Shown in pieces: positions 1 to 64,000 of a stretch of DNA of 64,000 nucleotides. The translations under genes were made by a program, and so were the position numbers. Under the pieces are notes generated by a model. The model worked only from the letters and a program-made list of their open reading frames with translations, was not told where the DNA came from and made no database searches. Source of the stretch: an uncultured Saprospiraceae bacterium (lineage in GTDB: Bacteria > Bacteroidota > Bacteroidia > Chitinophagales > Saprospiraceae); contig CALLWB010000027.1 in NCBI GenBank assembly GCA_938016265.1, forward strand, positions 62,001 to 126,000, given 5' to 3'. The first letter of the stretch is position 1, and each line of letters begins with the position of its first letter.

Positions 1-343
1 ATTCTTTTGCTCGGGCAATTCCTTTTTGAAATAGGGCAGTTGTCTGTTCAAAGAATTGGCTGCTGCCTCCTTCATAGGCGTCTGCTAGCGTTGTTTGGGC
101 TTTTTTTAGTTGTCGGACTTCTTTTTTTGTGAATACTTTTTTTTCTGGATCCAGTTTTTTCAGGAAGGAGTCCATTGTTTTTTTGGATAATTGAGCATCA
201 TTTTTTTGTGGAGCGAGGTGGTTCTCCTCGACGATGTCAAACAACTTTTTCAAGAGTACGTGGTCGTTGTTTGCTGCTTGTTGGGCGCACCCACTCGCAG
301 AAAATAGAATGGAGAGGATTACTATTACTATATTGTATTTCAT
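1..343 (-). CDS. Prc/Tsp-like tail-specific protease, N-terminal part (cut by window edge)
   Basis: The minus-strand reading frame opens at ATG 341-343 and runs off the left edge, giving 114 residues. It begins with a lipoprotein-type signal (hydrophobic residues 4-16, then SASGC with Cys19). After that comes a helical stretch with a hallmark of the N-terminal domain of carboxy-terminal processing proteases: a 'ldp-k--ft--e---l' pattern, seen here as LDPEKKVFTKKEVRQLKK. In that family a PDZ and a Ser/Lys S41 protease domain follow and degrade periplasmic substrates, but those lie outside the window. The assignment rests on this N-terminal pattern only, so it is a family-level guess. No Shine-Dalgarno is present upstream, as expected for the phylum. 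Confidence 0.6.
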   Translation of the reverse strand, partial: MKYNIVIVILSILFSASGCAQQAANNDHVLLKKLFDIVEENHLAPQKNDAQLSKKTMDSFLKKLDPEKKVFTKKEVRQLKKAQTTLADAYEGGSSQFFEQTTALFQKGIARAKE

Positions 344-720
344 GTTGTTTCTTTTTGTTAATGGTGGATTCCTTTTAAATTGATTGCCCTCAGAGCTTTC
401 TATGCCTGACTTGGTAAGTTCACTCTACTCAGCGCTTCAGCTAATTCCAAACTAAAAACTCAGATTCCAGACTAGCGGGCTTAATTCCTAGGTGGTCAAT
501 TGGGGCAATGGTGCAAAATACATGGGGTTTGCCATTATCCCTCGTATTTTGCAAAGATGCCTTTCCGTTTCAACTAAAGTAATAGTTATGTTGGTTAATT
601 GGACTACAAATTCCTGATTTAATAAATCTTTAACATTCCATCACGATCCAACCAGTGCGATCAATCAAAAAAGTGATGGAACGGTGACCGCGGATATTCA
701 ATTTTTTAAAATTACATCAA
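344..720. other. intergenic region with no recognisable gene
   Basis: These 377 bases lie upstream of the minus-strand protease-like gene and downstream of the next minus-strand gene. I see no convincing ORF or RNA gene. On the minus strand CATCTTTG (about 548-555) is one mismatch from the TAnnTTTG -7 box and could serve the protease-like gene, but no -33 element stands at the right distance. Confidence 0.4.
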
Positions 721-1194
721 TCAATCTCCTGAAGTCCACTCCTCATGTCTACTGGAATACCGCCTGAAATGCCATCCGTCCACTAAATAACTGATCACAA
801 ACTCTTTGTTCAAGGAATCGACTTGATAGAAATAATCCTTTTTGGTTATTCCTACTTCGGTTAGCTGGTTGGGATAGGTGCCAGTTGTCTTTTTATGTTC
901 CTTAAGTTGGATGATAATTTTGTCCGTGTTGTCGACTTTGAGCTGAACTTGGAAGGCAATCGTTCTTTCCATAATTATTCCCGTAAGGAGAACAAATCCG
1001 ATAACCCCAGAACTAATCATTACTGCTGTTTTATCTAGGCTAAATAGTCCGAAAATCAACGCGATTCCGCTTAAAAAAAGAACCATAAAAAACAAAGCTC
1101 CAATCCACATCAGTCCAAAAACATTCGTTTGACCAAACAAAATTCCTAGAAAAAACGAAGCAAGAATTAGTAAAAAAAGGGGGACAATTTTCAT
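721..1194 (-). CDS. small membrane protein with pilin/T2SS-G-like tail, function unknown
   Basis: The protein has 157 residues. Three hydrophobic segments (about 4-21, 27-51 and 57-75) are followed by an exposed C-terminal part of about 80 residues. That part contains 'LKEHKKTTGTYPNQL' (residues 97-111), like the segment after the helix in type II secretion G proteins and many Bacteroidota small proteins (pattern 'l--y----g-yP--l--l'). I infer a membrane-anchored domain of this general fold and no specific function. Its start codon overlaps the stop of the upstream methyltransferase gene by 4 bases (ATGA at 1191-1194), so the two are very likely co-transcribed and translationally coupled. Confidence 0.7.
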   Translation of the reverse strand: MKIVPLFLLILASFFLGILFGQTNVFGLMWIGALFFMVLFLSGIALIFGLFSLDKTAVMISSGVIGFVLLTGIIMERTIAFQVQLKVDNTDKIIIQLKEHKKTTGTYPNQLTEVGITKKDYFYQVDSLNKEFVISYLVDGWHFRRYSSRHEEWTSGD

Positions 1195-1835
1195 TTCTTC
1201 CTAAATTTCACCATCCAATAATATTGGAAGTCGATCCATTCAAAATCAGTCCCTATTTCCTCCACCAACAACTTCAATTCCTCTGCATCTGGGAAGTTTT
1301 TGAGGACTTCAAATTGCTCCCCTGAATTTAGTGTTCTGATTTGGAAGGTATTTCCTACTTCGTCTTTTCGACTAATTGGCGTACTGCTGCCTGCTACATA
1401 TTTATTGTCCAAGAACAGCACTTCAGCACCCTTTTTAACTTGATTGACCGCCATTTGCAGAAAACTGCACAAGTCTTCCTTGCGGAGGTGGGACCAGATA
1501 AAACCACCGAAAAACCCTTCAAATTCATTAGTAACGCTAGTCAGATCTTCAATGGATTGTTGTTGGAAAACGACATTTTCTTTAGGATACGTTTTTGACT
1601 GTGCAATCTCCAGGACTTCTGAATTGATATCTGTCGCTAGTATGGAGGTTGCAGGATTTGCCAGTATTGCTGTCCAATACCCAGTCCCGCAGGCGATTTC
1701 AAGAACAGAATTGTTCAAAAACTGAGTGCTGAGGTATTCTTTTATTGCTAGAAGGTCAGTTTGTCGTTCTGGTTTTTGGTAGACCTGCTCATATTCTTTG
1801 GCTCTTTTTTGATAATAGATAACTTGTTCCTGCAT
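1191..1835 (-). CDS. class I SAM-dependent methyltransferase
   Basis: The protein has 214 residues and no signal peptide, so it is cytoplasmic. The SAM-binding motif I is clear (VLEIACGTGYW, residues 44-54), and an acidic motif II follows (ATDIN, about 67-71). The rest has the length and layout of small Methyltransf_11/25-type enzymes. The substrate cannot be read from the sequence. The gene overlaps the downstream small membrane protein by 4 bases, which suggests a two-gene unit. Confidence 0.85.
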   Translation of the reverse strand: MQEQVIYYQKRAKEYEQVYQKPERQTDLLAIKEYLSTQFLNNSVLEIACGTGYWTAILANPATSILATDINSEVLEIAQSKTYPKENVVFQQQSIEDLTSVTNEFEGFFGGFIWSHLRKEDLCSFLQMAVNQVKKGAEVLFLDNKYVAGSSTPISRKDEVGNTFQIRTLNSGEQFEVLKNFPDAEELKLLVEEIGTDFEWIDFQYYWMVKFRKK

Positions 1836-1857
1836 TTTTAGGAGTTATTTATTTTGG

Positions 1858-2265
1858 TTAATTGGTGGTTGGCGATTCAAGGTCGGGGTACCGTTTTAAG
1901 TTGTAAATTCCCCATAATGCCATCAAAATCTCCCCAACAGTAGCCGCAATAAACGTAATAGACGGGAGTCCGTCCAGCAAAATACTAGAAAGTCTTCCAA
2001 GAAAAAGTCCCCCCATAAAGAATACCGCTGACATAGTGGCAAATCTCCAGTACTTTGGTTTCATTATACCTATTGTCCACAAACCCACCATTCCTAAATA
2101 GAGGCCCATGATCGCACGAAAAATATGCTTTACATCGGTCGTTGCCAATTTGAAATCGTAGAGGTTAGCAGTAAGTTCGTTCGATAAATTTGGAGCAATG
2201 CCATAAGAAATCGCAATTGGGACGAGTGCAACGGCGCAAAAAATAAGGTGGAAGTTCTTGTTCAT
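1858..2265 (-). CDS. DUF4345-family membrane protein
   Basis: The 135-residue form starts at ATG 2263-2265. A longer reading to 2304 would run into the neighbouring gene's stop, so the inner Met is preferred. Four hydrophobic segments are separated by short polar loops. The run 'HIFRAIMGLYLGMVGLW' and the later 'FFMGGLFLGRLSSILLDG' match the conserved core of DUF4345 proteins (four-helix inner-membrane proteins of unknown function). It sits in a minus-strand run of small genes with short gaps, and nothing in the context points to a role. Confidence 0.75.
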   Translation of the reverse strand: MNKNFHLIFCAVALVPIAISYGIAPNLSNELTANLYDFKLATTDVKHIFRAIMGLYLGMVGLWTIGIMKPKYWRFATMSAVFFMGGLFLGRLSSILLDGLPSITFIAATVGEILMALWGIYNLKRYPDLESPTTN

Positions 2266-2281
2266 GTTTTGGTGATTAGTT

Positions 2282-2659
2282 TTAGTAGTTGGAAGGATCC
2301 GCATTTGGGCACTGCTTCTTGATGGCAGCTTTCACTTTTTTTTGTAGTGTTTCTTTTTGCTGCTCCTCGAGTGCTGCAAGCTGTTGTTTTGTTTTGCTAC
2401 TCCGATTGTTGTTCATGCACTCTCCAAAACTGAAAGTTAGGGTATTGCCTCCAAACAGTTTCATTCCTGGGGTGTAGGGTTTGGGTTTGTTTTCCTGTCG
2501 TTTTGCCTCCTTGTCCATTTTTTGGACGTGCTTCTCCAGCGATTTTTGGCAGTTACAATAGTGTTTCGCCTCTAACTTAACAAGCTGATGATCCTGAGCT
2601 TGTACTCGAATAATTCCTAGTAAAAAAATTACTATTATCAATAATGTTGTTTTAGGCAT
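2282..2659 (-). CDS. small secreted Cys-containing protein, unknown function
   Basis: Starting at ATG 2657-2659 gives 125 residues with a good signal peptide (MPKTTLLIIVIFLLGIIRVQA, cleaved before Gln-Asp). An upstream Met at 2680 would also work. The mature part is basic and helical, with a Cys-Asn-Cys pair (CNC) near its start and two further cysteines (GEC and KQC) near the end, so disulfides or metal binding are possible. A charged Gln/Lys-rich segment (about 75-110) looks like coiled coil. I do not recognise a family. The gene lies between the FMN reductase and the DUF4345 gene on the same strand. Confidence 0.6.
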   Translation of the reverse strand: MPKTTLLIIVIFLLGIIRVQAQDHQLVKLEAKHYCNCQKSLEKHVQKMDKEAKRQENKPKPYTPGMKLFGGNTLTFSFGECMNNNRSSKTKQQLAALEEQQKETLQKKVKAAIKKQCPNADPSNY

Positions 2660-2728
2660 CGATATTTTTTGTCTGGTCATTCCTACATTACTAAATCCAT
2701 GAACTATAACGCCAATCCCAAACAATTA

Positions 2729-3265
2729 TTACCCATTAAGTGCCGCTTGTAATTTGGCAATACTTTCTTGAAGCAGCACTGCTTGATCATCGGCCAATTT
2801 CCCGTCTACAACGTTCTGTTGGAAAGACGGTAATCCATAAGAGGCAGCAATAGTTGCTCCTTGATAAGGCAAGGTGTGCTCCAGAAATTTTCGATTGGTC
2901 GCACCACCGCCACCGCCAGGAGAAGTACTCATCAACAAAATCGGCTTATTGTCAAATACCTTTTTCGCCCTTCTGCTCAACCAGTCTAAAATATTTTTGA
3001 AAAACGCAGGTGTCCCTCCATTGTGCTCGGGTGAGGCAATAATAAATCCATCAGATTCCTGAATATGACCAATCAATTTAGTGATCAATTCTGGGGTTTG
3101 GTCCGGGTCCATGTCTATCGAATAGATGGGAATGTCCCAGCTTCTAATATCCAGAAGGTGGATGTCCACTCCTTCCATAAGCGACTGCGCACTAATTGTT
3201 TCTATCAATTGATAATGGATGGATTTTGAGTGATTGCTACCAGCAAATGCAAGAACTTTTTTCAT
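2729..3265 (-). CDS. NADPH-dependent FMN reductase (flavodoxin-like)
   Basis: The protein has 178 residues from ATG 3263-3265. The frame extends to 3325, but the extra codons lie inside an inverted-repeat element, so the inner start is chosen. The flavodoxin-like fold is marked by the phosphate loop AGSNHSKSIH (8-17), the 'SPEHNGGTPAFFKN' motif (78-91) that contacts the isoalloxazine ring, and a glycine-rich loop (SPGGGGGA, about 115-122). This is the FMN_red family, which includes azoreductases, chromate reductases and SsuE-like proteins. The expected activity is FMN or quinone reduction with NAD(P)H in the cytoplasm; the true substrate is unknown. Confidence 0.88.
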   Translation of the reverse strand: MKKVLAFAGSNHSKSIHYQLIETISAQSLMEGVDIHLLDIRSWDIPIYSIDMDPDQTPELITKLIGHIQESDGFIIASPEHNGGTPAFFKNILDWLSRRAKKVFDNKPILLMSTSPGGGGGATNRKFLEHTLPYQGATIAASYGLPSFQQNVVDGKLADDQAVLLQESIAKLQAALNG

Positions 3266-3277
3266 AGTGGACGATTG

Positions 3278-3461
3278 TTTAACCCAATTCATGCAATAGG
3301 AGTTTGTTTTAGGTTGAAAACTCAATAAAAATGTGCACTCTACGGTGATTTAGACTCGCAGACGTAGTAAGATTACGGTGAGAATCAAAATTGACGGACG
3401 TGCGCAGTTTTGCAGAGGTTTCAGCTTAAAATGAATTTTCTATTGCATGAATTGGGTTTAA
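3278..3461. repeat. imperfect inverted-repeat element, MITE-like
   Basis: Outer arms of 19 identical bases face each other at 3281-3299 and 3440-3458 (AACCCAATTCATGCAATAG and its complement). Moving inward, the arms keep matching imperfectly (TTTTAGGTTGAAAACTC against TTTTAAGCTGAAACCTC, then TGTGCAC against TGCGCAC), so most of the element can fold into one long hairpin. A direct TTTAA stands just outside the CCC...GGG core on both sides (3278-3282 and 3457-3461), which would fit a 5-base target duplication. It carries no ORF. It separates the FMN reductase gene from the porV pair. Whether it is mobile or a regulatory hairpin is unknown; no second copy is evident in the window. Confidence 0.6.
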
Positions 3462-3585
3462 TAAGGAAATACTAGTCTTTTATTGAATGCAATTATAAAT
3501 AAATTAATTGAATATTTTTTGTTGATTGCTTCAAGTGGACTGCCTTCCAATCGTCCTTTTATTCGAAAGTAGTTTTCAAAATTTT

Positions 3586-4776
3586 CTAAATTTTTTCTTG
3601 TTCCTTCTGCTTTTCAAGGTTATAAGAAACTGCAATTTGAAAAGATTTATTCAACTTTAAATTCAAATTTGCGGCATAAGCCAGATCGACACCTATTCCA
3701 TTAAATCTAAATCCAATCCCGCAAGTCAGTATTTTTCTGTTACCTTTTGTTCTATGCTCGTTAAAATGTCCAAGCCGGGCAATGATAAATTGATAGCGGT
3801 ATTCGGCTCCTATCGAATAGTTATTCTCCTGGAAGTCTTCACTAGCACCGTTTGGCGCATCGCTGAACGAAGAAATCATACCCTGGATAGCCGTTTTTTC
3901 CTGAAAATCATAATAAAGTGGTTGCCCCTCCTCATTGGTGTTAGACGGTGTTGGTACCAGAAGTCGATTTACTTCGCCGGTAACGGTCAATGTGTGTTGT
4001 TCCTCAAACTTATGGATATAACCAAGGCCTAGACCGAGATTCGTAGGCAAAAAATCCGAACGGTATCTGTTCTCCAGGTAGGTCACCTTTGGTCCGACAT
4101 TCCTTATTGCTAGGCCAGTAACAATTGTTGCTTTCTTGTTGATTATTTTTAGTGGTTTGCGAAAAGTAAAAGAAAGGTCTCCTGCTCCCGTATTAATGGG
4201 TAGGACTTTTGTCCCATCTGATATTTGGCTATTAGCTTGTGAGCGGATATATTTCAGGGATAGCCCTACTGCAAAGTTTGGACTTAGCTTTTGATTGTAA
4301 GACAAAAGTCCTTCCCATGCCTTAGGCGGGGGGCTACCAATACTCCCCCCTCCCTCGGAGTCAATATAGACGAATCTATCAGAATTAGAATACCGGAAAC
4401 TTGCTCCAAGGGCACTGTTTTTTCCTAGTTTGGCGTACCCCGTAATTGCTGGAGTGATGTACACTTTTTTGTTACCTCTTTGTTTGTACCAGAATACATA
4501 CGAAGCCTGCACCCCAAATTTCGATTCAATAAACGCCAGATTGGACGAGTTCAAATTGACGGAAGTTAGAGAGGGCAAGATGGCAATTCCGCTACCACCG
4601 ATACCTGTAGATTGAGGATTGAAAGGTAGTTGAAGAAAATTCAGGGTTGTTATTAATGGGATGGTACAAGGAGCTTCTGTATAGGGATTAATGCCTTCAT
4701 TGCAATAATAGATTTGACTTAGTACAGCGGTCGATGAAAAAAGGACGAATACAATACAAATTGATAGATGTCTCAT
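3586..4776 (-). CDS. porV: PorV-family T9SS outer-membrane protein, paralog 1
   Basis: The protein has 396 residues with a signal peptide (1-20, cleaved near VLSQ). The N-terminal half has the PorV/LptO signature: a Gly-rich 'GIGGSGIAILPSLTSVNLNS' segment followed by 'SNLAF', 'GVQASYVFWY', and then repeated amphipathic strands typical of the FadL-like 14-stranded barrel. In type IX secretion PorV binds the C-terminal domains of cargo and moves it from the translocon to the attachment complex at the cell surface. The gene is the downstream member of a tandem pair with a close paralog at 5012-6199. It has more divergent loops and ends in a charged Lys/Glu tail. It could be a specialised second shuttle or a PorQ/PorV-like relative. 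T9SS cargo is encoded elsewhere in the window. Confidence 0.8.
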   Translation of the reverse strand: MRHLSICIVFVLFSSTAVLSQIYYCNEGINPYTEAPCTIPLITTLNFLQLPFNPQSTGIGGSGIAILPSLTSVNLNSSNLAFIESKFGVQASYVFWYKQRGNKKVYITPAITGYAKLGKNSALGASFRYSNSDRFVYIDSEGGGSIGSPPPKAWEGLLSYNQKLSPNFAVGLSLKYIRSQANSQISDGTKVLPINTGAGDLSFTFRKPLKIINKKATIVTGLAIRNVGPKVTYLENRYRSDFLPTNLGLGLGYIHKFEEQHTLTVTGEVNRLLVPTPSNTNEEGQPLYYDFQEKTAIQGMISSFSDAPNGASEDFQENNYSIGAEYRYQFIIARLGHFNEHRTKGNRKILTCGIGFRFNGIGVDLAYAANLNLKLNKSFQIAVSYNLEKQKEQEKI

Positions 4777-4865
4777 AGCAAAGAGGATATGATTGGTTAC
4801 AAAATGAATCTGCTAGGAATATTCCGAAACTATAATTAAGACTGGGGATATATTAGTATTATAAT

Positions 4866-4994
4866 AATCAACGATTTTTGCTATTACTTCGTTGCCAAGT
4901 AAATGGGGTTTATTAAAAAAAAAGTACTTACAGGTATTTTCTCCTTAAGGGAATTCGTCCGATACTTGCTATCGTGATGGATTAACTTTCTGAA
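4866..4994 (-). pseudogene. decayed C-terminal fragment of the P-loop kinase gene
   Basis: Read on the minus strand, 4991 to 4887 gives RKLIHHDSKYRTNSLKEKIP and onward to LATK, followed by two in-frame stops (TAA, TAG at 4886-4881). This lines up without gaps with the end of the intact kinase at 6267-6845 (RRLLNNESKYR-like region through HLAAR). About 14 of 34 residues are identical before the stops. The fragment lies immediately downstream of the second porV copy, exactly where a duplicated [kinase-porV] unit would have placed a kinase. There is no start and no P-loop, so it cannot be functional. Confidence 0.75.
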
Positions 4995-5011
4995 TTACAA
5001 GGACTTTATTT

Positions 5012-6199
5012 CTACCAAACTATTTCTTTTTCCTTCAACGGCTCAAAATTATACAAAACAGATACTCGGTAAGTTTCACCAAGCCCTTTACTTGTGTGAG
5101 TGACATAAGATAGATCGATACCAAATCCCTTGCCTCTGATACCGATACCTCCAGTTATGAGTTTTCGGTCTCCTTTTGTTTTGTGTTCATTAAAATGACC
5201 AAGTCGGCCAATGATAAACCGATATCGGTATTCCACTCCCAATGAATATTGATTTTCCCTGAAGTCTTCCCCAAGTCCCCCAGGTGCATCACCAAAGGAA
5301 GAAAACATACCTTCAACAACAGATTTTTCCGTGAAATCCAGATATTCGGGGCTTCCTTCAGTATTAACAGTAGAAGGTGAAGGGACAAGCAGTCGATTTA
5401 GCTCGCCAGTGATTGTCAACGTATGTTTTTTAGCGAATTCATGGACAAACCCAAATCCAAGGCCTAGGTTAGTAGGCAAAAAGCCCCCACGGAATCCATC
5501 CTTAATGTAAGTCACCTTTGGACCGATATTTCTGATTGCAAGACCAGTAATAAACGTCGCTTTTTTGTCACCTACCTTAAGTGGTTTGCGAAAAGTGAAC
5601 GACAGGTCTCCAGCTCCTGTTCTCAAGGGTATGATGCTGTTCCCATTCACTGTTTGGCCAGATGCTAATTTTGAACTGAGGTATTTTAGAGACAATCCCA
5701 TTGCAAAATTCGGACTTAATTTCCGATTGTATGACAAAAGCCCTTCCCATTCCCTAGGATTAAAGGAACCAATAGAAGCGCCATTCTGATCTGTATATAG
5801 GATACGACCAAGATTGAAAAATCGAAAACTTGCTCCTAGTGTAGTCGTTTCTCCCAGTCTGACATATCCTGCAGCAGTCCCCAAATAAACATCCCTTAAT
5901 CCTAATTGCCTAAGCCAGGGAGCATAAGACACCTGCACTCCAAACTTCGAATCAATAAACGCCAAATTGGAGGAGTTCAAAGCAATAGAGGTCGTAGAAG
6001 GAGAAATGGCAATCCCACTGCCTCCCATCGCTGCGGCCTCTGGATTTACAGGCATAGTTAGAAAAGGCAATGCTGTTGTTACAACATTAGAACAATTTTC
6101 TCCTGTTGTCTGGTTGATACCATCCACACAAGTTTGGCTAAACCCTAAAGTTGCTGAAACAAGGATGAAAAACACACTAACAATCAATACGTGGCGCAT
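5012..6199 (-). CDS. porV: PorV-family T9SS outer-membrane protein, paralog 2
   Basis: The protein has 395 residues with a signal peptide (about 1-21, ending TLGFSQ). Canonical PorV features are strong: 'AAAMGGSGIAISPSTTSIAL', 'SNLAFIDSKFGVQVSYAPWL', 'YLGTAAGY', 'ASFRFFNLGRI' and 'SPNFAMGLSLKYL', with alternating strands to the C-terminus. It is the better match to textbook PorV of the two copies, so it is the likelier housekeeping one. The role is shuttling T9SS cargo at the outer membrane. A TACCTTTG -7 box lies 19 bases upstream of the start. The kinase gene lies 67 bases upstream on the same strand. The two PorV proteins share most of their length, including the 'GAGDLSFTFRKPLK' block. 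Confidence 0.85.
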   Translation of the reverse strand: MRHVLIVSVFFILVSATLGFSQTCVDGINQTTGENCSNVVTTALPFLTMPVNPEAAAMGGSGIAISPSTTSIALNSSNLAFIDSKFGVQVSYAPWLRQLGLRDVYLGTAAGYVRLGETTTLGASFRFFNLGRILYTDQNGASIGSFNPREWEGLLSYNRKLSPNFAMGLSLKYLSSKLASGQTVNGNSIIPLRTGAGDLSFTFRKPLKVGDKKATFITGLAIRNIGPKVTYIKDGFRGGFLPTNLGLGFGFVHEFAKKHTLTITGELNRLLVPSPSTVNTEGSPEYLDFTEKSVVEGMFSSFGDAPGGLGEDFRENQYSLGVEYRYRFIIGRLGHFNEHKTKGDRKLITGGIGIRGKGFGIDLSYVTHTSKGLGETYRVSVLYNFEPLKEKEIVW

Positions 6200-6217
6200 A
6201 AAAAAGGGATTTATTCA

Positions 6218-6225
6218 CAAAGGTA
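6218..6225 (-). promoter_or_regulatory. -7 promoter box for porV paralog 2
   Basis: The minus-strand sequence TACCTTTG matches the Bacteroidota TAnnTTTG -7 consensus exactly and sits 19 bases before the start codon. No TTTG is found at the usual 19-base spacing upstream. Confidence 0.5.
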
Positions 6226-6266
6226 TTACGAATATACGCAAAAGCTACATTATATGTATTGTTAAT

Positions 6267-6845
6267 TTATTCCAATCCAAAATGGGCTACGATTTTCTCT
6301 GCTACTTCCCTGGCAGCCAAGTGCGTATTGTTTATTTTGAAAATGGACTTATAAGGGATTTCTCCTTCCAGTGTATTCATTCGATACTTGGATTCATTGT
6401 TGAGCAATCGTTTTTCTGAAGCGTCGACGTTTCTTTTTGTGGGTTTGAGTGCCAAGCGGTGTTCGTGTTTATTTCTTATCAGTCGTTCTTCGAGGGTGCA
6501 CTGCAATTCTACAAAATAAATTTTGGGATTTCTGTCTTTGAATAGGTGGACGATTTCATCAATATATTCTTCATCTCCTTTGTCATTCAGGTCCCAGACA
6601 AGTGTAAAGATTAAGCCATTAATAGCACTATTTGCCACTGCTTTAAAAATGTCGAATCTGATTTTTTTGTCTAATTTTCGGAAATTGGGTGTTCCAAAAT
6701 CAAAAAACTGATTGACCAGCTCCAGGGACATATGATTGTAAAACAGCTTATATTCCGTCAGTTTTTGCAATTCCTGCCCAACAGTCATCTTCCCGGAAGC
6801 AGGTGGCCCGAAAATGAGTACAAAGCTAAATGGCGAGTTTGTCAT
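6267..6845 (-). CDS. P-loop kinase-like NTPase (AAA/shikimate-kinase-like)
   Basis: The protein has 192 residues and is cytoplasmic. A Walker A loop is present near the start (GPPASGKMT, 13-21), followed by 'YNHMSLEL' as acceptor-site residues and a basic lid-like segment (RNKHEHRLALKPTKRN, about 123-138). This layout matches the small nucleoside/shikimate-kinase-like 'AAA family ATPase' group common in many bacteria, whose substrate is generally unknown. It probably phosphorylates a small molecule. A decayed copy of its C-terminus lies between the porV genes. A good promoter stands upstream. I do not see a functional link to PorV beyond adjacency. Confidence 0.75.
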   Translation of the reverse strand: MTNSPFSFVLIFGPPASGKMTVGQELQKLTEYKLFYNHMSLELVNQFFDFGTPNFRKLDKKIRFDIFKAVANSAINGLIFTLVWDLNDKGDEEYIDEIVHLFKDRNPKIYFVELQCTLEERLIRNKHEHRLALKPTKRNVDASEKRLLNNESKYRMNTLEGEIPYKSIFKINNTHLAAREVAEKIVAHFGLE

Positions 6846-6869
6846 AGTTTTTAATTTGCGTCTTTCTTA

Positions 6870-6900
6870 TAAATATATCAAGCAAAATGCATTGACCAAA
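6870..6900 (-). promoter_or_regulatory. promoter of the P-loop kinase gene
   Basis: On the minus strand TTTG (6900-6897), a spacer of exactly 19 bases and TATATTTA (6877-6870) match the Bacteroidota -33/-7 consensus with a single mismatch in the last base. Transcription would begin roughly 20 bases before the kinase start codon. Confidence 0.6.
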
Positions 6901-7208
6901 ATATAAACGGAAAAGGTTGAATCGTATTTTGCTTGTGAAAGTTTATCAAAATCGCAGGATTTAGTTCATTTTTTATTTTGAAAACTCAACTTTTTTTAAA
7001 ATTTTTTCTTCCTGATTGTGAATGGGTTAGGAAGGTTTTTGAGCGAAATTTGAAAATCGGTTTATGTAAAATCTCTTTTTCTGACTCTATATAGTAGGAG
7101 AAATTGTTTCTCTCTGCAGTCATACGGCCGATTTTACATAGTTTTAGTTCTAGGGCATACCACTAGGGTTGGGGTTGCTCTATCAAGTACTAAAATGTTA
7201 GTGTTTTG

Positions 7209-7237
7209 CTCCCTGATTTTTGCAGAAAATCAGGGAG
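7209..7237. repeat. 12-bp perfect hairpin
   Basis: CTCCCTGATTTT, a 5-base loop TGCAG and AAAATCAGGGAG form a perfect stem. No T-run follows on either strand, so a standard intrinsic terminator is unlikely. Confidence 0.5.
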
Positions 7238-7395
7238 GCGGTGGCCGGAGGGTTGGGAAAGCCCTCCCACAATCGTGGAGGTCCGTTTTTGGTTAATTTC
7301 TTGATAGTCAAATGGTTGTGGGTTTGCTGCCAATTTAGATCATCCATCAACGAGTACTTTTTCCCTTATTCATAAATAATAAAAAATAACCACCA

Positions 7396-7859
7396 ATGAT
7401 ACTATCCAATAGTGCAAGAGGATTACTAGTAGAAAACAATAAAGTCCAATTCATCGAATACCAGATAGACGGAGTTACCCACTAAGTTCTACCAGGTGGC
7501 ACCGTCGAGATAGGAGAAAGTCTGATCGAATGTGTAAAAAGAGAATTCCAGGAAGAAACCGCCCTTACAATCCCCCAGAACACCTCATTTTAGTCAATGA
7601 GTGCACAGACCCAGCACCTAAAAATGTAGCAGAAATCTGGAAAAATGGCATCCACCAAATAGAAACCCTCTTCCTAGTAAAAAGAACCTCCAATCCACCA
7701 CCCACCGACACCAGCATCAAATTTGACTACGGCATGCAAGGAACAAAATGGCTGTCAAAAGAGGACCTGGCATCCCTCACCTACTATCCAGATGTCGATT
7801 CCGACTGGTTCTTTGCTCCCAAAAATCCAACAAACAACTCTCGGACAACAAATAGATAG
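7396..7859 (+). pseudogene. Nudix hydrolase, broken by a stop and a frameshift
   Basis: From ATG 7396 the frame reads MILSNSARGLLVENNKVQFI and continues to a Nudix core (LPGGTVEIGES followed by a Cys-Val and REFQEET). This matches the Nudix box G-x5-E-x7-REuxEE. Two lesions are visible: an in-frame TAA at 7483-7485, just before LPGG, and a loss of one base in the C-run near 7566-7570, after which the C-terminal part (PEHLILVNECT to the stop at 7859) continues in another frame. Nudix enzymes hydrolyse nucleoside-diphosphate derivatives. With two lesions it is most likely inactive; a sequencing error could explain at most one of them. The C-terminal part alone appears as an uninterrupted frame from 7530. 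Confidence 0.75.
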
Positions 7860-7887
7860 CATTTTATATTCACATCCTCCAATTCGT

Positions 7888-7895
7888 TATATTTG
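7888..7895 (+). promoter_or_regulatory. -7 box of the acyl-CoA dehydrogenase gene
   Basis: TATATTTG matches the TAnnTTTG consensus perfectly and lies 36 bases before ATG 7932. It overlaps the furthest upstream in-frame start (7893), which argues for the inner start. Confidence 0.55.
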
Positions 7896-7931
7896 TTCGT
7901 TAGCAAAATCAGTGTACTTGAATCCAACAAT

Positions 7932-9728
7932 ATGACCACGCTAAAAGGCGGTGCATTTCTGACCGCCACCACTTCTCCGAAACAAGTATTCATTCCCGAA
8001 GAATGGAATGATGAGCAAACCCTGCTTATGGAAACCGTCCGCGATTTTTTTATCGAAGAGGTCCACTCCATTGGAATTGAAAAGGCAGCGCAGATCGATG
8101 TATCCAAGGACTTACCATTGATTTTGGAGGTGTTTCATAAAGCAGCAGCACTAGGATTTTGTGGGGTGTCGATTGAAGAAGAATATGGTGGAATGGATTT
8201 GGATTTTAATACCAGCTTGTATTTGATGGAGGCACTAGCACATGGCTTTTCCTTCGCTACGACCATTGGCGCTCAAACTTCAATTGGCTCATTGCCGATT
8301 GTTTTTTACGGTACGCCAGAACAGAAATCCCAGTACCTACCAGGAATCGCTACCGGAGAAATAAAAGCCGCCTATGCGCTGACAGAACCCAGCGCAGGCT
8401 CCGATGCCAACAGTGGAAAAACAAAAGCCACCCTCAATGCTGCAGGAACACATTATCACCTCACGGGACAAAAAATGTGGATCACCAATGGTGGGTTCGC
8501 GGACGTATTTATCGTTTTTGCGAAAATAGAGGACGACAAAAATCTATCCGCATTCATCGTCGAAAAAGCATTTGGTGGAATAACCATCGGCAAAGAAGAA
8601 AAGAAGCTAGGAATCAAGGCCTCCAGTACCACCCAAGTATTTTTTGAAGATTGCCCAGTACCCAAAAACAACCTGCTTGGAACACGTGAAGGCGGCTTCA
8701 AAATGGCATTAAACATACTTAACACCGGACGGATAAAACTATGCGCCGGCGCACTTGGCGGAAGCAAATTTGCAACCACCAGAGCCATCGAATACGCCAG
8801 TCAACGCAAGCAATTTGGCCAACCCATCGCCGATTTTGGCGCCATCAAATACAAGATTGGAGAAATGGTCATGCGCATTCATACCGCAGAAACCGCCACC
8901 TATCGCACAGGATTTAACGTCGATCAAAAAAGCAAGGAGCTAATGGCCGATGGAATGAAACCCAGCGAAGCAAAACTAAAAGCCGTCAAAGAGTTCGCCA
9001 TCGAATGCGCCCTCCTAAAAGTGGCAGGATCTGAGGTGCTAGATTATGTAGTAGATGAAGTATTACAAGTACATGGAGGAATGGGATTCGCCGTAGAAAC
9101 CGGAATCGAACTAGGCTACAGAGATGCCAGAATCACCCGAATCTACGAAGGCACCAACGAAATAAATCGCCTCCTATCTGTAGCAGAACTCACCAAAAGA
9201 GCCATCAAAACAAAGGAGATTGATTTGATCGGAGCAGGCAAAAAAATCCCTGGCTATCTAATAAAACAATTGCTCCCGTTTAAGTCAAAAAGTGGGCTAA
9301 ATCAAGAACGACGATTGATTGAAAATCTTAAAAAATTGTTCATCTTGCTGTCTGGTGCCGCAGGCAATAAACTAAAAGAAAAGATGGTCGACGAACAGGA
9401 AATGGTCATGAATCTAGCCGATATTTTAAACATGGCTTTCCTCGCTGAATCCACCCTCCTGCGCTATGAAAAATTGGCACAAACAACCAGCCATAATGCC
9501 GAAAATTTGAAGGCTCAACACCAAATCCTGCAACTCTATCTCTACGAATCCATACAGTTGGCAAGAAAACTAGGCGAAGACCTCATCTCCAGCTATGCCA
9601 CCGGAACTGAAAGACGCACAATGAATTGGCTAACCAGCATCTTACTACCAAAATACAACGTCAACCCTAAAGAGTTGAGAAGAGCCATCGCCAATCACGC
9701 CATCAAAAAAGGAAAATATCCGTTTTAA
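7932..9728 (+). CDS. acyl-CoA dehydrogenase, long (VLCAD/ACAD9-like) form
   Basis: The protein has 598 residues from ATG 7932; the upstream alternative at 7893 lies on the promoter box. It has all three acyl-CoA dehydrogenase regions: the helical N-domain, the beta domain with 'YALTEPSAGSDA' and 'GQKMWITNG', and the C-domain with 'ASQRKQFGQPI'. The catalytic base is Glu406 in 'RIYEGTNEINR'. About 170 residues extend beyond the catalytic core, as in VLCAD/ACAD9 enzymes and many Bacteroidota homologs. It should oxidise fatty acyl-CoA to the 2,3-enoyl-CoA with FAD in beta-oxidation, feeding an electron-transfer flavoprotein. One base separates its stop from the following PTPLA-like gene, so the two are probably co-transcribed. 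Confidence 0.92.
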   Translation: MTTLKGGAFLTATTSPKQVFIPEEWNDEQTLLMETVRDFFIEEVHSIGIEKAAQIDVSKDLPLILEVFHKAAALGFCGVSIEEEYGGMDLDFNTSLYLMEALAHGFSFATTIGAQTSIGSLPIVFYGTPEQKSQYLPGIATGEIKAAYALTEPSAGSDANSGKTKATLNAAGTHYHLTGQKMWITNGGFADVFIVFAKIEDDKNLSAFIVEKAFGGITIGKEEKKLGIKASSTTQVFFEDCPVPKNNLLGTREGGFKMALNILNTGRIKLCAGALGGSKFATTRAIEYASQRKQFGQPIADFGAIKYKIGEMVMRIHTAETATYRTGFNVDQKSKELMADGMKPSEAKLKAVKEFAIECALLKVAGSEVLDYVVDEVLQVHGGMGFAVETGIELGYRDARITRIYEGTNEINRLLSVAELTKRAIKTKEIDLIGAGKKIPGYLIKQLLPFKSKSGLNQERRLIENLKKLFILLSGAAGNKLKEKMVDEQEMVMNLADILNMAFLAESTLLRYEKLAQTTSHNAENLKAQHQILQLYLYESIQLARKLGEDLISSYATGTERRTMNWLTSILLPKYNVNPKELRRAIANHAIKKGKYPF

Positions 9729-9729
9729 A

Positions 9730-10326
9730 ATGAGAAAAAAGTACTTGATCACTTACAATTTTCTCCTGGCTATTGGCTGGTCTGCCCTGCTTGGCTATTG
9801 GTTGCTAAACGGCAGAGTGCTAGATAGGGGAGGCTGGGGATTGTTGACGGTTTGTCAGTTGGCTGCTGCCCTAGAAGTGATGCATGCTGGATTGAATTGG
9901 GTGAAAACGCCTGTTTTTACTTGCCTGATACAGGTGAGCTCCCGGATATTTGTGTTGCTTTTGATGTTGTTTTTACCGGGGGCTGACTTGCTGAGTTTTG
10001 TTGGTCTGGACGGGATTGCATTGATCCTTATTGCGTGGTCGATCACGGAGATCGTGCGATACAGCTATTATTTTGCCAACCTGATTGAACGTCCATGGTC
10101 GGTGTTGACTTACTTGCGATATACCTTGTTTTTGGTGCTTTATCCACTAGGCGTAACGGGGGAGGTATTGATCATTGTAGCTGCGATTCTGGCGGTGAAA
10201 AAGGTGTCTGTTCTATTGGCCATTGCGCTTGGCTTGGTGCTGCTCTCTTATGTCTATTTTTTTCCAAAAATGTACCAATACATGCTCGGGCAGCGTAAGC
10301 TGAAATTAGTAGAAAGTAGTTGGTAG
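9730..10326 (+). CDS. PTPLA/Phs1-like 3-hydroxyacyl-CoA dehydratase
   Basis: The protein has 198 residues and about six hydrophobic segments. Conserved signatures of the eukaryotic very-long-chain 3-hydroxyacyl-CoA dehydratase family (PF04387; HACD/Phs1) are visible: 'YLITYNFLLAIGW', 'LEVMHAGLNWV', 'QVSSRIFVL', 'AWSITEIVRYSYY' and 'LRYTLFLVLYPLGVTGE'. The catalytic Tyr and Glu of yeast Phs1 (149 and 156) correspond to Tyr138 and Glu145 here, with the same spacing of seven. In eukaryotes the enzyme removes water from 3-hydroxyacyl-CoA during fatty-acid elongation in the ER. Here it would act in the inner membrane. It directly follows an acyl-CoA dehydrogenase gene, so a lipid-metabolism role is likely. 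Its base composition is G/T-rich on the coding strand, unlike the A/C-rich preceding gene. Confidence 0.85.
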   Translation: MRKKYLITYNFLLAIGWSALLGYWLLNGRVLDRGGWGLLTVCQLAAALEVMHAGLNWVKTPVFTCLIQVSSRIFVLLLMLFLPGADLLSFVGLDGIALILIAWSITEIVRYSYYFANLIERPWSVLTYLRYTLFLVLYPLGVTGEVLIIVAAILAVKKVSVLLAIALGLVLLSYVYFFPKMYQYMLGQRKLKLVESSW

Positions 10327-10371
10327 AAAGTCTTCAGCTATAAAATCCAAAATACTTGCAAGAATCAGCTA

Positions 10372-10400
10372 TTTTTAATGCGGGAATGTGAGAATATTTC
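10372..10400 (+). repeat. dispersed intergenic repeat, copy 1
   Basis: TTTTTAATGCGGGAATGTGAGAATATTTC is one of five related copies in gaps of this window (others near 13986, 26918, 28911 and 60599). Confidence 0.4.
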
Positions 10401-10424
10401 AATTTTCTACTAGAAACAAAACGA

Positions 10425-11387
10425 ATGAACGAAGCACTCAAGCCCTTCTACAACGAGCAAGTATTAAAAGAAGCCTGCCAACACTACAGCCTGGACTCCA
10501 CCACCGCCCAGTTGCTGAAAGCCAATTTTAATTTAGTTTATGCTTGTAATGATAAAATTCTGCGACTTTCTCACTCGACGATTCGCCCCAAGGAAGAGAT
10601 TTTGATGGAATTGGATTGGGTTATGTTTCTCTGCGATCAAGGCTTGCCAATTGCCCGTGTACTCCTATCCGATCAACAAAACATCACCGAACAAATAGGC
10701 GATCAAACCAACTACTTCACCGTCGTCTGTTTTGAAAAAATAATAGGCACGAGAGTCATCGAAGAACAATGGACAAACACCCACTTCAAAAAACTAGGAG
10801 AAATAACGGGACAACTACATCGCATTGGCCAAACCTACCAAGAACGACCAGATTTCAGCTACCAGCATTGGGATGAAATCCCCGAATATAACAGCTACAA
10901 ACACTTGCCAACAGACGATAGAAATCTATTAGACTTGCATGATCAACTCGTCGAAGAATTTCAGTCCTACCCAAAAACCACGGAACTCTACGGATTGATA
11001 CATTACGATATCCACCACGGGAATTATCTCCTGACAGAAAACGATCTCCGACTTATCCTTTTTGATTTTGAAATGGCGTCCAAATCCTGGTATATCAATG
11101 ACGTCGCCACTGTTTTGTATTACGCCTGCAATTTCCCAACCAACGAAAACCTAGACGAATTTGAACCTAGATTTCTTCAGCATTTTTGGGAAGGTTATGA
11201 ATCAGAATACCAGTTACCCAATTCCGAAAAGGAAAAAATTCCTAAATTCCTCCTCTACAGAGATCTAATGCTTTGCGGCCACCTGCCCCTCATCTGGAAA
11301 GGCCAAACTCCCACGCCCAGTCAGATAAAATACAAAAACAGCGTTTCTGAATCCATCCTCCGCAGGCGCAGGAATTTAGGCTTATAA
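10425..11387 (+). CDS. aminoglycoside phosphotransferase (APH)-family kinase
   Basis: The protein has 320 residues and is cytoplasmic. It has a protein-kinase-like fold of the APH/choline-kinase type. The catalytic loop is 'HYDIHHGNYLL' (about 193-203) and the metal-binding motif 'FDFEMASKSW' follows about 20 residues later. The family phosphorylates antibiotics, sugars, choline or homoserine. The overall pattern resembles the uncharacterised APH proteins near stress-response SrkA more than a true resistance enzyme. The substrate is unknown. It is transcribed away from the TonB-dependent receptor and lies about 100 bases after the PTPLA-like gene. Confidence 0.82.
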   Translation: MNEALKPFYNEQVLKEACQHYSLDSTTAQLLKANFNLVYACNDKILRLSHSTIRPKEEILMELDWVMFLCDQGLPIARVLLSDQQNITEQIGDQTNYFTVVCFEKIIGTRVIEEQWTNTHFKKLGEITGQLHRIGQTYQERPDFSYQHWDEIPEYNSYKHLPTDDRNLLDLHDQLVEEFQSYPKTTELYGLIHYDIHHGNYLLTENDLRLILFDFEMASKSWYINDVATVLYYACNFPTNENLDEFEPRFLQHFWEGYESEYQLPNSEKEKIPKFLLYRDLMLCGHLPLIWKGQTPTPSQIKYKNSVSESILRRRRNLGL

Positions 11388-11442
11388 TAAAAATAAAAAC
11401 GATCTTAATTTTCTTCAAAGTGATTTTGTAAAAAAGCGCTAT

Positions 11443-11456
11443 CCCTGCCGGCAGGG
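11443..11456. repeat. GC-rich 14-bp palindrome between convergent genes
   Basis: CCCTGCCGGCAGGG is a perfect palindrome inside an AT-rich gap between two convergent genes. A similar CCTGCC/GGCAGG palindrome stands at 51401-51414 after ftsH. Possibly an extragenic palindromic repeat or part of a terminator. Confidence 0.5.
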
Positions 11457-11489
11457 GCTATGGAAGGATTTACAAAGCATCAAAACATT

Positions 11490-13868
11490 TTATTTAGTTT
11501 GAAATTCCACCCGATAACTAATAAAAGGAAACAATCCCGTCTGTGTAGCAACCACCTCCTCATTGGCCTCCGGTACATAAAATCGGCCATACTCATTAAG
11601 CCGGTTAGTCACGTTTTGAACATCAAACATTATGGTGTGGGTCGCTCGTTTACGATTCATTTTATAACTGATGCCTAGATCGAAACGGTAGTAAGGGCCA
11701 GTTCTGGCATCCATGATTCTATTCGGATCTCGTACTGTAGATCCGGCAGCATTCGAAGCCGCCAAATCGATAGGAGTATAACGATTGCCACCGGCCAAAA
11801 TCGCCTTACCATTTATACCAAAAATATTATCATTTTTCTTGAATTCGAATTCTTTTCCTCCTAGTAAATTCATAGTGTAATTTCCATTGTATCGGGTATT
11901 GTAGCTTTTGCCATTAAGTGGCGTGTAGGTTGAGTTATAGATGGATCCTGATAATAGATAATAGTAGTTTTTATTGAAACTTCGTTGAACAGTTAGGTCC
12001 AGGCCATAGTTTCGCCCTTTTCCTTTACTGACCAAAGGCTCCTCCCCCAAAATATCCCAGATGCCAGCAGAATTGATGGTGCTAAAGAGACTACTATCCG
12101 AAGCAACAGGAACTTTGGATAAATGCTGATAATAAACTTCCGCAGTTATATTTAGTTTGGGCGTCGCTTGGAAGGAATAACCTAAAACCGCATGGGCTGC
12201 AGTAGGAATATCTAGGGATTTATTTAGGTAGGAAGGCTCTGTATCTGGATTATTAGAATGATTGACTAAGTAAGTACTTGTGTGCTCTGGTTTGCTATGC
12301 ATCCCAATAGCCGCAGAAAGTTGTTGTGTTTTAGAAAGTTGCCATTTTACCGCAGCACGAGGCTCCAAGGCAAACGAAGCGTTGATCGACAGGTAAGTGG
12401 CATGTACTCCAGCAAGAACCGTCAGGTTTTGGTGAGGTCTGAACTTCCACTGCCCATACCCTTGAACCATTCCAGCACCTCCATTCCCATTGATAAGGTT
12501 GATGAAATCGGTACTATCTCGAAATTTAAAATTGTAATCATAGGTATAGGAATTGTATCCATAAATTCCACCGATCCGAACGGTATTTTTTGCACTCAGT
12601 TTATGATTGTAACTTGTCGATATTCTAACTGTTTGCTCATCAAATGTAGTATAGTCGAATAGTTCCTCCTTGTAGTTTTGGTCGGCCAATAGCCGTATAT
12701 ATTCATCCTCATAATTATTCAAAGAATAAACACCTACCGTTTTTAAATAAGCATTTTTACCTACTGGAAGGAAGTGTGCAATACCACCGATCGCTACTTT
12801 TTGTTTTTCTGTAAAGCTTTCTCCCTCGCCACTGAATTCCCATTTAGTGCTGTCTGCCTCTGCTGTTTCTGCGAGGACATTCATACCTCCCAACCCAAAA
12901 ATACTGAAGGTTCCGGCCTTTTCTGTTGGCAAGTGTATCTTGAAAGTAGCATCCTGGTATTCTGGAAGGATATCTCCTAGCGGATTGTAGAACTTACTTA
13001 GCAGGCCAAAAGTAGAATATCGATAATTAACCAAGTAAGAGGCATCACTATTTTTAGAGAATGGACCTTCGGTTGCGGCTTCAATGCCTAGCAGTCCAAG
13101 CGTGAAGGCGTGTTCTCTGGTGTTACTGTTTCCTTTACGTAATTTGATGTCGAACACTCCAGAAGATGCATTTCCAAACTCCGCAGGAAAAGCACCTGTG
13201 TAAAAATCGCTGGTAGACATAGAAGAAGCACTTAGCATACTAATCCCTCCTCCAGAAGAACCAAGTGATCCAAAATGATTGGGATTAGGTACTTCGATTC
13301 CCTCCAATCGCCACAACACACCTCGTGGAGAATTTCCTCGTACCGAAATGTCATTAGAGATATCGTCTCCAGCATTGGTTACCCCTCCGTAGGCAGCCAC
13401 CATTCTAGCGGGATCTCCTATACTCGCGACATATCGATGGGTTTCCTCAATACTGATAGAGCGTGAACTGGCGGTTGCCATTTCGTTGAATGCTTCATTA
13501 CCATTAGCATTAGCGACGACGACAATATTCTCTAGTTTATATACAGCTTCACTGAGTTCGATATTGAGGTCGAGTTGTTTGCCTGCGGTGAGGAGCAAAT
13601 CGTTGAGTTGGACAGACTCATAACCTATGTAATTTACTTCCAGACTGACCCTTCCCAAGGGAATGTTTTCCATGATAAATTGGCCGTTAAAATCAGTAGT
13701 TACGCCAACTGGAATTTCTTGGCCGAGCAGAATAATGTTCACTCCCGGCAGGGAGATTTTGCTTTCCTGATCGACTACAGTGCCTTTGATTGTCTGTGTT
13801 GATTGGCTAAAAATCGGGCATAGAAATACCACCATTGCCACTAGGGCAAATATTAGTCTGAGCTTCAT
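11490..13868 (-). CDS. TonB-dependent receptor with carboxypeptidase-regulatory-like domain
   Basis: The protein has 792 residues with a signal peptide (about 1-21, ending IFSQ). A carboxypeptidase-regulatory-like domain covers about 24-110 ('IKGTVVDQESKISLPGVNII', 'NIPLGRVSLEVNYIGYES'). A plug domain follows with 'DDISNDISVRGNSPRGVLWR' and 'FPAEFGNASSGVFDIKLRKG'. The rest is a 22-stranded barrel that ends in an aromatic residue pattern close to the terminus ('SYRVEFQTK'). It imports a substrate across the outer membrane using TonB-ExbBD energy. The ligand is not evident: no SusD partner or TonB-linked operon is next to it, which fits a siderophore, cobalamin or peptide receptor better than a SusC glycan importer. 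It converges with the APH kinase. Confidence 0.9.
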   Translation of the reverse strand: MKLRLIFALVAMVVFLCPIFSQSTQTIKGTVVDQESKISLPGVNIILLGQEIPVGVTTDFNGQFIMENIPLGRVSLEVNYIGYESVQLNDLLLTAGKQLDLNIELSEAVYKLENIVVVANANGNEAFNEMATASSRSISIEETHRYVASIGDPARMVAAYGGVTNAGDDISNDISVRGNSPRGVLWRLEGIEVPNPNHFGSLGSSGGGISMLSASSMSTSDFYTGAFPAEFGNASSGVFDIKLRKGNSNTREHAFTLGLLGIEAATEGPFSKNSDASYLVNYRYSTFGLLSKFYNPLGDILPEYQDATFKIHLPTEKAGTFSIFGLGGMNVLAETAEADSTKWEFSGEGESFTEKQKVAIGGIAHFLPVGKNAYLKTVGVYSLNNYEDEYIRLLADQNYKEELFDYTTFDEQTVRISTSYNHKLSAKNTVRIGGIYGYNSYTYDYNFKFRDSTDFINLINGNGGAGMVQGYGQWKFRPHQNLTVLAGVHATYLSINASFALEPRAAVKWQLSKTQQLSAAIGMHSKPEHTSTYLVNHSNNPDTEPSYLNKSLDIPTAAHAVLGYSFQATPKLNITAEVYYQHLSKVPVASDSSLFSTINSAGIWDILGEEPLVSKGKGRNYGLDLTVQRSFNKNYYYLLSGSIYNSTYTPLNGKSYNTRYNGNYTMNLLGGKEFEFKKNDNIFGINGKAILAGGNRYTPIDLAASNAAGSTVRDPNRIMDARTGPYYRFDLGISYKMNRKRATHTIMFDVQNVTNRLNEYGRFYVPEANEEVVATQTGLFPFISYRVEFQTK

Positions 13869-13985
13869 AATATTAAATTTTAGAATTTGGGGTCAGTGAT
13901 TTTAGTTCGGTATGGGATCACTGAGGTGAATGTTTTTATTTTTCTAGAAAGACAATCAAAAAAATAAAGGGTTGCACATTATTGA

Positions 13986-14018
13986 TTTTTAATGCGAGAA
14001 TACGTGAATACGTGATTT
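13986..14018 (+). repeat. dispersed intergenic repeat, copy 2
   Basis: TTTTTAATGCGAGAATACGTGAATACGTGATTT is the most regular copy; it contains GAATACGT twice in tandem. Confidence 0.45.
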
Positions 14019-14074
14019 CTTGGTGTAAGTGATATTTTAAAACGCTAAGGTGAGGACGCAAAACAAATGGTGTA

Positions 14075-14096
14075 GGGGCGAATCATCATTTGCCCT
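14075..14096. repeat. hairpin GGGGCGAATCATCATTTGCCC
   Basis: Arms GGGCGAAT and ATTTGCCC pair with one G-T wobble around a 4-base loop. I recall similar GGGGCGAAT...ATTCGCCCC hairpins as scattered intergenic repeats in several bacterial groups; no second copy is evident in this window. Confidence 0.4.
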
Positions 14097-14323
14097 CTGA
14101 CAATTGTTTTTGTTCGTTAATGGCTCGATTTATGGGTTAAATCGTCTTTCTACAGGAAGCAGACTCAGACACCATCAGCAGTTTTACGCCAACAATACGA
14201 GTCTCTCTACGAAAACACTACAAAACAAGCAGCTGACAATCAGAATAACCATCTGTCAAACAAAGGACAGAATATCTATTCCCGTGATCGTACATTTAGG
14301 CCAGATTTATGGTTTGAATACTG

Positions 14324-14331
14324 TATCTTTG
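14324..14331 (+). promoter_or_regulatory. -7 promoter box of the arsenosugar cassette
   Basis: TATCTTTG is a perfect TAnnTTTG match, 25 bases before ATG 14357. No good -33 element or ArsR-like operator could be identified by eye. Confidence 0.55.
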
Positions 14332-14356
14332 GCGGTTCAATATATTAGACTTTACT

Positions 14357-14695
14357 ATGAGCGAAAAAACCTATTTCAATCCAGAAGACCTCAAGAAATT
14401 TGGGAATATCAGCGAATTTCAGCCAGAAATGGCTAAAAAGTTTTTTGCCTGGTATGGAGAAGTATTTAAGGAAGGCGCACTGACCGAACGAGAAAAGGCA
14501 CTGATTGCCCTGGCCGTTGCCCACTCCGAGCAATGTCCGTACTGTATTGACGCCTACTCAACAGCTTGTCTCGAAAAAGGAGCTGACGAGGAGCAAATGA
14601 TGGAAGCCGTGCACGTCGCTGCGGCTATAAAAAGTGGCGCAGCACTTGTCAATTCTACACAGATGATGAATCACGTCAAAAAATTAACCATGTAA
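14357..14695 (+). CDS. arsenosugar-associated AhpD-like (carboxymuconolactone decarboxylase family) protein
   Basis: The protein has 112 residues. The AhpD-like fold is marked by 'ALAVAHSEQCPYCIDAYS' with a CxxC pair (Cys60, Cys63) and a nearby His56. It corresponds to the small 'arsenosugar biosynthesis-associated peroxidase-like protein' family that regularly precedes ArsS and ArsM. Its exact role is unknown; the redox CxxC suggests thiol or peroxide chemistry. Fourteen bases separate it from arsS. No signal peptide, so cytoplasmic. Confidence 0.88.
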   Translation: MSEKTYFNPEDLKKFGNISEFQPEMAKKFFAWYGEVFKEGALTEREKALIALAVAHSEQCPYCIDAYSTACLEKGADEEQMMEAVHVAAAIKSGAALVNSTQMMNHVKKLTM

Positions 14696-14709
14696 TTGGA
14701 AATCAGCTT

Positions 14710-15777
14710 ATGGCGATCAAACAACGTACAAAATCTTTAAAAGCTAGAAATAGTGAATTGGCAGATACTTTTGTCCAACTCAATGTCTTGAATGGGAAGG
14801 ATCGAGTCGATGAAAAATTTCCGTCTTTCAACAAAAAGGTAGCCGACCTAGGGTTTGTCCCTTTTCAACCTACAAAAATGGAGATCTTCCAGATGAATGT
14901 AGGGAAAATGTGCAATCAAACCTGCGCACACTGTCATGTAGATGCGGGGCCCGATCGTAAGGAAATCATGACGAAGGAGACCATGGAGCAATGCCTTGAA
15001 GTACTTGCTAAAGGCGATTTTCACACCGTAGACCTTACTGGTGGGGCTCCTGAAATGAATCCTCATTTTCGCTGGTTTGTAGAGGAGTGTTCAAAACTAG
15101 GTTTGCAGATCATCGACCGCTGTAACTTGACGATTATTGTCGCCAATAAAAAATACCACGACCTGCCGGAGTTTTTTGCTAAACATAAGGTCCAAGTGGT
15201 TTCCTCACTTCCTTATTTTAGCGCAAGTAGAACGGATAAACAACGAGGGGACGGAGTCTTCGAAGATTCCATCAAGGCACTGAAAATGCTGAATGCTGTC
15301 GGATACGGAGTCGCCAATTCTGGCCTCGAACTTAATTTAGTCTACAATCCAACAGGCGCTTTTTTGCCCGGCAATCAAGCTAGCCTCGAACAAGAATTTA
15401 AGCGCCAATTGCAGCGCAAATACGATATTGTCTTCAACCAATTATACGCGATTACCAACCTTCCAATTAGCCGATTTCTCGAATATTTGCTGGATTCTGG
15501 CAATTATGAGGACTACATGGAAAAGTTGGTCAATGCCTTCAATCCAGCTACTGTCCAGTCGGTCATGTGCCGAAATACCATTTCTGTTGGTTGGGACGGC
15601 TTCCTCTACGATTGTGATTTCAATCAAATGCTGGACCTGAAAGTTGCTGCACCCAAAAGTCAGCACATTAGTGATTTTGATGCGAAAGCATTGAATGATC
15701 GGACGATTATCCTCAATCAGCATTGCTACGGATGTACTGCTGGTGCTGGATCTAGCTGTGGAGGAGAAGTCGTTTAA
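14710..15777 (+). CDS. arsS: arsenosugar biosynthesis radical SAM protein ArsS
   Basis: The protein has 355 residues. The radical SAM cluster motif is CxxxCxxC (Cys68, Cys72, Cys75 in MCNQTCAHCHVD). The C-terminal DUF3641-type domain carries further cysteines ('MCRNTISVGWDGFLYDCDFN' and 'HCYGCTAGAGSSCGG'). ArsS is thought to transfer the 5'-deoxyadenosyl group of SAM to dimethylarsenite on the way to arsenosugars. It lies between the AhpD-like gene and arsM, with 26 bases before the latter, so the three form an operon. Identification from the cysteine motifs and gene context is strong. Confidence 0.93.
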   Translation: MAIKQRTKSLKARNSELADTFVQLNVLNGKDRVDEKFPSFNKKVADLGFVPFQPTKMEIFQMNVGKMCNQTCAHCHVDAGPDRKEIMTKETMEQCLEVLAKGDFHTVDLTGGAPEMNPHFRWFVEECSKLGLQIIDRCNLTIIVANKKYHDLPEFFAKHKVQVVSSLPYFSASRTDKQRGDGVFEDSIKALKMLNAVGYGVANSGLELNLVYNPTGAFLPGNQASLEQEFKRQLQRKYDIVFNQLYAITNLPISRFLEYLLDSGNYEDYMEKLVNAFNPATVQSVMCRNTISVGWDGFLYDCDFNQMLDLKVAAPKSQHISDFDAKALNDRTIILNQHCYGCTAGAGSSCGGEVV

Positions 15778-15803
15778 CTAAATTTTCAAATCTTAGAATA
15801 CTT

Positions 15804-16775
15804 ATGTCTACTTACTTAGAAACTACCAAGGACGTCTATAAAAAGGCAGCCGAGAATCCTGATGTCGGTTTATGTTGTACAACAAGTCCGATCTGGCAAT
15901 TGCCTGGGTTGTCTATTCCTACGAAAATGCTAGAAATGAATTATGGCTGCGGAACGACCGTTAATCCCAGAGATTTGGTCAATGATCCGGTGATGTTGTA
16001 TGTTGGTGTTGGTGGTGGCATGGAGGTTTTGCAGTTTTCTTATTTCAATCGCCATAAAGGTGGAGTGATTGGAGTGGATGTCGTTGATGAAATGCTCCAG
16101 GTTTGTGATGAAAATCTGCTAGTAGCAGAACAGGATAACGAATGGTTTGAACGGGATTTTGTCACCTTGAAAAAAGGATCTGCCTTGGATTTACCAATAC
16201 CAGATGCTTCTGTAGATGTTGCTGCGCAAAACTGCTTGTTTAATATCTTTGAAAAGGCAGATTTGATTATTGCTTTAAAGGAAATCTATCGGGTATTAAA
16301 GCCGCACGGCCGCCTGGTCTTGTCTGATCCAATTTGCGAACAAGCCATGCCGGTAAATCTGAAAAAAGATGAACGTCTCCGGGCCTTGTGTCTGAGTGGT
16401 GCCATTCCTTTGCAGGAATACATCGACCTCATCACAGAAATTGGTTTTGGAACAGTAGAGATCCGTGCGCGCTATCCTTACCGACTGCTCACGCCCAATC
16501 ATTATGATACAGAGGAAACCATCTTCATTGAAAGTGTTGAAGTCTGTGCGATCAAAGATCCAATGCCAGAAGATGGCCCTTGCGTTTTTACCGGAAAAAC
16601 AGCCATCTATTTTGGAAACGAAGAGAACTTTGATGATGGAAAAGGGCATAATTTATTATTGAATCAGCCCTTGGCAGTTTGCGATAAAACAGGCGGTGCA
16701 CTGGCCAGTTTAGGAAGGGACGATATATTCGTTTCGGAGTCCAACTGGCATTACAATGGAGGAGGTTGCTGCTAG
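15804..16775 (+). CDS. arsM: arsenite methyltransferase ArsM of the arsenosugar type
   Basis: The protein has 323 residues. A SAM-binding loop 'YVGVGGGMEVLQF' (about 67-79) and 'GVIGVDVVDEML' mark the Rossmann core. Conserved thiolates of arsenite methyltransferases are visible: Cys24-Cys25 ('VGLCCTTSPIWQL'), Cys49 ('NYGCGTT') and a Cys in the 'NCLFN' motif. A C-terminal extension ends in 'NGGGCC'. It methylates As(III) with SAM; the product is presumably dimethylated arsenic for ArsS. The 'LCCTT...NYGCGTT' N-terminus distinguishes arsenosugar-cluster ArsM from the free-standing ArsM. It is the last gene of the cassette. No arsenite pump or ArsR repressor is encoded next to it. Confidence 0.92.
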   Translation: MSTYLETTKDVYKKAAENPDVGLCCTTSPIWQLPGLSIPTKMLEMNYGCGTTVNPRDLVNDPVMLYVGVGGGMEVLQFSYFNRHKGGVIGVDVVDEMLQVCDENLLVAEQDNEWFERDFVTLKKGSALDLPIPDASVDVAAQNCLFNIFEKADLIIALKEIYRVLKPHGRLVLSDPICEQAMPVNLKKDERLRALCLSGAIPLQEYIDLITEIGFGTVEIRARYPYRLLTPNHYDTEETIFIESVEVCAIKDPMPEDGPCVFTGKTAIYFGNEENFDDGKGHNLLLNQPLAVCDKTGGALASLGRDDIFVSESNWHYNGGGCC

Positions 16776-16910
16776 TTCCTATTAGATAAATCAACATCTA
16801 TTTTTTCCTTCGCACGTTAATAGGGTATGACGGAAAAATGGTATATTGCTAGTATTGTTGACAATAGGCGGTTTTTCTTAGCTACATTGTCAATGTATAA
16901 TATGAATGCT

Positions 16911-17558
16911 ATGAAAAATCTGATACCCTTGTTTTTTTTGATTTTGTTAGGAACAGGATCCCTTTGGTCACAGACGGTCACCTTTACGGGAGCGACGGAT
17001 AATAGTTGGCACAAGGACTGTAATTGGGACACGAATACGATGCCCACTTGCACCGATAATGCAGTGATTCCGACGGGATTGGTGGTGGATGTAACGGGGA
17101 CTGGACATTGCAGAAATTTGGAGTTACAAGGAACAGCAGACATCAATATCATCGGAACAGCAACACTGGAAGTGAGTGATGCAAATACCTGTGCTGGCTC
17201 GGTTACAGCCTCTACTGGATGTTCGATACCAGGCGCCTGGTTTAATCCTTGTGATATGAATCCGCCTGTTGGTCCTTCGGGCTTTTGTACGTTTGATTAT
17301 TTTGTTTGTCCGTCATCCAGCTCAAAGTGTCATATTTGGTATAACAATACCGGCTCAACAATATCAGTTAATCTTCCTTCTGCGTCTCCAAATATGACTT
17401 GGAGTCCTGGGCAGAATTTTACAATCCCACCAAATTCTCAGTTGAATGTTTGTGTGATTTCGGGAGGGACACCTTGTGTGGGGTTTGTTGCGTTTAGTGC
17501 TGCAAATTGGAGTTCGTCACCCGATATTGGTTTTGGGATAATTAATATTACACATTAG
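16911..17558 (+). CDS. secreted beta-rich protein, unknown function
   Basis: The start at ATG 16911 gives 215 residues with a clear signal peptide (MKNLIPLFFLILLGTGSLWS, cleaved before QTVTF). The longer frame from 16827 adds an unlikely leader. The mature part is small, neutral and Ser/Thr/Gly-rich with many strands. It begins with 'WHKDCNWDTNTMPTCTDNAVIP', a segment common in Bacteroidota extracellular proteins that describe layered beta-strand repeats, and contains about ten cysteines, suggesting disulfides. No T9SS C-terminal domain is visible. No known enzyme motif is found. It is transcribed away from arsM and converges with the lipoprotein protease gene. Confidence 0.65.
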   Translation: MKNLIPLFFLILLGTGSLWSQTVTFTGATDNSWHKDCNWDTNTMPTCTDNAVIPTGLVVDVTGTGHCRNLELQGTADINIIGTATLEVSDANTCAGSVTASTGCSIPGAWFNPCDMNPPVGPSGFCTFDYFVCPSSSSKCHIWYNNTGSTISVNLPSASPNMTWSPGQNFTIPPNSQLNVCVISGGTPCVGFVAFSAANWSSSPDIGFGIINITH

Positions 17559-17622
17559 GACAGACCGCTTCGCGAGCAGTGATCTACTTTTGGAAAAAAT
17601 CTTGCTTCCCGTTTCTCGCCCC

Positions 17623-18927
17623 TTAGTTAGCAGTTTTAAACTCGATCAAATATGGTTTCAGAGCTGCCCCTTGCTGGTTTTTGAAACCACTACCAATGAG
17701 CAATTGATATTTTTTGTTGGGTTCGAGGTCTTGGATCTCAAAGGTGTAGGACTTGCTGTCCTTGGAATAGCCGATTTGCTTTTTGAATTTTATCGTTGCT
17801 TTTTCTCCTAGTGGGCCAAAATCGAAATTTCGACTATTCTGGTTCATCGGCTGGGAAAAGTTTAACGTGATCTGTTTTGTATTGGGGTTTACCGTTGTAC
17901 TGTAGTTTTTAAGCGGATGGATGTCCACTACCGTAGGTCGAATTGCATCATATTCTTTTTGGAGTGTTGCGAGTGGTTTGCTGAAGAAATTTAGCTGGTC
18001 TATGAATACATTCACTTGTTTTTCGTTGGTATAGTCGAGTTCGATAAGGTCTTTGATGGCTTGTCGTTTGTTGGTGGCATTATTGTAGTAGCCTTCGGAC
18101 ATTTCGTATCCAATATAATAGCCTAAATCTCTGACTTCAAATTGGTTGGGGGAGTTACTCCAGAGCCAGTCTCTTGTTCTTTCGTAAAACATTTCCTGTT
18201 CAAAAACGGCCTTCACCTTAGGGTTGTTTTTACCAAATTCGATAGCAGGGGAGGAGGAAGGAACGCCCATCGCTTTGACGGATACAAACTCGGCAACTCC
18301 TTCGTACAAACATCGTTGTAGCAGGGTAGCGGGGATTGGTTTTTGCTGAGTATGCACATATTCATGGACATTTAACAATACTAAATTACTGATTGGATCG
18401 GAGGCAAAATACGTGGTTGCCCAGCCTTTTAGACGCCCTTCAAATTCTGAGTGATCGGTTTGCGGATCGACCATTGCCAGCTCGCTGCCTATCAAGACCA
18501 AACTGTCGAGAGTCGTGCCGCCACTCCGCATCGCCCCTACGGTGAAGTAGATTTTTGCTGGTTTTAATGCTGGGTAGATATCCCGCAATTTTTGGATGCC
18601 GGCTTCTAGTCTGTCAGAAAACTGATTGGCTTTGAGGGTATTCGGTCGTACAGATTTCCAAAATTTTGGATAGTTATTGATGGCGTCGACGTAGTCTTGT
18701 GGCGTATAGCGTTTTGCCGTCATCATCGCCTTTAGGCCGGGTGTGCCGTTGTTGATGAATTGTTCTTGTATTGTTTGCAGTTGTTTTAGGGTGTCGGTTT
18801 GTTTGGATACGATATCAAATGTGCTCCAGAAGGTAGTTATGTCTGTCGTTATTACGCTTGTTGTTGGTTGTTTTTGCTGGCAACTTGCTAGCAAAAGTAG
18901 AATGAAAAATAGGTGTTTAGTGTTCAT
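17623..18927 (-). CDS. lipoprotein zinc metalloprotease with HExxH and Ig-like C-terminal domain
   Basis: The start at ATG 18925-18927 gives 434 residues and a lipobox (LLLLASC, Cys16). The frame to 18984 would add an awkward leader. The zinc motif HEYVH (His188, Glu189, His192) is followed about 17 residues later by 'YEGVAEF', as in gluzincin/GldB-DUF2268-type proteases where the Glu is the third ligand. The last about 100 residues ('PTVVDIHPLKNYST...') form a beta-sandwich of the Big_5/SbsA type. The protein should sit at the cell surface or in the periplasm. GldB-like lipoproteins act in gliding, but the Ig-like tail argues against direct orthology, so function is open. Confidence 0.75.
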   Translation of the reverse strand: MNTKHLFFILLLLASCQQKQPTTSVITTDITTFWSTFDIVSKQTDTLKQLQTIQEQFINNGTPGLKAMMTAKRYTPQDYVDAINNYPKFWKSVRPNTLKANQFSDRLEAGIQKLRDIYPALKPAKIYFTVGAMRSGGTTLDSLVLIGSELAMVDPQTDHSEFEGRLKGWATTYFASDPISNLVLLNVHEYVHTQQKPIPATLLQRCLYEGVAEFVSVKAMGVPSSSPAIEFGKNNPKVKAVFEQEMFYERTRDWLWSNSPNQFEVRDLGYYIGYEMSEGYYNNATNKRQAIKDLIELDYTNEKQVNVFIDQLNFFSKPLATLQKEYDAIRPTVVDIHPLKNYSTTVNPNTKQITLNFSQPMNQNSRNFDFGPLGEKATIKFKKQIGYSKDSKSYTFEIQDLEPNKKYQLLIGSGFKNQQGAALKPYLIEFKTAN

Positions 18928-19175
18928 TTGGTGTACATTTGATATGATTCTCAAAATAATAAATTTATTCCTGATTATTTTCATTTTTCTCAGTCGGTGA
19001 AAAAACGACTGGAAGTTGCCAGTGATGTGCCGGCCCGACGGATCGCCGCTCGGCTCAGTCCAACGAACTTATAATAACGGCCTCTTGTTTGGGTGCTTCA
19101 TTAATTTAGTTGAGGTTTGATCCTATTTGGTTTGTTGAAAGTAATATTAGGAGCTACCATTTATTTATGAAATCG

Positions 19176-19183
19176 TAAATTTG
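19176..19183 (+). promoter_or_regulatory. -7 box directly before the class III aminotransferase
   Basis: TAAATTTG matches TAnnTTTG perfectly and ends four bases before ATG 19188, so the transcript would be leaderless or nearly so. Confidence 0.55.
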
Positions 19184-19187
19184 CATC

Positions 19188-20375
19188 ATGCAATCAAAAA
19201 GACAATTATTTCTTAGCCATGTGGCCCAGACAAGCGATCTTCCAATGATGTTGGAAATTGAGCGGGCTGCAGGGGTGTATTTATATGATAGTAATGGTAA
19301 ATCCTATCTGGATTTGATCTCTGGGATAAGTGTGAGTTCGCTAGGGCATTGTCATCCGAAGGTGGTGGCGGCGGTGAAGGAGCAGGCGGATCGTTATCTC
19401 CATACGATGGTGTATGGGGAGTTTCTGCTATCGCCACAAATTGAATTGGCAAAGCTGTTGACCGATCAGTTGCCTGCGAACTTGGAGAGTGTTTATTTTG
19501 TGAATTCTGGCAGCGAAGCAACGGAGGGGGCAATGAAACTGGCCAAAAGATATACAGGGCGCTCGGAGATGATCTCGTGTTATGATGCCTATCATGGGAG
19601 TACACAAGGATCGATGAGTTTGATGAGTGATGATTATTTTACGCAAAATTATCGGCCGTTGCTGCCTGGGATCTCGCATATCCATTTTAATGAGGAGGCA
19701 GACTTAGCAAAGATCACTGAGAAGACCGCTTGTGTGATTGTAGAAACAGTGAAGGCTGAATCTGGCGTCACCGTCCCCCAAAATGGCTATTTGAAAAAAC
19801 TGCGTGCCCGATGCACTGATGTGGGGGCACTGCTCATCCTGGATGAAATACAGGTAGGCTATGGTCGGACAGGAACGCTGTTTGCCTTCGAGCAATATGG
19901 CATCGCCCCAGATGTTCTGCTCCTTGCAAAAGGGATGGGTGGTGGAATGCCAATTGGCGCATTCGTTTCTTCCAAGGAGATGATGTCGGTGTTTATGGAC
20001 AATCCGTTTCTTGGGCATATTACAACGTTTGGTGGTCATCCGGTGGTCTGTGCGGCCGCATTGGCTACGTTGCGTGAATTGCTTGCTCAACCGTATATCA
20101 AAGACGTGAAGCACAAGGAGCAGTTGTTTTTGGATCGGCTCAAACATCCTAAAATCAAAGAGATTCGGAGTGCTGGATTTTTGATGGCAGTGGAGCTTGG
20201 GAGTTTCGACTTGGTCAAACAGGTGATCGCTAATTGTGTGGAGTTGGGTTTGGTGACGGACTGGTTTTTATTCAACGATGAGTGTTTGCGGATTGCGCCG
20301 CCGTTGTTGATTTCGGAGGAGGAGATTGATATTGCTTGTCGGATTGTATTGGAGGCTATTGATCGGTTGGGGTGA
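19188..20375 (+). CDS. class III PLP-dependent aminotransferase (acetylornithine/ornithine type)
   Basis: The protein has 395 residues. Typical fold-type I class III features are present: 'FVNSGSEATEGAMKLAKRYTG' splits over the PLP phosphate pocket, 'CYDAYHGSTQGS', the metal-free acidic motif 'LLILDEIQVGYGRTGTLFAFEQY' (the Asp contacts the pyridine nitrogen), and the PLP Lys248 in 'LLLAKGMGGGMP'. It uses 2-oxoglutarate or a related acceptor. Candidates are acetylornithine, ornithine, 4-aminobutyrate or lysine transaminase; the sequence does not decide. It stands alone, with no arginine-biosynthesis neighbours. It is G/T-rich on the coding strand, unlike most neighbours. Confidence 0.88.
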   Translation: MQSKRQLFLSHVAQTSDLPMMLEIERAAGVYLYDSNGKSYLDLISGISVSSLGHCHPKVVAAVKEQADRYLHTMVYGEFLLSPQIELAKLLTDQLPANLESVYFVNSGSEATEGAMKLAKRYTGRSEMISCYDAYHGSTQGSMSLMSDDYFTQNYRPLLPGISHIHFNEEADLAKITEKTACVIVETVKAESGVTVPQNGYLKKLRARCTDVGALLILDEIQVGYGRTGTLFAFEQYGIAPDVLLLAKGMGGGMPIGAFVSSKEMMSVFMDNPFLGHITTFGGHPVVCAAALATLRELLAQPYIKDVKHKEQLFLDRLKHPKIKEIRSAGFLMAVELGSFDLVKQVIANCVELGLVTDWFLFNDECLRIAPPLLISEEEIDIACRIVLEAIDRLG

Positions 20376-20450
20376 TTGTTTTTTGGGGATATAAAGGGAT
20401 TGGAGTGGATTTTTGTTGAATAATTGGTTAAATTGGAGAAAAGTAGAACC

Positions 20451-21041
20451 ATGAAGGCGCGCAAATTACCAAGACTTTCAGTTGAAGAATATGTTCAACA
20501 AGAAATTGATACTAATATAAAGTATGAGTATCATGATGGAAAAATTTACGCCTTAGCAGGAGGGACATTAAATCACGGTTTAATTTGTGGAAATGTATAT
20601 TCTGAGTTAAGGAGCGGATTAAAAACTAAAGGCTCAAATTGTTTGCCCTTGACAAGTGAAGTGAAACTATATGTAGAAAAGACAAATAGTTATGTATATC
20701 CTGATTCGATGGTAATCTGTGGAGAAATTGAGCAAGCGAAGAATGAAAAAAATGCAGTTACAAATCCAGAATTGATTATTGAAGTATTATCTAAATCTAC
20801 TGCTGAATATGATAGAGGAGATAAGTTTTATTTATACAGACAGATACCAGGTTTTCGTGAATATGTTTTGATCGAGCAAAAAAAGTATGTGGTCGATGTT
20901 CATTATAAAAGTAATGAAAGTGACCTTTGGAAAATTACAAGATATAAGGGACTGGATAAAATGGTGACACTACAATCAATCGGTCTTACAATAAGCATGG
21001 AGAATTTGTACTATAGAACGGATATTGTGCTGTCAGAATAA
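20451..21041 (+). CDS. Uma2 (DUF820)-family restriction-like endonuclease
   Basis: The ATG at 20451 gives 196 residues; an upstream TTG at 20424 is less likely. The Uma2 pattern is clear: 'LSVEEYVQQE' at the start, 'YEYHDGKIYALAGGT', the catalytic-type 'VYPDSMVICG' Asp, 'PELIIEVLSKSTAEYDRGDKFYLYR' splitting into the PD-(D/E)xK second acid and lysines, and 'EYVLIEQKKYVVDV'. Family members have a PD-(D/E)xK fold; they are often present in many copies, and their targets are unknown. A decayed toxin-antitoxin pair follows, so the region has turned over. Confidence 0.85.
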   Translation: MKARKLPRLSVEEYVQQEIDTNIKYEYHDGKIYALAGGTLNHGLICGNVYSELRSGLKTKGSNCLPLTSEVKLYVEKTNSYVYPDSMVICGEIEQAKNEKNAVTNPELIIEVLSKSTAEYDRGDKFYLYRQIPGFREYVLIEQKKYVVDVHYKSNESDLWKITRYKGLDKMVTLQSIGLTISMENLYYRTDIVLSE

Positions 21042-21047
21042 AATTTA

Positions 21048-21281
21048 TTGCCAAGATTAAAAAACGGACCGTCAGGGCACGTATTCGGAATCCTCGCGTG
21101 TATCCCTTTTATAAGTGAAGAGCTACTGAGCATTATGGAAGCAGCAGATACAAAGGAAGAATTTATCATTCTTCCAGAATATAAAAAAACCATTAACAAA
21201 AGATTATACCAGATAAAATCCGGAAAAACAAAAACACACGAAGAGGTGCAAGGGAAATTGAATAATTGGCTTTTCAAATAA
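21048..21281 (+). pseudogene. probable antitoxin remnant
   Basis: The C-terminal half reads like small Bacteroidota antitoxins: 'LPEYKKTINKRLYQIKSGKT' followed by 'KTHEEVQGKLNNWL', a helix-turn-helix-like tail with a typical terminal W-L motif. The part before 'MEAADTKEEF' (residues about 1-29) does not look protein-like and starts at TTG, so a shorter version from ATG 21135 or a broken gene is more likely. It overlaps the start of a ParE-like fragment. The identification is tentative. Confidence 0.4.
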
Positions 21282-21337
21282 TTTGGACTGATATACCTGA
21301 AGAGCATCTAAATGAAATACTATTATCGTGGGCTTAA
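21266..21337 (+). pseudogene. truncated ParE/RelE-type toxin
   Basis: Overlapping the antitoxin-like ORF in another frame is a 23-codon frame (TTG start, TAA at 21335): AFQIIWTDIPEEHLNEILLS. This is the usual N-terminus of ParE/RelE toxins of Bacteroidota ('kiiWtd-aeehl-eil-y'). It stops after about 23 residues, so the toxin is truncated. The four-base-like overlap with the antitoxin is normal for intact pairs. Confidence 0.55.
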
Positions 21338-21394
21338 TTAAAGAATAATCCCACAAACTCGCCAAAACCAACCAGCCCCCTAACACCCGACCAA

Positions 21395-22600
21395 ATGCCA
21401 AACAAACAAAACACAAACTCCAACCTACAAGGCCTCACCCGCCTAATCACCGACGCCACCATAGGCATAACCAACCTAGTCGAAGCCATGCACAAACGGG
21501 TCGTCCACCCACCTTTTTTACCATCCACCCCCATCCAAGAACTAATCACCAATATCTCAGGGATCACCTACAAAAGTATCCGATGGAGCACCAAATTTAT
21601 CGGTAGTAACGCAGAAAAAGCACTAGGACAATTACCTTCCGTACTAGGAGAAATCGAAACCTCCAGCGAAAAGGAAGCAGTAAATTCCGCCTTAAACGGA
21701 GTAGTCGGTGATTATCTAGAAGAAAACGACAATCCGTTACAAATCAACATGCAATTCAGACAACAAGCTACGACCATTTCATTAGACAGTGAAGGCATCG
21801 CAGCGGCCTATCCAACTATCAATGGCAAAATTCTGTTGATGGTCCATGGTTTATGCATGAACGACATTCAATGGACCAGAAAAGAACACAATCATGGGAC
21901 TGCTCTTGCAAAGGAATTAGACAAAACACCTGTTTTTCTACACTACAATACCGGCCGCCACATCTCCAACAATGGACAAAATTTCAATGAATTACTAGAA
22001 AAACTAATCTCCAATTGGCCTGTCCAAGTGGAGGAACTGATTATTGTTGCCCATAGCATGGGCGGCTTGGTGACTAGAAGTGCTTTACACCTTGGCCAAC
22101 AACAGCAAAATAAGTGGACAACGCTCCTCCAAAAAATTGTCTTTTTAGGAACGCCCCACCATGGCGCGCCCCTAGAGCGAGCAGGCAATTATTTGGACGT
22201 GATCCTAGAAGCCGTCCCCTACGCCAAACCGTTTGCCCGACTAGGTAAAATCAGAAGCGCCGGCATCACCGATTTACGATACGGTAACCTGGTAGATGAA
22301 GACTGGAACACCGCCGACCGATTTGAAATGCGAGCGGACGCCAGACAAATTATCCCATTACCGGAGCAAGTGGCGTGTTTTAGCGTAGCTGCTACGATTG
22401 GCAAAGCGACCGACTCCGTGTCTTCCCGATTGTTGGGGGATAATCTGGTTGGTGTGAAAAGCGCAATGGGCCAACACGAAAATTCGGCGTATTGTCTGAA
22501 TTTTAAGGCGGAAAATACTTGGATTGTCTATGAGAGCAATCATTGGGATTTGTTGAGTGATTTGAAGGTTTATGGTCGAGTGAAGGGGTGGTTGGCTTGA
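21395..22600 (+). CDS. alpha/beta-hydrolase, lipase/PGAP1-like
   Basis: The protein has 401 residues. An alpha/beta-hydrolase core is evident: 'ILLMVHGLCMNDIQW' for the oxyanion strand, the nucleophile elbow 'VAHSMGGLVTRSALH' (G-x-S-x-G, written AHSMG here), and 'KIVFLGTPHHGAPLERAGN'. The C-terminal region offers a His in 'YESNHWDLLSD' as the catalytic base. About 120 helical residues precede the core. It belongs to the PGAP1-like/lipase group (PF07819). No signal peptide is visible, so it may act in the cytoplasm or at the membrane. Substrate unknown. The coding strand changes from very C-rich at the start to G-rich at the end. Confidence 0.8.
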   Translation: MPNKQNTNSNLQGLTRLITDATIGITNLVEAMHKRVVHPPFLPSTPIQELITNISGITYKSIRWSTKFIGSNAEKALGQLPSVLGEIETSSEKEAVNSALNGVVGDYLEENDNPLQINMQFRQQATTISLDSEGIAAAYPTINGKILLMVHGLCMNDIQWTRKEHNHGTALAKELDKTPVFLHYNTGRHISNNGQNFNELLEKLISNWPVQVEELIIVAHSMGGLVTRSALHLGQQQQNKWTTLLQKIVFLGTPHHGAPLERAGNYLDVILEAVPYAKPFARLGKIRSAGITDLRYGNLVDEDWNTADRFEMRADARQIIPLPEQVACFSVAATIGKATDSVSSRLLGDNLVGVKSAMGQHENSAYCLNFKAENTWIVYESNHWDLLSDLKVYGRVKGWLA

Positions 22601-22698
22601 TGATGGTGAACGATCTTTTTTAGGGAAAAAGTTCATCCTTCCTTATCCAAATTACTTAAGGCTCTCAAAAAAATAAAAAAATAAACTAATTTTGGAGC

Positions 22699-23670
22699 AT
22701 GGATCCAAAAAAATTCCAAACATACACCCTGTTACTCCTAACCATCACCCTCCTCTTCTCCGCATGCAAAAAAGAGACGTACCCACTCGTCTGGTCTGAA
22801 CTAACCACTCCAACAACAGCAAACCTCAACGACATCCAATTCACCGACGAAAATACAGGCTATGTCGCCGGAGGAATCAAATGGCAACACGGAGAACTAC
22901 TAACCACTGCAGACGCCGGCCAAACATGGACCAGTGACACCCTTTCCAACAACCTACTCAATAGTTTTTCCATCCTCAACAACCAATACCACCACCTCAC
23001 TGGTTTCAACGGACGGTTTTTATCCAAAGACCAAACGGTCAGCCCCTACTGGGTCTCCAAATTTCTTCCTAGCAATACAGAACTCCATGCCATTACCTAC
23101 TACGACCAGAATAACGGAATTGCTGTCGGCGGAGGTAGCTTCCAAATAGGAATCATCTACCGATTTAGTACCATCGATGGGCAGGTTGATGTCCAGAAAG
23201 AAGACGTCAATCATGAAATGCGGGATGTCTGCTTTATCAATGCCAACGAAGCCATCGCAGTCGGCTACGGCGCCGTATTCAAAACCTACGACGCAGGCAG
23301 AACCTGGGAACCTAAACCGATTGTCGGGGAGTTTTTCCTTACGGTACATTTTCCGACTCCTTTGATCGGCTATGCTGCAGGACTGACAGGAACCATCATC
23401 AAAACAACAGATGGCGGAGAGACATGGGAAAAACTAAGAAATGGGAACAAAGTATTCACCAAAAGAAAAACCATCCGCGACCTCTACTTTACGGATCAGG
23501 ATAAGGGCTATTTGGTAGGAGATGGTGGCCTGCTCTGGATTACAGAAAACGGCGGCAATGATTGGAAAAGGGTAGCGCTGCCAGAAATACAACTCAACTC
23601 TATACACGTAGTAGATGGCATTGGCCACATCGCAGGAGAAAACGGACGCATTTTCAAATTTATAGACTAA
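22699..23670 (+). CDS. BNR/Ycf48-like repeat lipoprotein
   Basis: The protein has 323 residues. It has a lipobox with Cys23 (LLFSAC). At least four Asp-box (BNR) repeats are visible: 'TADAGQTW', 'TYDAGRTW', 'TTDGGETW' and 'TENGGNDW', interleaved with 'GYVAGG', 'GYAAGL', 'GYLVGD' strands. This pattern is the seven-bladed beta-propeller of the Ycf48/HCF136 type. In photosynthetic organisms Ycf48 aids photosystem II assembly; in heterotrophs such proteins are cell-surface propellers of unknown role. The gene overlaps the next one by one base (TAATG at 23668-23672), so they are translationally coupled. Confidence 0.85.
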   Translation: MDPKKFQTYTLLLLTITLLFSACKKETYPLVWSELTTPTTANLNDIQFTDENTGYVAGGIKWQHGELLTTADAGQTWTSDTLSNNLLNSFSILNNQYHHLTGFNGRFLSKDQTVSPYWVSKFLPSNTELHAITYYDQNNGIAVGGGSFQIGIIYRFSTIDGQVDVQKEDVNHEMRDVCFINANEAIAVGYGAVFKTYDAGRTWEPKPIVGEFFLTVHFPTPLIGYAAGLTGTIIKTTDGGETWEKLRNGNKVFTKRKTIRDLYFTDQDKGYLVGDGGLLWITENGGNDWKRVALPEIQLNSIHVVDGIGHIAGENGRIFKFID

Positions 23671-25232
23671 TGGCAACGTTTTCCTCCAGAATTTCTGCCT
23701 TCGTATTTTCCAAATGGTTTTTTGTGCTTGGATTTGGCCTGACCTTTTTGCTACACGCCCCATTTCTAAATCGACCGCCGGAGAGTGTGCATGTTTGGCG
23801 ACAAGCAACCACCCTTGCAATGACCCGCAATTTCTATACGGAGGAGATGAATCCGTTCAAGCCGAGAGTCGACAATCGCCGGGGAAGAGATGGCGTCACT
23901 GGGAGTCAGTTCCCGAGCTACGAGTTTGTGGTGGCGGGGATTTATCATTTGACGGGCGAGCAGTTTTGGGTGCATCGGATGTTTTCGTTGTTCCTTTATA
24001 TGCTGGGCGCTTGGGGGATGTATCGACTTTGCATGTTGCTTACTATGAAAGAATTGATTGGGCGCGCGGCATTTTGGGGTTTTCTTTGGAGCCCCGAGTT
24101 GTTTTATCATGCGATAAACGCCTTGCCGGATGTCCTTGCCTTGACGGCTAGTATCTGGGGCCTTTTTTACTTTCTGCGGTACTTATTTTCGTACTCCAAT
24201 CTCCAAACTTCCCTAGAAGAACGAGGCATGATTCCTTCACCAAAGAGCAGTTTCTCAAATACTGCACGAATGGATTTTACTGCCTCCTTTTTCTTGATTG
24301 CTTTGGCGGGCCTGACTAAATTACAGTTTTTAGCCATTGGATTTCCGATAGTTGGTTTTTTGATACATTTCTTACGAAGAATTTTACCTGTCCAATACTT
24401 AAAGTTGTCAGCATTTGGGGCGGCAGTGGTCGGTATTCCCCTGCTTTGGTATGGGTATGCCGTCGCCCTGATCAAAAAAACCGGACTCGCCGATTTTGGC
24501 CTGGAAATCAGGCCAGTAGACAATTTGCAAGAAGGCATTTCCATACTCACCGGAAATCTGGTTAGCGATTTGCCAGAGTTGATATTAAATTTTGCCAACT
24601 TTGGTTTATTGGCGATTGGGTTGTTCTTTTGTTTTTCTCAGAAAAAGTGGCGGTCCCTTTTGTTTTTGCCGTTTTTGATTTGGTCATTGGGATTGATTGC
24701 TTACCACCTTATCGAATTGAGCCAGATGAAGCATCATTCGTATTATATGATGCCCTATTTTCCTGTATTGCTGCCGCTTGCCGGGTATGGTGCTTACCGA
24801 TTGGCGCAAGCCAATAAATGGGGGATACTTGCTGTTTTGTTATTTATACAACCGGTTTTGACATCGATTAGAATTCTCCCTGCCCGATGGTTGAACCCAG
24901 ATAAACGGGTGCCTGTAGAATTGTATGAGCAGGAAAGTCGTGATAGATTGGCCAATGCCGTCCCTAATAATGCGCCAACAGTGGTAGGAGTGGATGAGTC
25001 CAATTGTATTTATTTCTATTATTTGAATAAAAAAGGCTTCGGCGTCAGCTATCCCAAACAGCTGGTCAATAAGAAGACAAAGACCAAAACGTTTCTGGAC
25101 TATTACATCAGTGAAGGCGCAGAATATTTGTATTTAGATGACCCAAATCTAGTCGCTCATCCAAAGATCCAAACGCACATTGACAAAATAATTTTAAAAG
25201 AAGGCCGCTTTTCTGTGATAAAACTAAAATAG
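23670..25232 (+). CDS. GT39-type membrane glycosyltransferase (ArnT-like)
   Basis: ATG 23670 gives 520 residues. The frame can be extended to 23562 inside the previous gene, but the overlapping TAATG fixes the start. About ten transmembrane segments are visible. An early periplasmic loop carries the acidic/aromatic 'HVWRQATTLAMTRNF' motif (WRQ at 43-45), a hallmark of GT39 and related GT-C enzymes that use lipid-linked sugars. The acceptor is unknown. It might glycosylate a protein or lipid outside the cytoplasmic membrane. It is coupled to the BNR lipoprotein, which suggests a shared envelope role. Confidence 0.82.
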   Translation: MATFSSRISAFVFSKWFFVLGFGLTFLLHAPFLNRPPESVHVWRQATTLAMTRNFYTEEMNPFKPRVDNRRGRDGVTGSQFPSYEFVVAGIYHLTGEQFWVHRMFSLFLYMLGAWGMYRLCMLLTMKELIGRAAFWGFLWSPELFYHAINALPDVLALTASIWGLFYFLRYLFSYSNLQTSLEERGMIPSPKSSFSNTARMDFTASFFLIALAGLTKLQFLAIGFPIVGFLIHFLRRILPVQYLKLSAFGAAVVGIPLLWYGYAVALIKKTGLADFGLEIRPVDNLQEGISILTGNLVSDLPELILNFANFGLLAIGLFFCFSQKKWRSLLFLPFLIWSLGLIAYHLIELSQMKHHSYYMMPYFPVLLPLAGYGAYRLAQANKWGILAVLLFIQPVLTSIRILPARWLNPDKRVPVELYEQESRDRLANAVPNNAPTVVGVDESNCIYFYYLNKKGFGVSYPKQLVNKKTKTKTFLDYYISEGAEYLYLDDPNLVAHPKIQTHIDKIILKEGRFSVIKLK

Positions 25233-25426
25233 AGACGTATTAATGTACGTCTCCATTATTAGTATTGAAACATCAACTTGGGGATACTCAATAATATGCA
25301 AAACAATCCCATTCCCCAACCCAAAATATTTAGTTTGTGATTTTTTTTAATAACTTTGATAGCCACTTGGTCAGGCCAGAGTGTATTGAAAGAGTTGTTT
25401 GTTAATATTTTGACATTTAGTGAATT

Positions 25427-26860
25427 ATGCCTTTAAGTAAAACGATTTCCCTCTACCAGTTACTAGGAAAAAAAGAACGTGAAGAATTAGATTTCGTGAT
25501 AAAAAATAAGCGAAAAACAGCAATCAAAAAATTGCACCATCTAGTCAATCAACCCTCCTCCAGAAAGAAAATCCAGCAACGAGAATCCCTGTTTGAAGAA
25601 TTGTTCAACGAAAAACTAACGCCCAAAAAGGACTACCTTCTCAGAAACGAACTTAGGGTTTACCACGATTTAATAAAAGAAATTATCGCCAAAGAATATC
25701 TGGTAAAAGACAGCAATTTGCTCACTTTAATGACCGCAAAAGGCTTGGAAAAAAGAGGGCACAATGAACTCCATCTCACAGAAATCAAAAAAGGGCTAGC
25801 CTCAGAGCTAAAGGGCAAAAACAAGGAAAATGTCGCCGACCTCTATGCAATGTTGATTAAAAACCAAGTTGCCAATCAACGCTACACCATCGACTATTTT
25901 CAAGAATTAAAAGACACGATCCAGGAACAAATCAGCTATCTGACCACCGCCTTCAACGAAAAATTGAAGAAAGCAGAAGTAAGCCGCGCATTTGTAGAAC
26001 GCGTCCTTGAACAACTTTCCGGCAATGCTGAATATTCACCAACCACCACTAGCATCAACCTCGATTCGGAAAACTTCAACACAGAATACACAAAGATTCT
26101 TTCGCTACAAAGTCAAATCTACCTTCCCAACAAAAAAGAAAAAGTGGAGATACTCCGAGAGATTCTCGAAATACTCCCGGGATTCAGTCACCCAAATGAA
26201 AATACAGAGGTACTGTTTAGCAAAATCAGCACCAGCCTAGGGGTAGAGTTGCTGCTGAAAGGTAATTATTCAGAAGCCAATGTACATTTCAAAAATGCCC
26301 TTATAAACAAAGCACATTTCGATCAACGGTTTTTTATCGGATTTTTGCTCAACTACTTAAGCTCCCTAGCAAAAGCCGGCGATTTCGAAACAGCAAAGCT
26401 CTTACTAGATGAACATGCACATAGCTTTCCGGATTCTATATTTAGTGAACGGATTATTTCTGTAGCAGTCTCTATCTATTTGCTGTGTGATGAGGTCGAA
26501 AAAGCAGAGCAATTGATGCCACACAATTTGAAGGAGGGTGAAAACGACGCCTACCACTACCTTCGTGTACTACAAGCCATTATCCATTACAAAAACAACC
26601 ACCACGAGCTGGCAGAAAACGAACTCATCAACCTGAAAAAACACTTCGGCAATACCTCTGGAGTGGTCTACAAAACCAGCAAAATCCTGGGCAAATTCGT
26701 TACCGAATACTTCAAAATGGAAGAGTCCATTGACAAGGCAACCCAACAAAAAAATCGTTGCGCATTAGTAAAAAAAATAGAAATGTTTGTCGAAGAATAT
26801 GGCCAATTCAACTCCGACAACCTGATCGTCCTCTGGCTTCGGAAGCAGCTTGATTGTTAA
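25427..26860 (+). CDS. large helical (TPR-like) cytoplasmic protein, unknown
   Basis: The protein has 477 residues, is highly charged, and has no signal or membrane segment. It is almost all helix. The C-terminal 230 residues ('LLLKGNYSEANVHFKNAL', 'YLSSLAKAGDFETAKLLLD', 'YLLCDEVEKAEQLMP', 'IIHYKNNHHELAENELINL') look like tetratricopeptide repeats. The N-terminal half ('LLGKKEREELDFVIKNKRK') might be a coiled-coil or a DNA-binding-like helical region, without a known motif. Such proteins occur next to FRG or TPR families in Saprospiraceae. No function can be assigned. A promoter-like TATTTTG element stands upstream. Confidence 0.7.
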   Translation: MPLSKTISLYQLLGKKEREELDFVIKNKRKTAIKKLHHLVNQPSSRKKIQQRESLFEELFNEKLTPKKDYLLRNELRVYHDLIKEIIAKEYLVKDSNLLTLMTAKGLEKRGHNELHLTEIKKGLASELKGKNKENVADLYAMLIKNQVANQRYTIDYFQELKDTIQEQISYLTTAFNEKLKKAEVSRAFVERVLEQLSGNAEYSPTTTSINLDSENFNTEYTKILSLQSQIYLPNKKEKVEILREILEILPGFSHPNENTEVLFSKISTSLGVELLLKGNYSEANVHFKNALINKAHFDQRFFIGFLLNYLSSLAKAGDFETAKLLLDEHAHSFPDSIFSERIISVAVSIYLLCDEVEKAEQLMPHNLKEGENDAYHYLRVLQAIIHYKNNHHELAENELINLKKHFGNTSGVVYKTSKILGKFVTEYFKMEESIDKATQQKNRCALVKKIEMFVEEYGQFNSDNLIVLWLRKQLDC

Positions 26861-26917
26861 TTGGTACCAGATAGAAAGTAGAGGGTTTTTTTACTGATAC
26901 GCCATGTTCCTTCAAAC

Positions 26918-26950
26918 ATTAAAAATATGCTTGCATTCTTGCATTCACTT
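26918..26950 (-). repeat. dispersed intergenic repeat, copy 3 (inverted)
   Basis: ATTAAAAATATGCTTGCATTCTTGCATTCACTT is a reverse-orientation member of the repeat family; GCATTC-TT-GCATTC repeats internally. Confidence 0.35.
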
Positions 26951-26999
26951 ATTTTCGAATTAAAAAAAAACGTATTTTGCCCTCAATTAAACCCCAATA

Positions 27000-28862
27000 G
27001 TGAAAAAAACAATTAGCAAAATTCTAGCAACCAACCTGCTTCGAGTTGTACTAAGCCTTCAGTGTTTATTGATGTTTTTGGTGTTTCGGTCAGTGATATT
27101 GCAACCCAATACCCGGTTGTTTTCCGACAACTATGATGGCCTAAAAAACTACTTCACCTTTTATGCTTATCTGCTACCAGAAAACACTACTACTTGGGCC
27201 AAGTTTGAATGGTTTCATTATCCGTTTGGAGATTACATATTGTATACGGACAATACGCCACTACTTTCTGCCCCGTTAAAGCTGATCTCTACTTATCTGA
27301 TTGACCTGTCAGCCTACGGTCTTGCTATTTACAACTATGTAATAATTGGCAGTATTCTTCTTTCTAGTTGGTTGTTGTTTTTGATATTAAAGCGCTTCGT
27401 ATCCAATAGTTGGCTGCTAGGCATGTGCAGCCTTCTGCTTCCTTGGATCCACCCGCAGATCATCCGAATTAATATGCACATGAATCTTTCTTTCACCTGG
27501 GTGATTTTATTAGTTATCTATTTGTTGCTGCGGCTTACTGAACAGGAAAATGCGAGTAAGTCAGGATATTTGAAAGCCTGTATTTTTATTATTTGTGCAG
27601 TGGTTGCTACTAGCTTTTTGCATTTATACTACAGCATGATTTTGGCATTTTTGATAGGAGGATTTTGTATTTTTTATGCTTTCGCGAATAGGTCTGATTC
27701 GACTGTAGGCCGTCGTTTTTTGATTTCCGCTTTTTTGATTCCGTTCGTATCTGTATTGGTTGTTTTGGCTACCATAAAATCAGTAGACACCTATTATGAC
27801 CTGCGAAAAACAGGAGCAGGAGGATTCAATTGGAAACATTTTAATCAATATTTTGACGCCTTCTACAGCTCCTACGAGCATTTTACCCTTCAGTTTCCCT
27901 TACATGCTACTAGAGAAATCACCTATGAGTCATTTAGTTATCTAGGAGGATTTGCGCTTTTTGGGATGGGAATACTTCTGTTTTTATTTTTAAGTCGAAA
28001 AGACAGAAAGGTTCGTTTTTCCCGTTATCTGTGGTCTACACCATCAGGAAAACGAATGTCGACCATTTTTTTTGCGGGAGTGGTCGCCTTTTTTATTTCG
28101 TTAGGTACGTACGCTCGATTGTTTAATCATACGATCAGTTTTGATAACTGGTTCAACCCATTTTACTTTTTAAGTATGGTGTCCGAACGGTTCACCCAAT
28201 TTCGATGTCTGGCGAGGTTTAACTGGGTGTTTTTCTGGAGTTTTAATTTGCTGGTCATCTATTTATTGAATCATTATGTTCAGCAAAAACGGCCATTTGC
28301 CAATTGGATAGTTGCTGTTTTGCTGGGGTGTTTGTTGATGGACTCCACCGATATGATGCGGCATTTTTCGAAACTGGACTACCCAAATTTGATGACGGAC
28401 AAAGAGGCAACGGCAGATATTCACAAATTGATAAAAGGCATTAATCCTAGTGAATATCAGGCGATATTGTCTGCGCCCTATTTTCATGTTGGTGCAGAGG
28501 AGAACGATTATATTTTACCTCCCATTGACTCCTGGATGACAAAAAACTATCAACTATCGATTGCTACCCAATTGCCAATGATGGCTTGCCAAATGTCTAG
28601 GACGCCTGTCAATCAAACTAAAGCACTATTTTCCCTCTACACAAAAGAAATTCCCGATCAATTGCTCCTTGACCATCTAAATAACAAACCCATCCTACTA
28701 TTTGCCAACGAGTCTCCCTACGTCATTTCAAAATCCGATTTCGAACCCGCTAAAACAGTAACTAAGTCAAGCACACAATTTCCCGAAAAATGGAATCTAA
28801 AACTCTTAAACACCTACAAAGAATTGAAACTATACGAACTTGATCCCGCTTTTTTGAAATAG
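27000..28862 (+). CDS. polytopic membrane protein, GT-C-like
   Basis: The protein has 620 residues from a GTG start at 27000-27002. The next in-frame Met lies at codon 24, so the GTG is a reasonable choice, but a later start is possible. It has about eleven hydrophobic segments. An N-terminal segment is followed by a periplasmic loop with 'SDNYDGLKNYFTFYAY', resembling the acidic loop of GT-C transferases, and 'INMHMNLSFTWVILL' follows. A soluble C-terminal region of about 140 residues completes the protein. It resembles the uncharacterised membrane GT-like proteins common in Bacteroidota, but no specific family motif is conclusive. TATTTTG in the -7 position 29 bases upstream may be its promoter. 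Confidence 0.72.
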   Translation: MKKTISKILATNLLRVVLSLQCLLMFLVFRSVILQPNTRLFSDNYDGLKNYFTFYAYLLPENTTTWAKFEWFHYPFGDYILYTDNTPLLSAPLKLISTYLIDLSAYGLAIYNYVIIGSILLSSWLLFLILKRFVSNSWLLGMCSLLLPWIHPQIIRINMHMNLSFTWVILLVIYLLLRLTEQENASKSGYLKACIFIICAVVATSFLHLYYSMILAFLIGGFCIFYAFANRSDSTVGRRFLISAFLIPFVSVLVVLATIKSVDTYYDLRKTGAGGFNWKHFNQYFDAFYSSYEHFTLQFPLHATREITYESFSYLGGFALFGMGILLFLFLSRKDRKVRFSRYLWSTPSGKRMSTIFFAGVVAFFISLGTYARLFNHTISFDNWFNPFYFLSMVSERFTQFRCLARFNWVFFWSFNLLVIYLLNHYVQQKRPFANWIVAVLLGCLLMDSTDMMRHFSKLDYPNLMTDKEATADIHKLIKGINPSEYQAILSAPYFHVGAEENDYILPPIDSWMTKNYQLSIATQLPMMACQMSRTPVNQTKALFSLYTKEIPDQLLLDHLNNKPILLFANESPYVISKSDFEPAKTVTKSSTQFPEKWNLKLLNTYKELKLYELDPAFLK

Positions 28863-28910
28863 CAGTAAAGAAAATTCATTAATTTTCTCCATGCCTTGGA
28901 CATTTCGGCA

Positions 28911-28952
28911 CGATCCTTTCACTCATTCTCGTATTAAAAATACAATTTCACC
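28911..28952 (-). repeat. dispersed intergenic repeat, copy 4 (inverted)
   Basis: CACTCATTCTCGTATTAAAAATAC matches the inverse of copy 2 with only a few mismatches. Confidence 0.4.
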
Positions 28953-28995
28953 AAAAAATCCACTATTTTGTAGAGCTATTTAAACGCGCGTCTAA

Positions 28996-30261
28996 ATGAA
29001 AAAAGTAATCTCTATCGGCATAAGTCTACTCCTATTTCTAGGAATAGCCCTGCTTGTCTCCAGTCACACAGAAAAAGAAGACTGGGGTTTCTTCGGCCAC
29101 CGCCAGATCAATCGATTAGCTGTCTTCACGCTGCCACCAGAAATGATTGGCTTCTACAAAAAGAACATAGAGTTTATTACCGAACACGCCGTCGACCCTG
29201 ACAAACGACGCTACGCCACCAAACACGAAGCAGTACGGCACTATATCGATGCAGACCATTGGGGCGAGTATCCATTCCCTGACATCCCGCGCAATTGGAC
29301 AGATGTCTTGGTCCGATATACAGACGTTTATGCAGTTACCGCAACCAACGACACCCTTCATTTGATTGGGAATGATGTCATGAAAGTGGACAAATACAAA
29401 CTCACCCTAGGAGGCAAAGACCTCAAAAAAGCATTTAGAAAAGACAGTGTTGTCTTGTATTTGAGCGGATATAATAAATTTTACCAATCTCATATTCAGC
29501 CAAAATATTATGAAGACGAATGGTTGCTAGACTGCGATCTGCTTCAGGAGATTTTCAAAGCACAACCACTGCATCTGGACTGCAGTTCAGCCTTTGCTGT
29601 TGATCGATTTTCTGAATATGGAATCCTGCCTTATCACCTTAAAGCGATGCAGGTTCGGTTGACCAACGCCTTCAAAAACAAAGACCTCAAAAAGATCCTT
29701 CGGCTCAGCGCTGAAGTTGGTCATTATATTGGCGATGCCCACGTCCCCCTCCACACGACGACCAACTACAATGGGCAAATGACGAACCAGGTCGGGATCC
29801 ACGGATTTTGGGAAAGTCGACTACTAGAACTGTTTTCTGGCGAGTACGATATGTTTGTTGGCCGGGCAAAATACATTGATGAGCCGCAAGATTTTTTCTG
29901 GCAAACCATTTTAGACAGCCACATACTAGTAGACAGTGTACTGGCAATTGAAAAACGGCTTAGCCTGTCCTACCCAAAAGACAAACAATTCTGCTTCGAA
30001 GAACGACTGGATGCTACGATCCGAACGCAATGCAAAGAATATTCAAGAGCCTTTCACAATGAGCTAAAAGGAATGGTCGAAGACCGCTTTACTACCACTA
30101 TTCTTTCTTTAGGAAGTATCTGGTATACCGCCTGGGTAGACGCAGGACAACCCGACTTGATTGAAATCCTGAATGGACAAGAAAAAGAGGCGACAGAGGA
30201 GAAGGATGAAGAGCTGGAAAAGGCGTACAAAGGTGGCAGCATCAAAGGTCGCCAACATTAA
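28996..30261 (+). CDS. secreted S1/P1-type zinc nuclease/phospholipase C-fold protein
   Basis: The protein has 421 residues with a signal peptide or N-terminal anchor (about 1-24). The zinc-cluster layout of S1/P1 nucleases is seen. A mature N-terminal 'W-G-F-F-G-H' (Trp30, His35) keeps the Trp1/His6 spacing of P1 nuclease. 'HYIGDAHVPLH' and 'GIHGFWE' later match the H-x3-D, PLH and H-x3-WE zinc ligands. A loop of about 80 residues with 'LTLGGKDLKKAFRK' is inserted between. The expected role is phosphomonoesterase, nuclease or phospholipase at the outside of the cell; activity cannot be separated by sequence alone. The last residues (EKEATEEKDEELEK) are charged. Confidence 0.85.
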   Translation: MKKVISIGISLLLFLGIALLVSSHTEKEDWGFFGHRQINRLAVFTLPPEMIGFYKKNIEFITEHAVDPDKRRYATKHEAVRHYIDADHWGEYPFPDIPRNWTDVLVRYTDVYAVTATNDTLHLIGNDVMKVDKYKLTLGGKDLKKAFRKDSVVLYLSGYNKFYQSHIQPKYYEDEWLLDCDLLQEIFKAQPLHLDCSSAFAVDRFSEYGILPYHLKAMQVRLTNAFKNKDLKKILRLSAEVGHYIGDAHVPLHTTTNYNGQMTNQVGIHGFWESRLLELFSGEYDMFVGRAKYIDEPQDFFWQTILDSHILVDSVLAIEKRLSLSYPKDKQFCFEERLDATIRTQCKEYSRAFHNELKGMVEDRFTTTILSLGSIWYTAWVDAGQPDLIEILNGQEKEATEEKDEELEKAYKGGSIKGRQH

Positions 30262-30285
30262 CATCAAGAATAAACTGTCATATAA

Positions 30286-31158
30286 ATGGATGAAAACAAA
30301 CTTCCAACCATAAGTGAGCTATGGGATTTTAGCAATCCCGAAGCTACAGAACAGAAATTTAGAGACCTCCTACCAAAAGCTACCATTCAGCATCCAGCAT
30401 ATGGACTGGAGATTTCTACACAAATAGCTCGAACCCTTGGCCTGCAACGAAAGTTTGATCAGGCACTCGAATTATTAGAATCCATTCAAAAAGAAATAAC
30501 AGAAATAGGTAGTCTTCCTGCGATCCGTTTTCACTTAGAAAAGGGAAGGGTCTATAACTCTGATAATAAACAGCAGTTGGCTCTACCAGAATTCCAAAAA
30601 GCATTAGCCCTGGCCACTGAAAATAACGAAGATTACTTGGCAATAGACGCTGCCCACATGCTAGGAATCGCAGACGCCCCTGCCAAACAACTAGACTGGA
30701 ATCTACTAGCATTAAAGCTGGCAGAAAACACCAAAAATGAAAAAGCAGCCAATTGGAAAGGATCCCTCTACAACAATATCGGATGGACCTATCAAGGCCA
30801 AAATAACTTCCCAGAAGCCGCTCAATATTTCCAAAAAGCATTCGAATATTGGCAAAGCAAAAAAAACACCTCAAGAACTTTCATTGCCAATTGGTGCATC
30901 GCCAGAAACCTCCGGTCACAAAACCAGCTACCCCAAGCCCTCACCATCCTCCACCAACTGCTAGAAGAAATTAATAACGGAGCAAAACCCGACGGCTACG
31001 TCTACGAAGAATTAGCCGAGTGTTTTCTTCTACAAGGCGATCCCCAACAAGCAAAACCCCACTTCAAAAAAGCCCACGATCTACTCTCCAAAGACCCTTG
31101 GCTCCAAGCCAACGAAAAAACCCGCCTCGAAAGACTGCAAACCCTCAGCCTCGATTGA
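30286..31158 (+). CDS. TPR-repeat protein
   Basis: The protein has 290 residues with no signal peptide. Repeats of 34-40 residues fit tetratricopeptides: 'GLEISTQIARTLGLQRKFDQALELLESI', 'KGSLYNNIGWTYQGQNNFPEAAQYFQKAFEYW' and 'YEELAECFLLQGDPQQAKPHFKKAHDLLSK'. It presumably binds partner proteins in the cytoplasm. The start is 24 bases after the S1/P1-type gene, so it may be co-transcribed. A specific partner is not visible. Confidence 0.8.
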   Translation: MDENKLPTISELWDFSNPEATEQKFRDLLPKATIQHPAYGLEISTQIARTLGLQRKFDQALELLESIQKEITEIGSLPAIRFHLEKGRVYNSDNKQQLALPEFQKALALATENNEDYLAIDAAHMLGIADAPAKQLDWNLLALKLAENTKNEKAANWKGSLYNNIGWTYQGQNNFPEAAQYFQKAFEYWQSKKNTSRTFIANWCIARNLRSQNQLPQALTILHQLLEEINNGAKPDGYVYEELAECFLLQGDPQQAKPHFKKAHDLLSKDPWLQANEKTRLERLQTLSLD

Positions 31159-31357
31159 GAATAGATGTAGAATAAAAACAATGCAATTCACCCAAATAGT
31201 TTTGCCATTCCGTTCTACATTTTCTGCAACACAAAAATGATCAAATAACAAGCTTTTGGGGTTCGTTTTTTCAGCGACTTGAAAAAATGAACCTACCTTA
31301 AGAAAGAGTGCGAATTCATAAGTTTATAAAAAAATCAAAAATCACACAGATAACCCC

Positions 31358-31365
31358 TATCTTTG
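31358..31365 (+). promoter_or_regulatory. -7 promoter box of metH
   Basis: TATCTTTG is a perfect TAnnTTTG match and is followed by GCCCTCCAAAAT. The same 19-base block is found before the M43 protease gene at 61668. It predicts transcription from about 31369 and decides the metH start at 31386. Confidence 0.6.
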
Positions 31366-31385
31366 CCCTCCAAAATCTAAAAGTA

Positions 31386-34300
31386 ATGATAGAAACACCA
31401 TCTAAAGCAGTTAGTCCTAAATACGACCTACTAAACAAAACTGCCGCAACCAAAATACTAGTACTAGACGGTGCGATGGGGTCACTAATTCAAGATTACC
31501 AGCTGACCGAAGCAGATTTCCGTGGAGATAGATTCAAAAACTATGAACACGACATAAAAGGAAATAACGAGGTATTAAATATAACTCAACCAGAGGTAAT
31601 CAAGGCCATCCATAAAGCCTACCTCGATGTCGGCACCGATATCATCGAAACCAACACCTTCAATGGCACCTCCATCTCACAAGCAGATTATGGAATGGAA
31701 ACCCTGGCTTATGAATTGAACAGGGAAGCCGCCAAAATAGCCCGTCAAGCAGCCGACGAATACACGGCAATTACGCCAGAAAAACCTCGGTTTGTAGCAG
31801 GAGCACTAGGACCTACAAACAAAACAGCCTCCCTGTCACCAGACGTGAATAACCCAGGATACAGAGCGGTGTTGTTTGATGAAATCATGGAGTCCTATTA
31901 CGAGCAAGTCAGAGGGTTAGCAGATGGCGGGGTAGATATCTTTCTAGTAGAAACTATTTTTGATACGCTTAATGCGAAAGCTGCCTTATTTGCTATTGAC
32001 AAGTATATGGAAGAGACCGGTGTCAAGTATCCGATTATGATTTCTGGTACCATTACCGACGCAAGTGGCCGAACACTTTCTGGACAAACGGTAGAAGCAT
32101 TTTGGATCTCTATAAATCACATTGATCTGTTTAGTGTTGGCCTGAATTGCGCATTAGGCGCAAAAGAAATGAGACCACACATTGAAGAACTTTCTAAAAT
32201 AGCCAACTGCAATGTCAGTGCCTATCCAAACGCAGGCCTTCCCAACGAATTTGGAGAATACGATCAGGATGCAGACGAAATGGGTGATTTTATTGATGAT
32301 TTTGTCAAGAGTGGATTTGTCAATATTATTGGTGGATGCTGCGGAACTACGCCGTCTCACATCAAACGAATGGCAGAGTTGACTCAGGGGGTTGTTCCAA
32401 GGAAAAAAGCAAAACCATCTCCCTACACACAACTCAGCGGCCTGGAAGCATTGACCATAAGACCAGAAACCAATTTTGTCAATGTCGGAGAACGAACCAA
32501 CGTCACCGGATCCAAAAAATTTGCCCGACTCATCAAAACAGAATCTTACGATGAAGCCTTGTCTGTAGCGCAACATCAGGTAGATGGTGGCGCTCAGATC
32601 ATCGACATCAATATGGATGAAGGGCTGCTCGACTCCAAGGAGGTAATGAAAGATTTTGTCAACCTTCTGGCTTCAGAACCCGATATCGCAAAGCTTCCTT
32701 TTATGATCGACTCCTCCAAATTTGAGGTCATCGAAGCTGGGCTAAAAAGTACCCAAGGGAAATGCGTCGTCAACTCCATCTCCATGAAAGAAGGAGAAGA
32801 GGAATTTATCCGACAAGCCCGAATTTGTCGACGGTATGGAGCGGCAGTAGTGGTTATGGCCTTCGATGAAGAAGGACAAGCAGACACCATTGACCGAAAG
32901 GTCGAAATTTGCCATAGAGCCTATAAAATTCTTACACAGCAAGTCGGATTCAATCCGCAGGATATTATTTTTGATCCGAATATTTTCGCCATCGCAACCG
33001 GTATCGATGAGCACAACGACTACGGGATAGCATTCATCGAAGCAACCAGAAAGATAAAAGAGCTGATGCCGAAAGTGAAGGTCAGCGGAGGAGTTAGTAA
33101 TATCTCCTTTTCGTTTAGAGGGAATAATAGAGTGAGAGAGGCGATGCATTCTGCTTTTCTATACCACGCCGTCCAGGCAGGAATGGATATGGGAATTGTC
33201 AATGCGGGGATGATGGAGGTATATGAAGATGTACCGAAAGACCTTCTTAAATTGGTAGAAGACGTATTGTTCAATAGAACCCCAAATGCAACGGAAGCAC
33301 TGACCACTTATGCTGCGAATATAAAAGGAGGCGGTAAAAAATTGGTAAAAGACCTCAGTTGGAGAGAAGGAACCGTGCAGGAACGCCTGCAACATGCGCT
33401 GGTAAAAGGGATCACAGAATTCATCATCGAGGATACAGAAGAAGCCCGCCAAATGTTTGATGTCCCAATCGAAGTGATTGAAGGCCCACTAATGGATGGT
33501 ATGAATGTGGTGGGTGATCTTTTTGGTTCTGGAAAAATGTTCTTGCCTCAAGTAGTAAAAAGTGCTCGAGTAATGAAGCAATCCGTTGCTTACCTTACCC
33601 CTTACATTGAGGAACTAAAATTGGAAGGAGCCAGTTCCTCAAAAGGAAAGATACTAATGGCTACCGTAAAAGGAGATGTTCATGACATCGGAAAAAATAT
33701 TGTAGGCGTAGTACTAGGATGTAATAACTTTGAAATCGTAGACCTTGGCGTAATGGTGCGCCCCGAAACGATTCTGAAAGAGGCCAGAAAACACAACGTA
33801 GACATCATCGGCCTCAGTGGCTTGATCACCCCATCCCTCGACGAAATGGTATATGTCGCAAAAGAAATGGAGCGCGAAGGATTTAGTATCCCATTGATGA
33901 TTGGTGGCGCAACAACAAGCAAAACCCACACGGCAGTAAAAATCGAAAAACAATATTCCGGTCCAGTTGTCCATGTGCTAGACGCTTCAAGAAGTGTCAC
34001 CGTTGCCAGCACCCTACTCAACGAAAAAGACAAAGAAGGCTATTTAGCAGGCATCCGAGCAGAATACGAACAAGTACGAATTCGCCGAGCAGGCAGAAAA
34101 TCCTCCAAGAAATACCTGACGATAAAACAAGCCCGAGCCAACAAACTGAAAATTGATTGGGATAGTCACACCCCAACAACACCAAGCTTCATCGGCAATA
34201 AATACTTCAATGATTATTCTTTGGAAGAAATCGCAGAATACATCGACTGGACACCGTTTTTTGCTAGTTGGCAACTTCGCGGCAAATACCCGGCAATCCT

Positions 34301-35096
34301 CCAAGATGAAGTAGTAGGAGAAGAATGTACTCGTCTGTTTAAGGACGCACAAGAATTGCTGAAACGTATCATCGATGAAAAATGGTTGACCCCGAATGCC
34401 GTCATCGGCTTCTACCCAGCCAGCAGCATCAAAGACGACGACGTCAATATATTTGAATCAGAGGATAGAAAACAAATCAAAACACAATTCAATTTTATCC
34501 GTCAGCAAGCTCAAAAAGCACCAGGACAATTAAACAATTCTCTGGCGGACTATATTGCGCCGGCTGCTTCAAAAACAAAAGACTATCTTGGGTTTTTCGC
34601 AGTAACGACGGGCATTGGAATCGAAAAGTGGGTCAAAAAATTCGAAGAAGAATTGGATGATTATAATGCGATTATGGTCAAAGCACTAGCAGACCGACTA
34701 GCAGAAGCATTTGCCGAACTCATGCATGAAAAAGTAAGAAAGGAATATTGGGGCTATGATAGCGAGGAGCAATTGACTACCGAAGATTTGATCAAGGAAA
34801 ATTACAAAGGGATTCGTCCCGCACCAGGCTATCCCGCCTGCCCGGAGCACACAGAAAAGGGAAAATTATTTGAGCTACTCGAAGTAGAAAAACACATCAA
34901 CATCAAACTGACAGAAAGTTATGCGATGTACCCGGCAGCTTCTGTCTCTGGCTTCTATTTCTCTCATCCAAAATCAAAATATTTCACCACCGGAAAAATA
35001 TCCAAAGACCAAGTAGAAGACTACGCCAATCGCAAAGACATGGGACTAGAAGAAGCAGAACGATGGTTAGCGCCAACGCTCAATTATGATGTGTAA
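31386..35096 (+). CDS. metH: cobalamin-dependent methionine synthase MetH
   Basis: From ATG 31386 the protein has 1236 residues, the usual full length. An upstream GTG at 31308 lies before the promoter and is rejected. Domains in order: homocysteine-binding barrel with zinc cysteines ('[11 protein letters not shown]' near 250 and '[11 protein letters not shown]' near 315), the pterin (methyltetrahydrofolate) barrel ('[18 protein letters not shown]'), the cobalamin-binding cap, the B12-binding domain with '[16 protein letters not shown]' (His766 is the base ligand of cobalamin), and the SAM-binding activation domain ending near 1236 ('[19 protein letters not shown]'). It makes methionine from homocysteine. 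No cobalamin riboswitch is obvious in the short leader. Confidence 0.97.
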
Positions 35097-35128
35097 TTGG
35101 AGTTGTTAAATTATTATTATTTGTGAAT

Positions 35129-36313
35129 ATGAAACATAAAATCCAACAACTCTCCAAAGAATTTCATAAGGAAGTAATCGCCTTACGGCATCACCTGCAC
35201 GCAAACCCAGAACTTTCCTACGAAGAAGTAAAGACAGGAAACTTCATAGCAGCCCAACTAAAAGCCTACGGCATAGAACACAAACACGGCTGCGCAGTAA
35301 ACGGAGTAGTCGGATTGATAAAAGGCAAAAACCCAGGGAAAAAAGTAATCGCCCTGCGAGCCGACATGGATGCCTTACCTATTTTGGAAGCCAACGATGT
35401 CCCTTACAAATCAAAAAACGAAGGCGTCATGCATGCTTGCGGACATGATGTACACAGCTCCTCCCTCCTAGGGACCGCCAAGATATTGAATGAAGTCAAA
35501 GATCAATTTGAAGGAACCATAAAGCTTATTTTTCAGCCAGCAGAAGAACGATTTCCAGGCGGCGCATCGATCATGATCAAGGAAGGCGTACTGCGCAATC
35601 CAGATCCGGTTAGCATCCTAGGACAACACGTGCACCCGCCACTTGAAGTTGGGAAAATTGGAATGAAGGCAGGCATGTACATGGCCTCTGCAGACGAGTT
35701 GTATCTGACAGTGCACGGTAGGGGTGGGCATGGTGCATTGCCGCAAGATTGTATTGATCCGGTGGTAATAACAGCACATATTATTACAGCAATCCAACAA
35801 ATTTCTAGCCGGCAAAGTGATCCGACGACTCCAACAGTAGTGAGTTTTGGGAAAATGATTGCCAACGGAGCCACCAATGTTATTCCAAACAAAGTTTATC
35901 TGGAAGGTACTTTCCGAACGATGGACGAAAAATGGCGAGCAGAAGCGCATGAGCAAATGACGAAAATGATCACAATGATCGCAGAAAGTATGGGCGGTAG
36001 AGCAGAATTTCAAATCAAAAAAGGATATCCTTTTTTGATAAACAATGAGGAGATGACCCACAAGGCGCGGCAATTTGCTATTGACTATCTGGGTGCTGAA
36101 AATGTGGTCGATTTACCAATCCGAATGACAGCAGAGGATTTTGCGTACTATTCACATGAAATACCAGGTGTTTTTTATCGATTGGGGACGGGCAATGTTG
36201 CAAAGGGGATTACTTCGCCGGTGCATACCACTACGTTTGATATTGATGAAGATGCCTTGCAATTGAGTACTGGATTGATGGCGTGGATGGCTATTAATGA
36301 ATTGAATGCTTAA
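35129..36313 (+). CDS. M20-family amidohydrolase (peptidase/aminoacylase type)
   Basis: From ATG 35129 the protein has 394 residues; the GTG two codons earlier is less likely. The M20 amidohydrolase signatures are present: 'LRHHLHANPELSYEE', 'ALRADMDALPILE', the zinc motif 'GVMHACGHDVHSS', the 'QPAEERFPGG' Glu-Glu (catalytic base and metal ligand), and 'HGRGGHGALP' at the dimer domain. Homologs (N-acyl-amino acid amidohydrolase, hippurate hydrolase, IAA-amino acid hydrolase-like) cleave N-acyl amino acids. No signal peptide, so it is cytoplasmic. It follows metH by 32 bases and might be part of the same transcript. Confidence 0.92.
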   Translation: MKHKIQQLSKEFHKEVIALRHHLHANPELSYEEVKTGNFIAAQLKAYGIEHKHGCAVNGVVGLIKGKNPGKKVIALRADMDALPILEANDVPYKSKNEGVMHACGHDVHSSSLLGTAKILNEVKDQFEGTIKLIFQPAEERFPGGASIMIKEGVLRNPDPVSILGQHVHPPLEVGKIGMKAGMYMASADELYLTVHGRGGHGALPQDCIDPVVITAHIITAIQQISSRQSDPTTPTVVSFGKMIANGATNVIPNKVYLEGTFRTMDEKWRAEAHEQMTKMITMIAESMGGRAEFQIKKGYPFLINNEEMTHKARQFAIDYLGAENVVDLPIRMTAEDFAYYSHEIPGVFYRLGTGNVAKGITSPVHTTTFDIDEDALQLSTGLMAWMAINELNA

Positions 36314-36355
36314 ATTTATTCTAAGAAATCTAATTACAAAATTCTAGAGATTAGT

Positions 36356-37099
36356 ATGCGCTATTTTGCAGAATTGGCTTATCGTGGAACGAATTATTCG
36401 GGCTGGCAACGACAGAACAATGCAAAGTCTATCCAGGAGGTAATTGAAGGCGCACTTTCTACCATTTTGAATACGAAGATAGCGGTCACGGGGTGCGGAA
36501 GGACAGATGCCGGCGTGCACGCTAGTCAATATTTTCTGCATTTCGACTCGGAAGTGCCCTTGCCTCATGAATTTGTCAACCGACTCAATAAATTCCTTCC
36601 GAAGGACATTGCTTTCTACCGAATTTTTGAAGTGGACAAGGAAGCGCACGCTCGATTTGATGCTACAAAAAGAAGCTATTTTTATTTAATGGATTACAAG
36701 AAAAGTCCTTTTGATTACCAATTGGCTTATTTCTATCATTTTTCTTCTAGATTGAAGTTGGATAAACTGAATGAGGCCGCCAACTTGCTGCTTTCCTACG
36801 GTGAGTTTGAGCCTTTTTGCAAAAAAGGTTCTGATGTGAAGCATATGAAATGCGACTTGTCCAGGGCAGAATGGATGTTGGATGAAGAAAAAGGGCGATT
36901 GATCTTTCATGTATCGTCCAACCGTTTTCTAAGGGGGATGGTGCGACTGATTGTAGGGACTTGTATTCTGGTGGCAGAAGATAAAATGACCCTTTCCAGC
37001 TTAAAAAATTCCCTGGATCACCAACTCCCATTGTCAAAGAGTTTAAGCGTTCCGGGCCGAGGACTTTATCTCTCCAAAATTGAATACCCATTTACATAA
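36356..37099 (+). CDS. truA: tRNA pseudouridine synthase A
   Basis: The protein has 247 residues, close to the family size. Conserved TruA motifs are clear: 'YRGTNYSGWQRQ' near the start, the catalytic Asp in 'GCGRTDAGVHASQ', and later 'SNRFLRGMVRLIVGT'. It converts uridines 38-40 of the tRNA anticodon arm to pseudouridine. The gene follows the M20 hydrolase by 42 bases. A short hairpin stands after it. Confidence 0.95.
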   Translation: MRYFAELAYRGTNYSGWQRQNNAKSIQEVIEGALSTILNTKIAVTGCGRTDAGVHASQYFLHFDSEVPLPHEFVNRLNKFLPKDIAFYRIFEVDKEAHARFDATKRSYFYLMDYKKSPFDYQLAYFYHFSSRLKLDKLNEAANLLLSYGEFEPFCKKGSDVKHMKCDLSRAEWMLDEEKGRLIFHVSSNRFLRGMVRLIVGTCILVAEDKMTLSSLKNSLDHQLPLSKSLSVPGRGLYLSKIEYPFT

Positions 37100-37127
37100 A
37101 TTGGTACGACCGTCCTCAAAAAAAAGA

Positions 37128-37147
37128 AGCTACCTAAAAAGGTAGCT
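37128..37147. terminator. 8-bp hairpin after truA
   Basis: AGCTACCT and AGGTAGCT pair around a 4-base loop. On the plus strand no T-run follows; an A-run precedes it (Ts on the other strand), so it would be a better terminator for minus-strand transcription. Assignment is weak. Confidence 0.4.
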
Positions 37148-37413
37148 CCCTGACATTTAACATTAAAATTATACTAAACTAAAACTTTATTTGCGTTTGC
37201 ACATTTACTATTACGGGGATATGGTCAAAATGTTTCATAAGTACTCGGTTTATTGATTTGTAGGCATTAATTTGTTTGCTTTTTTACTGGGAATATTAAT
37301 CGGAATTATCCAGAATAAAGACACCAAAAATCAAATAGGAGATCCATTAACGACTAACCATTTAACCAATAACGATAAACCAAACCACCATTAACCAACA
37401 ATATTCGTACTTT

Positions 37414-37421
37414 TATCTCTG
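37414..37421 (+). promoter_or_regulatory. -7-like box directly at the ABC exporter start
   Basis: TATCTCTG differs from TAnnTTTG at one base and ends three bases before ATG 37425, predicting a leaderless message. Confidence 0.4.
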
Positions 37422-37424
37422 CAA

Positions 37425-39182
37425 ATGAAAATTGGAAAAAAAATAGATCTTTCGCTCTTAAAACGAGTACTTAAATTGGGCCTTCCGCACAAGGGGAATT
37501 TGATTCTGGCCTTGACCTTGTCTATTGTGTTGGCACCGCTAGCAGTCTTGCGCCCTTTTTTAATCCAATACACCGTCGATAAGCATATCCTGAACTTTGA
37601 CATTGAAGGATTGCTGTTTATTATGTTTTTGTTGATTGTTGTTTTGCTTTTGGAAAGCAGCATTCGATATTTCTTCATTTATTCGAGTAGTTTGCTCGGG
37701 CAGTCAGTGATTCGCGACTTACGGATACGAGTATTCAATCATCTGGTTAGCCTGCAATTGCGGTATTTCGATAAAACACCAATCGGTACTTCGACAACAA
37801 GGACAATCAATGATATTGAGACGATCAATTCGATTTTTACACAAGGAGTAATTACGATTTTGGCAGATTTGCTCACGCTTTTTGTCGTTTTGTTTATTAT
37901 GTTTTGGACGAGTTGGAAGTTGACGTTGGTTTGTCTGATAACGCTACCACTTTTGTTGATCGCTACCTATATGTTTAAGGAAGGGGTGAAGTCTGCCTAC
38001 GAAGTCGTCCGCAATCAAATCGCCATCATGAACGCCTTCCTCCAAGAACGAATCAGCGGTATGCGAGTCGTTCAAATCTTCAACGCCGAAGAGGAAGAGT
38101 TGGCAAAATTCAAAGAAATCAATCAAACCTACACGAAGGCAAATCTGGACTCCATCTTCTATTATGCGCTCTTTTTCCCGGTAGTCGAAATTTTGTCTGC
38201 AGCTTCGCTCGGGTTGATGGTTTGGTACGGCGCACGTGGTGTATTGTCTAATGAAATAACGCTAGGCGTGTTAGTCGCATTCCCAATCTATCTAAGCATG
38301 TTGTTTCGTCCGGTTCGAATGCTGGCCGACAAAATCAACACCCTACAAATGGGACTGGTAGCAGCAGATCGCGTATTTCTTCTCCTGGACAACACCGATA
38401 AAATTCCCGACAAGGGACAAAAAACGCCGGAAACGATGGAAGGCTTCGTCGAATTCAAAAACGTACACTTCGCCTACAACGAACCAGAATACATACTTAA
38501 AGACGTCTCCTTCAAAATTCAACCTGGCGAAACACTAGCTATCGTGGGGAGCACGGGTTCAGGGAAAACAACCATCATCAACATCCTCAATCGATTTTAT
38601 GAAATTCAAAAAGGGGAAATCAGCATTGATGGCATAAATATCTCCGACTACAAACTAAATAGTCTAAGAAAACATGTGGCCATGGTACTACAGGATGTTT
38701 TTCTGTTTTCGGGTACAGTGATGGAAAACATCACATTACACGATCCTCAGATTTCTGAAGAGCAGGTCATAGAAGCTGCACGGATGATTGGCGCGCACGA
38801 CTTCATAGAAAAACTCCCTGGCAGCTACGACTATCAGGTGATGGAGCGTGGGGCTACATTGTCCATGGGGCAAAGACAACTGATTTCGTTTGTTCGTGCC
38901 TTGGTATTCAATCCTGATATTTTGGTGTTGGACGAGGCGACGTCTTCTATCGATCCGGAGTCCGAATCCGTCATTCAACACGCGATAGAAACGCTGATTG
39001 AAAAACGCACGTCTATAATTATTGCTCATCGCCTATCCACCATTCGCCATGCCGACAATATTTTGGTACTTGACAAGGGCGAGATCATCGAGTTTGGTCC
39101 GCATGAAGAGTTGCTTGCGAATCCTGATGGGCATTACACTCAATTGTACGAAATGCAATTTCTCCAGCCTTTGGAAGAGTGA
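37425..39182 (+). CDS. ABC exporter, fused permease-ATPase (MsbA/MdlB-like)
   Basis: The protein has 585 residues. The first about 320 are six transmembrane helices with long cytoplasmic extensions (type I exporter). The ATPase follows with Walker A 'GSTGSGKTT' (about 375-383), the Q-loop in 'MVLQDVFLFSG', the signature 'LSMGQRQ' (about 480), Walker B 'ILVLDEATSSID' (about 500), and the switch His in 'IIIAHRLST'. It works as a homodimer or heterodimer exporting lipid, drug or peptide; the cargo is not evident. No partner half-transporter is adjacent. Confidence 0.92.
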   Translation: MKIGKKIDLSLLKRVLKLGLPHKGNLILALTLSIVLAPLAVLRPFLIQYTVDKHILNFDIEGLLFIMFLLIVVLLLESSIRYFFIYSSSLLGQSVIRDLRIRVFNHLVSLQLRYFDKTPIGTSTTRTINDIETINSIFTQGVITILADLLTLFVVLFIMFWTSWKLTLVCLITLPLLLIATYMFKEGVKSAYEVVRNQIAIMNAFLQERISGMRVVQIFNAEEEELAKFKEINQTYTKANLDSIFYYALFFPVVEILSAASLGLMVWYGARGVLSNEITLGVLVAFPIYLSMLFRPVRMLADKINTLQMGLVAADRVFLLLDNTDKIPDKGQKTPETMEGFVEFKNVHFAYNEPEYILKDVSFKIQPGETLAIVGSTGSGKTTIINILNRFYEIQKGEISIDGINISDYKLNSLRKHVAMVLQDVFLFSGTVMENITLHDPQISEEQVIEAARMIGAHDFIEKLPGSYDYQVMERGATLSMGQRQLISFVRALVFNPDILVLDEATSSIDPESESVIQHAIETLIEKRTSIIIAHRLSTIRHADNILVLDKGEIIEFGPHEELLANPDGHYTQLYEMQFLQPLEE

Positions 39183-39947
39183 TTTTCTCATGTTTTAATC
39201 GCCACATTCCTACCGTAGGATCCTAAAATAAGCATGAATTGGCTGACTTGAAGCCATTTCTATAGCTCATTCGTACATCAGCTTTCCTCAGAATACTTAT
39301 TGAAATTATCACGAATTATTGCCTGGTTTCACAATTGAGCATCAATGTCTTACATTAACTAGCTGATAAACAGTGCTTGTAGACGGTGTTTGCTTTCCTG
39401 CCTTATTTTTTAAAAACCATTTATTATAGAATAATATATCACGGAAGGATAAAAATTGGTTTGAGAAGTTTTTAAAATTAGGTCAACTTTGAATGGTGCA
39501 TTAGATCATTGATTATTTGATGAACCAGAATAAATAAACAACTATTTATTCTACAACAAACGAGAAAATTGTGTACTCATAAGGCGCGGCTACCAAAGGG
39601 GGCTGTGCCTTTATTATGTCAATCCCCTTACAAAACTATTGAAAAACAGGCTACAATAATCGAAATCCGATATTAATACGGTAAATTGGATTAAGCTGGT
39701 TTTTTGGAATGGTTTTGAATAGATTTCGCTCTGTTCTAGTTTGTTATAAATCAAAAATGGTGATTGTAGAAGATTGTTATTCTCTAATCAATTGAAGAAT
39801 AAGGGCCAATCAAAAATAAATATGAAATTCAAACCATATTATAATGAACAAAATTGCTAGAAAAACGTTACCTTTGTGTTCCAAATCAAGAATTTAGAAG
39901 AAGTCTAAATAATAGACAAAAGTTATCCGAAGATAAACGTTATCAAT
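39183..39947. other. 765-base gap before iscS with no recognisable gene
   Basis: The longest empty stretch in the window. It is AT-rich. I find no ORF with family features and no tRNA-like fold. It holds a 10-base inverted repeat AGAATAAATA/TATTTATTCT (39527-39552, 6-base loop). The iscS promoter box stands at its end, so iscS would have a leader of about 70 bases. No RNA-gene signature can be named. Confidence 0.4.
39869..39876 (+). promoter_or_regulatory. -7 promoter box of the isc genes
   Basis: TACCTTTG is a perfect TAnnTTTG match, 71 bases before the iscS start. A -33 TTTG at 19-base spacing is not visible. Confidence 0.5.
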
Positions 39948-41162
39948 ATGAAAGAATTAATCTATTTAGATAATAATGCAACAACTCCAACAGATCCGCG
40001 AGTTGTAGATGCAATGCTACCGTACTTTTTTGAGAAGCACGGCAATGCAGCAAGTAGAAGTCACCAACTAGGTTGGGAAGCAGAAGAGGCAGTTGACTAC
40101 GCACGTGAGCAAATAGGCAACCTGATTGGTGCTAGTGAGAAAGAAATAATTTTCACTTCTGGAGCTACAGAAGCAGACAACCTTGCGTTGAAAGGTGTGT
40201 TTGAGATGTATGCCAGAAAGGGAAATCACATCATCACTGCGACAACAGAACACAAAGCCGTCTTAGACACTTGCAAGAAAATCGAAAAATTGGGAGGAGA
40301 AGTCACTTATCTGGAAGTAAACGATAAAGGACTAATTGATCTGGAGGAGTTAAAAGCAGCCATTAAGAAAAATACCATTTTGGTATCTATTATGTTTGCC
40401 AATAATGAAACAGGTACAATCCAGCCAATGAAAGCAATCAGTGAGATCTGCGAAGCAAATGGCGTTCTACTTTTTTCAGACGCCACACAAGCCGTTGGAA
40501 AAATACCTGTGAATGTTAAAGAATTGGGTATCCACCTGATGGCATTCACCGGACACAAAATGTACGGACCTAAAGGCGTCGGTGCATTATATGTATGTCG
40601 TAAAAACCCAAGGGTGAAAGTAACTGCTCAATTGGACGGTGGTGGACACGAACGTGGCATGCGATCAGGAACACTGAATGTCCCTGCAATCGTCGGTTTC
40701 GGAAAAGCAGCCGAACTATGCATGAATGAAATGGAGGCAGAATCTAAACGATTGAGCGCACTTCGGGACAAATTAGAAAAAGGATATTCCGAACTAGAAG
40801 AAGTATATATCAACGGATCTACAGAAAATAGAATGCCGCACGTCACCAATATCTCTTTCAAACATGTAGAAGGGGAGGGACTTATGATGACATTCAATCA
40901 AAATGTTGCTGTTTCTTCAGGATCCGCTTGCACATCTGCTTCTTTAGAACCATCTTACGTATTGAAAGCGCTTGGATTGGGCGATGACCTTGCTCACTCC
41001 TCTATCCGCTTTAGTCTTGGACGTTTTACTACGGAGGAAGAAATCGACCGTGCACTGAAGTTAGTTTCTGATGGAGTACAGCACATGCGTGATCTCAGCC
41101 CGATTTGGGAGATGTATAAAGAAGGAGTAGATCTGGATGCAGTAGAGTGGACAGAACACTAA
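39948..41162 (+). CDS. iscS: cysteine desulfurase IscS
   Basis: The protein has 404 residues. The group I cysteine desulfurase signature is complete: 'YLDNNATTP' at the start, 'FTSGATEADNLALKG', 'TATTEHKAVLDT' (His stacks on PLP), the PLP Lys204 in 'TGHKMYGPKG', and the active-site Cys328 in 'SSGSACTSASLEPS'. The spacing is like E. coli IscS (Lys206, Cys328). It provides sulfur for iron-sulfur clusters. The run continues with iscU and iscA. IscR, HscA, HscB and ferredoxin genes are not next to it. Confidence 0.97.
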   Translation: MKELIYLDNNATTPTDPRVVDAMLPYFFEKHGNAASRSHQLGWEAEEAVDYAREQIGNLIGASEKEIIFTSGATEADNLALKGVFEMYARKGNHIITATTEHKAVLDTCKKIEKLGGEVTYLEVNDKGLIDLEELKAAIKKNTILVSIMFANNETGTIQPMKAISEICEANGVLLFSDATQAVGKIPVNVKELGIHLMAFTGHKMYGPKGVGALYVCRKNPRVKVTAQLDGGGHERGMRSGTLNVPAIVGFGKAAELCMNEMEAESKRLSALRDKLEKGYSELEEVYINGSTENRMPHVTNISFKHVEGEGLMMTFNQNVAVSSGSACTSASLEPSYVLKALGLGDDLAHSSIRFSLGRFTTEEEIDRALKLVSDGVQHMRDLSPIWEMYKEGVDLDAVEWTEH

Positions 41163-41249
41163 TACTTGCAAGTCTAGTATAGATTTAATAATTTTGTAAG
41201 AACTGTTCTCAGTAAGAAATAAACAGAATTTAAATAAAACAATTGCGAA

Positions 41250-41666
41250 ATGGCATATTCAGATAAAGTATTAGAGCATTTTAAGCACCCAAAAAATGTG
41301 GGAACGCTTGACAAAAGCTCAAAAAGTGTAGGAACAGGATTGGTTGGAGCTCCAGAGTGCGGCGACGTCATGCGACTCCAAATCGAAGTAGACGAAAAAA
41401 CCAATATGATCAAGGACGCTAAGTTCAAGACATTTGGTTGTGGATCTGCTATCGCTTCTTCTTCACTAGCCACAGAGTGGCTGAAGGGCAAAACAATTGA
41501 TGAAGCATTGTCTATAGATAATATGGATATTGTAGAAGAATTGGCTTTGCCTCCAGTGAAAATCCACTGTTCAGTATTAGCAGAAGATGCAATAAAAGGA
41601 GCGATCAAAGACTATCAGGAGAAGAACGGAATAGAAGTTAGCACGGTCGAAAAATCGCACCACTAG
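41250..41666 (+). CDS. iscU: iron-sulfur cluster scaffold IscU
   Basis: The protein has 138 residues. The three cluster cysteines (Cys37 in 'APECGDVM', Cys64 in 'TFGCGSA', Cys107 in 'KIHCSVLAED') and Asp39 fit IscU. The LPPVK motif bound by HscA is seen as 'LPPVKIHC' (about 100-107). The scaffold assembles 2Fe-2S clusters with sulfur from IscS. The gene follows iscS by 87 bases. The C-terminus has an extra acidic/His tail. Confidence 0.95.
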   Translation: MAYSDKVLEHFKHPKNVGTLDKSSKSVGTGLVGAPECGDVMRLQIEVDEKTNMIKDAKFKTFGCGSAIASSSLATEWLKGKTIDEALSIDNMDIVEELALPPVKIHCSVLAEDAIKGAIKDYQEKNGIEVSTVEKSHH

Positions 41667-41701
41667 TCTTTTATTACAAAACTCTATAAAAACTTGATGA
41701 A

Positions 41702-42028
41702 ATGTTATTCGTAGCAGATTCCGCCAAGGAAAAAATAGCAGAAATCCGCCAAAGCGGTACAATAGCCGATGATTTTTTCATTCGGGTATCCGTCACCAGT
41801 GGTGGATGTTCAGGCCTATCATACAATATGGATTTCGACAACGAGTCAAATCCAAATGATCAAATATTTGAAGACAATAGCATAAAAGTAGTAACCGATC
41901 TGAAAAGCTTCTTGTACTTGTGCAACTCCACTCTTGAATTTTCTGGTGGTTTAGAAGGTAAAGGGTTTTTCTTTTCAAATCCAAATGCCGCGCGCACCTG
42001 TGGTTGTGGTGAAAGTTTTGCGGTATAA
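41702..42028 (+). CDS. iscA: iron-sulfur carrier IscA/SufA (HesB family)
   Basis: The protein has 108 residues. The A-type carrier cysteines are Cys36 ('SGGCSGLSY') and Cys100/Cys102 ('RTCGCGESF'), as in IscA and ErpA. It carries or inserts clusters. It is 35 bases after iscU and closes the cassette. A strong terminator follows. Confidence 0.95.
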   Translation: MLFVADSAKEKIAEIRQSGTIADDFFIRVSVTSGGCSGLSYNMDFDNESNPNDQIFEDNSIKVVTDLKSFLYLCNSTLEFSGGLEGKGFFFSNPNAARTCGCGESFAV

Positions 42029-42055
42029 ATATTTATGTGAATAACTTTAGTTGAC

Positions 42056-42083
42056 AAAAGCCATTCCGCAAGGAATGGCTTTT
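42056..42083 (+). terminator. terminator of the isc operon
   Basis: AAAAGCCATTCC, loop GCAA, and GGAATGGCTTTT form a perfect 12-bp stem, beginning with As and ending in Ts, directly after iscA. It would also work in the other direction. Confidence 0.8.
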
Positions 42084-42109
42084 CTAGTAGTACGACTAAG
42101 GGTTTTTCT

Positions 42110-42160
42110 GGAAGCCAGCCCAGTGGAAGCCAGCCCAGTGGAAGCCAGCCCAGTGGAAGT
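42110..42160. repeat. tandem 15-base repeat
   Basis: GGAAGCCAGCCCAGT is repeated three times without change (42110-42124, 42125-42139, 42140-42154) and starts a fourth (GGAAGT). There are no spacers, so it is not a CRISPR. Confidence 0.85.
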
Positions 42161-42294
42161 ATAGCCCCAGTAGTATATATAGCCCCTCGTTATTAAAATC
42201 TCCACATCCCAGTATCTTTTCAGATTTATCGACTCATTTATAAGGTGTGTGTCAAGCATAATTTTATATTTACATATAAATAAAAACCCACCAA

Positions 42295-44463
42295 ATGAAA
42301 AAGCTTTCGATTTTTGTATTTTCTGTCCTTTTTAGCTTAACTGTTTCTGCACAGACAGGAGGAGTAGCTGTTAGCAACTCTGGAGCTACCCCAGATCAAT
42401 CCGCCATGCTTGATATTTCCAGCGGCAACAAGGGACTTTTAATCCCGAGATTGCAATTGACTGATATCAATGATGCCACCTCTATCCTCAATCCTGCTAA
42501 TAGCTTACTGGTATTTAACTTAGGGAGTGGAGGAGTACCACCAAATCAAGTACTTGAAGGCTTTTATTATTGGAATGCATCCCTAAACCAATGGGTGAGA
42601 TTAGTGTCTGGAACATCCGTAGGGTCGGATGACCAACAAATAGATTCTCTGGTGCTTTCAGGAACTACCCTAACTGTTTATGTAGAAGATGGAGGGAGTG
42701 CATCAGTAGACCTATCATCACTTTCTGATGCAGACAGTGACCCCACAAATGAGCATAATACAGGAGGAAATCTAAGTGGGACAGATTTTAATATTATTGA
42801 TGATGGTGGAACGTTGACGGTAGACATGAATCCGCTATTGGATATTGCTAAAAACAGGGAAGAATGGATAGACGGAGATACCATCGGAACAGCCGCCGGA
42901 CTTACTTATGCAAGACAAGCCCTAGCAAATGGAGATACCGTTGTAGTGACGGATAATGGGAGAATAGGTATTGGAGTCAGCAACCCGCAACATCAATTGC
43001 ATGTATTAGGGGGCACTGGACAGTTTGGTGCTACAAATGGACAACTGGCTTATATTGGAGCAGACGGTTCAAATGTAGCATACGCTGGATCCTGGACCAA
43101 TCACCCATTTCAACTTAGAATAAATAATTCCACAAAAGTTCATATTACCACAAACGACAGGGTAGGGATTGGAACAACTAATCCTAAAGCGCATTTAAAT
43201 TTGGTGAATAACCTAGATAATAAACTATTTAGGTTAGAATCCATGACCGAAATTTCTGGAGTGCAATATCAATTATACGGACCAGCTAATTCTAGCAGTT
43301 ATCTAAGTCAATATTTTGATTTTGGCAACCCTTCTGGATTGGATGTAATGCGCATTAGTCCTACAGTAATACCAGGAACTGGAGCTCGACTGCACTATAC
43401 CCATTTTTCTAATTCTGATACAGCAAGCACTGGTGGATACAATATGCATTACGTCTCCATTGATGGCCGTGTAGGTATTGGGACAACCACTCCATTGAGT
43501 CCGCTTTCCATAGAAAATAGTTTTCCCTCATTGAGATTAACTGAATCGGGAGGAGCTATAAATGAAAGAGATTGGCTCTTATCTGCAATAGGAGCAGAGT
43601 TGTATATTTCAGGGAGAAATGCTGCTAATACTTCAGGAGGTAACTATTTTAGTTTTGATAGAGTAGGACATAATGTAAACAGTTTCTATGGTTCTAGAAG
43701 TGGCATTAAATGGTTTGAAGTAAATAACCAAATTCAAAGGGTAGGAATAGGAACAACTAATCCATCAAGAATGCTCCATCTAGCGGCTCAGGGAGTGGGC
43801 GTTCAGAAACTGAAAATTGAAGAAACTTCGGTCGGTGGTGAGTCTATGAGCTTAGGGAACGGAACATTTGCTTCAACTGTAGCCTTTTCGAATACTGGTG
43901 ATTTTTGGATTGGTGGGAGTACGAATGTTGATGTGAACCTTCAAAGTGCAGAGGCAAACCTTGCAATTCGTGGCGGAACTGGCTTTGTTGGTGTTGGAAC
44001 CAGTTTACCAACTCAACAATTAACAGTAAGCAACGGCGCTACGATTGGTACCTATACTACTGCGGGGTGGGTGCACACCTCAGATAAGCGACTCAAGGCC
44101 AATGTTGCTCCGCTAGAAAACTCGTTGGACAAAGTAATTCAAATAAAAGGGGTGAATTTTGATTGGGGAAGTTCCCCGGAAGAGCAACGTCAAATTGGTT
44201 TCTTAGCGCAAGATCTTCAAAAAATACTTCCAGAAGCAGTTGTTGTAGATAGCCAAGGAAATTATGGAGTAGCTTATGGGAATCTATCTCCATTACTTGT
44301 GGAAGCAATAAAAGAACAACAAAAAATAATTGAAGCCCAGCAATCAACCATTTCCAAACTATCTGAAGCCATCTCTACTAAAGCTGATAAATCTGAAGTA
44401 GCGTTTTTAAAATCCCAAATTGAAGAATTAAAATCCATCCTCGAAGAAGACCGCAAAAACTAA
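42295..44463 (+). CDS. surface protein with peptidase S74 (endosialidase chaperone) domain
   Basis: The protein has 722 residues with a signal peptide (about 1-18). The middle has at least five 'R-V-G-I-G-T-x-x-P' beta repeats ('GRIGIGVSNP', 'DRVGIGTTNP', 'GRVGIGTTTP', 'QRVGIGTTNP', 'FVGVGTSLP') typical of fiber or tail-like trimeric beta-helices. The C-terminus has the S74 intramolecular chaperone: 'TSDKRLKANVAPL' (Ser596, the self-cleavage residue), 'GFLAQDLQKILPEAV', and a coiled coil to the end ('IIEAQQSTISKLSEAI'). Such domains cut themselves off after trimerisation. It is a bacterial surface fiber rather than a phage tail: there are no other phage genes. It converges with the sugar dehydrogenase gene. 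Confidence 0.85.
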   Translation: MKKLSIFVFSVLFSLTVSAQTGGVAVSNSGATPDQSAMLDISSGNKGLLIPRLQLTDINDATSILNPANSLLVFNLGSGGVPPNQVLEGFYYWNASLNQWVRLVSGTSVGSDDQQIDSLVLSGTTLTVYVEDGGSASVDLSSLSDADSDPTNEHNTGGNLSGTDFNIIDDGGTLTVDMNPLLDIAKNREEWIDGDTIGTAAGLTYARQALANGDTVVVTDNGRIGIGVSNPQHQLHVLGGTGQFGATNGQLAYIGADGSNVAYAGSWTNHPFQLRINNSTKVHITTNDRVGIGTTNPKAHLNLVNNLDNKLFRLESMTEISGVQYQLYGPANSSSYLSQYFDFGNPSGLDVMRISPTVIPGTGARLHYTHFSNSDTASTGGYNMHYVSIDGRVGIGTTTPLSPLSIENSFPSLRLTESGGAINERDWLLSAIGAELYISGRNAANTSGGNYFSFDRVGHNVNSFYGSRSGIKWFEVNNQIQRVGIGTTNPSRMLHLAAQGVGVQKLKIEETSVGGESMSLGNGTFASTVAFSNTGDFWIGGSTNVDVNLQSAEANLAIRGGTGFVGVGTSLPTQQLTVSNGATIGTYTTAGWVHTSDKRLKANVAPLENSLDKVIQIKGVNFDWGSSPEEQRQIGFLAQDLQKILPEAVVVDSQGNYGVAYGNLSPLLVEAIKEQQKIIEAQQSTISKLSEAISTKADKSEVAFLKSQIEELKSILEEDRKN

Positions 44464-44511
44464 TTGAACGCTTGATCAAATCTTGAAAATAGGTTGACAT
44501 AGATGATTCTC

Positions 44512-44560
44512 AAAAAAAAAAGGATTCGTTGGCCATTGTGACAAACGAATCATTTTTTCT
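44512..44560. terminator. bidirectional terminator between the S74 protein and the sugar dehydrogenase
   Basis: GATTCGTT (44523-44530) and AACGAATC (44544-44551) pair across a 13-base loop. An A-run precedes and a T-run follows, so it can stop transcription from both converging genes. Confidence 0.75.
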
Positions 44561-44722
44561 GGTAGGCGGAAATAGATACAAACGCTAATTCTCCACAACC
44601 TCCATAAGCTCAACGCGATTGTAACGTCAAAAGCTCTGCGTCTTTGCGTTTAGAAAAACACGTCAGTTAGATCCATTACGTCTTTGTGTTTTTATAAAAG
44701 CTAAGTCTCTCAGTTGCTAACC

Positions 44723-46423
44723 CTACTGAATCAACATCTTGGAAGAATGAGCATACTCTCCAATAGTCAATTCCATCAAATACACGCCACCAGCAAGACC
44801 GGACACAGGCTGTACCAAATGCAAACGCTCTCCCGCAACTAACCGGGATGTCATCACCGTCTTCCCCAACATATCCTTCATCGTAAACAAACCCTCTGCT
44901 ACCAATGGCTCTTTAAATTCAAGTGTGATCGCTTGATTGTTTTTAATAGGATTGGGGTAAATAACTATGCCTTCAAATGGACGGTAGATGACGATCGTTT
45001 GTATCTCGCTATATGTGTACGTTCCATCCTCATCTACTTGCTTAAGGCGATAATAAGAAGTACCGGTCTGTGGACGCAGATCAGCGAAACTGTAGTTTTT
45101 TGCTTCAGAAGTGGTTCCAAAGCCTTCAACTTCTCCAATTTTTTCAAAGTACAAACCATCCGCACTTCGCTCTATCTCAAATCTGTCGTTTTCTGTTTCG
45201 GAGCTGGTGGTCCAGGTAAGATCTACTTGTTGTTGTCTGTTGTTCAGTGTAGCGGAAAAACTGTTGAGTTCTACTGCTAGCGGTTGATTGGCGTCGGTCA
45301 GTTGATATATGATACCGTCTGAAAGACCTGCCACATACAATTCTCCCGTCTCGTTTTCTCCGAAGGTGGAGAAATTATAAGAAGCAAGTTTCTTCAAAAA
45401 GACATTATTCCATCCTCCATTGCCGTCTGGTTCCACATACCAAAAATTACCAGAACAATAGTCGCAGTAAATGTATTTTCCATACAGTGAAGGATAGTTA
45501 CCCCCACGATAAACATACCCGCCAGTAAGCGAACATCCACTGCTGAAGTTATTAGGGTATACCGCAACTGGGAAAGCATAATTGCCTGTAGACCCGCAAC
45601 CAGAGGTGTTGAAGGTTGCATTTCCCTCATAGCATCGCCAGCCATAATTCTCTCCACCTGTACTGGACGCCGGCTGAAAGTTGATTTCTTCCCATTCATT
45701 CTGCCCTACGTCGCCAATCCACAAGTCTCCTGTCAATTTGTCGAAAGAATATCTCCAGGGGTTTCTTAGGCCAACCGCCCAAATTTCATTCTGGTATCCT
45801 TGGGTTAAGATAAATGGGTTGTCGGGAGGAATCGCATAGGGAGTTCCACCATCCACATCAATTCGTAGCATTTTCCCTAGTAGTTCATTGGGGTTTTGTG
45901 CTCTGTTGCCGGGATCGCCGCCAGAACCGCCATCACCCATACCTATGTATAGATATCCATCAGGGCCGAAATTTAGATCTCCAGCATTATGATTGGAAAA
46001 GGGCTGATTTACGGTCATAAGGACGAGCTCACTGTTCGGATCTGCAACGTCTGGATTGTTGGTCACTGAAAATCTGGAAATTTTAGTGTCGCCACCAGCG
46101 TCATTGTAATTCACATAAAAATAACCGTTATTGGCGTAGTCTGGGTGGAATACTAATCCAAGCAGCCCACGCTCATTTGCGCTTGAATTTACACGAGCAT
46201 CAATGTCGAGAAACGGGGTTGGCAAGGTGGTGTTTTGGTTTACTAGTAGTTTAATAACGCCTCTTTTCTCGACGATGTAAAGCCGGCCAGCTTCACAAGC
46301 AATGTCTACTGGAGCGTTAAAGCCAGAAGCATACGGGACAAGGTCCAGGTTGGGTTGAGCAAAAAGCGTACTTGCTATCAAGAATGAAAAAATAGCAGAT
46401 AAAATTTGGGTAGAAAATTTCAT
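44723..46423 (-). CDS. secreted PQQ-dependent sugar dehydrogenase-like protein with T9SS sorting domain
   Basis: The protein has 566 residues with a signal peptide (about 1-22, ending LFAQ). Residues about 30-380 match the glucose/sorbosone dehydrogenase propeller ('PVDIACEAGRLYIVEKRGVI', 'GLLGLVFHPDYANNGYFYV', 'LNFGPDGYLYIGMGDGGSGG', 'EIWAVGLRNPWRYSFD'). A fibronectin/Ig-like part and a C-terminal T9SS domain follow: 'VIYPNPI...', 'LTIGEYAHSSKMLIQ' as the end, with a 'G-G-V-Y-L-M-E-L' strand. The predicted substrate of T9SS/PorV is therefore this protein. The PQQ-binding His/Arg set was not verified one by one. Confidence 0.88.
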   Translation of the reverse strand: MKFSTQILSAIFSFLIASTLFAQPNLDLVPYASGFNAPVDIACEAGRLYIVEKRGVIKLLVNQNTTLPTPFLDIDARVNSSANERGLLGLVFHPDYANNGYFYVNYNDAGGDTKISRFSVTNNPDVADPNSELVLMTVNQPFSNHNAGDLNFGPDGYLYIGMGDGGSGGDPGNRAQNPNELLGKMLRIDVDGGTPYAIPPDNPFILTQGYQNEIWAVGLRNPWRYSFDKLTGDLWIGDVGQNEWEEINFQPASSTGGENYGWRCYEGNATFNTSGCGSTGNYAFPVAVYPNNFSSGCSLTGGYVYRGGNYPSLYGKYIYCDYCSGNFWYVEPDGNGGWNNVFLKKLASYNFSTFGENETGELYVAGLSDGIIYQLTDANQPLAVELNSFSATLNNRQQQVDLTWTTSSETENDRFEIERSADGLYFEKIGEVEGFGTTSEAKNYSFADLRPQTGTSYYRLKQVDEDGTYTYSEIQTIVIYRPFEGIVIYPNPIKNNQAITLEFKEPLVAEGLFTMKDMLGKTVMTSRLVAGERLHLVQPVSGLAGGVYLMELTIGEYAHSSKMLIQ

Positions 46424-46788
46424 AAACGATGGGTTAGAATGTTAGTTAATGTCGGTGTTCATGCAAAGCGATATGGTCAAATTGTTGGACTATTGACTAC
46501 AAGCGTTTTTTCACTTCATAATGAAAGGTCAAGATAAAACTTATCCAACGAATTACCAAGAATTGTGTATTTGCCTACTTAGTTTATATTTCAAATATCA
46601 CTAAACTATCTGTTGTATAAATCGTTTGTATATTAAGAGCTAAAGCGAATTGAATTATTTTGTATAAGTGACAGATTTCCATTCCCAAAAGGTAACAATT
46701 CTATCAATATTTATTATAAATAGGGTGGAAGATTTGGAATTCTAAAGTTTCTTGGATAATATCGGCTTCTACTAGTAAATCGAATAGA
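46424..46788. other. 365-base divergent intergenic region
   Basis: Between the minus-strand sugar dehydrogenase gene and a plus-strand membrane protein gene. I see no ORF with protein-like features. It contains a palindrome ATATTTCAAATAT (46586-46598) within a wider AGTTTA...TAAACT dyad (46581-46607), which could be an operator for one of the divergent genes. Confidence 0.35.
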
Positions 46789-47277
46789 ATGGACAAAAAT
46801 AAACGATTACAAATTACGCTTGAACTCATTTGGTGGGTAGTCACCCTCGTAGTTGTGGTTGGAGTGTTATTCCCAATTAATAATGCTTTTAAGGATTATC
46901 CTTTTTGGGCGACCAATATTCTATTTATTGTCGTGTTTATTACCTACACACGTTATATCTTCTTGCTAAAGCATAGTCTTTTTGCCTATTACTTTCCGAT
47001 TAAGTTGGTTTTGGTGTTTGTCTCTTTGCCGCTGGTGTTCTATATGATTAGCTCCATTTTGGATTTTCAATCATTTTTGGATGATGAAGGTCAGGACGCC
47101 TTACTTCAGCCATTTTTGCTGAGAGAGCAATTGTCCAGAGAAGCAGGTACAAGTCTTACAAACTATGTAAAAAATGAAATGTTCTTTTTTGCTGTAGGAG
47201 CGATCATTGCCGCAATGGTATTACCCATACGTATGGTTGTTTCCATATGGAGAACAAAAAACCGAGGGACTGTCTAA
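46789..47277 (+). CDS. small membrane protein, unknown
   Basis: The protein has 162 residues. Four hydrophobic segments are visible (about 8-27, 36-55, 63-87 and 128-150), with a polar loop before the last. No family was recognised. It lies about 90 bases before the AhpD-like gene on the same strand. It may be an accessory of the following gene, but nothing shows this directly. Confidence 0.65.
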   Translation: MDKNKRLQITLELIWWVVTLVVVVGVLFPINNAFKDYPFWATNILFIVVFITYTRYIFLLKHSLFAYYFPIKLVLVFVSLPLVFYMISSILDFQSFLDDEGQDALLQPFLLREQLSREAGTSLTNYVKNEMFFFAVGAIIAAMVLPIRMVVSIWRTKNRGTV

Positions 47278-47368
47278 TCCCCTCCACAGCGATCAGACAA
47301 TCCATGGTTTATCCCAAATGCAATTCACTTAATAACTTAATTTTCCAATAACTTATTAACTAATTCCC

Positions 47369-47716
47369 ATGTCTGACAAAGTAAAAGAGTTTAACGACTA
47401 CCGAACAAAGATGAATGAAAAAATCTTGTCGGTAGATAACAAAGTATTAAAACGATTCTTTAACCTGGATACCAACGCCTATGCAGAAGGCGCATTGCCC
47501 ACCAAAACGAAGGAGTTGCTAGGTTTGGTGGCCTCTATGGTCTTACGTTGCGATGACTGTATTGCCTACCATTTGGGGAGTTGTTATGAATTGGGCGTTA
47601 CCAAAGAAGAGGTGTTTGAAGTGTTTGCGATTGCGAACCTTGTAGGTGGGTCTATTTGCATTCCGCACACCAGAAGAGCGGTCGAATACTGGGAGGCGTT
47701 GGAAGAGGCTTCTTAG
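47369..47716 (+). CDS. AhpD-like carboxymuconolactone-decarboxylase-family protein
   Basis: The protein has 115 residues. The motif 'LRCDDCIAYHL' contains the CxxC pair with the following His, as in alkylhydroperoxidase AhpD and its relatives. The expected function is thiol-based peroxide or electrophile reduction in the cytoplasm. It is a different subgroup from the arsenosugar-associated protein at 14357, and has no redox partner gene in sight. Confidence 0.88.
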   Translation: MSDKVKEFNDYRTKMNEKILSVDNKVLKRFFNLDTNAYAEGALPTKTKELLGLVASMVLRCDDCIAYHLGSCYELGVTKEEVFEVFAIANLVGGSICIPHTRRAVEYWEALEEAS

Positions 47717-47854
47717 TTGTTAAGGTACTAGGTTGATTTAGTATTAAGGGCAATGGGTGGTTAATATTTTGCTACTATTGAATTGGGTTGAACATTTAGA
47801 CGAATCGAGTGCTGCAGGCTCGGCATATTTTACCTTGGCAGTCGTTCACCAAAC

Positions 47855-48631
47855 TCAAAGTTTGAACTGTACTTCCTTGAAATAAAAAAACTCCAGTTCA
47901 TTTGTATTTAAATTAAGAATACGAAGCCGGCCAGCGGTTTCAACTCCAAGTATTTTTCCAATAAATTCAGTTCCGTCCTTTCGAATATAGGTTGCAGAAG
48001 TATTCCGCCGATACAATACAGACAGGTAGTCAGCACGGAGTTCGTCCAGTCGATTTGCCTTAAGTTGAAGGTATCTGACTTCCAACGATTTTAATAATTG
48101 CTCAGTAATCTCCTCCACATCATACTCTGATCCTTTTTCCAGTAGCAAAGAGGTAGGGTTGGCAGCGACAGATGAAAATTCAGTTTGATTAATATTCAAC
48201 CCAATACCAACTACCGACGATTTGATGGACTTGCCACTTAGGGCATTTTGAATTAAAATACCGCCAACCTTGTTGTTGTTGATGTAAATATCATTTGGCC
48301 ATTTGATGGCAAGGTCCTGCACTTCTGTCAGGCCACTTAGCGTATCATATATTGCTAAAGCAACAACCATATTCAAGTAAAACTGTTTGCTTAATGGTAG
48401 AAATGCTGGATATAAGATTACACTAAGCGTTATGTTTTTGCCTTCTTTGCTCTCCCAAGTACTGCCAAATTGTCCTCTTCCTTCTACCTGATTGTTTGTG
48501 ATCACTACCGTCCCCTCAGTTGGTTTGTTTTTTGCTAGTAGATTAATAGCGTAATTATTTGTAGATTTAAGAGTAGGGAACTGCAAAAGAACCTTTCCTA
48601 TAAAAAGTGTGTTATATAGTTTTAACGACAT
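47855..48631 (-). CDS. birA: biotin-[acetyl-CoA-carboxylase] ligase
   Basis: The protein has 258 residues. Biotin protein ligase motifs are present: 'EGRGQFGSTWES' (GRGQ at 51-54) that holds biotinyl-AMP, 'IKWPNDIYINNNKVGGIL' (Lys110, Asn113, Asp114), and the C-terminal SH3-like domain. It has no N-terminal winged helix, so it is a group I ligase and not a repressor. It attaches biotin to carboxylase carrier proteins. It is divergent from rsfS, with a 132-base shared region. Confidence 0.93.
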   Translation of the reverse strand: MSLKLYNTLFIGKVLLQFPTLKSTNNYAINLLAKNKPTEGTVVITNNQVEGRGQFGSTWESKEGKNITLSVILYPAFLPLSKQFYLNMVVALAIYDTLSGLTEVQDLAIKWPNDIYINNNKVGGILIQNALSGKSIKSSVVGIGLNINQTEFSSVAANPTSLLLEKGSEYDVEEITEQLLKSLEVRYLQLKANRLDELRADYLSVLYRRNTSATYIRKDGTEFIGKILGVETAGRLRILNLNTNELEFFYFKEVQFKL

Positions 48632-48750
48632 TATTTCATATGTTTACAAACTATTGTGTTACTATCCTCCCTCAAAAGGAAGATTAGAATTACTTTAAAA
48701 AGCAACATGTTGTTGTTAAATGCGTTTATCATTATAATTTATAACAAAAT

Positions 48751-48758
48751 TACCTTTT
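48751..48758 (+). promoter_or_regulatory. -7-like box before rsfS
   Basis: TACCTTTT differs from the TAnnTTTG consensus in the last base only and ends five bases before the TTG start. The message would be leaderless or very short. Confidence 0.4.
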
Positions 48759-48763
48759 AAAAT

Positions 48764-49147
48764 TTGAATTTAGGAAAAGATATTCAACCAAGACCAGAAA
48801 TTCGTACGGAGGAGTTAAACGAATTGATTGTGGATAGCATTCAGGATGTCAAAGGACACGAAATCATTCAACTTGACTTAAGAAACTTAGACGAAGCTTC
48901 CACCGACTTTTTTATCGTTTGCCATGGGGATTCTCACACACAAGTGGCTGCTATAGCAAATAAAATTGTTAAAAAAGTAAAAGACGAAACAGGCATTAAT
49001 CCTGTACATGTAGAAGGAATAAGCAATGCTTCTTGGGTGTTGGTCGATTATTTTGATACAATCATCCATATTTTCTACAAAGAGACCCGAGAATTTTATC
49101 AAATTGAGGAGTTATGGAGTGATGCCGTTTCAAAAGAAATAAAATAA
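48764..49147 (+). CDS. rsfS: ribosome silencing factor RsfS
   Basis: The protein has 127 residues. A TTG at 48764-48766 must be the start: a TAA lies two codons upstream and no ATG or GTG stands in between before the conserved core. Hallmarks of RsfS are 'ELIVDSIQDVKGHEIIQLDLR', 'TDFFIVCHGDSHTQVAAIA', 'VEGISNASWVLVDYFDTIIHIF'. It binds the large subunit protein L14 and blocks 30S joining in slow growth. It is followed by ftsH, 120 bases away, an arrangement often seen in Bacteroidota, and it is divergent from birA. Confidence 0.92.
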   Translation: MNLGKDIQPRPEIRTEELNELIVDSIQDVKGHEIIQLDLRNLDEASTDFFIVCHGDSHTQVAAIANKIVKKVKDETGINPVHVEGISNASWVLVDYFDTIIHIFYKETREFYQIEELWSDAVSKEIK

Positions 49148-49267
49148 GAATTAATTTTATTGAAAATATTTAATTTATAAGGTGTAACATGGGGTGCACT
49201 AACACGTACAAAACAATATATGATCGACAGGTGTTATTCTTTCGATCAACAACAATAAACAATATCA

Positions 49268-51226
49268 ATGGATAACGATTTTAAGAATAAAAAACCAGAT
49301 GGCAATGGGAAGGTCCCCAAATTCAATTATTATTGGATTACAGGAGTCATTCTTCTTTTGTTTTTAGGTATGAACCTGCTGCAAATTGCTCCGAAGGGTA
49401 AGGAAATGACAATGAAGAATTTCCGTGCCATCCTTCTAAGTGGTGATATAGAAAAAGTGAACTTAGTAAATGGACAGCTCGCAGAGGTTTTTTTAAGTGA
49501 AAACGCACTAAAAAAAGAAGAATACAGTGAGGTGGCAAAGTCACCGCTCAATTGGCCTAACAAAGGCCCACACTACAGCCTGGCGGTCTCCGAGGAGATC
49601 TTCCTGAAAGATGTCACCCGATGGCAAATGGAAAATGGCCTGAAAGAAGCGGAACTAATTTATCCTGAGATGAAAGTCCGGCACAATGTGTTTGGCGAAA
49701 TTCTAAGTTGGATTCTCCCACTACTGCTGATTATCGGTATTTGGCTGTTCATTATGAAACGAATGAGTGGCGGCGGAAGCGGTCCTGGTGGACAGATCTT
49801 CAATATCGGTAAGTCAAAAGCAACCCTGTTTGATCGAGATCAAAAAGTCAATGTTACGTTCAAGGACGTAGCAGGACTCAATGAAGCCAAAGAAGAGGTA
49901 ATGGAAGTAGTGGACTTCCTTAAAAACCCGAAAAAATACACCTCTTTAGGAGGTAAAATTCCAAAAGGTGTTTTGCTGGTAGGCCCTCCGGGTACTGGTA
50001 AAACATTGCTTGCTAAAGCAGTGGCTGGAGAAGCTGCTGTTCCATTTTTCTCTATTTCCGGTTCGGATTTCGTAGAGATGTTTGTAGGAGTTGGGGCATC
50101 GAGAGTAAGAGACCTTTTTAAACAAGCAAGAGAAAAAGCACCATGTATCATTTTCATTGATGAGATCGACGCCATTGGCCGTGCACGTGGAAGAAACTCC
50201 ATGCAAGGAAATGACGAACGTGAAAATACACTTAATCAGCTACTAGTAGAAATGGATGGGTTTAGCACCGAAAAAGGAGTTATCCTTATGGCAGCTACCA
50301 ACCGACCAGACGTACTGGATTCCGCTTTGCTGAGACCTGGCCGTTTTGATCGCCAGATTGGTATCGACAAACCAGACATCAATGGACGTATCGAAATATT
50401 CAAGGTACACCTAAAACCATTGAAGATTGGACCAGACATTGATGCGAAAATTCTAGCAGAACAGACGCCTGGTTTTGCAGGAGCAGATATCGCCAATGTA
50501 TGCAACGAGTCTGCATTAGTAGCCGCTCGTAGAGACAAAAAGTACATCGAGATGGAAGACTTCAACTACGCCCTCGATCGCGTAATTGGTGGCCTCGAAA
50601 AGAAAAATAAACTAATCTCTCCTAAAGAGAAAAAAGTAATCGCTTACCACGAAGCAGGCCATGCTATCTGTGGTTGGTTCCTTGAACATGCTTCTCCGTT
50701 AGTGAAGGTTACGATTGTGCCTCGTGGTGTCGGTACATTGGGCTACGCTCAATACCTACCAAAGGAAAGATACATCGAAACGACAGAACAAATGTTTGAC
50801 CGCATGTGTATGACACTAGGAGGACGAGCTGCTGAAGAAGTAGTGTTCGACAAAATATCCACCGGCGCTCAAAATGACCTCGATCGAGTGACTAAATTAT
50901 CCTACGCTATGATTGCTGTCTACGGGATGAATGATAAAGTCGGGAATGTTTCCTTCTATGATATGCAAAACCAAAATCAGTTTGCGAAGCCGTATTCAGA
51001 CGATACTGCCAAAATGATTGACACTGAAGTACGAGTTTTGATAGACAACCAGTACAAAAGAGCTATGGCCCTTCTACGAGAAAAACGCAACGAATTGGAA
51101 ATACTTGCCAACGAATTGCTAGAAAAAGAAGTGTTGTTGAAGTCTGACGTGGAGCGCCTGATTGGGGAACGTCCATTTGGCGAAGATCCAACACCTACGC
51201 CTTCAGAGAACGGCGTTGAGATCTAG
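49268..51226 (+). CDS. ftsH: ATP-dependent zinc metalloprotease FtsH
   Basis: The protein has 652 residues. Two N-terminal transmembrane helices (about 22-40 and 148-165) flank a periplasmic region. The AAA module has Walker A 'GPPGTGKT' (239-246), the pore loop Phe-Val-Gly in '[12 protein letters not shown]', Walker B '[11 protein letters not shown]' and the SRH '[19 protein letters not shown]'. The zinc site is 'HEAGH' (His461, Glu462, His465), with the later Asp in 'TGAQNDLDR'. It degrades membrane and short-lived cytoplasmic proteins. The C-terminus carries a short acidic tail, as in other Bacteroidota. Confidence 0.96.
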
Positions 51227-51317
51227 GATTGGTTACTTAAGTTAATTGATGTATTGGGTTATTATGTGAAGGGGAATTAATTTTTTCCTCATTTCAATAA
51301 TCCTTACTATAAAATAT

Positions 51318-51357
51318 AAAAGCCTTCAACATTGCATGTTGAAGGCTTTTTGTTTTT
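51318..51357 (+). terminator. terminator of ftsH
   Basis: A perfect 15-bp stem (AAAAGCCTTCAACAT / ATGTTGAAGGCTTTT, loop TGC) is followed by TGTTTTTG. It stops the rsfS-ftsH transcript. Confidence 0.85.
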
Positions 51358-51400
51358 GCTTGTAACGGCAGTCTCCATCGCCTGCCTTCTGTTGTGGAGT

Positions 51401-51414
51401 AGGCAGGCCTGCCT
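51401..51414. repeat. GC-rich 14-bp palindrome
   Basis: AGGCAGGCCTGCCT is a perfect palindrome, preceded by CTGCCTTCTGTTGTGGAGTAGG which can pair with it partly. It recalls the palindrome at 11443. Confidence 0.5.
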
Positions 51415-51474
51415 GGACTTCTTACTAGTGATCAAATCTTGTAGTCTGAATAAGTAGTCGTAATCTCCATTCTT

Positions 51475-52395
51475 CTAGACCCCTGACGTCAAAACATCCT
51501 TAAGTGCATTAAGCAGTAATGGATGCTTAAACTTGAATCCACTGTCAAGTATTTTTTGAGCAGACACCCGATTGCTGTCCAAGACCACCGCAGACATTTC
51601 GCCCATGGCCAATCGAATGACAAACTCGGGTGTTGGGAGAATCAAGGCAGAAATGCCCATTGCTTTTGGAATGGTTTGAATGAATTCTTTGTTGGGGACT
51701 GGGTTGGGGGCGACGCCGTTGTAGATGCCGGATAGTTGCTCTTTTTCTAAGGCATACACAAACATTTGGCACATGTCTTCTATGTGAATCCAGGGGTAAT
51801 ACGCGCTGCCGTCACCGAAGTAGCTTCCTGTTTTTGCTTTGAAGGAAAGCATCATTTTTTCTAGTGCCCCACCTTTGGAAGACAAGACGATCCCAACGCG
51901 GATAATAGCGAGTCTTGATACCAACGGTTCTAGTTCTTTGGCGGCGTTTTCCCATAGGACACAACAGTGACTTTTGAAGTCTTTGTCTCCTTGTGGTGGC
52001 GGATCGGTTTCTTTGAGCCATTTGTCTCCTGTATTGCCGTAGAATCCGACAGCAGACGCAGACACGAATGTTTTAAGAGGAGTAGGCCGGTTGGCGATGT
52101 GCTTTTTGAGGAGTTGCAGGCTGTGGGTTCTGCTTTCGATCATCTCTTTTTTATAGGCGGTTGACCATCGTTTTTGGACAAGACTTGCTCCGGCGAGGTG
52201 GATGATTGCATCTGCTTTTTCGATAACTCCTTCTTCTATGAATTGTTCTTTTATATCCCATTTATAGGCAGGAAATTCTGCTTTGGGGTTACCTTTTCTA
52301 CTTAAATGGAATACATTGTATCCTTTTGATTTGAGTAGCCGACTTAAATGTAGGCCGATCAAACCTGTTCCACCTGTGATTAATATAGATTTCAT
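51475..52395 (-). CDS. TIGR01777-family NAD(P)-dependent epimerase (YfcH-like)
   Basis: The protein has 306 residues. A Rossmann start 'ILITGGTGLIGLHLSRLLKSKG' (4-25 in outline), an 'IHLAGASLVQKRW' segment and a 'Y-x3-K'-like region with 'ASAVGFYGNTG' place it in the extended SDR/epimerase group. The C-terminal 'LDSNRVSAQKILDSGFKFKHP' belongs to DUF1731, typical of TIGR01777 proteins (E. coli YfcH). Activity is unknown. It is cytoplasmic and stands alone on the minus strand, converging with ftsH. Confidence 0.9.
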   Translation of the reverse strand: MKSILITGGTGLIGLHLSRLLKSKGYNVFHLSRKGNPKAEFPAYKWDIKEQFIEEGVIEKADAIIHLAGASLVQKRWSTAYKKEMIESRTHSLQLLKKHIANRPTPLKTFVSASAVGFYGNTGDKWLKETDPPPQGDKDFKSHCCVLWENAAKELEPLVSRLAIIRVGIVLSSKGGALEKMMLSFKAKTGSYFGDGSAYYPWIHIEDMCQMFVYALEKEQLSGIYNGVAPNPVPNKEFIQTIPKAMGISALILPTPEFVIRLAMGEMSAVVLDSNRVSAQKILDSGFKFKHPLLLNALKDVLTSGV

Positions 52396-52634
52396 TTAAA
52401 ATTAATTCATTAGGAGTTGTGCTATTGTAAATAGGATTTTGCTATCTTGGTTCTAACGTTTAAACCTAAATATAGTTTACGCTTCTTTCGAAAGAACGGA
52501 AATTTAGGATTAATAATAAGAATCTTCTATAATATCAATAGTTTGTATTTATTTTGCATTAATTCTGAATTTGTACTTGCAAACAAAGAATCGACTATGA
52601 CCAATTCCAATATTTATTAAATTAACTAAAAACT

Positions 52635-54413
52635 ATGACCACCATTCCTAAAATTTTTAGTCTGATAGGCGGTGCCTTTTTATGTTCACTTTTTTTGTTT
52701 CCTGCTTGTAAAAACGCCGATAGTGGAGGAGGCGTCGGAGACACCAAATATGAAAACAAAGTCGTCCAGTATTGCTCTATAGATCCGAAGCAACTTACCC
52801 CTTATAACATGAACGATGCGAATGCACGAATCATGGTCCATAGGACACATCAGTCATTGATTCAGTTAGACATGACTACTTACGAGTTGGTGCCTGTATT
52901 GGCTAAAAAAAGACCAGTAATATCGACGGTAGATGGAAAAGTGCAGTTAAGTATGGAAATACGAGAGGAAGCAAAATGGGATAATGGGAAACCAATAACC
53001 GGTGAAGATGTTGCCTTTTCCTTAAAAATGATGAAAGTTCCAAAATTGGATAACGCATCGTTGAAACCTTACTTCGAATATATCGAGGACATTGAAATTG
53101 ACAAGGAAAACCCAAAGAAATTTATCTTGAAATGTGGGAAACCATACATGGGAATGGAAGCTGCATTGACCTCTTTTCAAATCATCCCAGCGTATATCTA
53201 CGACAAAGAAAATCGATTAAGTACTTATACTGTCAATCAATTGGCGACAGGTGGGGAAAAACTGAAAAGTGATAAAACATTGGATCAGGTAGCAGAAAAC
53301 TATAACTCCGCAAAATTTCAGCGGGAAGTAATGGTCGGTTCAGGACCTTATGAATATGTAAGCTGGGAAACGAACCAACGTGTAATCTTTAAACTTAAGA
53401 AGGACTGGTGGGGACACAAATTTAAGTCGGAGCACCACTGGTTTGATGCTAAAGCAGAGGAGATTGTATATGAGGTAATCACTGACCCAACTACAGCAGT
53501 AGTCGCCTTAAAAGGAGAAAAGATTGATGCGATGTATCGAATTTCTCCCAGGATATTTGTAGAAGACCTACAGAAGTCGGAGAACTGGAACAAAAAATTT
53601 ACGCCCCATACTCCACCTCAATTTCTTTATTCTTACTTCGGGATAAATACCAGAAATCCTAAATTTAAGGACGTGAGAACAAGAAAAGCACTTCGATTGA
53701 TAATGGACATTGACCAGTATGAAGAAACAGTATTTTACGGGATGTCAGAAAGGGTGACCTCTTTTATCCATCCTTTAAAAACGAAATTTATCAATAAAAA
53801 TCTGAAATTGTATAACCAGGATTTGGACGGCGCTCGTAAGTTGTTGGCAGAAGCTGGGTGGAAAGATACGGACGGTAATGGGATCGTTGATATAGAGATA
53901 GATGGCGAACGGGTCGACTTTACCATTGATTTTATTTATCCGAATTCTGCTAAAACCAGTGAGCAAGGAGTATTGATGTATCAGGAGTTTTGCAAAAAAG
54001 TTGGTATCAAACTCAACGCCCTCCCTGTTGAATTTTCGGTAATGTTGGATAAAACAAAACAGCATAAATTTGAAATGTACTTTGGTATTTGGTCTTCTTC
54101 TCCTTTAGAAAGTGATCCTAAGCAAATTTGGCATTCCGCTTCCTACAATGGAGGTAGCAATTATGTTGGTTTTGGAAACCCTAAAAGCGATGATCTTATT
54201 GAAAAACTGAGAGCGGAACTCGACGAAAATAAACGTGCGGTATACTACAAAGAATTGCAACAAATCATAGATGATGAGGTCCCTTACATTTTCTTGGCGG
54301 CCACTAAAAATAGAGTGGCTATTCACAAAAAATTCTTGAACGCTAAAGCAACAGGTATCAATCCTGGGTTTTACGCTCCTGGATTGCAAGTGGTCAATGC
54401 GATAGCCAACTAG
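52635..54413 (+). CDS. ABC transporter solute-binding lipoprotein (SBP_bac_5, peptide type), paralog 1
   Basis: The protein has 592 residues with a lipobox (LFLFPAC, Cys25). It belongs to the cluster C (OppA/DppA-like) binding proteins: 'VVQYCSIDPKQLTPYN' resembles the early segment, 'LVPVLAKKRPV', 'AKWDNGKPITGEDVAFSL', 'VGSGPYEYVSWETNQ', and 'IWSSSPLESDPKQIWHSA' follow. It binds peptides or another large solute and hands it to the permeases. A close paralog is at 55933. A sigma/anti-sigma pair stands between them. No ATPase is in the window. A terminator separates it from the sigma gene. Confidence 0.9.
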   Translation: MTTIPKIFSLIGGAFLCSLFLFPACKNADSGGGVGDTKYENKVVQYCSIDPKQLTPYNMNDANARIMVHRTHQSLIQLDMTTYELVPVLAKKRPVISTVDGKVQLSMEIREEAKWDNGKPITGEDVAFSLKMMKVPKLDNASLKPYFEYIEDIEIDKENPKKFILKCGKPYMGMEAALTSFQIIPAYIYDKENRLSTYTVNQLATGGEKLKSDKTLDQVAENYNSAKFQREVMVGSGPYEYVSWETNQRVIFKLKKDWWGHKFKSEHHWFDAKAEEIVYEVITDPTTAVVALKGEKIDAMYRISPRIFVEDLQKSENWNKKFTPHTPPQFLYSYFGINTRNPKFKDVRTRKALRLIMDIDQYEETVFYGMSERVTSFIHPLKTKFINKNLKLYNQDLDGARKLLAEAGWKDTDGNGIVDIEIDGERVDFTIDFIYPNSAKTSEQGVLMYQEFCKKVGIKLNALPVEFSVMLDKTKQHKFEMYFGIWSSSPLESDPKQIWHSASYNGGSNYVGFGNPKSDDLIEKLRAELDENKRAVYYKELQQIIDDEVPYIFLAATKNRVAIHKKFLNAKATGINPGFYAPGLQVVNAIAN

Positions 54414-54437
54414 TAGCTGTTTAAATAAAAGTTATTG

Positions 54438-54492
54438 AATGCTTTAAATGCAAATTCGGTTGATTCCGGGATGTGTTTAAAGCATTTTTTTA
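54438..54492 (+). terminator. terminator after the first solute-binding protein
   Basis: AATGCTTTAAA (54438-54448) pairs perfectly with TTTAAAGCATT (54476-54486), followed by a T-run. The loop is long (27 bases). It ends the first binding-protein transcript before the sigma gene. Confidence 0.7.
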
Positions 54493-54679
54493 TTTAGGTA
54501 TTCAAACAAATTTATTTTCCAGCAATGAAATTCGCAAACTAACCACCCAGAATCTACCGCCCATTCCAATAAATACCATTAATTAAAAGTTAATAATAAA
54601 AATAAACTCCTTCTACGTGTTACCTTTTGTATCTTAATAGTATTAAGAATAAAAAATGATAGAATTGTAATAACTACGA

Positions 54680-55267
54680 ATGGCATTGCTCGAAGACAAA
54701 ATATTAATAAAGCAACTAGGCTCACTCGACACGATGAAAGTGAATGAGGCGTCCGCACATTTGTATACCAAACATTACAATTATATCAGCAAGTTTGTAT
54801 GCGATAATAGTGGTTCTGTATATGATGCGGAGGACGTTTGGCAGGAGACCATGCTGGCATTTCGTCAGCAACTTACCACGCAAAAGATCACCGCCGAAAA
54901 ACTCGAATGTAAATTGACCACCTATCTGTATGCGATTGGACGTAACATTTGGTTGAAAGCACTTCGTCAGAAAAAAAGGACAACAAGCATTACGCTAGAA
55001 CATCAGGCACTCCCTTCAAAACAAAAGGAAATGCTAAGCGTACTAGTAGACAAGGAGCGGAAAAATTTGATCAAATCCTTGATCGACCAACTGGATGCGG
55101 ACTCTAAAGAGGTGCTTGTCTATTTTTACTTTAGGCGATGGTCAATGGAATCGATTGCTAGCGAAATGGGCTATGCCAGCGAACAGGTAGCTAAAAACAA
55201 GTTGTGTAAGGCAAGGAAAAAATTAAAACAACTGGTAAAGTTGAAATATAATAAACAAGATTTTTAA
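54680..55267 (+). CDS. ECF-type RNA polymerase sigma factor
   Basis: The protein has 195 residues. Region 2 shows 'SAHLYTKHYNYISKFVCDN' and 'DAEDVWQETMLAFRQQL', region 3 is short, and region 4 has 'LDADSKEVLVYFYFRRWSMESIASEMGYASEQVAKNKLCKARKKLKQL', a helix-turn-helix with the typical 'K-x-x-L-x-x-A-R-K-K-L' tail. It redirects RNA polymerase to specific promoters. The stop is 11 bases from the next gene, a small anti-sigma-like protein. It lies between two peptide-binding proteins, so it might control them. Confidence 0.88.
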   Translation: MALLEDKILIKQLGSLDTMKVNEASAHLYTKHYNYISKFVCDNSGSVYDAEDVWQETMLAFRQQLTTQKITAEKLECKLTTYLYAIGRNIWLKALRQKKRTTSITLEHQALPSKQKEMLSVLVDKERKNLIKSLIDQLDADSKEVLVYFYFRRWSMESIASEMGYASEQVAKNKLCKARKKLKQLVKLKYNKQDF

Positions 55268-55278
55268 TAGGAATAGGG

Positions 55279-55746
55279 ATGAAAGATTGTAATGAACATA
55301 ACGACCAAGAAGGATTGATGCTTGATTTTCTGCTAGGAAGACTCAACCCTGAATTGACAGAAAAATTGGAAGACGAACTAGAAGCAAACCCCAGCCTTCA
55401 GGAAGAACTAGCGTTTGAAGCTAATCTGTTGGCAGCACTCACCGAATATGTAGAAGAAAGTACTCCTCCAGCACAAAAAGTAGCTAAAAAATCAGGAATT
55501 AAAAGAATGCTCCTTACGGTATCGACCATCGCTGCCATGTTCTTTTTTGCGGTTGTCGGAATCAATGAATCGTTCGCACCAGATAAAAGCAATGCACCTT
55601 CCATAGTGAAGAATAATAATATATCTTCAGGGATACAATCCTATCTAATAATCACAGATTTTGGGTACGATCAAGTCATCCAGTCTTTTTCCCCAAATTT
55701 TATAAAACCTTCATGGTTTGAACTCAAGAACGGAGTCTCCAGCTAG
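55279..55746 (+). CDS. putative anti-sigma factor, single membrane segment
   Basis: The protein has 155 residues. The N-terminal part is acidic and helical ('LLGRLNPELTEKLEDELEANPSLQEELAFEANLL', the pattern of cytoplasmic anti-sigma domains in which the 'l-g-l---e---e--l--dp-l--el' motif recurs). One membrane segment follows (about 75-95, 'MLLTVSTIAAMFFFAVVGI'), then a short periplasmic tail. Position directly after an ECF sigma gene supports the anti-sigma role. It has no zinc motif. Signal and cleavage mechanism unknown. Confidence 0.72.
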   Translation: MKDCNEHNDQEGLMLDFLLGRLNPELTEKLEDELEANPSLQEELAFEANLLAALTEYVEESTPPAQKVAKKSGIKRMLLTVSTIAAMFFFAVVGINESFAPDKSNAPSIVKNNNISSGIQSYLIITDFGYDQVIQSFSPNFIKPSWFELKNGVSS

Positions 55747-55858
55747 TGATTTTTAACTATATGTAAGGAGAACCCACAACTTCTTAATTGGTAATTTACA
55801 GTAAGTCAGTAGTTTATGCGTGTTTGGTGTGGTGCATTATGGGCTTGTAATATATGTC

Positions 55859-55889
55859 TTTGTAAACCAATAATTTCTTGCTAATTTTA
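55859..55889 (+). promoter_or_regulatory. promoter of the second solute-binding protein
   Basis: TTTG (55859-55862), a 19-base spacer and TAATTTTA (55882-55889; one mismatch from TAnnTTTG) match the housekeeping consensus, 43 bases before ATG 55933. It is not visibly an ECF-type promoter. Confidence 0.55.
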
Positions 55890-55932
55890 GGGCTCTTTTA
55901 ATAACACATTAACTCACAAAATAATTCACCAA

Positions 55933-57726
55933 ATGTCCATGTTTAATAAATCATTTTTTGGCCTACTTGCCTTTAGTGCCCTATTTTTGGCAAGTTGCGG
56001 GTCAGACTCCGCTACTCAAGGAGAAGGAGGTGCTTCTGATGCGTCTTACCAGAATCGTGTCATCATGCATGCCCTTTCAGATCCTGAAGAACTGACTCCC
56101 TTGAATGCAAACGATAATGGAGCCACAATGATTTTGACGCAGACACATTCGACCTTGATCCATATCGATTTCAAAACGACAGAGATTGTACCTGTTTTGA
56201 TCAAAGAACGACCAAAATTTACCAAAAATGCAGATGGTACCCTCGATATGGATATGGAGATTCGACCAGAAGCCGTTTGGGATGATGGGACTCCGATCAC
56301 AGGAAAGGACATAGCATTCACTTTTAAGGTGCTCAAAAACCCTGAAACAAACAGTAAATCACTAAAGCCTTATTTTGATAAGGTGATGGATGTTGAAATT
56401 GATAAAGAAAATCCAAAGAAATTTAAAGTACTCTATGCTGAGCCTTACCACGCTATCGAGTCGGCCTATTCCGATTTGTTTATCCTTCAGGACAAAGCGT
56501 ACGATCCTGATGGGTTGATGGCTGGTTTTACAGTAAATCAATTGTATAAAGATGCAAAAGGACCAAAGAAGTTGGCTAAAAATGATAAAATCAAAGATTT
56601 TGCTAAGCAATATAATGGGCCTAAATATCAAAGAGAATTTGTCTCTGGTTCAGGACCTTATAAGTTCACAAAGTGGGAAACCAACCAACGGGTAAAGCTT
56701 AACCTGAAAAAAGACTGGTGGGGGCATAAACTCAAAAACTTCAATCATCGTTTTGAAGCCAACGTAGAAGAGCTAGTCTTTGAAAGTGTCAATGATCTTT
56801 CTACTGCTGTCGTAGCACTGAAAGGTGGCAAACTTGATGCTATGTACGGCATCCCTCCAAAAGACTTCGTGACGGATCTGCGGAAATCTGAAAAATTTGG
56901 AAATTCATTTAATACATTTACTCCACCGTTGTATTCTTATGATTACATGTGTTTCAACATGCGGTTAGAGAAGTTTCAGGATGTGCGTGTTCGAAAAGCA
57001 TTGTCGCACATTATGAATGTGGATCAGTTGATTGAATCTTACTGCTACGGTTTAGGTGTTCAGGTAGCTGGATTTATTCATCCTGACATCAAATCACGCC
57101 TAAATGAAAATGTAAAACCTTACGCCTATGATCTGGGTGCCGCAAAGAAGTTGCTTGCTGAAGCAGGATGGAAAGACACAAATGGCAACGGCATCGTCGA
57201 TAACCTTGTAGACGGAGAGCGGGAAGACATGATCATAAAGTTGAATTACAATAATGGTAATGCTCGTCGTGAACGCGCTTGCCTGATTTTCCAAGAAGCT
57301 GCCAGAAAGGCAGGAGTGAAAGTGGAAATTGTACCTAAAGAATGGGCCGTAATGCTTCAAGATAATAAAGTACACAAGTTTGAAATGTTTGTCATGGGTT
57401 GGATTTCCTCTCCATTGGAAAGTGATCCTAAGCAAATCTGGCACACAAGTTCTGCAAATGAGGAAGGTTCTAACTATTCTAATTTTGGTACTCCTGAAAG
57501 TGATCAGCTGATTGAAGACCTAAGAACTGAAATGGATGATCAAAAACGCTTTGCTTTATACAAGAGATTGCAACAGATCATCCATGATGAAGCTCCTTAT
57601 ATCTTCTTGTTGGCACAAAAAGAACGTATAGCAATACATAAGAAATACGCGAATTCTTATGGTTCAGGTATTCGTCCCGGTTATTGGGCTCCTGGATTTC
57701 AAGTTAATACACCTACACCGAACTAA
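55933..57726 (+). CDS. ABC transporter solute-binding lipoprotein (SBP_bac_5, peptide type), paralog 2
   Basis: The protein has 597 residues with a lipobox (LFLASC, Cys22). It shares with the paralog at 52635 the segments 'LTPLNANDNGATM' (LTPYNMNDANARI there), 'EAVWDDGTPITGKDIAFTF', 'SGSGPYKFTKWETNQR' and 'GWISSPLESDPKQIWHTS'. It is probably the binding protein for the two permeases just downstream. The ligand is unknown, but it could be a peptide or a siderophore. The two paralogs may have different ligands or different regulation. A strong terminator follows. Confidence 0.9.
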   Translation: MSMFNKSFFGLLAFSALFLASCGSDSATQGEGGASDASYQNRVIMHALSDPEELTPLNANDNGATMILTQTHSTLIHIDFKTTEIVPVLIKERPKFTKNADGTLDMDMEIRPEAVWDDGTPITGKDIAFTFKVLKNPETNSKSLKPYFDKVMDVEIDKENPKKFKVLYAEPYHAIESAYSDLFILQDKAYDPDGLMAGFTVNQLYKDAKGPKKLAKNDKIKDFAKQYNGPKYQREFVSGSGPYKFTKWETNQRVKLNLKKDWWGHKLKNFNHRFEANVEELVFESVNDLSTAVVALKGGKLDAMYGIPPKDFVTDLRKSEKFGNSFNTFTPPLYSYDYMCFNMRLEKFQDVRVRKALSHIMNVDQLIESYCYGLGVQVAGFIHPDIKSRLNENVKPYAYDLGAAKKLLAEAGWKDTNGNGIVDNLVDGEREDMIIKLNYNNGNARRERACLIFQEAARKAGVKVEIVPKEWAVMLQDNKVHKFEMFVMGWISSPLESDPKQIWHTSSANEEGSNYSNFGTPESDQLIEDLRTEMDDQKRFALYKRLQQIIHDEAPYIFLLAQKERIAIHKKYANSYGSGIRPGYWAPGFQVNTPTPN

Positions 57727-57747
57727 TCATACCAAAAAGAATATTAA

Positions 57748-57791
57748 AATAAAAGAACGTCAAGTCAACACCGAGGTGACGTTCTTTTATT
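57748..57791 (+). terminator. strong hairpin terminator after the second solute-binding protein
   Basis: A perfect 15-bp stem (AATAAAAGAACGTCA / TGACGTTCTTTTATT) with a 14-base loop ends in T-rich sequence. It lies 50 bases before the first permease gene, so the permeases might need read-through or their own promoter. Confidence 0.75.
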
Positions 57792-57841
57792 CCTAACCAA
57801 AAGTTTAGCGGAGTCGCTCCTTATTAAATACTACACCCACT

Positions 57842-59236
57842 ATGTTTGGATACATCATAAAGAGAATACTGATATTCATACCTACCCTTATCGTTATTTC
57901 CATCGTTATATTTATGCTAAGCGTTGTCGCACCAGGTGATCCTGTGGAGAAAATGCTTGGTGCCACCCCGGAAGGAGATCCAATACCTGCGGAGGCTTAC
58001 AATGCGGAACGGAAAAAGCTAGGTATGGATTTGCCTGTTTTTTATTTTGCAATGAGCTCTAAAGCTTATCCGGATACCTTATACAGAATTCCTAAAAAAG
58101 CACATCGTGAAAACTTGACTCGATTGATCAATGACTATGGGAATTGGCCAGAAGTTGATGGTTTTTACAAAACGGCAAAGAAACTGGAAGGGGCAATTTA
58201 TGATGTTGAGAAAGACTCTGTCAACCCGGGAGCGCTCATCAAAATCAAACAAAATTTAAGTAATCTCTTTATCCGGTATGAAGACAAAGACATCAATAAA
58301 GCATTTGATAAAATGTTGCCTCATATTGAGTCAACGCCTTCTACCGCAACGCTCTTGCCATTATACAAGGAGACAAAAACTGCTTACAATACCGTAAAAA
58401 GCAAGGCTACTACATGGAAAAACTATGTCCCCTCCTTCATCTGGTACGGCTTTAATAATCAATACCACAATTGGGCTAAAAATTTTGTAAGAGGTGACTT
58501 CGGCCGGTCTTATGAAGACAAGCGGCCTATCGCAGATAAGGTTGGTGACTATATGTACTGGACAATGATACTGAGTCTGATCTCCATCTGTTTGACCTAT
58601 ATCATGGCAGTACCTTTAGGGGTGTTTTCTGCTCGAAAGAAAGGAACAAAAACAGATGGCGTACTCACCACAATTCTCTTTTTACTATACTCGCTCCCTA
58701 GTTTTTGGGTAGCGACGTTGTTGATCACTTTCCTTTGTCAACCGGATTACCTCGATTGGTTTCCACCTTACGGTCTTGGAGATATAGAGGGCAAGGGATT
58801 CTTTGAGTCGCTTGGTATTCGGGCCTATCACTTGGTGTTGCCGCTATTTTGCTGGACGTACGGCAGTCTTGCCTTTTTGTCTCGTCAGATGCGAGGAGGA
58901 ATGTTGTCGGTGCTTCGCCAAGATTATGTGCGGACTGCCCGTGCAAAAGGATTGTCTGAGAATAAAGTGATCTGGAAACACGCTTTTAGAAACTCCTTAT
59001 TACCAGTAATAACGCTTTTCGCGAATGTTTTTCCGTTGATGATTTCGGGTTCGATCGTGATTGAGCTAATTTTTACCATTCCTGGAATGGGACGCATGTT
59101 AATTGAAGCGATTCGATATCCTGACCATCCGGTAGTATTTACCGTGGTTATGTTATCTGCTTTGTTGACGATGGTCGGTTATCTGGTGGCAGATATTCTG
59201 TACGCCTTAGTAGATCCTAGAATTACTTTCAAGTAA
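57842..59236 (+). CDS. ABC transporter permease, DppB/OppB-like, with large periplasmic insertion
   Basis: The protein has 464 residues, whereas typical DppB proteins have about 310-340. The start 'MFGYIIKRILIFIPTLIVISIVIF' and the C-terminal part ('VPLGVFSARKKGTKTDG', the EAA loop in 'YVRTARAKGLSENKVIWKHAFRNSLLPVI') are normal. Between 'KKLGMDLPVFYFAM' (about 60-74) and 'NFVRGDFGRSYEDKRP' (about 216-231) lies an extra segment of about 130 mostly helical residues, predicted to lie outside the membrane. It forms the inner-membrane channel with the next gene product. The insertion may contact the binding proteins. Confidence 0.88.
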   Translation: MFGYIIKRILIFIPTLIVISIVIFMLSVVAPGDPVEKMLGATPEGDPIPAEAYNAERKKLGMDLPVFYFAMSSKAYPDTLYRIPKKAHRENLTRLINDYGNWPEVDGFYKTAKKLEGAIYDVEKDSVNPGALIKIKQNLSNLFIRYEDKDINKAFDKMLPHIESTPSTATLLPLYKETKTAYNTVKSKATTWKNYVPSFIWYGFNNQYHNWAKNFVRGDFGRSYEDKRPIADKVGDYMYWTMILSLISICLTYIMAVPLGVFSARKKGTKTDGVLTTILFLLYSLPSFWVATLLITFLCQPDYLDWFPPYGLGDIEGKGFFESLGIRAYHLVLPLFCWTYGSLAFLSRQMRGGMLSVLRQDYVRTARAKGLSENKVIWKHAFRNSLLPVITLFANVFPLMISGSIVIELIFTIPGMGRMLIEAIRYPDHPVVFTVVMLSALLTMVGYLVADILYALVDPRITFK

Positions 59237-59284
59237 TCGAATTCATCAAGAAATCCATTAACTAATACTCTTAATCATCATATA

Positions 59285-60592
59285 ATGTCGGCCAAAAACA
59301 AGGAATCAGCACAACCATCAGAAAATCAAAGCCTTAGCTATTGGGAATATGTAACTCGTCAATTTAAGAAAAACAAAAGGGCGTTGTATTCGCTTTATGC
59401 GGTTATATTCTTAGCATTTATAGCAGTGTTTGCAGACTTTATTGCCAACGAAAAACCTATTGTCGCAAAGTATAAAGGTTCGGTTTCTTTTCCAGTGTTA
59501 AAAGGATACGCGGTAGATTTGGGCCTTGCTCAATGGCCTACCCACTACCAAAACATTGATTGGAAAAAAGATATTGAATACGACTTTGCCATTTTTCCAC
59601 CAATTCCTTATTTACCAAACAACCTAGATTTCGCTTGTCGATTTTGCGATCCACTAAAAGATCAGGGGATAAAAACTCGTTGGAGGCATTGGTTGGGGAC
59701 GGACGATATTGGCAGGGATGTAATGGCTGGGATGATCCATGGTACTAGAATTGCCTTTATGGTTGGTATTGTGGCCATGTTTTTTGCTTGTATTATTGGA
59801 CTGACGCTTGGTTCTCTGGCTGGGTTTTTTGGAGATTCAGAACTCAAAGTTTCAAGAATACGATTGATAATTACCTTTATCGCTTCCTTCTTTGCCTTCT
59901 TCTATGCCTTCTATGTTCGATCGTACAGCATTTCGGATGCTTTTTCAGAAGGAGCTGGAGCGGTAGGCTGGCAATTGCTGGTTGGTCTTTTTATCTTTTT
60001 TGCATTGATTGCGTTAGCAAACCTACTTGTCATTCCGCTTAAGAAAATACCAGCCCTTGCTAAAAAAGTGACTATTCCATTAGATATTATCGTTACCCGA
60101 TTGATTGAGGTCGTCGTCTCTGTACCTTCTTTAGTTTTAATCTTAGCAGTAATTGCTGTGGTAGAACCTTCTATTTTCTGGGTAATGGCAGTTATCGGTC
60201 TAGTACGCTGGACAGGAATCGCCCGATTTATCCGAGCAGAACTTCTCAGAGTCCGTCGATTAGAATATATTGAAGCTTCTACAGCACTCGGATTTTCCAG
60301 AATGCGCGCGATGTTTAAGCATGCTATTCCCAATGCATTATCTCCTGTATTTATTACGATAGCTTTTGGTATTGCTTCTGCTATACTTGTAGAGTCCTTT
60401 CTGTCCTTTTTAGGGATTGGAGTGCCTCCTGAAGTGATTACGTGGGGTAAACTGCTAAATACTGCCAGAAGTGCTCCTGCAGCCTGGTGGATGGCTGTAT
60501 TCCCAGGGTTTGCCATCTTTATTACGGTAACACTGTTTAATTTGATTGGGGAAGGTTTGACAGACGCGCTTGATCCTAGGTTGAAGCAGTAG
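59285..60592 (+). CDS. ABC transporter permease, DppC/OppC-like, with extra membrane segments
   Basis: The protein has 435 residues, against about 290-340 usual. The standard parts are the N-terminal helix, 'LGTDDIGRDVMAGMIHGTRIAF' and the EAA loop ('FIRAELLRVRRLEYIEASTALGFSRMRAMFKHAIPNALSP'). Two features are added. The first periplasmic loop is long (about 55-125, with 'IPYLPNNLDFACRFCDP'). About 85 residues carrying two extra hydrophobic segments (about 200-220 and 236-254) are inserted between 'GFFGDSELKVSRIR' and 'TRLIEVVVSVPSLVL'. It pairs with the preceding permease. No ATPase genes follow, so these must be encoded elsewhere. Confidence 0.88.
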   Translation: MSAKNKESAQPSENQSLSYWEYVTRQFKKNKRALYSLYAVIFLAFIAVFADFIANEKPIVAKYKGSVSFPVLKGYAVDLGLAQWPTHYQNIDWKKDIEYDFAIFPPIPYLPNNLDFACRFCDPLKDQGIKTRWRHWLGTDDIGRDVMAGMIHGTRIAFMVGIVAMFFACIIGLTLGSLAGFFGDSELKVSRIRLIITFIASFFAFFYAFYVRSYSISDAFSEGAGAVGWQLLVGLFIFFALIALANLLVIPLKKIPALAKKVTIPLDIIVTRLIEVVVSVPSLVLILAVIAVVEPSIFWVMAVIGLVRWTGIARFIRAELLRVRRLEYIEASTALGFSRMRAMFKHAIPNALSPVFITIAFGIASAILVESFLSFLGIGVPPEVITWGKLLNTARSAPAAWWMAVFPGFAIFITVTLFNLIGEGLTDALDPRLKQ

Positions 60593-60598
60593 GAGATA

Positions 60599-60640
60599 GG
60601 AATGCGAGAATGCTTGAAGGAGTGAATGCGAAATATTGTA
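60599..60640 (+). repeat. dispersed intergenic repeat, copy 5
   Basis: GGAATGCGAGAATGCTTGAAGG and the following AGTGAATGCGAAATATT contain the GAATGCG/AGAATGC words of the family, directly after the permease gene. Confidence 0.35.
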
Positions 60641-60861
60641 TCGTACTTACTTTGTAAAGCGCTAATGCGTCCTAAATTTACTGGTTGTTTCGCCCCTCAA
60701 TGGGTTGGATCAGTTGGCAGTTTGTTTACAGAAAACATCGCCTTCTCGGGGCCATCACTTTTTGAACTGCCGAAAGTCGGACCACATTCAAAACTCTATG
60801 CAATCGTGAGGGAATCTATCCCTTCTACTTGCTAGCAACTGCGTGCTACTTTTACCAAAAT

Positions 60862-61044
60862 CTACTTCATTCCCTTAGGAAAAAGACCAGACTTTCCTGG
60901 TTTAGTGGAAAGGCCTTTTTTACTGGATTTACTTTGTAGGCTTTTGTAGGCAGGACAGTTAGCATCTCTGTTGCAACTAGACAAAGTTGTGAGGCAAGCC
61001 GCTAAAAAAAGGCCAATAAGGAGGTGAATTGCTATTTTTTTCAT
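60862..61044 (-). CDS. small lipoprotein, unknown
   Basis: ATG 61042-61044 gives 60 residues; the longer frame to 61146 adds a leader without protein character. The signal ends in a lipobox-like LSSC (Cys24), with another Cys at 17. The mature part is basic, with 'CPAY' and a C-terminal 'SGLFPKGMK'. Short lipoproteins with such a 'CPAY...GLFPK' pattern are common in Bacteroidota, but no function is known. It is divergent from hup. Confidence 0.7.
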   Translation of the reverse strand: MKKIAIHLLIGLFLAACLTTLSSCNRDANCPAYKSLQSKSSKKGLSTKPGKSGLFPKGMK

Positions 61045-61073
61045 GCGTATATTAATTTTTTTTGCGAAAACGC

Positions 61074-61103
61074 TTGATTTAACGGAGTTTAAAATTATAT
61101 TTG
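61074..61103 (+). promoter_or_regulatory. promoter of the HU gene
   Basis: TTG (61074-61076), a spacer of 19 bases and a perfect TATATTTG (61096-61103) form a textbook Bacteroidota promoter. Transcription from about 61108 gives a leader of over 150 bases before ATG 61265. Confidence 0.7.
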
Positions 61104-61174
61104 CCCTAGAATTTATAGGGTTTGTATTGTGTAAACGGCATTTCAACCTTGGTTGTTGTCCATTTGAACACTAA

Positions 61175-61205
61175 AATACAACTTTTTTGCCGAAAAAATT
61201 GTATT
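61175..61205 (+). promoter_or_regulatory. hairpin in the HU leader
   Basis: AATACAACTTTTTT and AAAAAATTGTATT pair with a single extra C, closing on loop GCCG. A second dyad, TTGTATTGATACAA (61199-61212), overlaps its right arm, so the two are mutually exclusive. This could regulate translation or transcription of hup. Confidence 0.45.
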
Positions 61206-61264
61206 GATACAACACGCTAGTAATTCGAATTTTACATATTTTTTATAAATTAAAAAAGACAATT

Positions 61265-61537
61265 ATGAACAAAGGTGACTTAATCAACAAAATTGCTGAA
61301 GATGCTGGCTTAACAAAGGCACAATCTGGTGACGCATTAAACACAGTTCTTTCTGCAATTTCTGACACGTTGAAAGACGGAAATAAAGTTACATTAGTTG
61401 GATTTGGTACTTTTTCTGTATCTCACCGTGCAGCACGTACTGGTAGAAATCCACAAACAGGTAAAGCAATTCAAATAGCAGCAAAAAATGTTGTTAAATT
61501 CAAGCCTGGTAAAGAGCTTTCTGGAGCAGTAAACTAG
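61265..61537 (+). CDS. HU-family nucleoid protein
   Basis: The protein has 90 residues. The histone-like fold is evident: '[20 protein letters not shown]', '[23 protein letters not shown]' (beta arms with the Pro-tipped loop) and '[13 protein letters not shown]' at the end. It bends and packs DNA as a homodimer. It has a strong promoter, a long leader and a terminator of its own, which fits high expression. Confidence 0.95.
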
Positions 61538-61560
61538 TTTTTGCTTCTTATAAAACTTTT

Positions 61561-61595
61561 AAAAGATGACACTGAAAAGTGCCATCTTTTTTTTT
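61561..61595 (+). terminator. terminator of the HU gene
   Basis: AAAAGATGACACT and AAGTGCCATCTTTT pair with one A-C mismatch around a 3-base loop; nine Ts follow. It is a typical intrinsic terminator. Confidence 0.8.
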
Positions 61596-61639
61596 GTCAA
61601 TTTGTAAAGGGGGATTTATTCTAAGTATTCTTCCCCTTC

Positions 61640-61675
61640 TTTGGTTTTTAGAAAATCGTACTTTTCTTATCTTTG
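61640..61675 (+). promoter_or_regulatory. promoter of the M43 metalloprotease gene
   Basis: TATCTTTG (61668-61675) matches the -7 consensus perfectly; a TTTG stands 24 bases upstream (61640-61643), somewhat further than usual. The block TATCTTTGCCCTCCAAAAT is identical to the one before metH. Confidence 0.55.
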
Positions 61676-61712
61676 CCCTCCAAAATAAATTACAAGCATT
61701 AAAAAACCCATT

Positions 61713-63260
61713 ATGAAATTATTTTATTCATTCCTATTTGCTAGTTTTTTGATCACATTAAATCTAACTGCCCAACAATCGCATACCTACTGTGGCCATG
61801 ATTTAGTGTTGAGCGCCAATGAAGCAAACTACCCAGGATACAAACAACAACTCAACAGCGTATTTGAAGCAGCGAAACGCAGAGGACAAAAAAGCCGGTC
61901 GGCCAGAAACCAACAAGTATACACCATCGATGTAGTCGTACATGTCGTCTGGAAAGATACTATTGAAAATCTACCTGACACCTTGATACAAGCCCAAATT
62001 GCTGCTCTAAACGAAGACTACAGACGAATGAACGCCAATGCGAGCGACATCCGACCTGCCTTCGCTGGCGTAGTCGGCGACCCGGAGATTGAGTTTAACC
62101 TAACTACGATCAACCGGGTGCAAACCAATGAAGAGTTTAGCGTGGACTTCCTAAGCGGAGCACTGCCTGACAATGTAAAACAAACCGCAAATGGAGGAAG
62201 CGATGCATCGGATACCGAACTATTCCTAAATCTATGGGTTTGCAAAATTCAGCCTATTACCCTAGGAGGAATTTCACTTGGACAAATATTAGGCTATGCT
62301 TATCCTCCTGCAGATTTACCAAACTGGCCTGCAGGACAAGGCGCACCAAGCCCTGAATTGGAGGGTGTAGTGATCGACTTTCGAGCGATTGGACCTGGTA
62401 ACCCAAATACGATTGATCTAGGAATGGGAGTTATTCCTATTGAAGGACGAACTCCAGTACATGAAGTTGGACACTATTTAGGATTGAGACATATTTGGGG
62501 TGATGGTGGCGGATTTACCGGGACTGATGGCTGTACGGTGGATGATGGAATAGCGGATACCCCAAATGCGCTGGATCAATCCAATTTTGATTGTGATGTC
62601 ACTAAAAACACTTGTGTTGATGCTGCCAACGACTTACCAGATATGATCGAAAATTATATGGACTATTCTGCAGAAACATGCATGAATAGCTTCACTATTG
62701 GCCAAATTGATGTCATGAGAGGTGTGCTGGAAGGTCCTAGATGTGGACTGATCAGTTTTATGCCTATCGCTGAATTTGTGCCTACTGTAACTGGCGACTT
62801 GCTTGAACTTTCGAATACTTCTGCTGGGGCAACAAGTTACTCCTGGGATTTTGGTGATGGAAGTACGAGTACAGATATGGAACCAACACATGTCTATGCT
62901 AACTCTGGAATGTTTGTAGTAGAACTTACCGTAACAAATAACTGTGGTACGAATGTCTATTCAGAAACTATCAATGTTATCATTTCGGGGGTGGAATCAC
63001 TGGAAGGACTGGTTAATTTTGACGTTACTCCAAATCCTAATGCGGGTGTTTTTGACATCGCAGTGGAAGGAATTCCTACGAAAGAATTGTCGATAGAAGT
63101 TTATAATGTCTACGGTCAGCAAGTGTATTTGAACGAAGTAGACTTTATGACCGGGCAAGTAGATCTGCCAGTAGAACTAAATGTGCCGAATGGCATTTAT
63201 CTGTTAGCTATTCGCGCAGATGGAAAAATGAGTCATAAAAAGATTCAGATAGTTAGATAA
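61713..63260 (+). CDS. secreted M43 (pappalysin-like) zinc metalloprotease with PKD and T9SS domains
   Basis: The protein has 515 residues with a signal peptide (about 1-20, ending LTAQ). The metzincin motif HEVGHYLGLRH gives His250, Glu251, His254 and His260, and the Met-turn comes in 'NYMDYSAETCMNSFTIGQ'. The preceding 'INRVQTNEEFSVDF' and 'NLWVCKIQPI' are typical of M43. A PKD domain follows (about 350-425, 'SYSWDFGDGSTSTDMEP'). The T9SS C-terminal domain (about 437-515) starts 'VTPNPNAGVFDI' and ends 'GKMSHKKIQIVR'. It is a predicted T9SS/PorV cargo that degrades extracellular proteins. Confidence 0.92.
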   Translation: MKLFYSFLFASFLITLNLTAQQSHTYCGHDLVLSANEANYPGYKQQLNSVFEAAKRRGQKSRSARNQQVYTIDVVVHVVWKDTIENLPDTLIQAQIAALNEDYRRMNANASDIRPAFAGVVGDPEIEFNLTTINRVQTNEEFSVDFLSGALPDNVKQTANGGSDASDTELFLNLWVCKIQPITLGGISLGQILGYAYPPADLPNWPAGQGAPSPELEGVVIDFRAIGPGNPNTIDLGMGVIPIEGRTPVHEVGHYLGLRHIWGDGGGFTGTDGCTVDDGIADTPNALDQSNFDCDVTKNTCVDAANDLPDMIENYMDYSAETCMNSFTIGQIDVMRGVLEGPRCGLISFMPIAEFVPTVTGDLLELSNTSAGATSYSWDFGDGSTSTDMEPTHVYANSGMFVVELTVTNNCGTNVYSETINVIISGVESLEGLVNFDVTPNPNAGVFDIAVEGIPTKELSIEVYNVYGQQVYLNEVDFMTGQVDLPVELNVPNGIYLLAIRADGKMSHKKIQIVR

Positions 63261-63282
63261 CAAATTCTTCATAAGATATTTG

Positions 63283-63319
63283 AAAGCGTGCAAGGAGTTC
63301 ATCTTTGTACGCTTTTTTT
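63283..63319 (+). terminator. terminator after the M43 protease gene
   Basis: AAAGCGTGCAA and TTGTACGCTTT pair with one G-T, followed by a T-run. It ends the protease transcript. Confidence 0.7.
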
Positions 63320-63430
63320 GTAGATGTTGATTTTGTTGGTTAATTGTAAATAATTCGAGCGGTGCATTTCGCTCTCTACCTAACCTCAACCCAATTTTGC
63401 GCAGCAAAAAAATCCATCTATAACAAAAAA

Positions 63431-64000
63431 TTAATTAACCTTCCGCCCTTTCCAGTCATATTCCTTCTTAAAATTAGCCACCGTTCCTATAAAAATCACA
63501 TAAAACAACTCCCAAAAAATGGAGATAAAATAGACGGGAAAACGGATAAGGTCAGGACGTTTAAAAAATAAGACCATCATTCTCAGAAAAAAATAATCAA
63601 TAATCACTTTGGCCATCAACTGGAATCCGAACACCCAAAGGAGCCACGGCCACCAAATAGCAAGTACCAGACTTATTGGTATACTAACAGAAAACAACCA
63701 GACCATTGCCCAAATTGCGGTTACTTTCCATTCTTGATAGCTAGTTGTTTTGGTCGCCCAGCGCAATCGCTGATTTAGAAAAGAGGAGAGTGTCGGTTTG
63801 GCTGTAGTGATCGTGACAGCATCAGGTTGTTTGATGTAGCCAATTTGTCCAGGAAATCGGCGGGCAATTTTTTGTTGTAGAAGCATATCGTCGCCAGACG
63901 CCAAATGGTCAACGCCCTCAAATCCATCTACCTCGTAAAAAGCGGACTTCGGATAGGCTAGATTGGCGCCATTGCACATGTGGAGAAATTTTTTGTGTAT
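63431..64000 (-). CDS. family 2 glycosyltransferase, C-terminal part (cut by window edge)
   Basis: The minus-strand frame is open from the right edge of the window to 63431, giving 190 residues of the C-terminal part. It starts after the catalytic core, with 'CNGANLAYPKSAFYEVDGFEG', then 'SGDDMLLQQKIARRFPGQIGYI' where Asp-Asp is the base region of GT2 enzymes, 'QRLRWATKTTSYQEWK' (the Q/RxxRW motif of processive and large GT2 enzymes), and three or four membrane segments at the end ('IWAMVWLFSVSIPISLVL', 'WWPWLLWVFGFQLM' and others). It would add sugars to a lipid or polysaccharide at the inner membrane. The N-terminus lies outside the window. Confidence 0.88.
   Translation of the reverse strand: MHKKFLHMCNGANLAYPKSAFYEVDGFEGVDHLASGDDMLLQQKIARRFPGQIGYIKQPDAVTITTAKPTLSSFLNQRLRWATKTTSYQEWKVTAIWAMVWLFSVSIPISLVLAIWWPWLLWVFGFQLMAKVIIDYFFLRMMVLFFKRPDLIRFPVYFISIFWELFYVIFIGTVANFKKEYDWKGRKVN

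Follow-up and report, generated by a model that had tools for sequence, protein, structure and literature searches.

A decayed kinase gene between two tandem porV genes points to joint duplication in an uncultured Saprospiraceae bacterium

The DNA analysed here (the window, a stretch of 64,000 nucleotides) encodes, in this order on the minus strand, a putative kinase, a first PorV (porV1), a spacer of 235 nt and a second PorV (porV2). The spacer itself contains a degraded copy of the end of the kinase gene. The features of the locus are:

6267..6845, minus strand: putative kinase, the surviving intact copy; 192 aa, P-loop, adenylate/shikimate-kinase-like
5012..6199, minus strand: porV1; 395 aa, 327.6 bits with NF033710
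4890..4991, minus strand: kinase remnant, first part; its frame corresponds to kinase codons 145-178, with 14/35 residues identical at 4991-4887
4858..4890, minus strand: kinase remnant, second part, past a frameshift (net -4 nt); corresponds to kinase codons 180-190, to the C-terminal end
4777..4857, minus strand: 81 nt separating the remnant from the porV2 start; in the intact copy the corresponding interval, from kinase stop to porV1 start, has 67 nt
3586..4776, minus strand: porV2; 396 aa, 259.8 bits with NF033710; the faster-evolving sister of porV1

In the published accounts drawn on here, PorV is an outer membrane shuttle of type IX secretion (PMC10202324, PMC9143113). Both porV1 and porV2 score above the equivalog cut-off (250) of NF033710, the NCBIfam model for PorV of the type IX secretion system (T9SS), and by this score the name PorV holds for both predicted proteins. 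The same genome encodes a PorU-linked PorV in a separate place, on contig C84 (471.2 bits for PorV, 1310.8 bits for the linked PorU; locus L081), to which porV1 and porV2 are about 44% and 35% identical, respectively. For the gene upstream of porV1, "kinase" is a working name, because the window protein scores 27.5 bits against Pfam AAA_18, just below the gathering cut-off of 29.4, and the profile of its family matches adenylate and shikimate kinase structures weakly (E 0.015-0.94). AAA_18 matches 9 of the 12 aligned members of the family at E <= 1e-3.

The surroundings of these genes have several features of their own. Directly upstream of the kinase lies an interspersed repeat of about 325 nt (6957-7282) with 19 matches in the genome, itself included, five of the others being near full length at 76-90% identity; a set of 19 relatives that included two congeners gave no match at E <= 1e-6, and the ORFs listed within it are at most 51 aa long. 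Upstream of the kinase on the opposite strand, a NUDIX hydrolase gene (7393-7856, plus strand) is broken by an in-frame stop and then by a change of frame; one of its pieces (7486-7590) scores 33.6 bits with Pfam NUDIX, above the cut-off of 21.1, and two others match nothing. With it, the zone of the kinase remnant has two gene fossils. At the start of an FMN-reductase-like gene there is an imperfect inverted repeat of 36 nt (3275-3310 / 3429-3464; 81% complementary), and an Rfam scan returned a single sub-threshold match, to NrrF (27 bits against 60, at 3454-3553), which we take as chance.

A first-pass annotation of this DNA had reported that a frame at 4991-4887 aligns without gaps to the end of the kinase, with about 14 of 34 residues identical. 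Comparison of the kinase with the spacer (4777-5011) by tblastn confirmed the ungapped alignment and the level of identity, with 35 rather than 34 as the denominator: 14/35 residues are identical and 26/35 positive, at 35.0 bits and an E value of 8e-9 for the spacer and 4.7e-5 for the whole window, where this is the best kinase match, the gene itself aside. A search of the whole genome with the kinase at E <= 1 found three places, namely the gene itself, the remnant at E 0.0079 and, more weakly, a third place at E 0.097, and no second clear copy of the spacer is present elsewhere in the genome (next DNA match, E 0.067). The likeness is short, with 40% identical residues, and lies in an A+T-rich spacer of low G+C, as a chance similarity might. 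However, among 2000 dinucleotide-preserving shuffles of the spacer none reached the observed score, either at the protein level (79; shuffles mean 28.7, sd 3.8, maximum 50) or in Smith-Waterman alignment of the DNA (85; mean 28.0, sd 4.1, maximum 52), which rules out chance. The first-pass annotation had named a score no better than that of shuffled sequence as one of the outcomes that would refute it, and this outcome did not occur. When a 235-nt segment was slid along the window (1049 positions, the kinase itself excluded), scores above 52 were confined to segments overlapping this site, which ranks best; it is also the second-best place in the genome, so that coincidence has a negligible probability and the homology to the kinase end between porV1 and porV2 is real. 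Over codons 145-190 the remnant shares 19/45 residues with the window kinase, the closest of 30 family kinases, the other 29 of which come from other genomes; the next two share 17/45.

According to the first-pass annotation, the match ends at two stop codons. The stops (TAA TAG) are present, but the homology continues past them in a shifted frame. A net deletion of 4 nt, visible as a gap in the DNA alignment, shifts the frame somewhere between about 4907 and 4890; in the shifted frame 9/21 residues are identical at 4923-4861, and the peptide EVIAKIVDYYN (4890-4858) aligns with EVAEKIVAHFG of the kinase, reaching the kinase C-terminus. Once the frameshift is allowed for, all 45 aligned codons are free of stops. 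At its upstream end, the DNA likeness begins 3 nt before 4991, i.e. 17 nt past the porV1 stop, which places its onset 17-20 nt after that stop, with the first 141-144 kinase codons gone. In addition to this truncation and the frameshift (net -4 nt), the remnant has lost its own stop codon. The four columns of this stretch that are invariant among 12 aligned kinases (L148, K170, N173, A182) are all altered in it, and so is the near-invariant G161; the remnant is therefore well decayed. With homology to a neighbouring gene, disablement and colinearity with a duplicated porV, it is an ordinary pseudogene remnant, a gene fossil.

The position of the remnant relative to porV2 mirrors that of the kinase relative to porV1. 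From codon 145 to the porV start codon there are 214 nt in the intact copy and 215 nt in the decayed one; the corresponding offsets between the copies are 1422 at codon 145 and 1423 at the porV starts, and a repeat finder placed the kinase piece at an offset of 1421 and the porV pieces at 1429-1432. The likeness extends, more weakly, through the kinase-porV intergenic stretch: global alignment of the 67 and 81 nt gives a score of 10 (shuffle P 0.0064), and of the upstream regions compared, 0/53 from the window and 4/397 from the fetched loci score as high; local alignment is not significant (P 0.21). In a tree of 43 PorV sequences, the phylogeny for which the first-pass annotation had asked, porV1 and porV2 are sisters with a support of 100/100, and the PorU-linked PorV of the same genome groups with the PorVs of two congeners, apart from this pair. 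The near-equal distances to the porV start indicate that a single block, comprising the kinase end, the intervening gap and porV, was duplicated, and duplication of the kinase end together with porV is well supported by these comparisons. The proposal that a tandem duplication took in both genes thus agrees with order, strand, spacing and the sister relationship of the porVs.

Another possible source of the remnant is a member of the kinase family that was acquired on its own and not copied with porV. The distribution of the kinase family is patchy, which fits such a history: it was detected at E <= 1e-10 in 47 of 398 genomes of the family sample and at E <= 1e-50 in 18 of 396 genomes of the order sample (the genome studied here being counted in both), and at E <= 1e-3 in neither of the two congeners. 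Phylogeny is compatible with it as well, since the kinase tree does not resolve the sister of the remnant and the best tree sets it beside the kinase of locus L038; a constraint uniting remnant and window kinase is not rejected either (p-AU 0.52). On the other hand, separate acquisition does not lead one to expect distances to the porV start that agree to within 1 nt, the likeness of the intergenic stretches in the global test or the greater similarity of the remnant to the window kinase than to any other. Nor does it fit the surroundings of the kinase elsewhere. Across the two samples, 53 other genomes have kinase matches. In 37 of these a single locus was read, in most cases with flanks of 1.5 kb and in some up to a contig end, and the same place under other locus ids was counted once; within the flanks read, none of the 37 distinct kinase loci has a porV nearby, so two independent landings in front of porV are unlikely. 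We consider separate acquisition very improbable.

Within the DNA read, none of 37 distinct porV loci of other genomes has the kinase nearby. The kinase-porV unit accordingly looks like a chance neighbourhood in this genome and not a conserved module. A porV was found at E <= 1e-30 in 371 of the 398 genomes of the family sample, and once in each congener. The search for related loci with one or two units, suggested by the first-pass annotation, came back empty: among the genomes and loci searched there was no relative with either, nor one with two intact units. The congeners were also examined for an empty site. In G001 the homologue (69%) of the acyl-CoA dehydrogenase lies on a 7.9-kb contig, with a TetR-family regulator upstream (Pfam TetR_N, 56.1 bits) and no kinase or porV match; in G002 the best acyl-CoA dehydrogenase match is just 45%, and no corresponding site could be read.

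A contig scan with porV1 identified three relatives at 43-44%. Tandem porV genes occur in G169 (locus L077, three copies behind PorU) and in G240 (locus L082, two copies), with no kinase match in either locus. Pairs of intact porV genes that never have a kinase between them had been named beforehand as evidence against a duplicated unit, and these two loci have that form, but they represent other duplications: on the tree their porV copies do not fall with the window pair, and long branches lead to the third copy of G169 and to one of the two in G240. The G169 trio spans 5863-9851 of its locus, and its third member, though very diverged (branch 3.04), still scores 317.2 bits as PorV. In genus g4, the extra porV genes of G240 (the tandem pair, L082 959-4318) and of G301 (L083 721-2736) lie next to a small protein whose T9SS signal domain is type B-like, with 29.1 and 30.9 bits against Pfam CHU_C (cut-off 27) and scores below the cut-off of TIGR04131. 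This is an odd neighbourhood for porV because type B cargo is said, in the account drawn on here, to need no PorV (PMC10202324).

The two window porVs share 227 of 392 residues, with dN 0.32 and dS about 1.3-1.6, and 44 of 111 four-fold sites are identical (chance 28%); judged by this divergence, their duplication is old. They have evolved at different rates. Against each of nine outgroups, porV2 has 43-54 changes of its own and porV1 16-20, i.e. about 2.5 to 3 times as many in porV2 (p 3e-5 to 6e-4, values that are not independent, the outgroups being mutually related), and the tree branches measure 1.01 and 0.28, respectively.

This divergence also provides a time scale for the second kinase. 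If the duplication was partial, with a block running from inside the kinase (about codon 142) to just after porV, the second kinase would have been dead at birth. Such an origin takes one event fewer, and the onset of likeness inside the kinase, 17-20 nt past the porV1 stop, has the look expected of its junction. For a copy dead since duplication the age was set at half the porV dS, i.e. 0.65-0.8 per site, and nucleotide identity alone (79/135 between remnant and kinase) fits decay over that time because 419/1000 simulations at 0.65 changes per site keep at least 79 identities (62/1000 at 0.8). The protein likeness, however, is far greater than neutral decay leaves at equal nucleotide identity. 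Starting from the kinase, simulations with 79/135 identities gave a BLOSUM62 score of 38 +/- 15.5, against 100 observed, and 20.7 +/- 2.6 positives, against 32 observed; neither value was reached in 3000 simulations, and 19 identical residues were reached in 1.7%. The lack of stops in the 45 codons (8.5% of simulations) is weak evidence, and the excess of identity at codon positions 1 and 2 (57/90) is not significant (P 0.089; 8.9% of simulations).

Simulations by age gave a similar picture. The observed protein score was reached in 0/1000 simulations at each of 0.65, 0.75 and 0.8 changes per site, in 34/1000 at 0.5, in 195/1000 at 0.4 and in 635/1000 at 0.3. The cleanest test employs a family profile built without the window kinase, which excludes the changes on that kinase's own branch; with it the scores are 36.7 for the remnant, 121.2 for the window kinase and 88-115 for five relatives. 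Decay from the window kinase leaves 46.6 +/- 15.2 at 0.2 changes per site and 21.2 +/- 16.7 at 0.3, so 0.2-0.3 neutral changes per site reproduce the remnant, and its score is reached in 1.8% of simulations at 0.4 and in 0/500 at 0.65 and at 0.8 with each of two starting kinases. A partial duplication with a kinase dead at birth therefore seems unlikely.

If decay starts instead from a diverged working kinase, that of L038, about 22 neutral changes give the observed likeness (P 0.47); the corresponding P values are 0.28 for L040, 0.41 for L041, 0.18 for L055, 0.95 for L044 and 0.69 for L051, and the kinase of L060 is already less like the window kinase than the remnant is, so that no decay is needed. 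A protein likeness above that left by neutral decay at the age of the porV pair makes it most likely that the second kinase long remained a working gene and was disrupted late, perhaps no earlier than halfway through the period since duplication, on the assumption of a clock and equal neutral rates, with dS near saturation, 45 codons only and an observed score that profits slightly from the choice of the frameshift point.

Late breakage in turn favours the copying of a whole unit. Taking it together with the observed homology, order, spacing, sister porVs, truncation and frameshift, we consider the following history likely. In this Saprospiraceae genome an accessory gene for a P-loop kinase would have come to adjoin an extra porV, and the block of kinase, 67 nt and porV would then have been copied in tandem. 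Both porV copies would have been retained and have diverged, porV2 faster, and the second kinase would have remained coding for much of the time since, before losing its first 141-144 codons, a net 4 nt and its own stop codon. The piece that is left would now form part of the porV2 upstream region. The first-pass annotation had likewise proposed a duplicated two-gene unit followed by loss of one kinase; residual kinase likeness favours this proposal, which is unproven to the extent that it depends on 45 codons and a clock, three quarters of the second kinase being gone and a whole copy not being directly seen. A more far-reaching scenario strikes us as highly doubtful: kinase and extra PorV would have formed a working pair, selection would have maintained two adjacent full units through most of the period after duplication, and the faster-evolving porV2 would have become free to take on other cargo once the second kinase was lost.

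The remnant helps to explain how the porV pair arose, namely by a local tandem duplication that took in neighbouring DNA, and it leaves the picture of type IX secretion unchanged. It also serves as a modest worked example: the similarity surviving in 45 codons separates a gene dead on arrival from one kept and then lost. No description of such a porV pair was found in the portion of the published PorV and type IX secretion literature consulted, which is not proof of its absence in print. Like the proteins covered by NF033710, porV1 and porV2 pass as PorV, with a putative role here as shuttles for type A CTD cargo, but they are additional to the PorU-linked PorV of their genome and lie away from it as a pair. 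They share a head-to-tail arrangement with the tandem porV genes of G169 and G240, which lack a kinase match and do not group with them. Tandem gene duplication followed by decay of one copy is a general process in bacteria, and the locus has the same elements, a colinear second copy in which one gene was kept and the other is a frameshifted 3' piece; it differs from that process in the gene pair only, not in kind.
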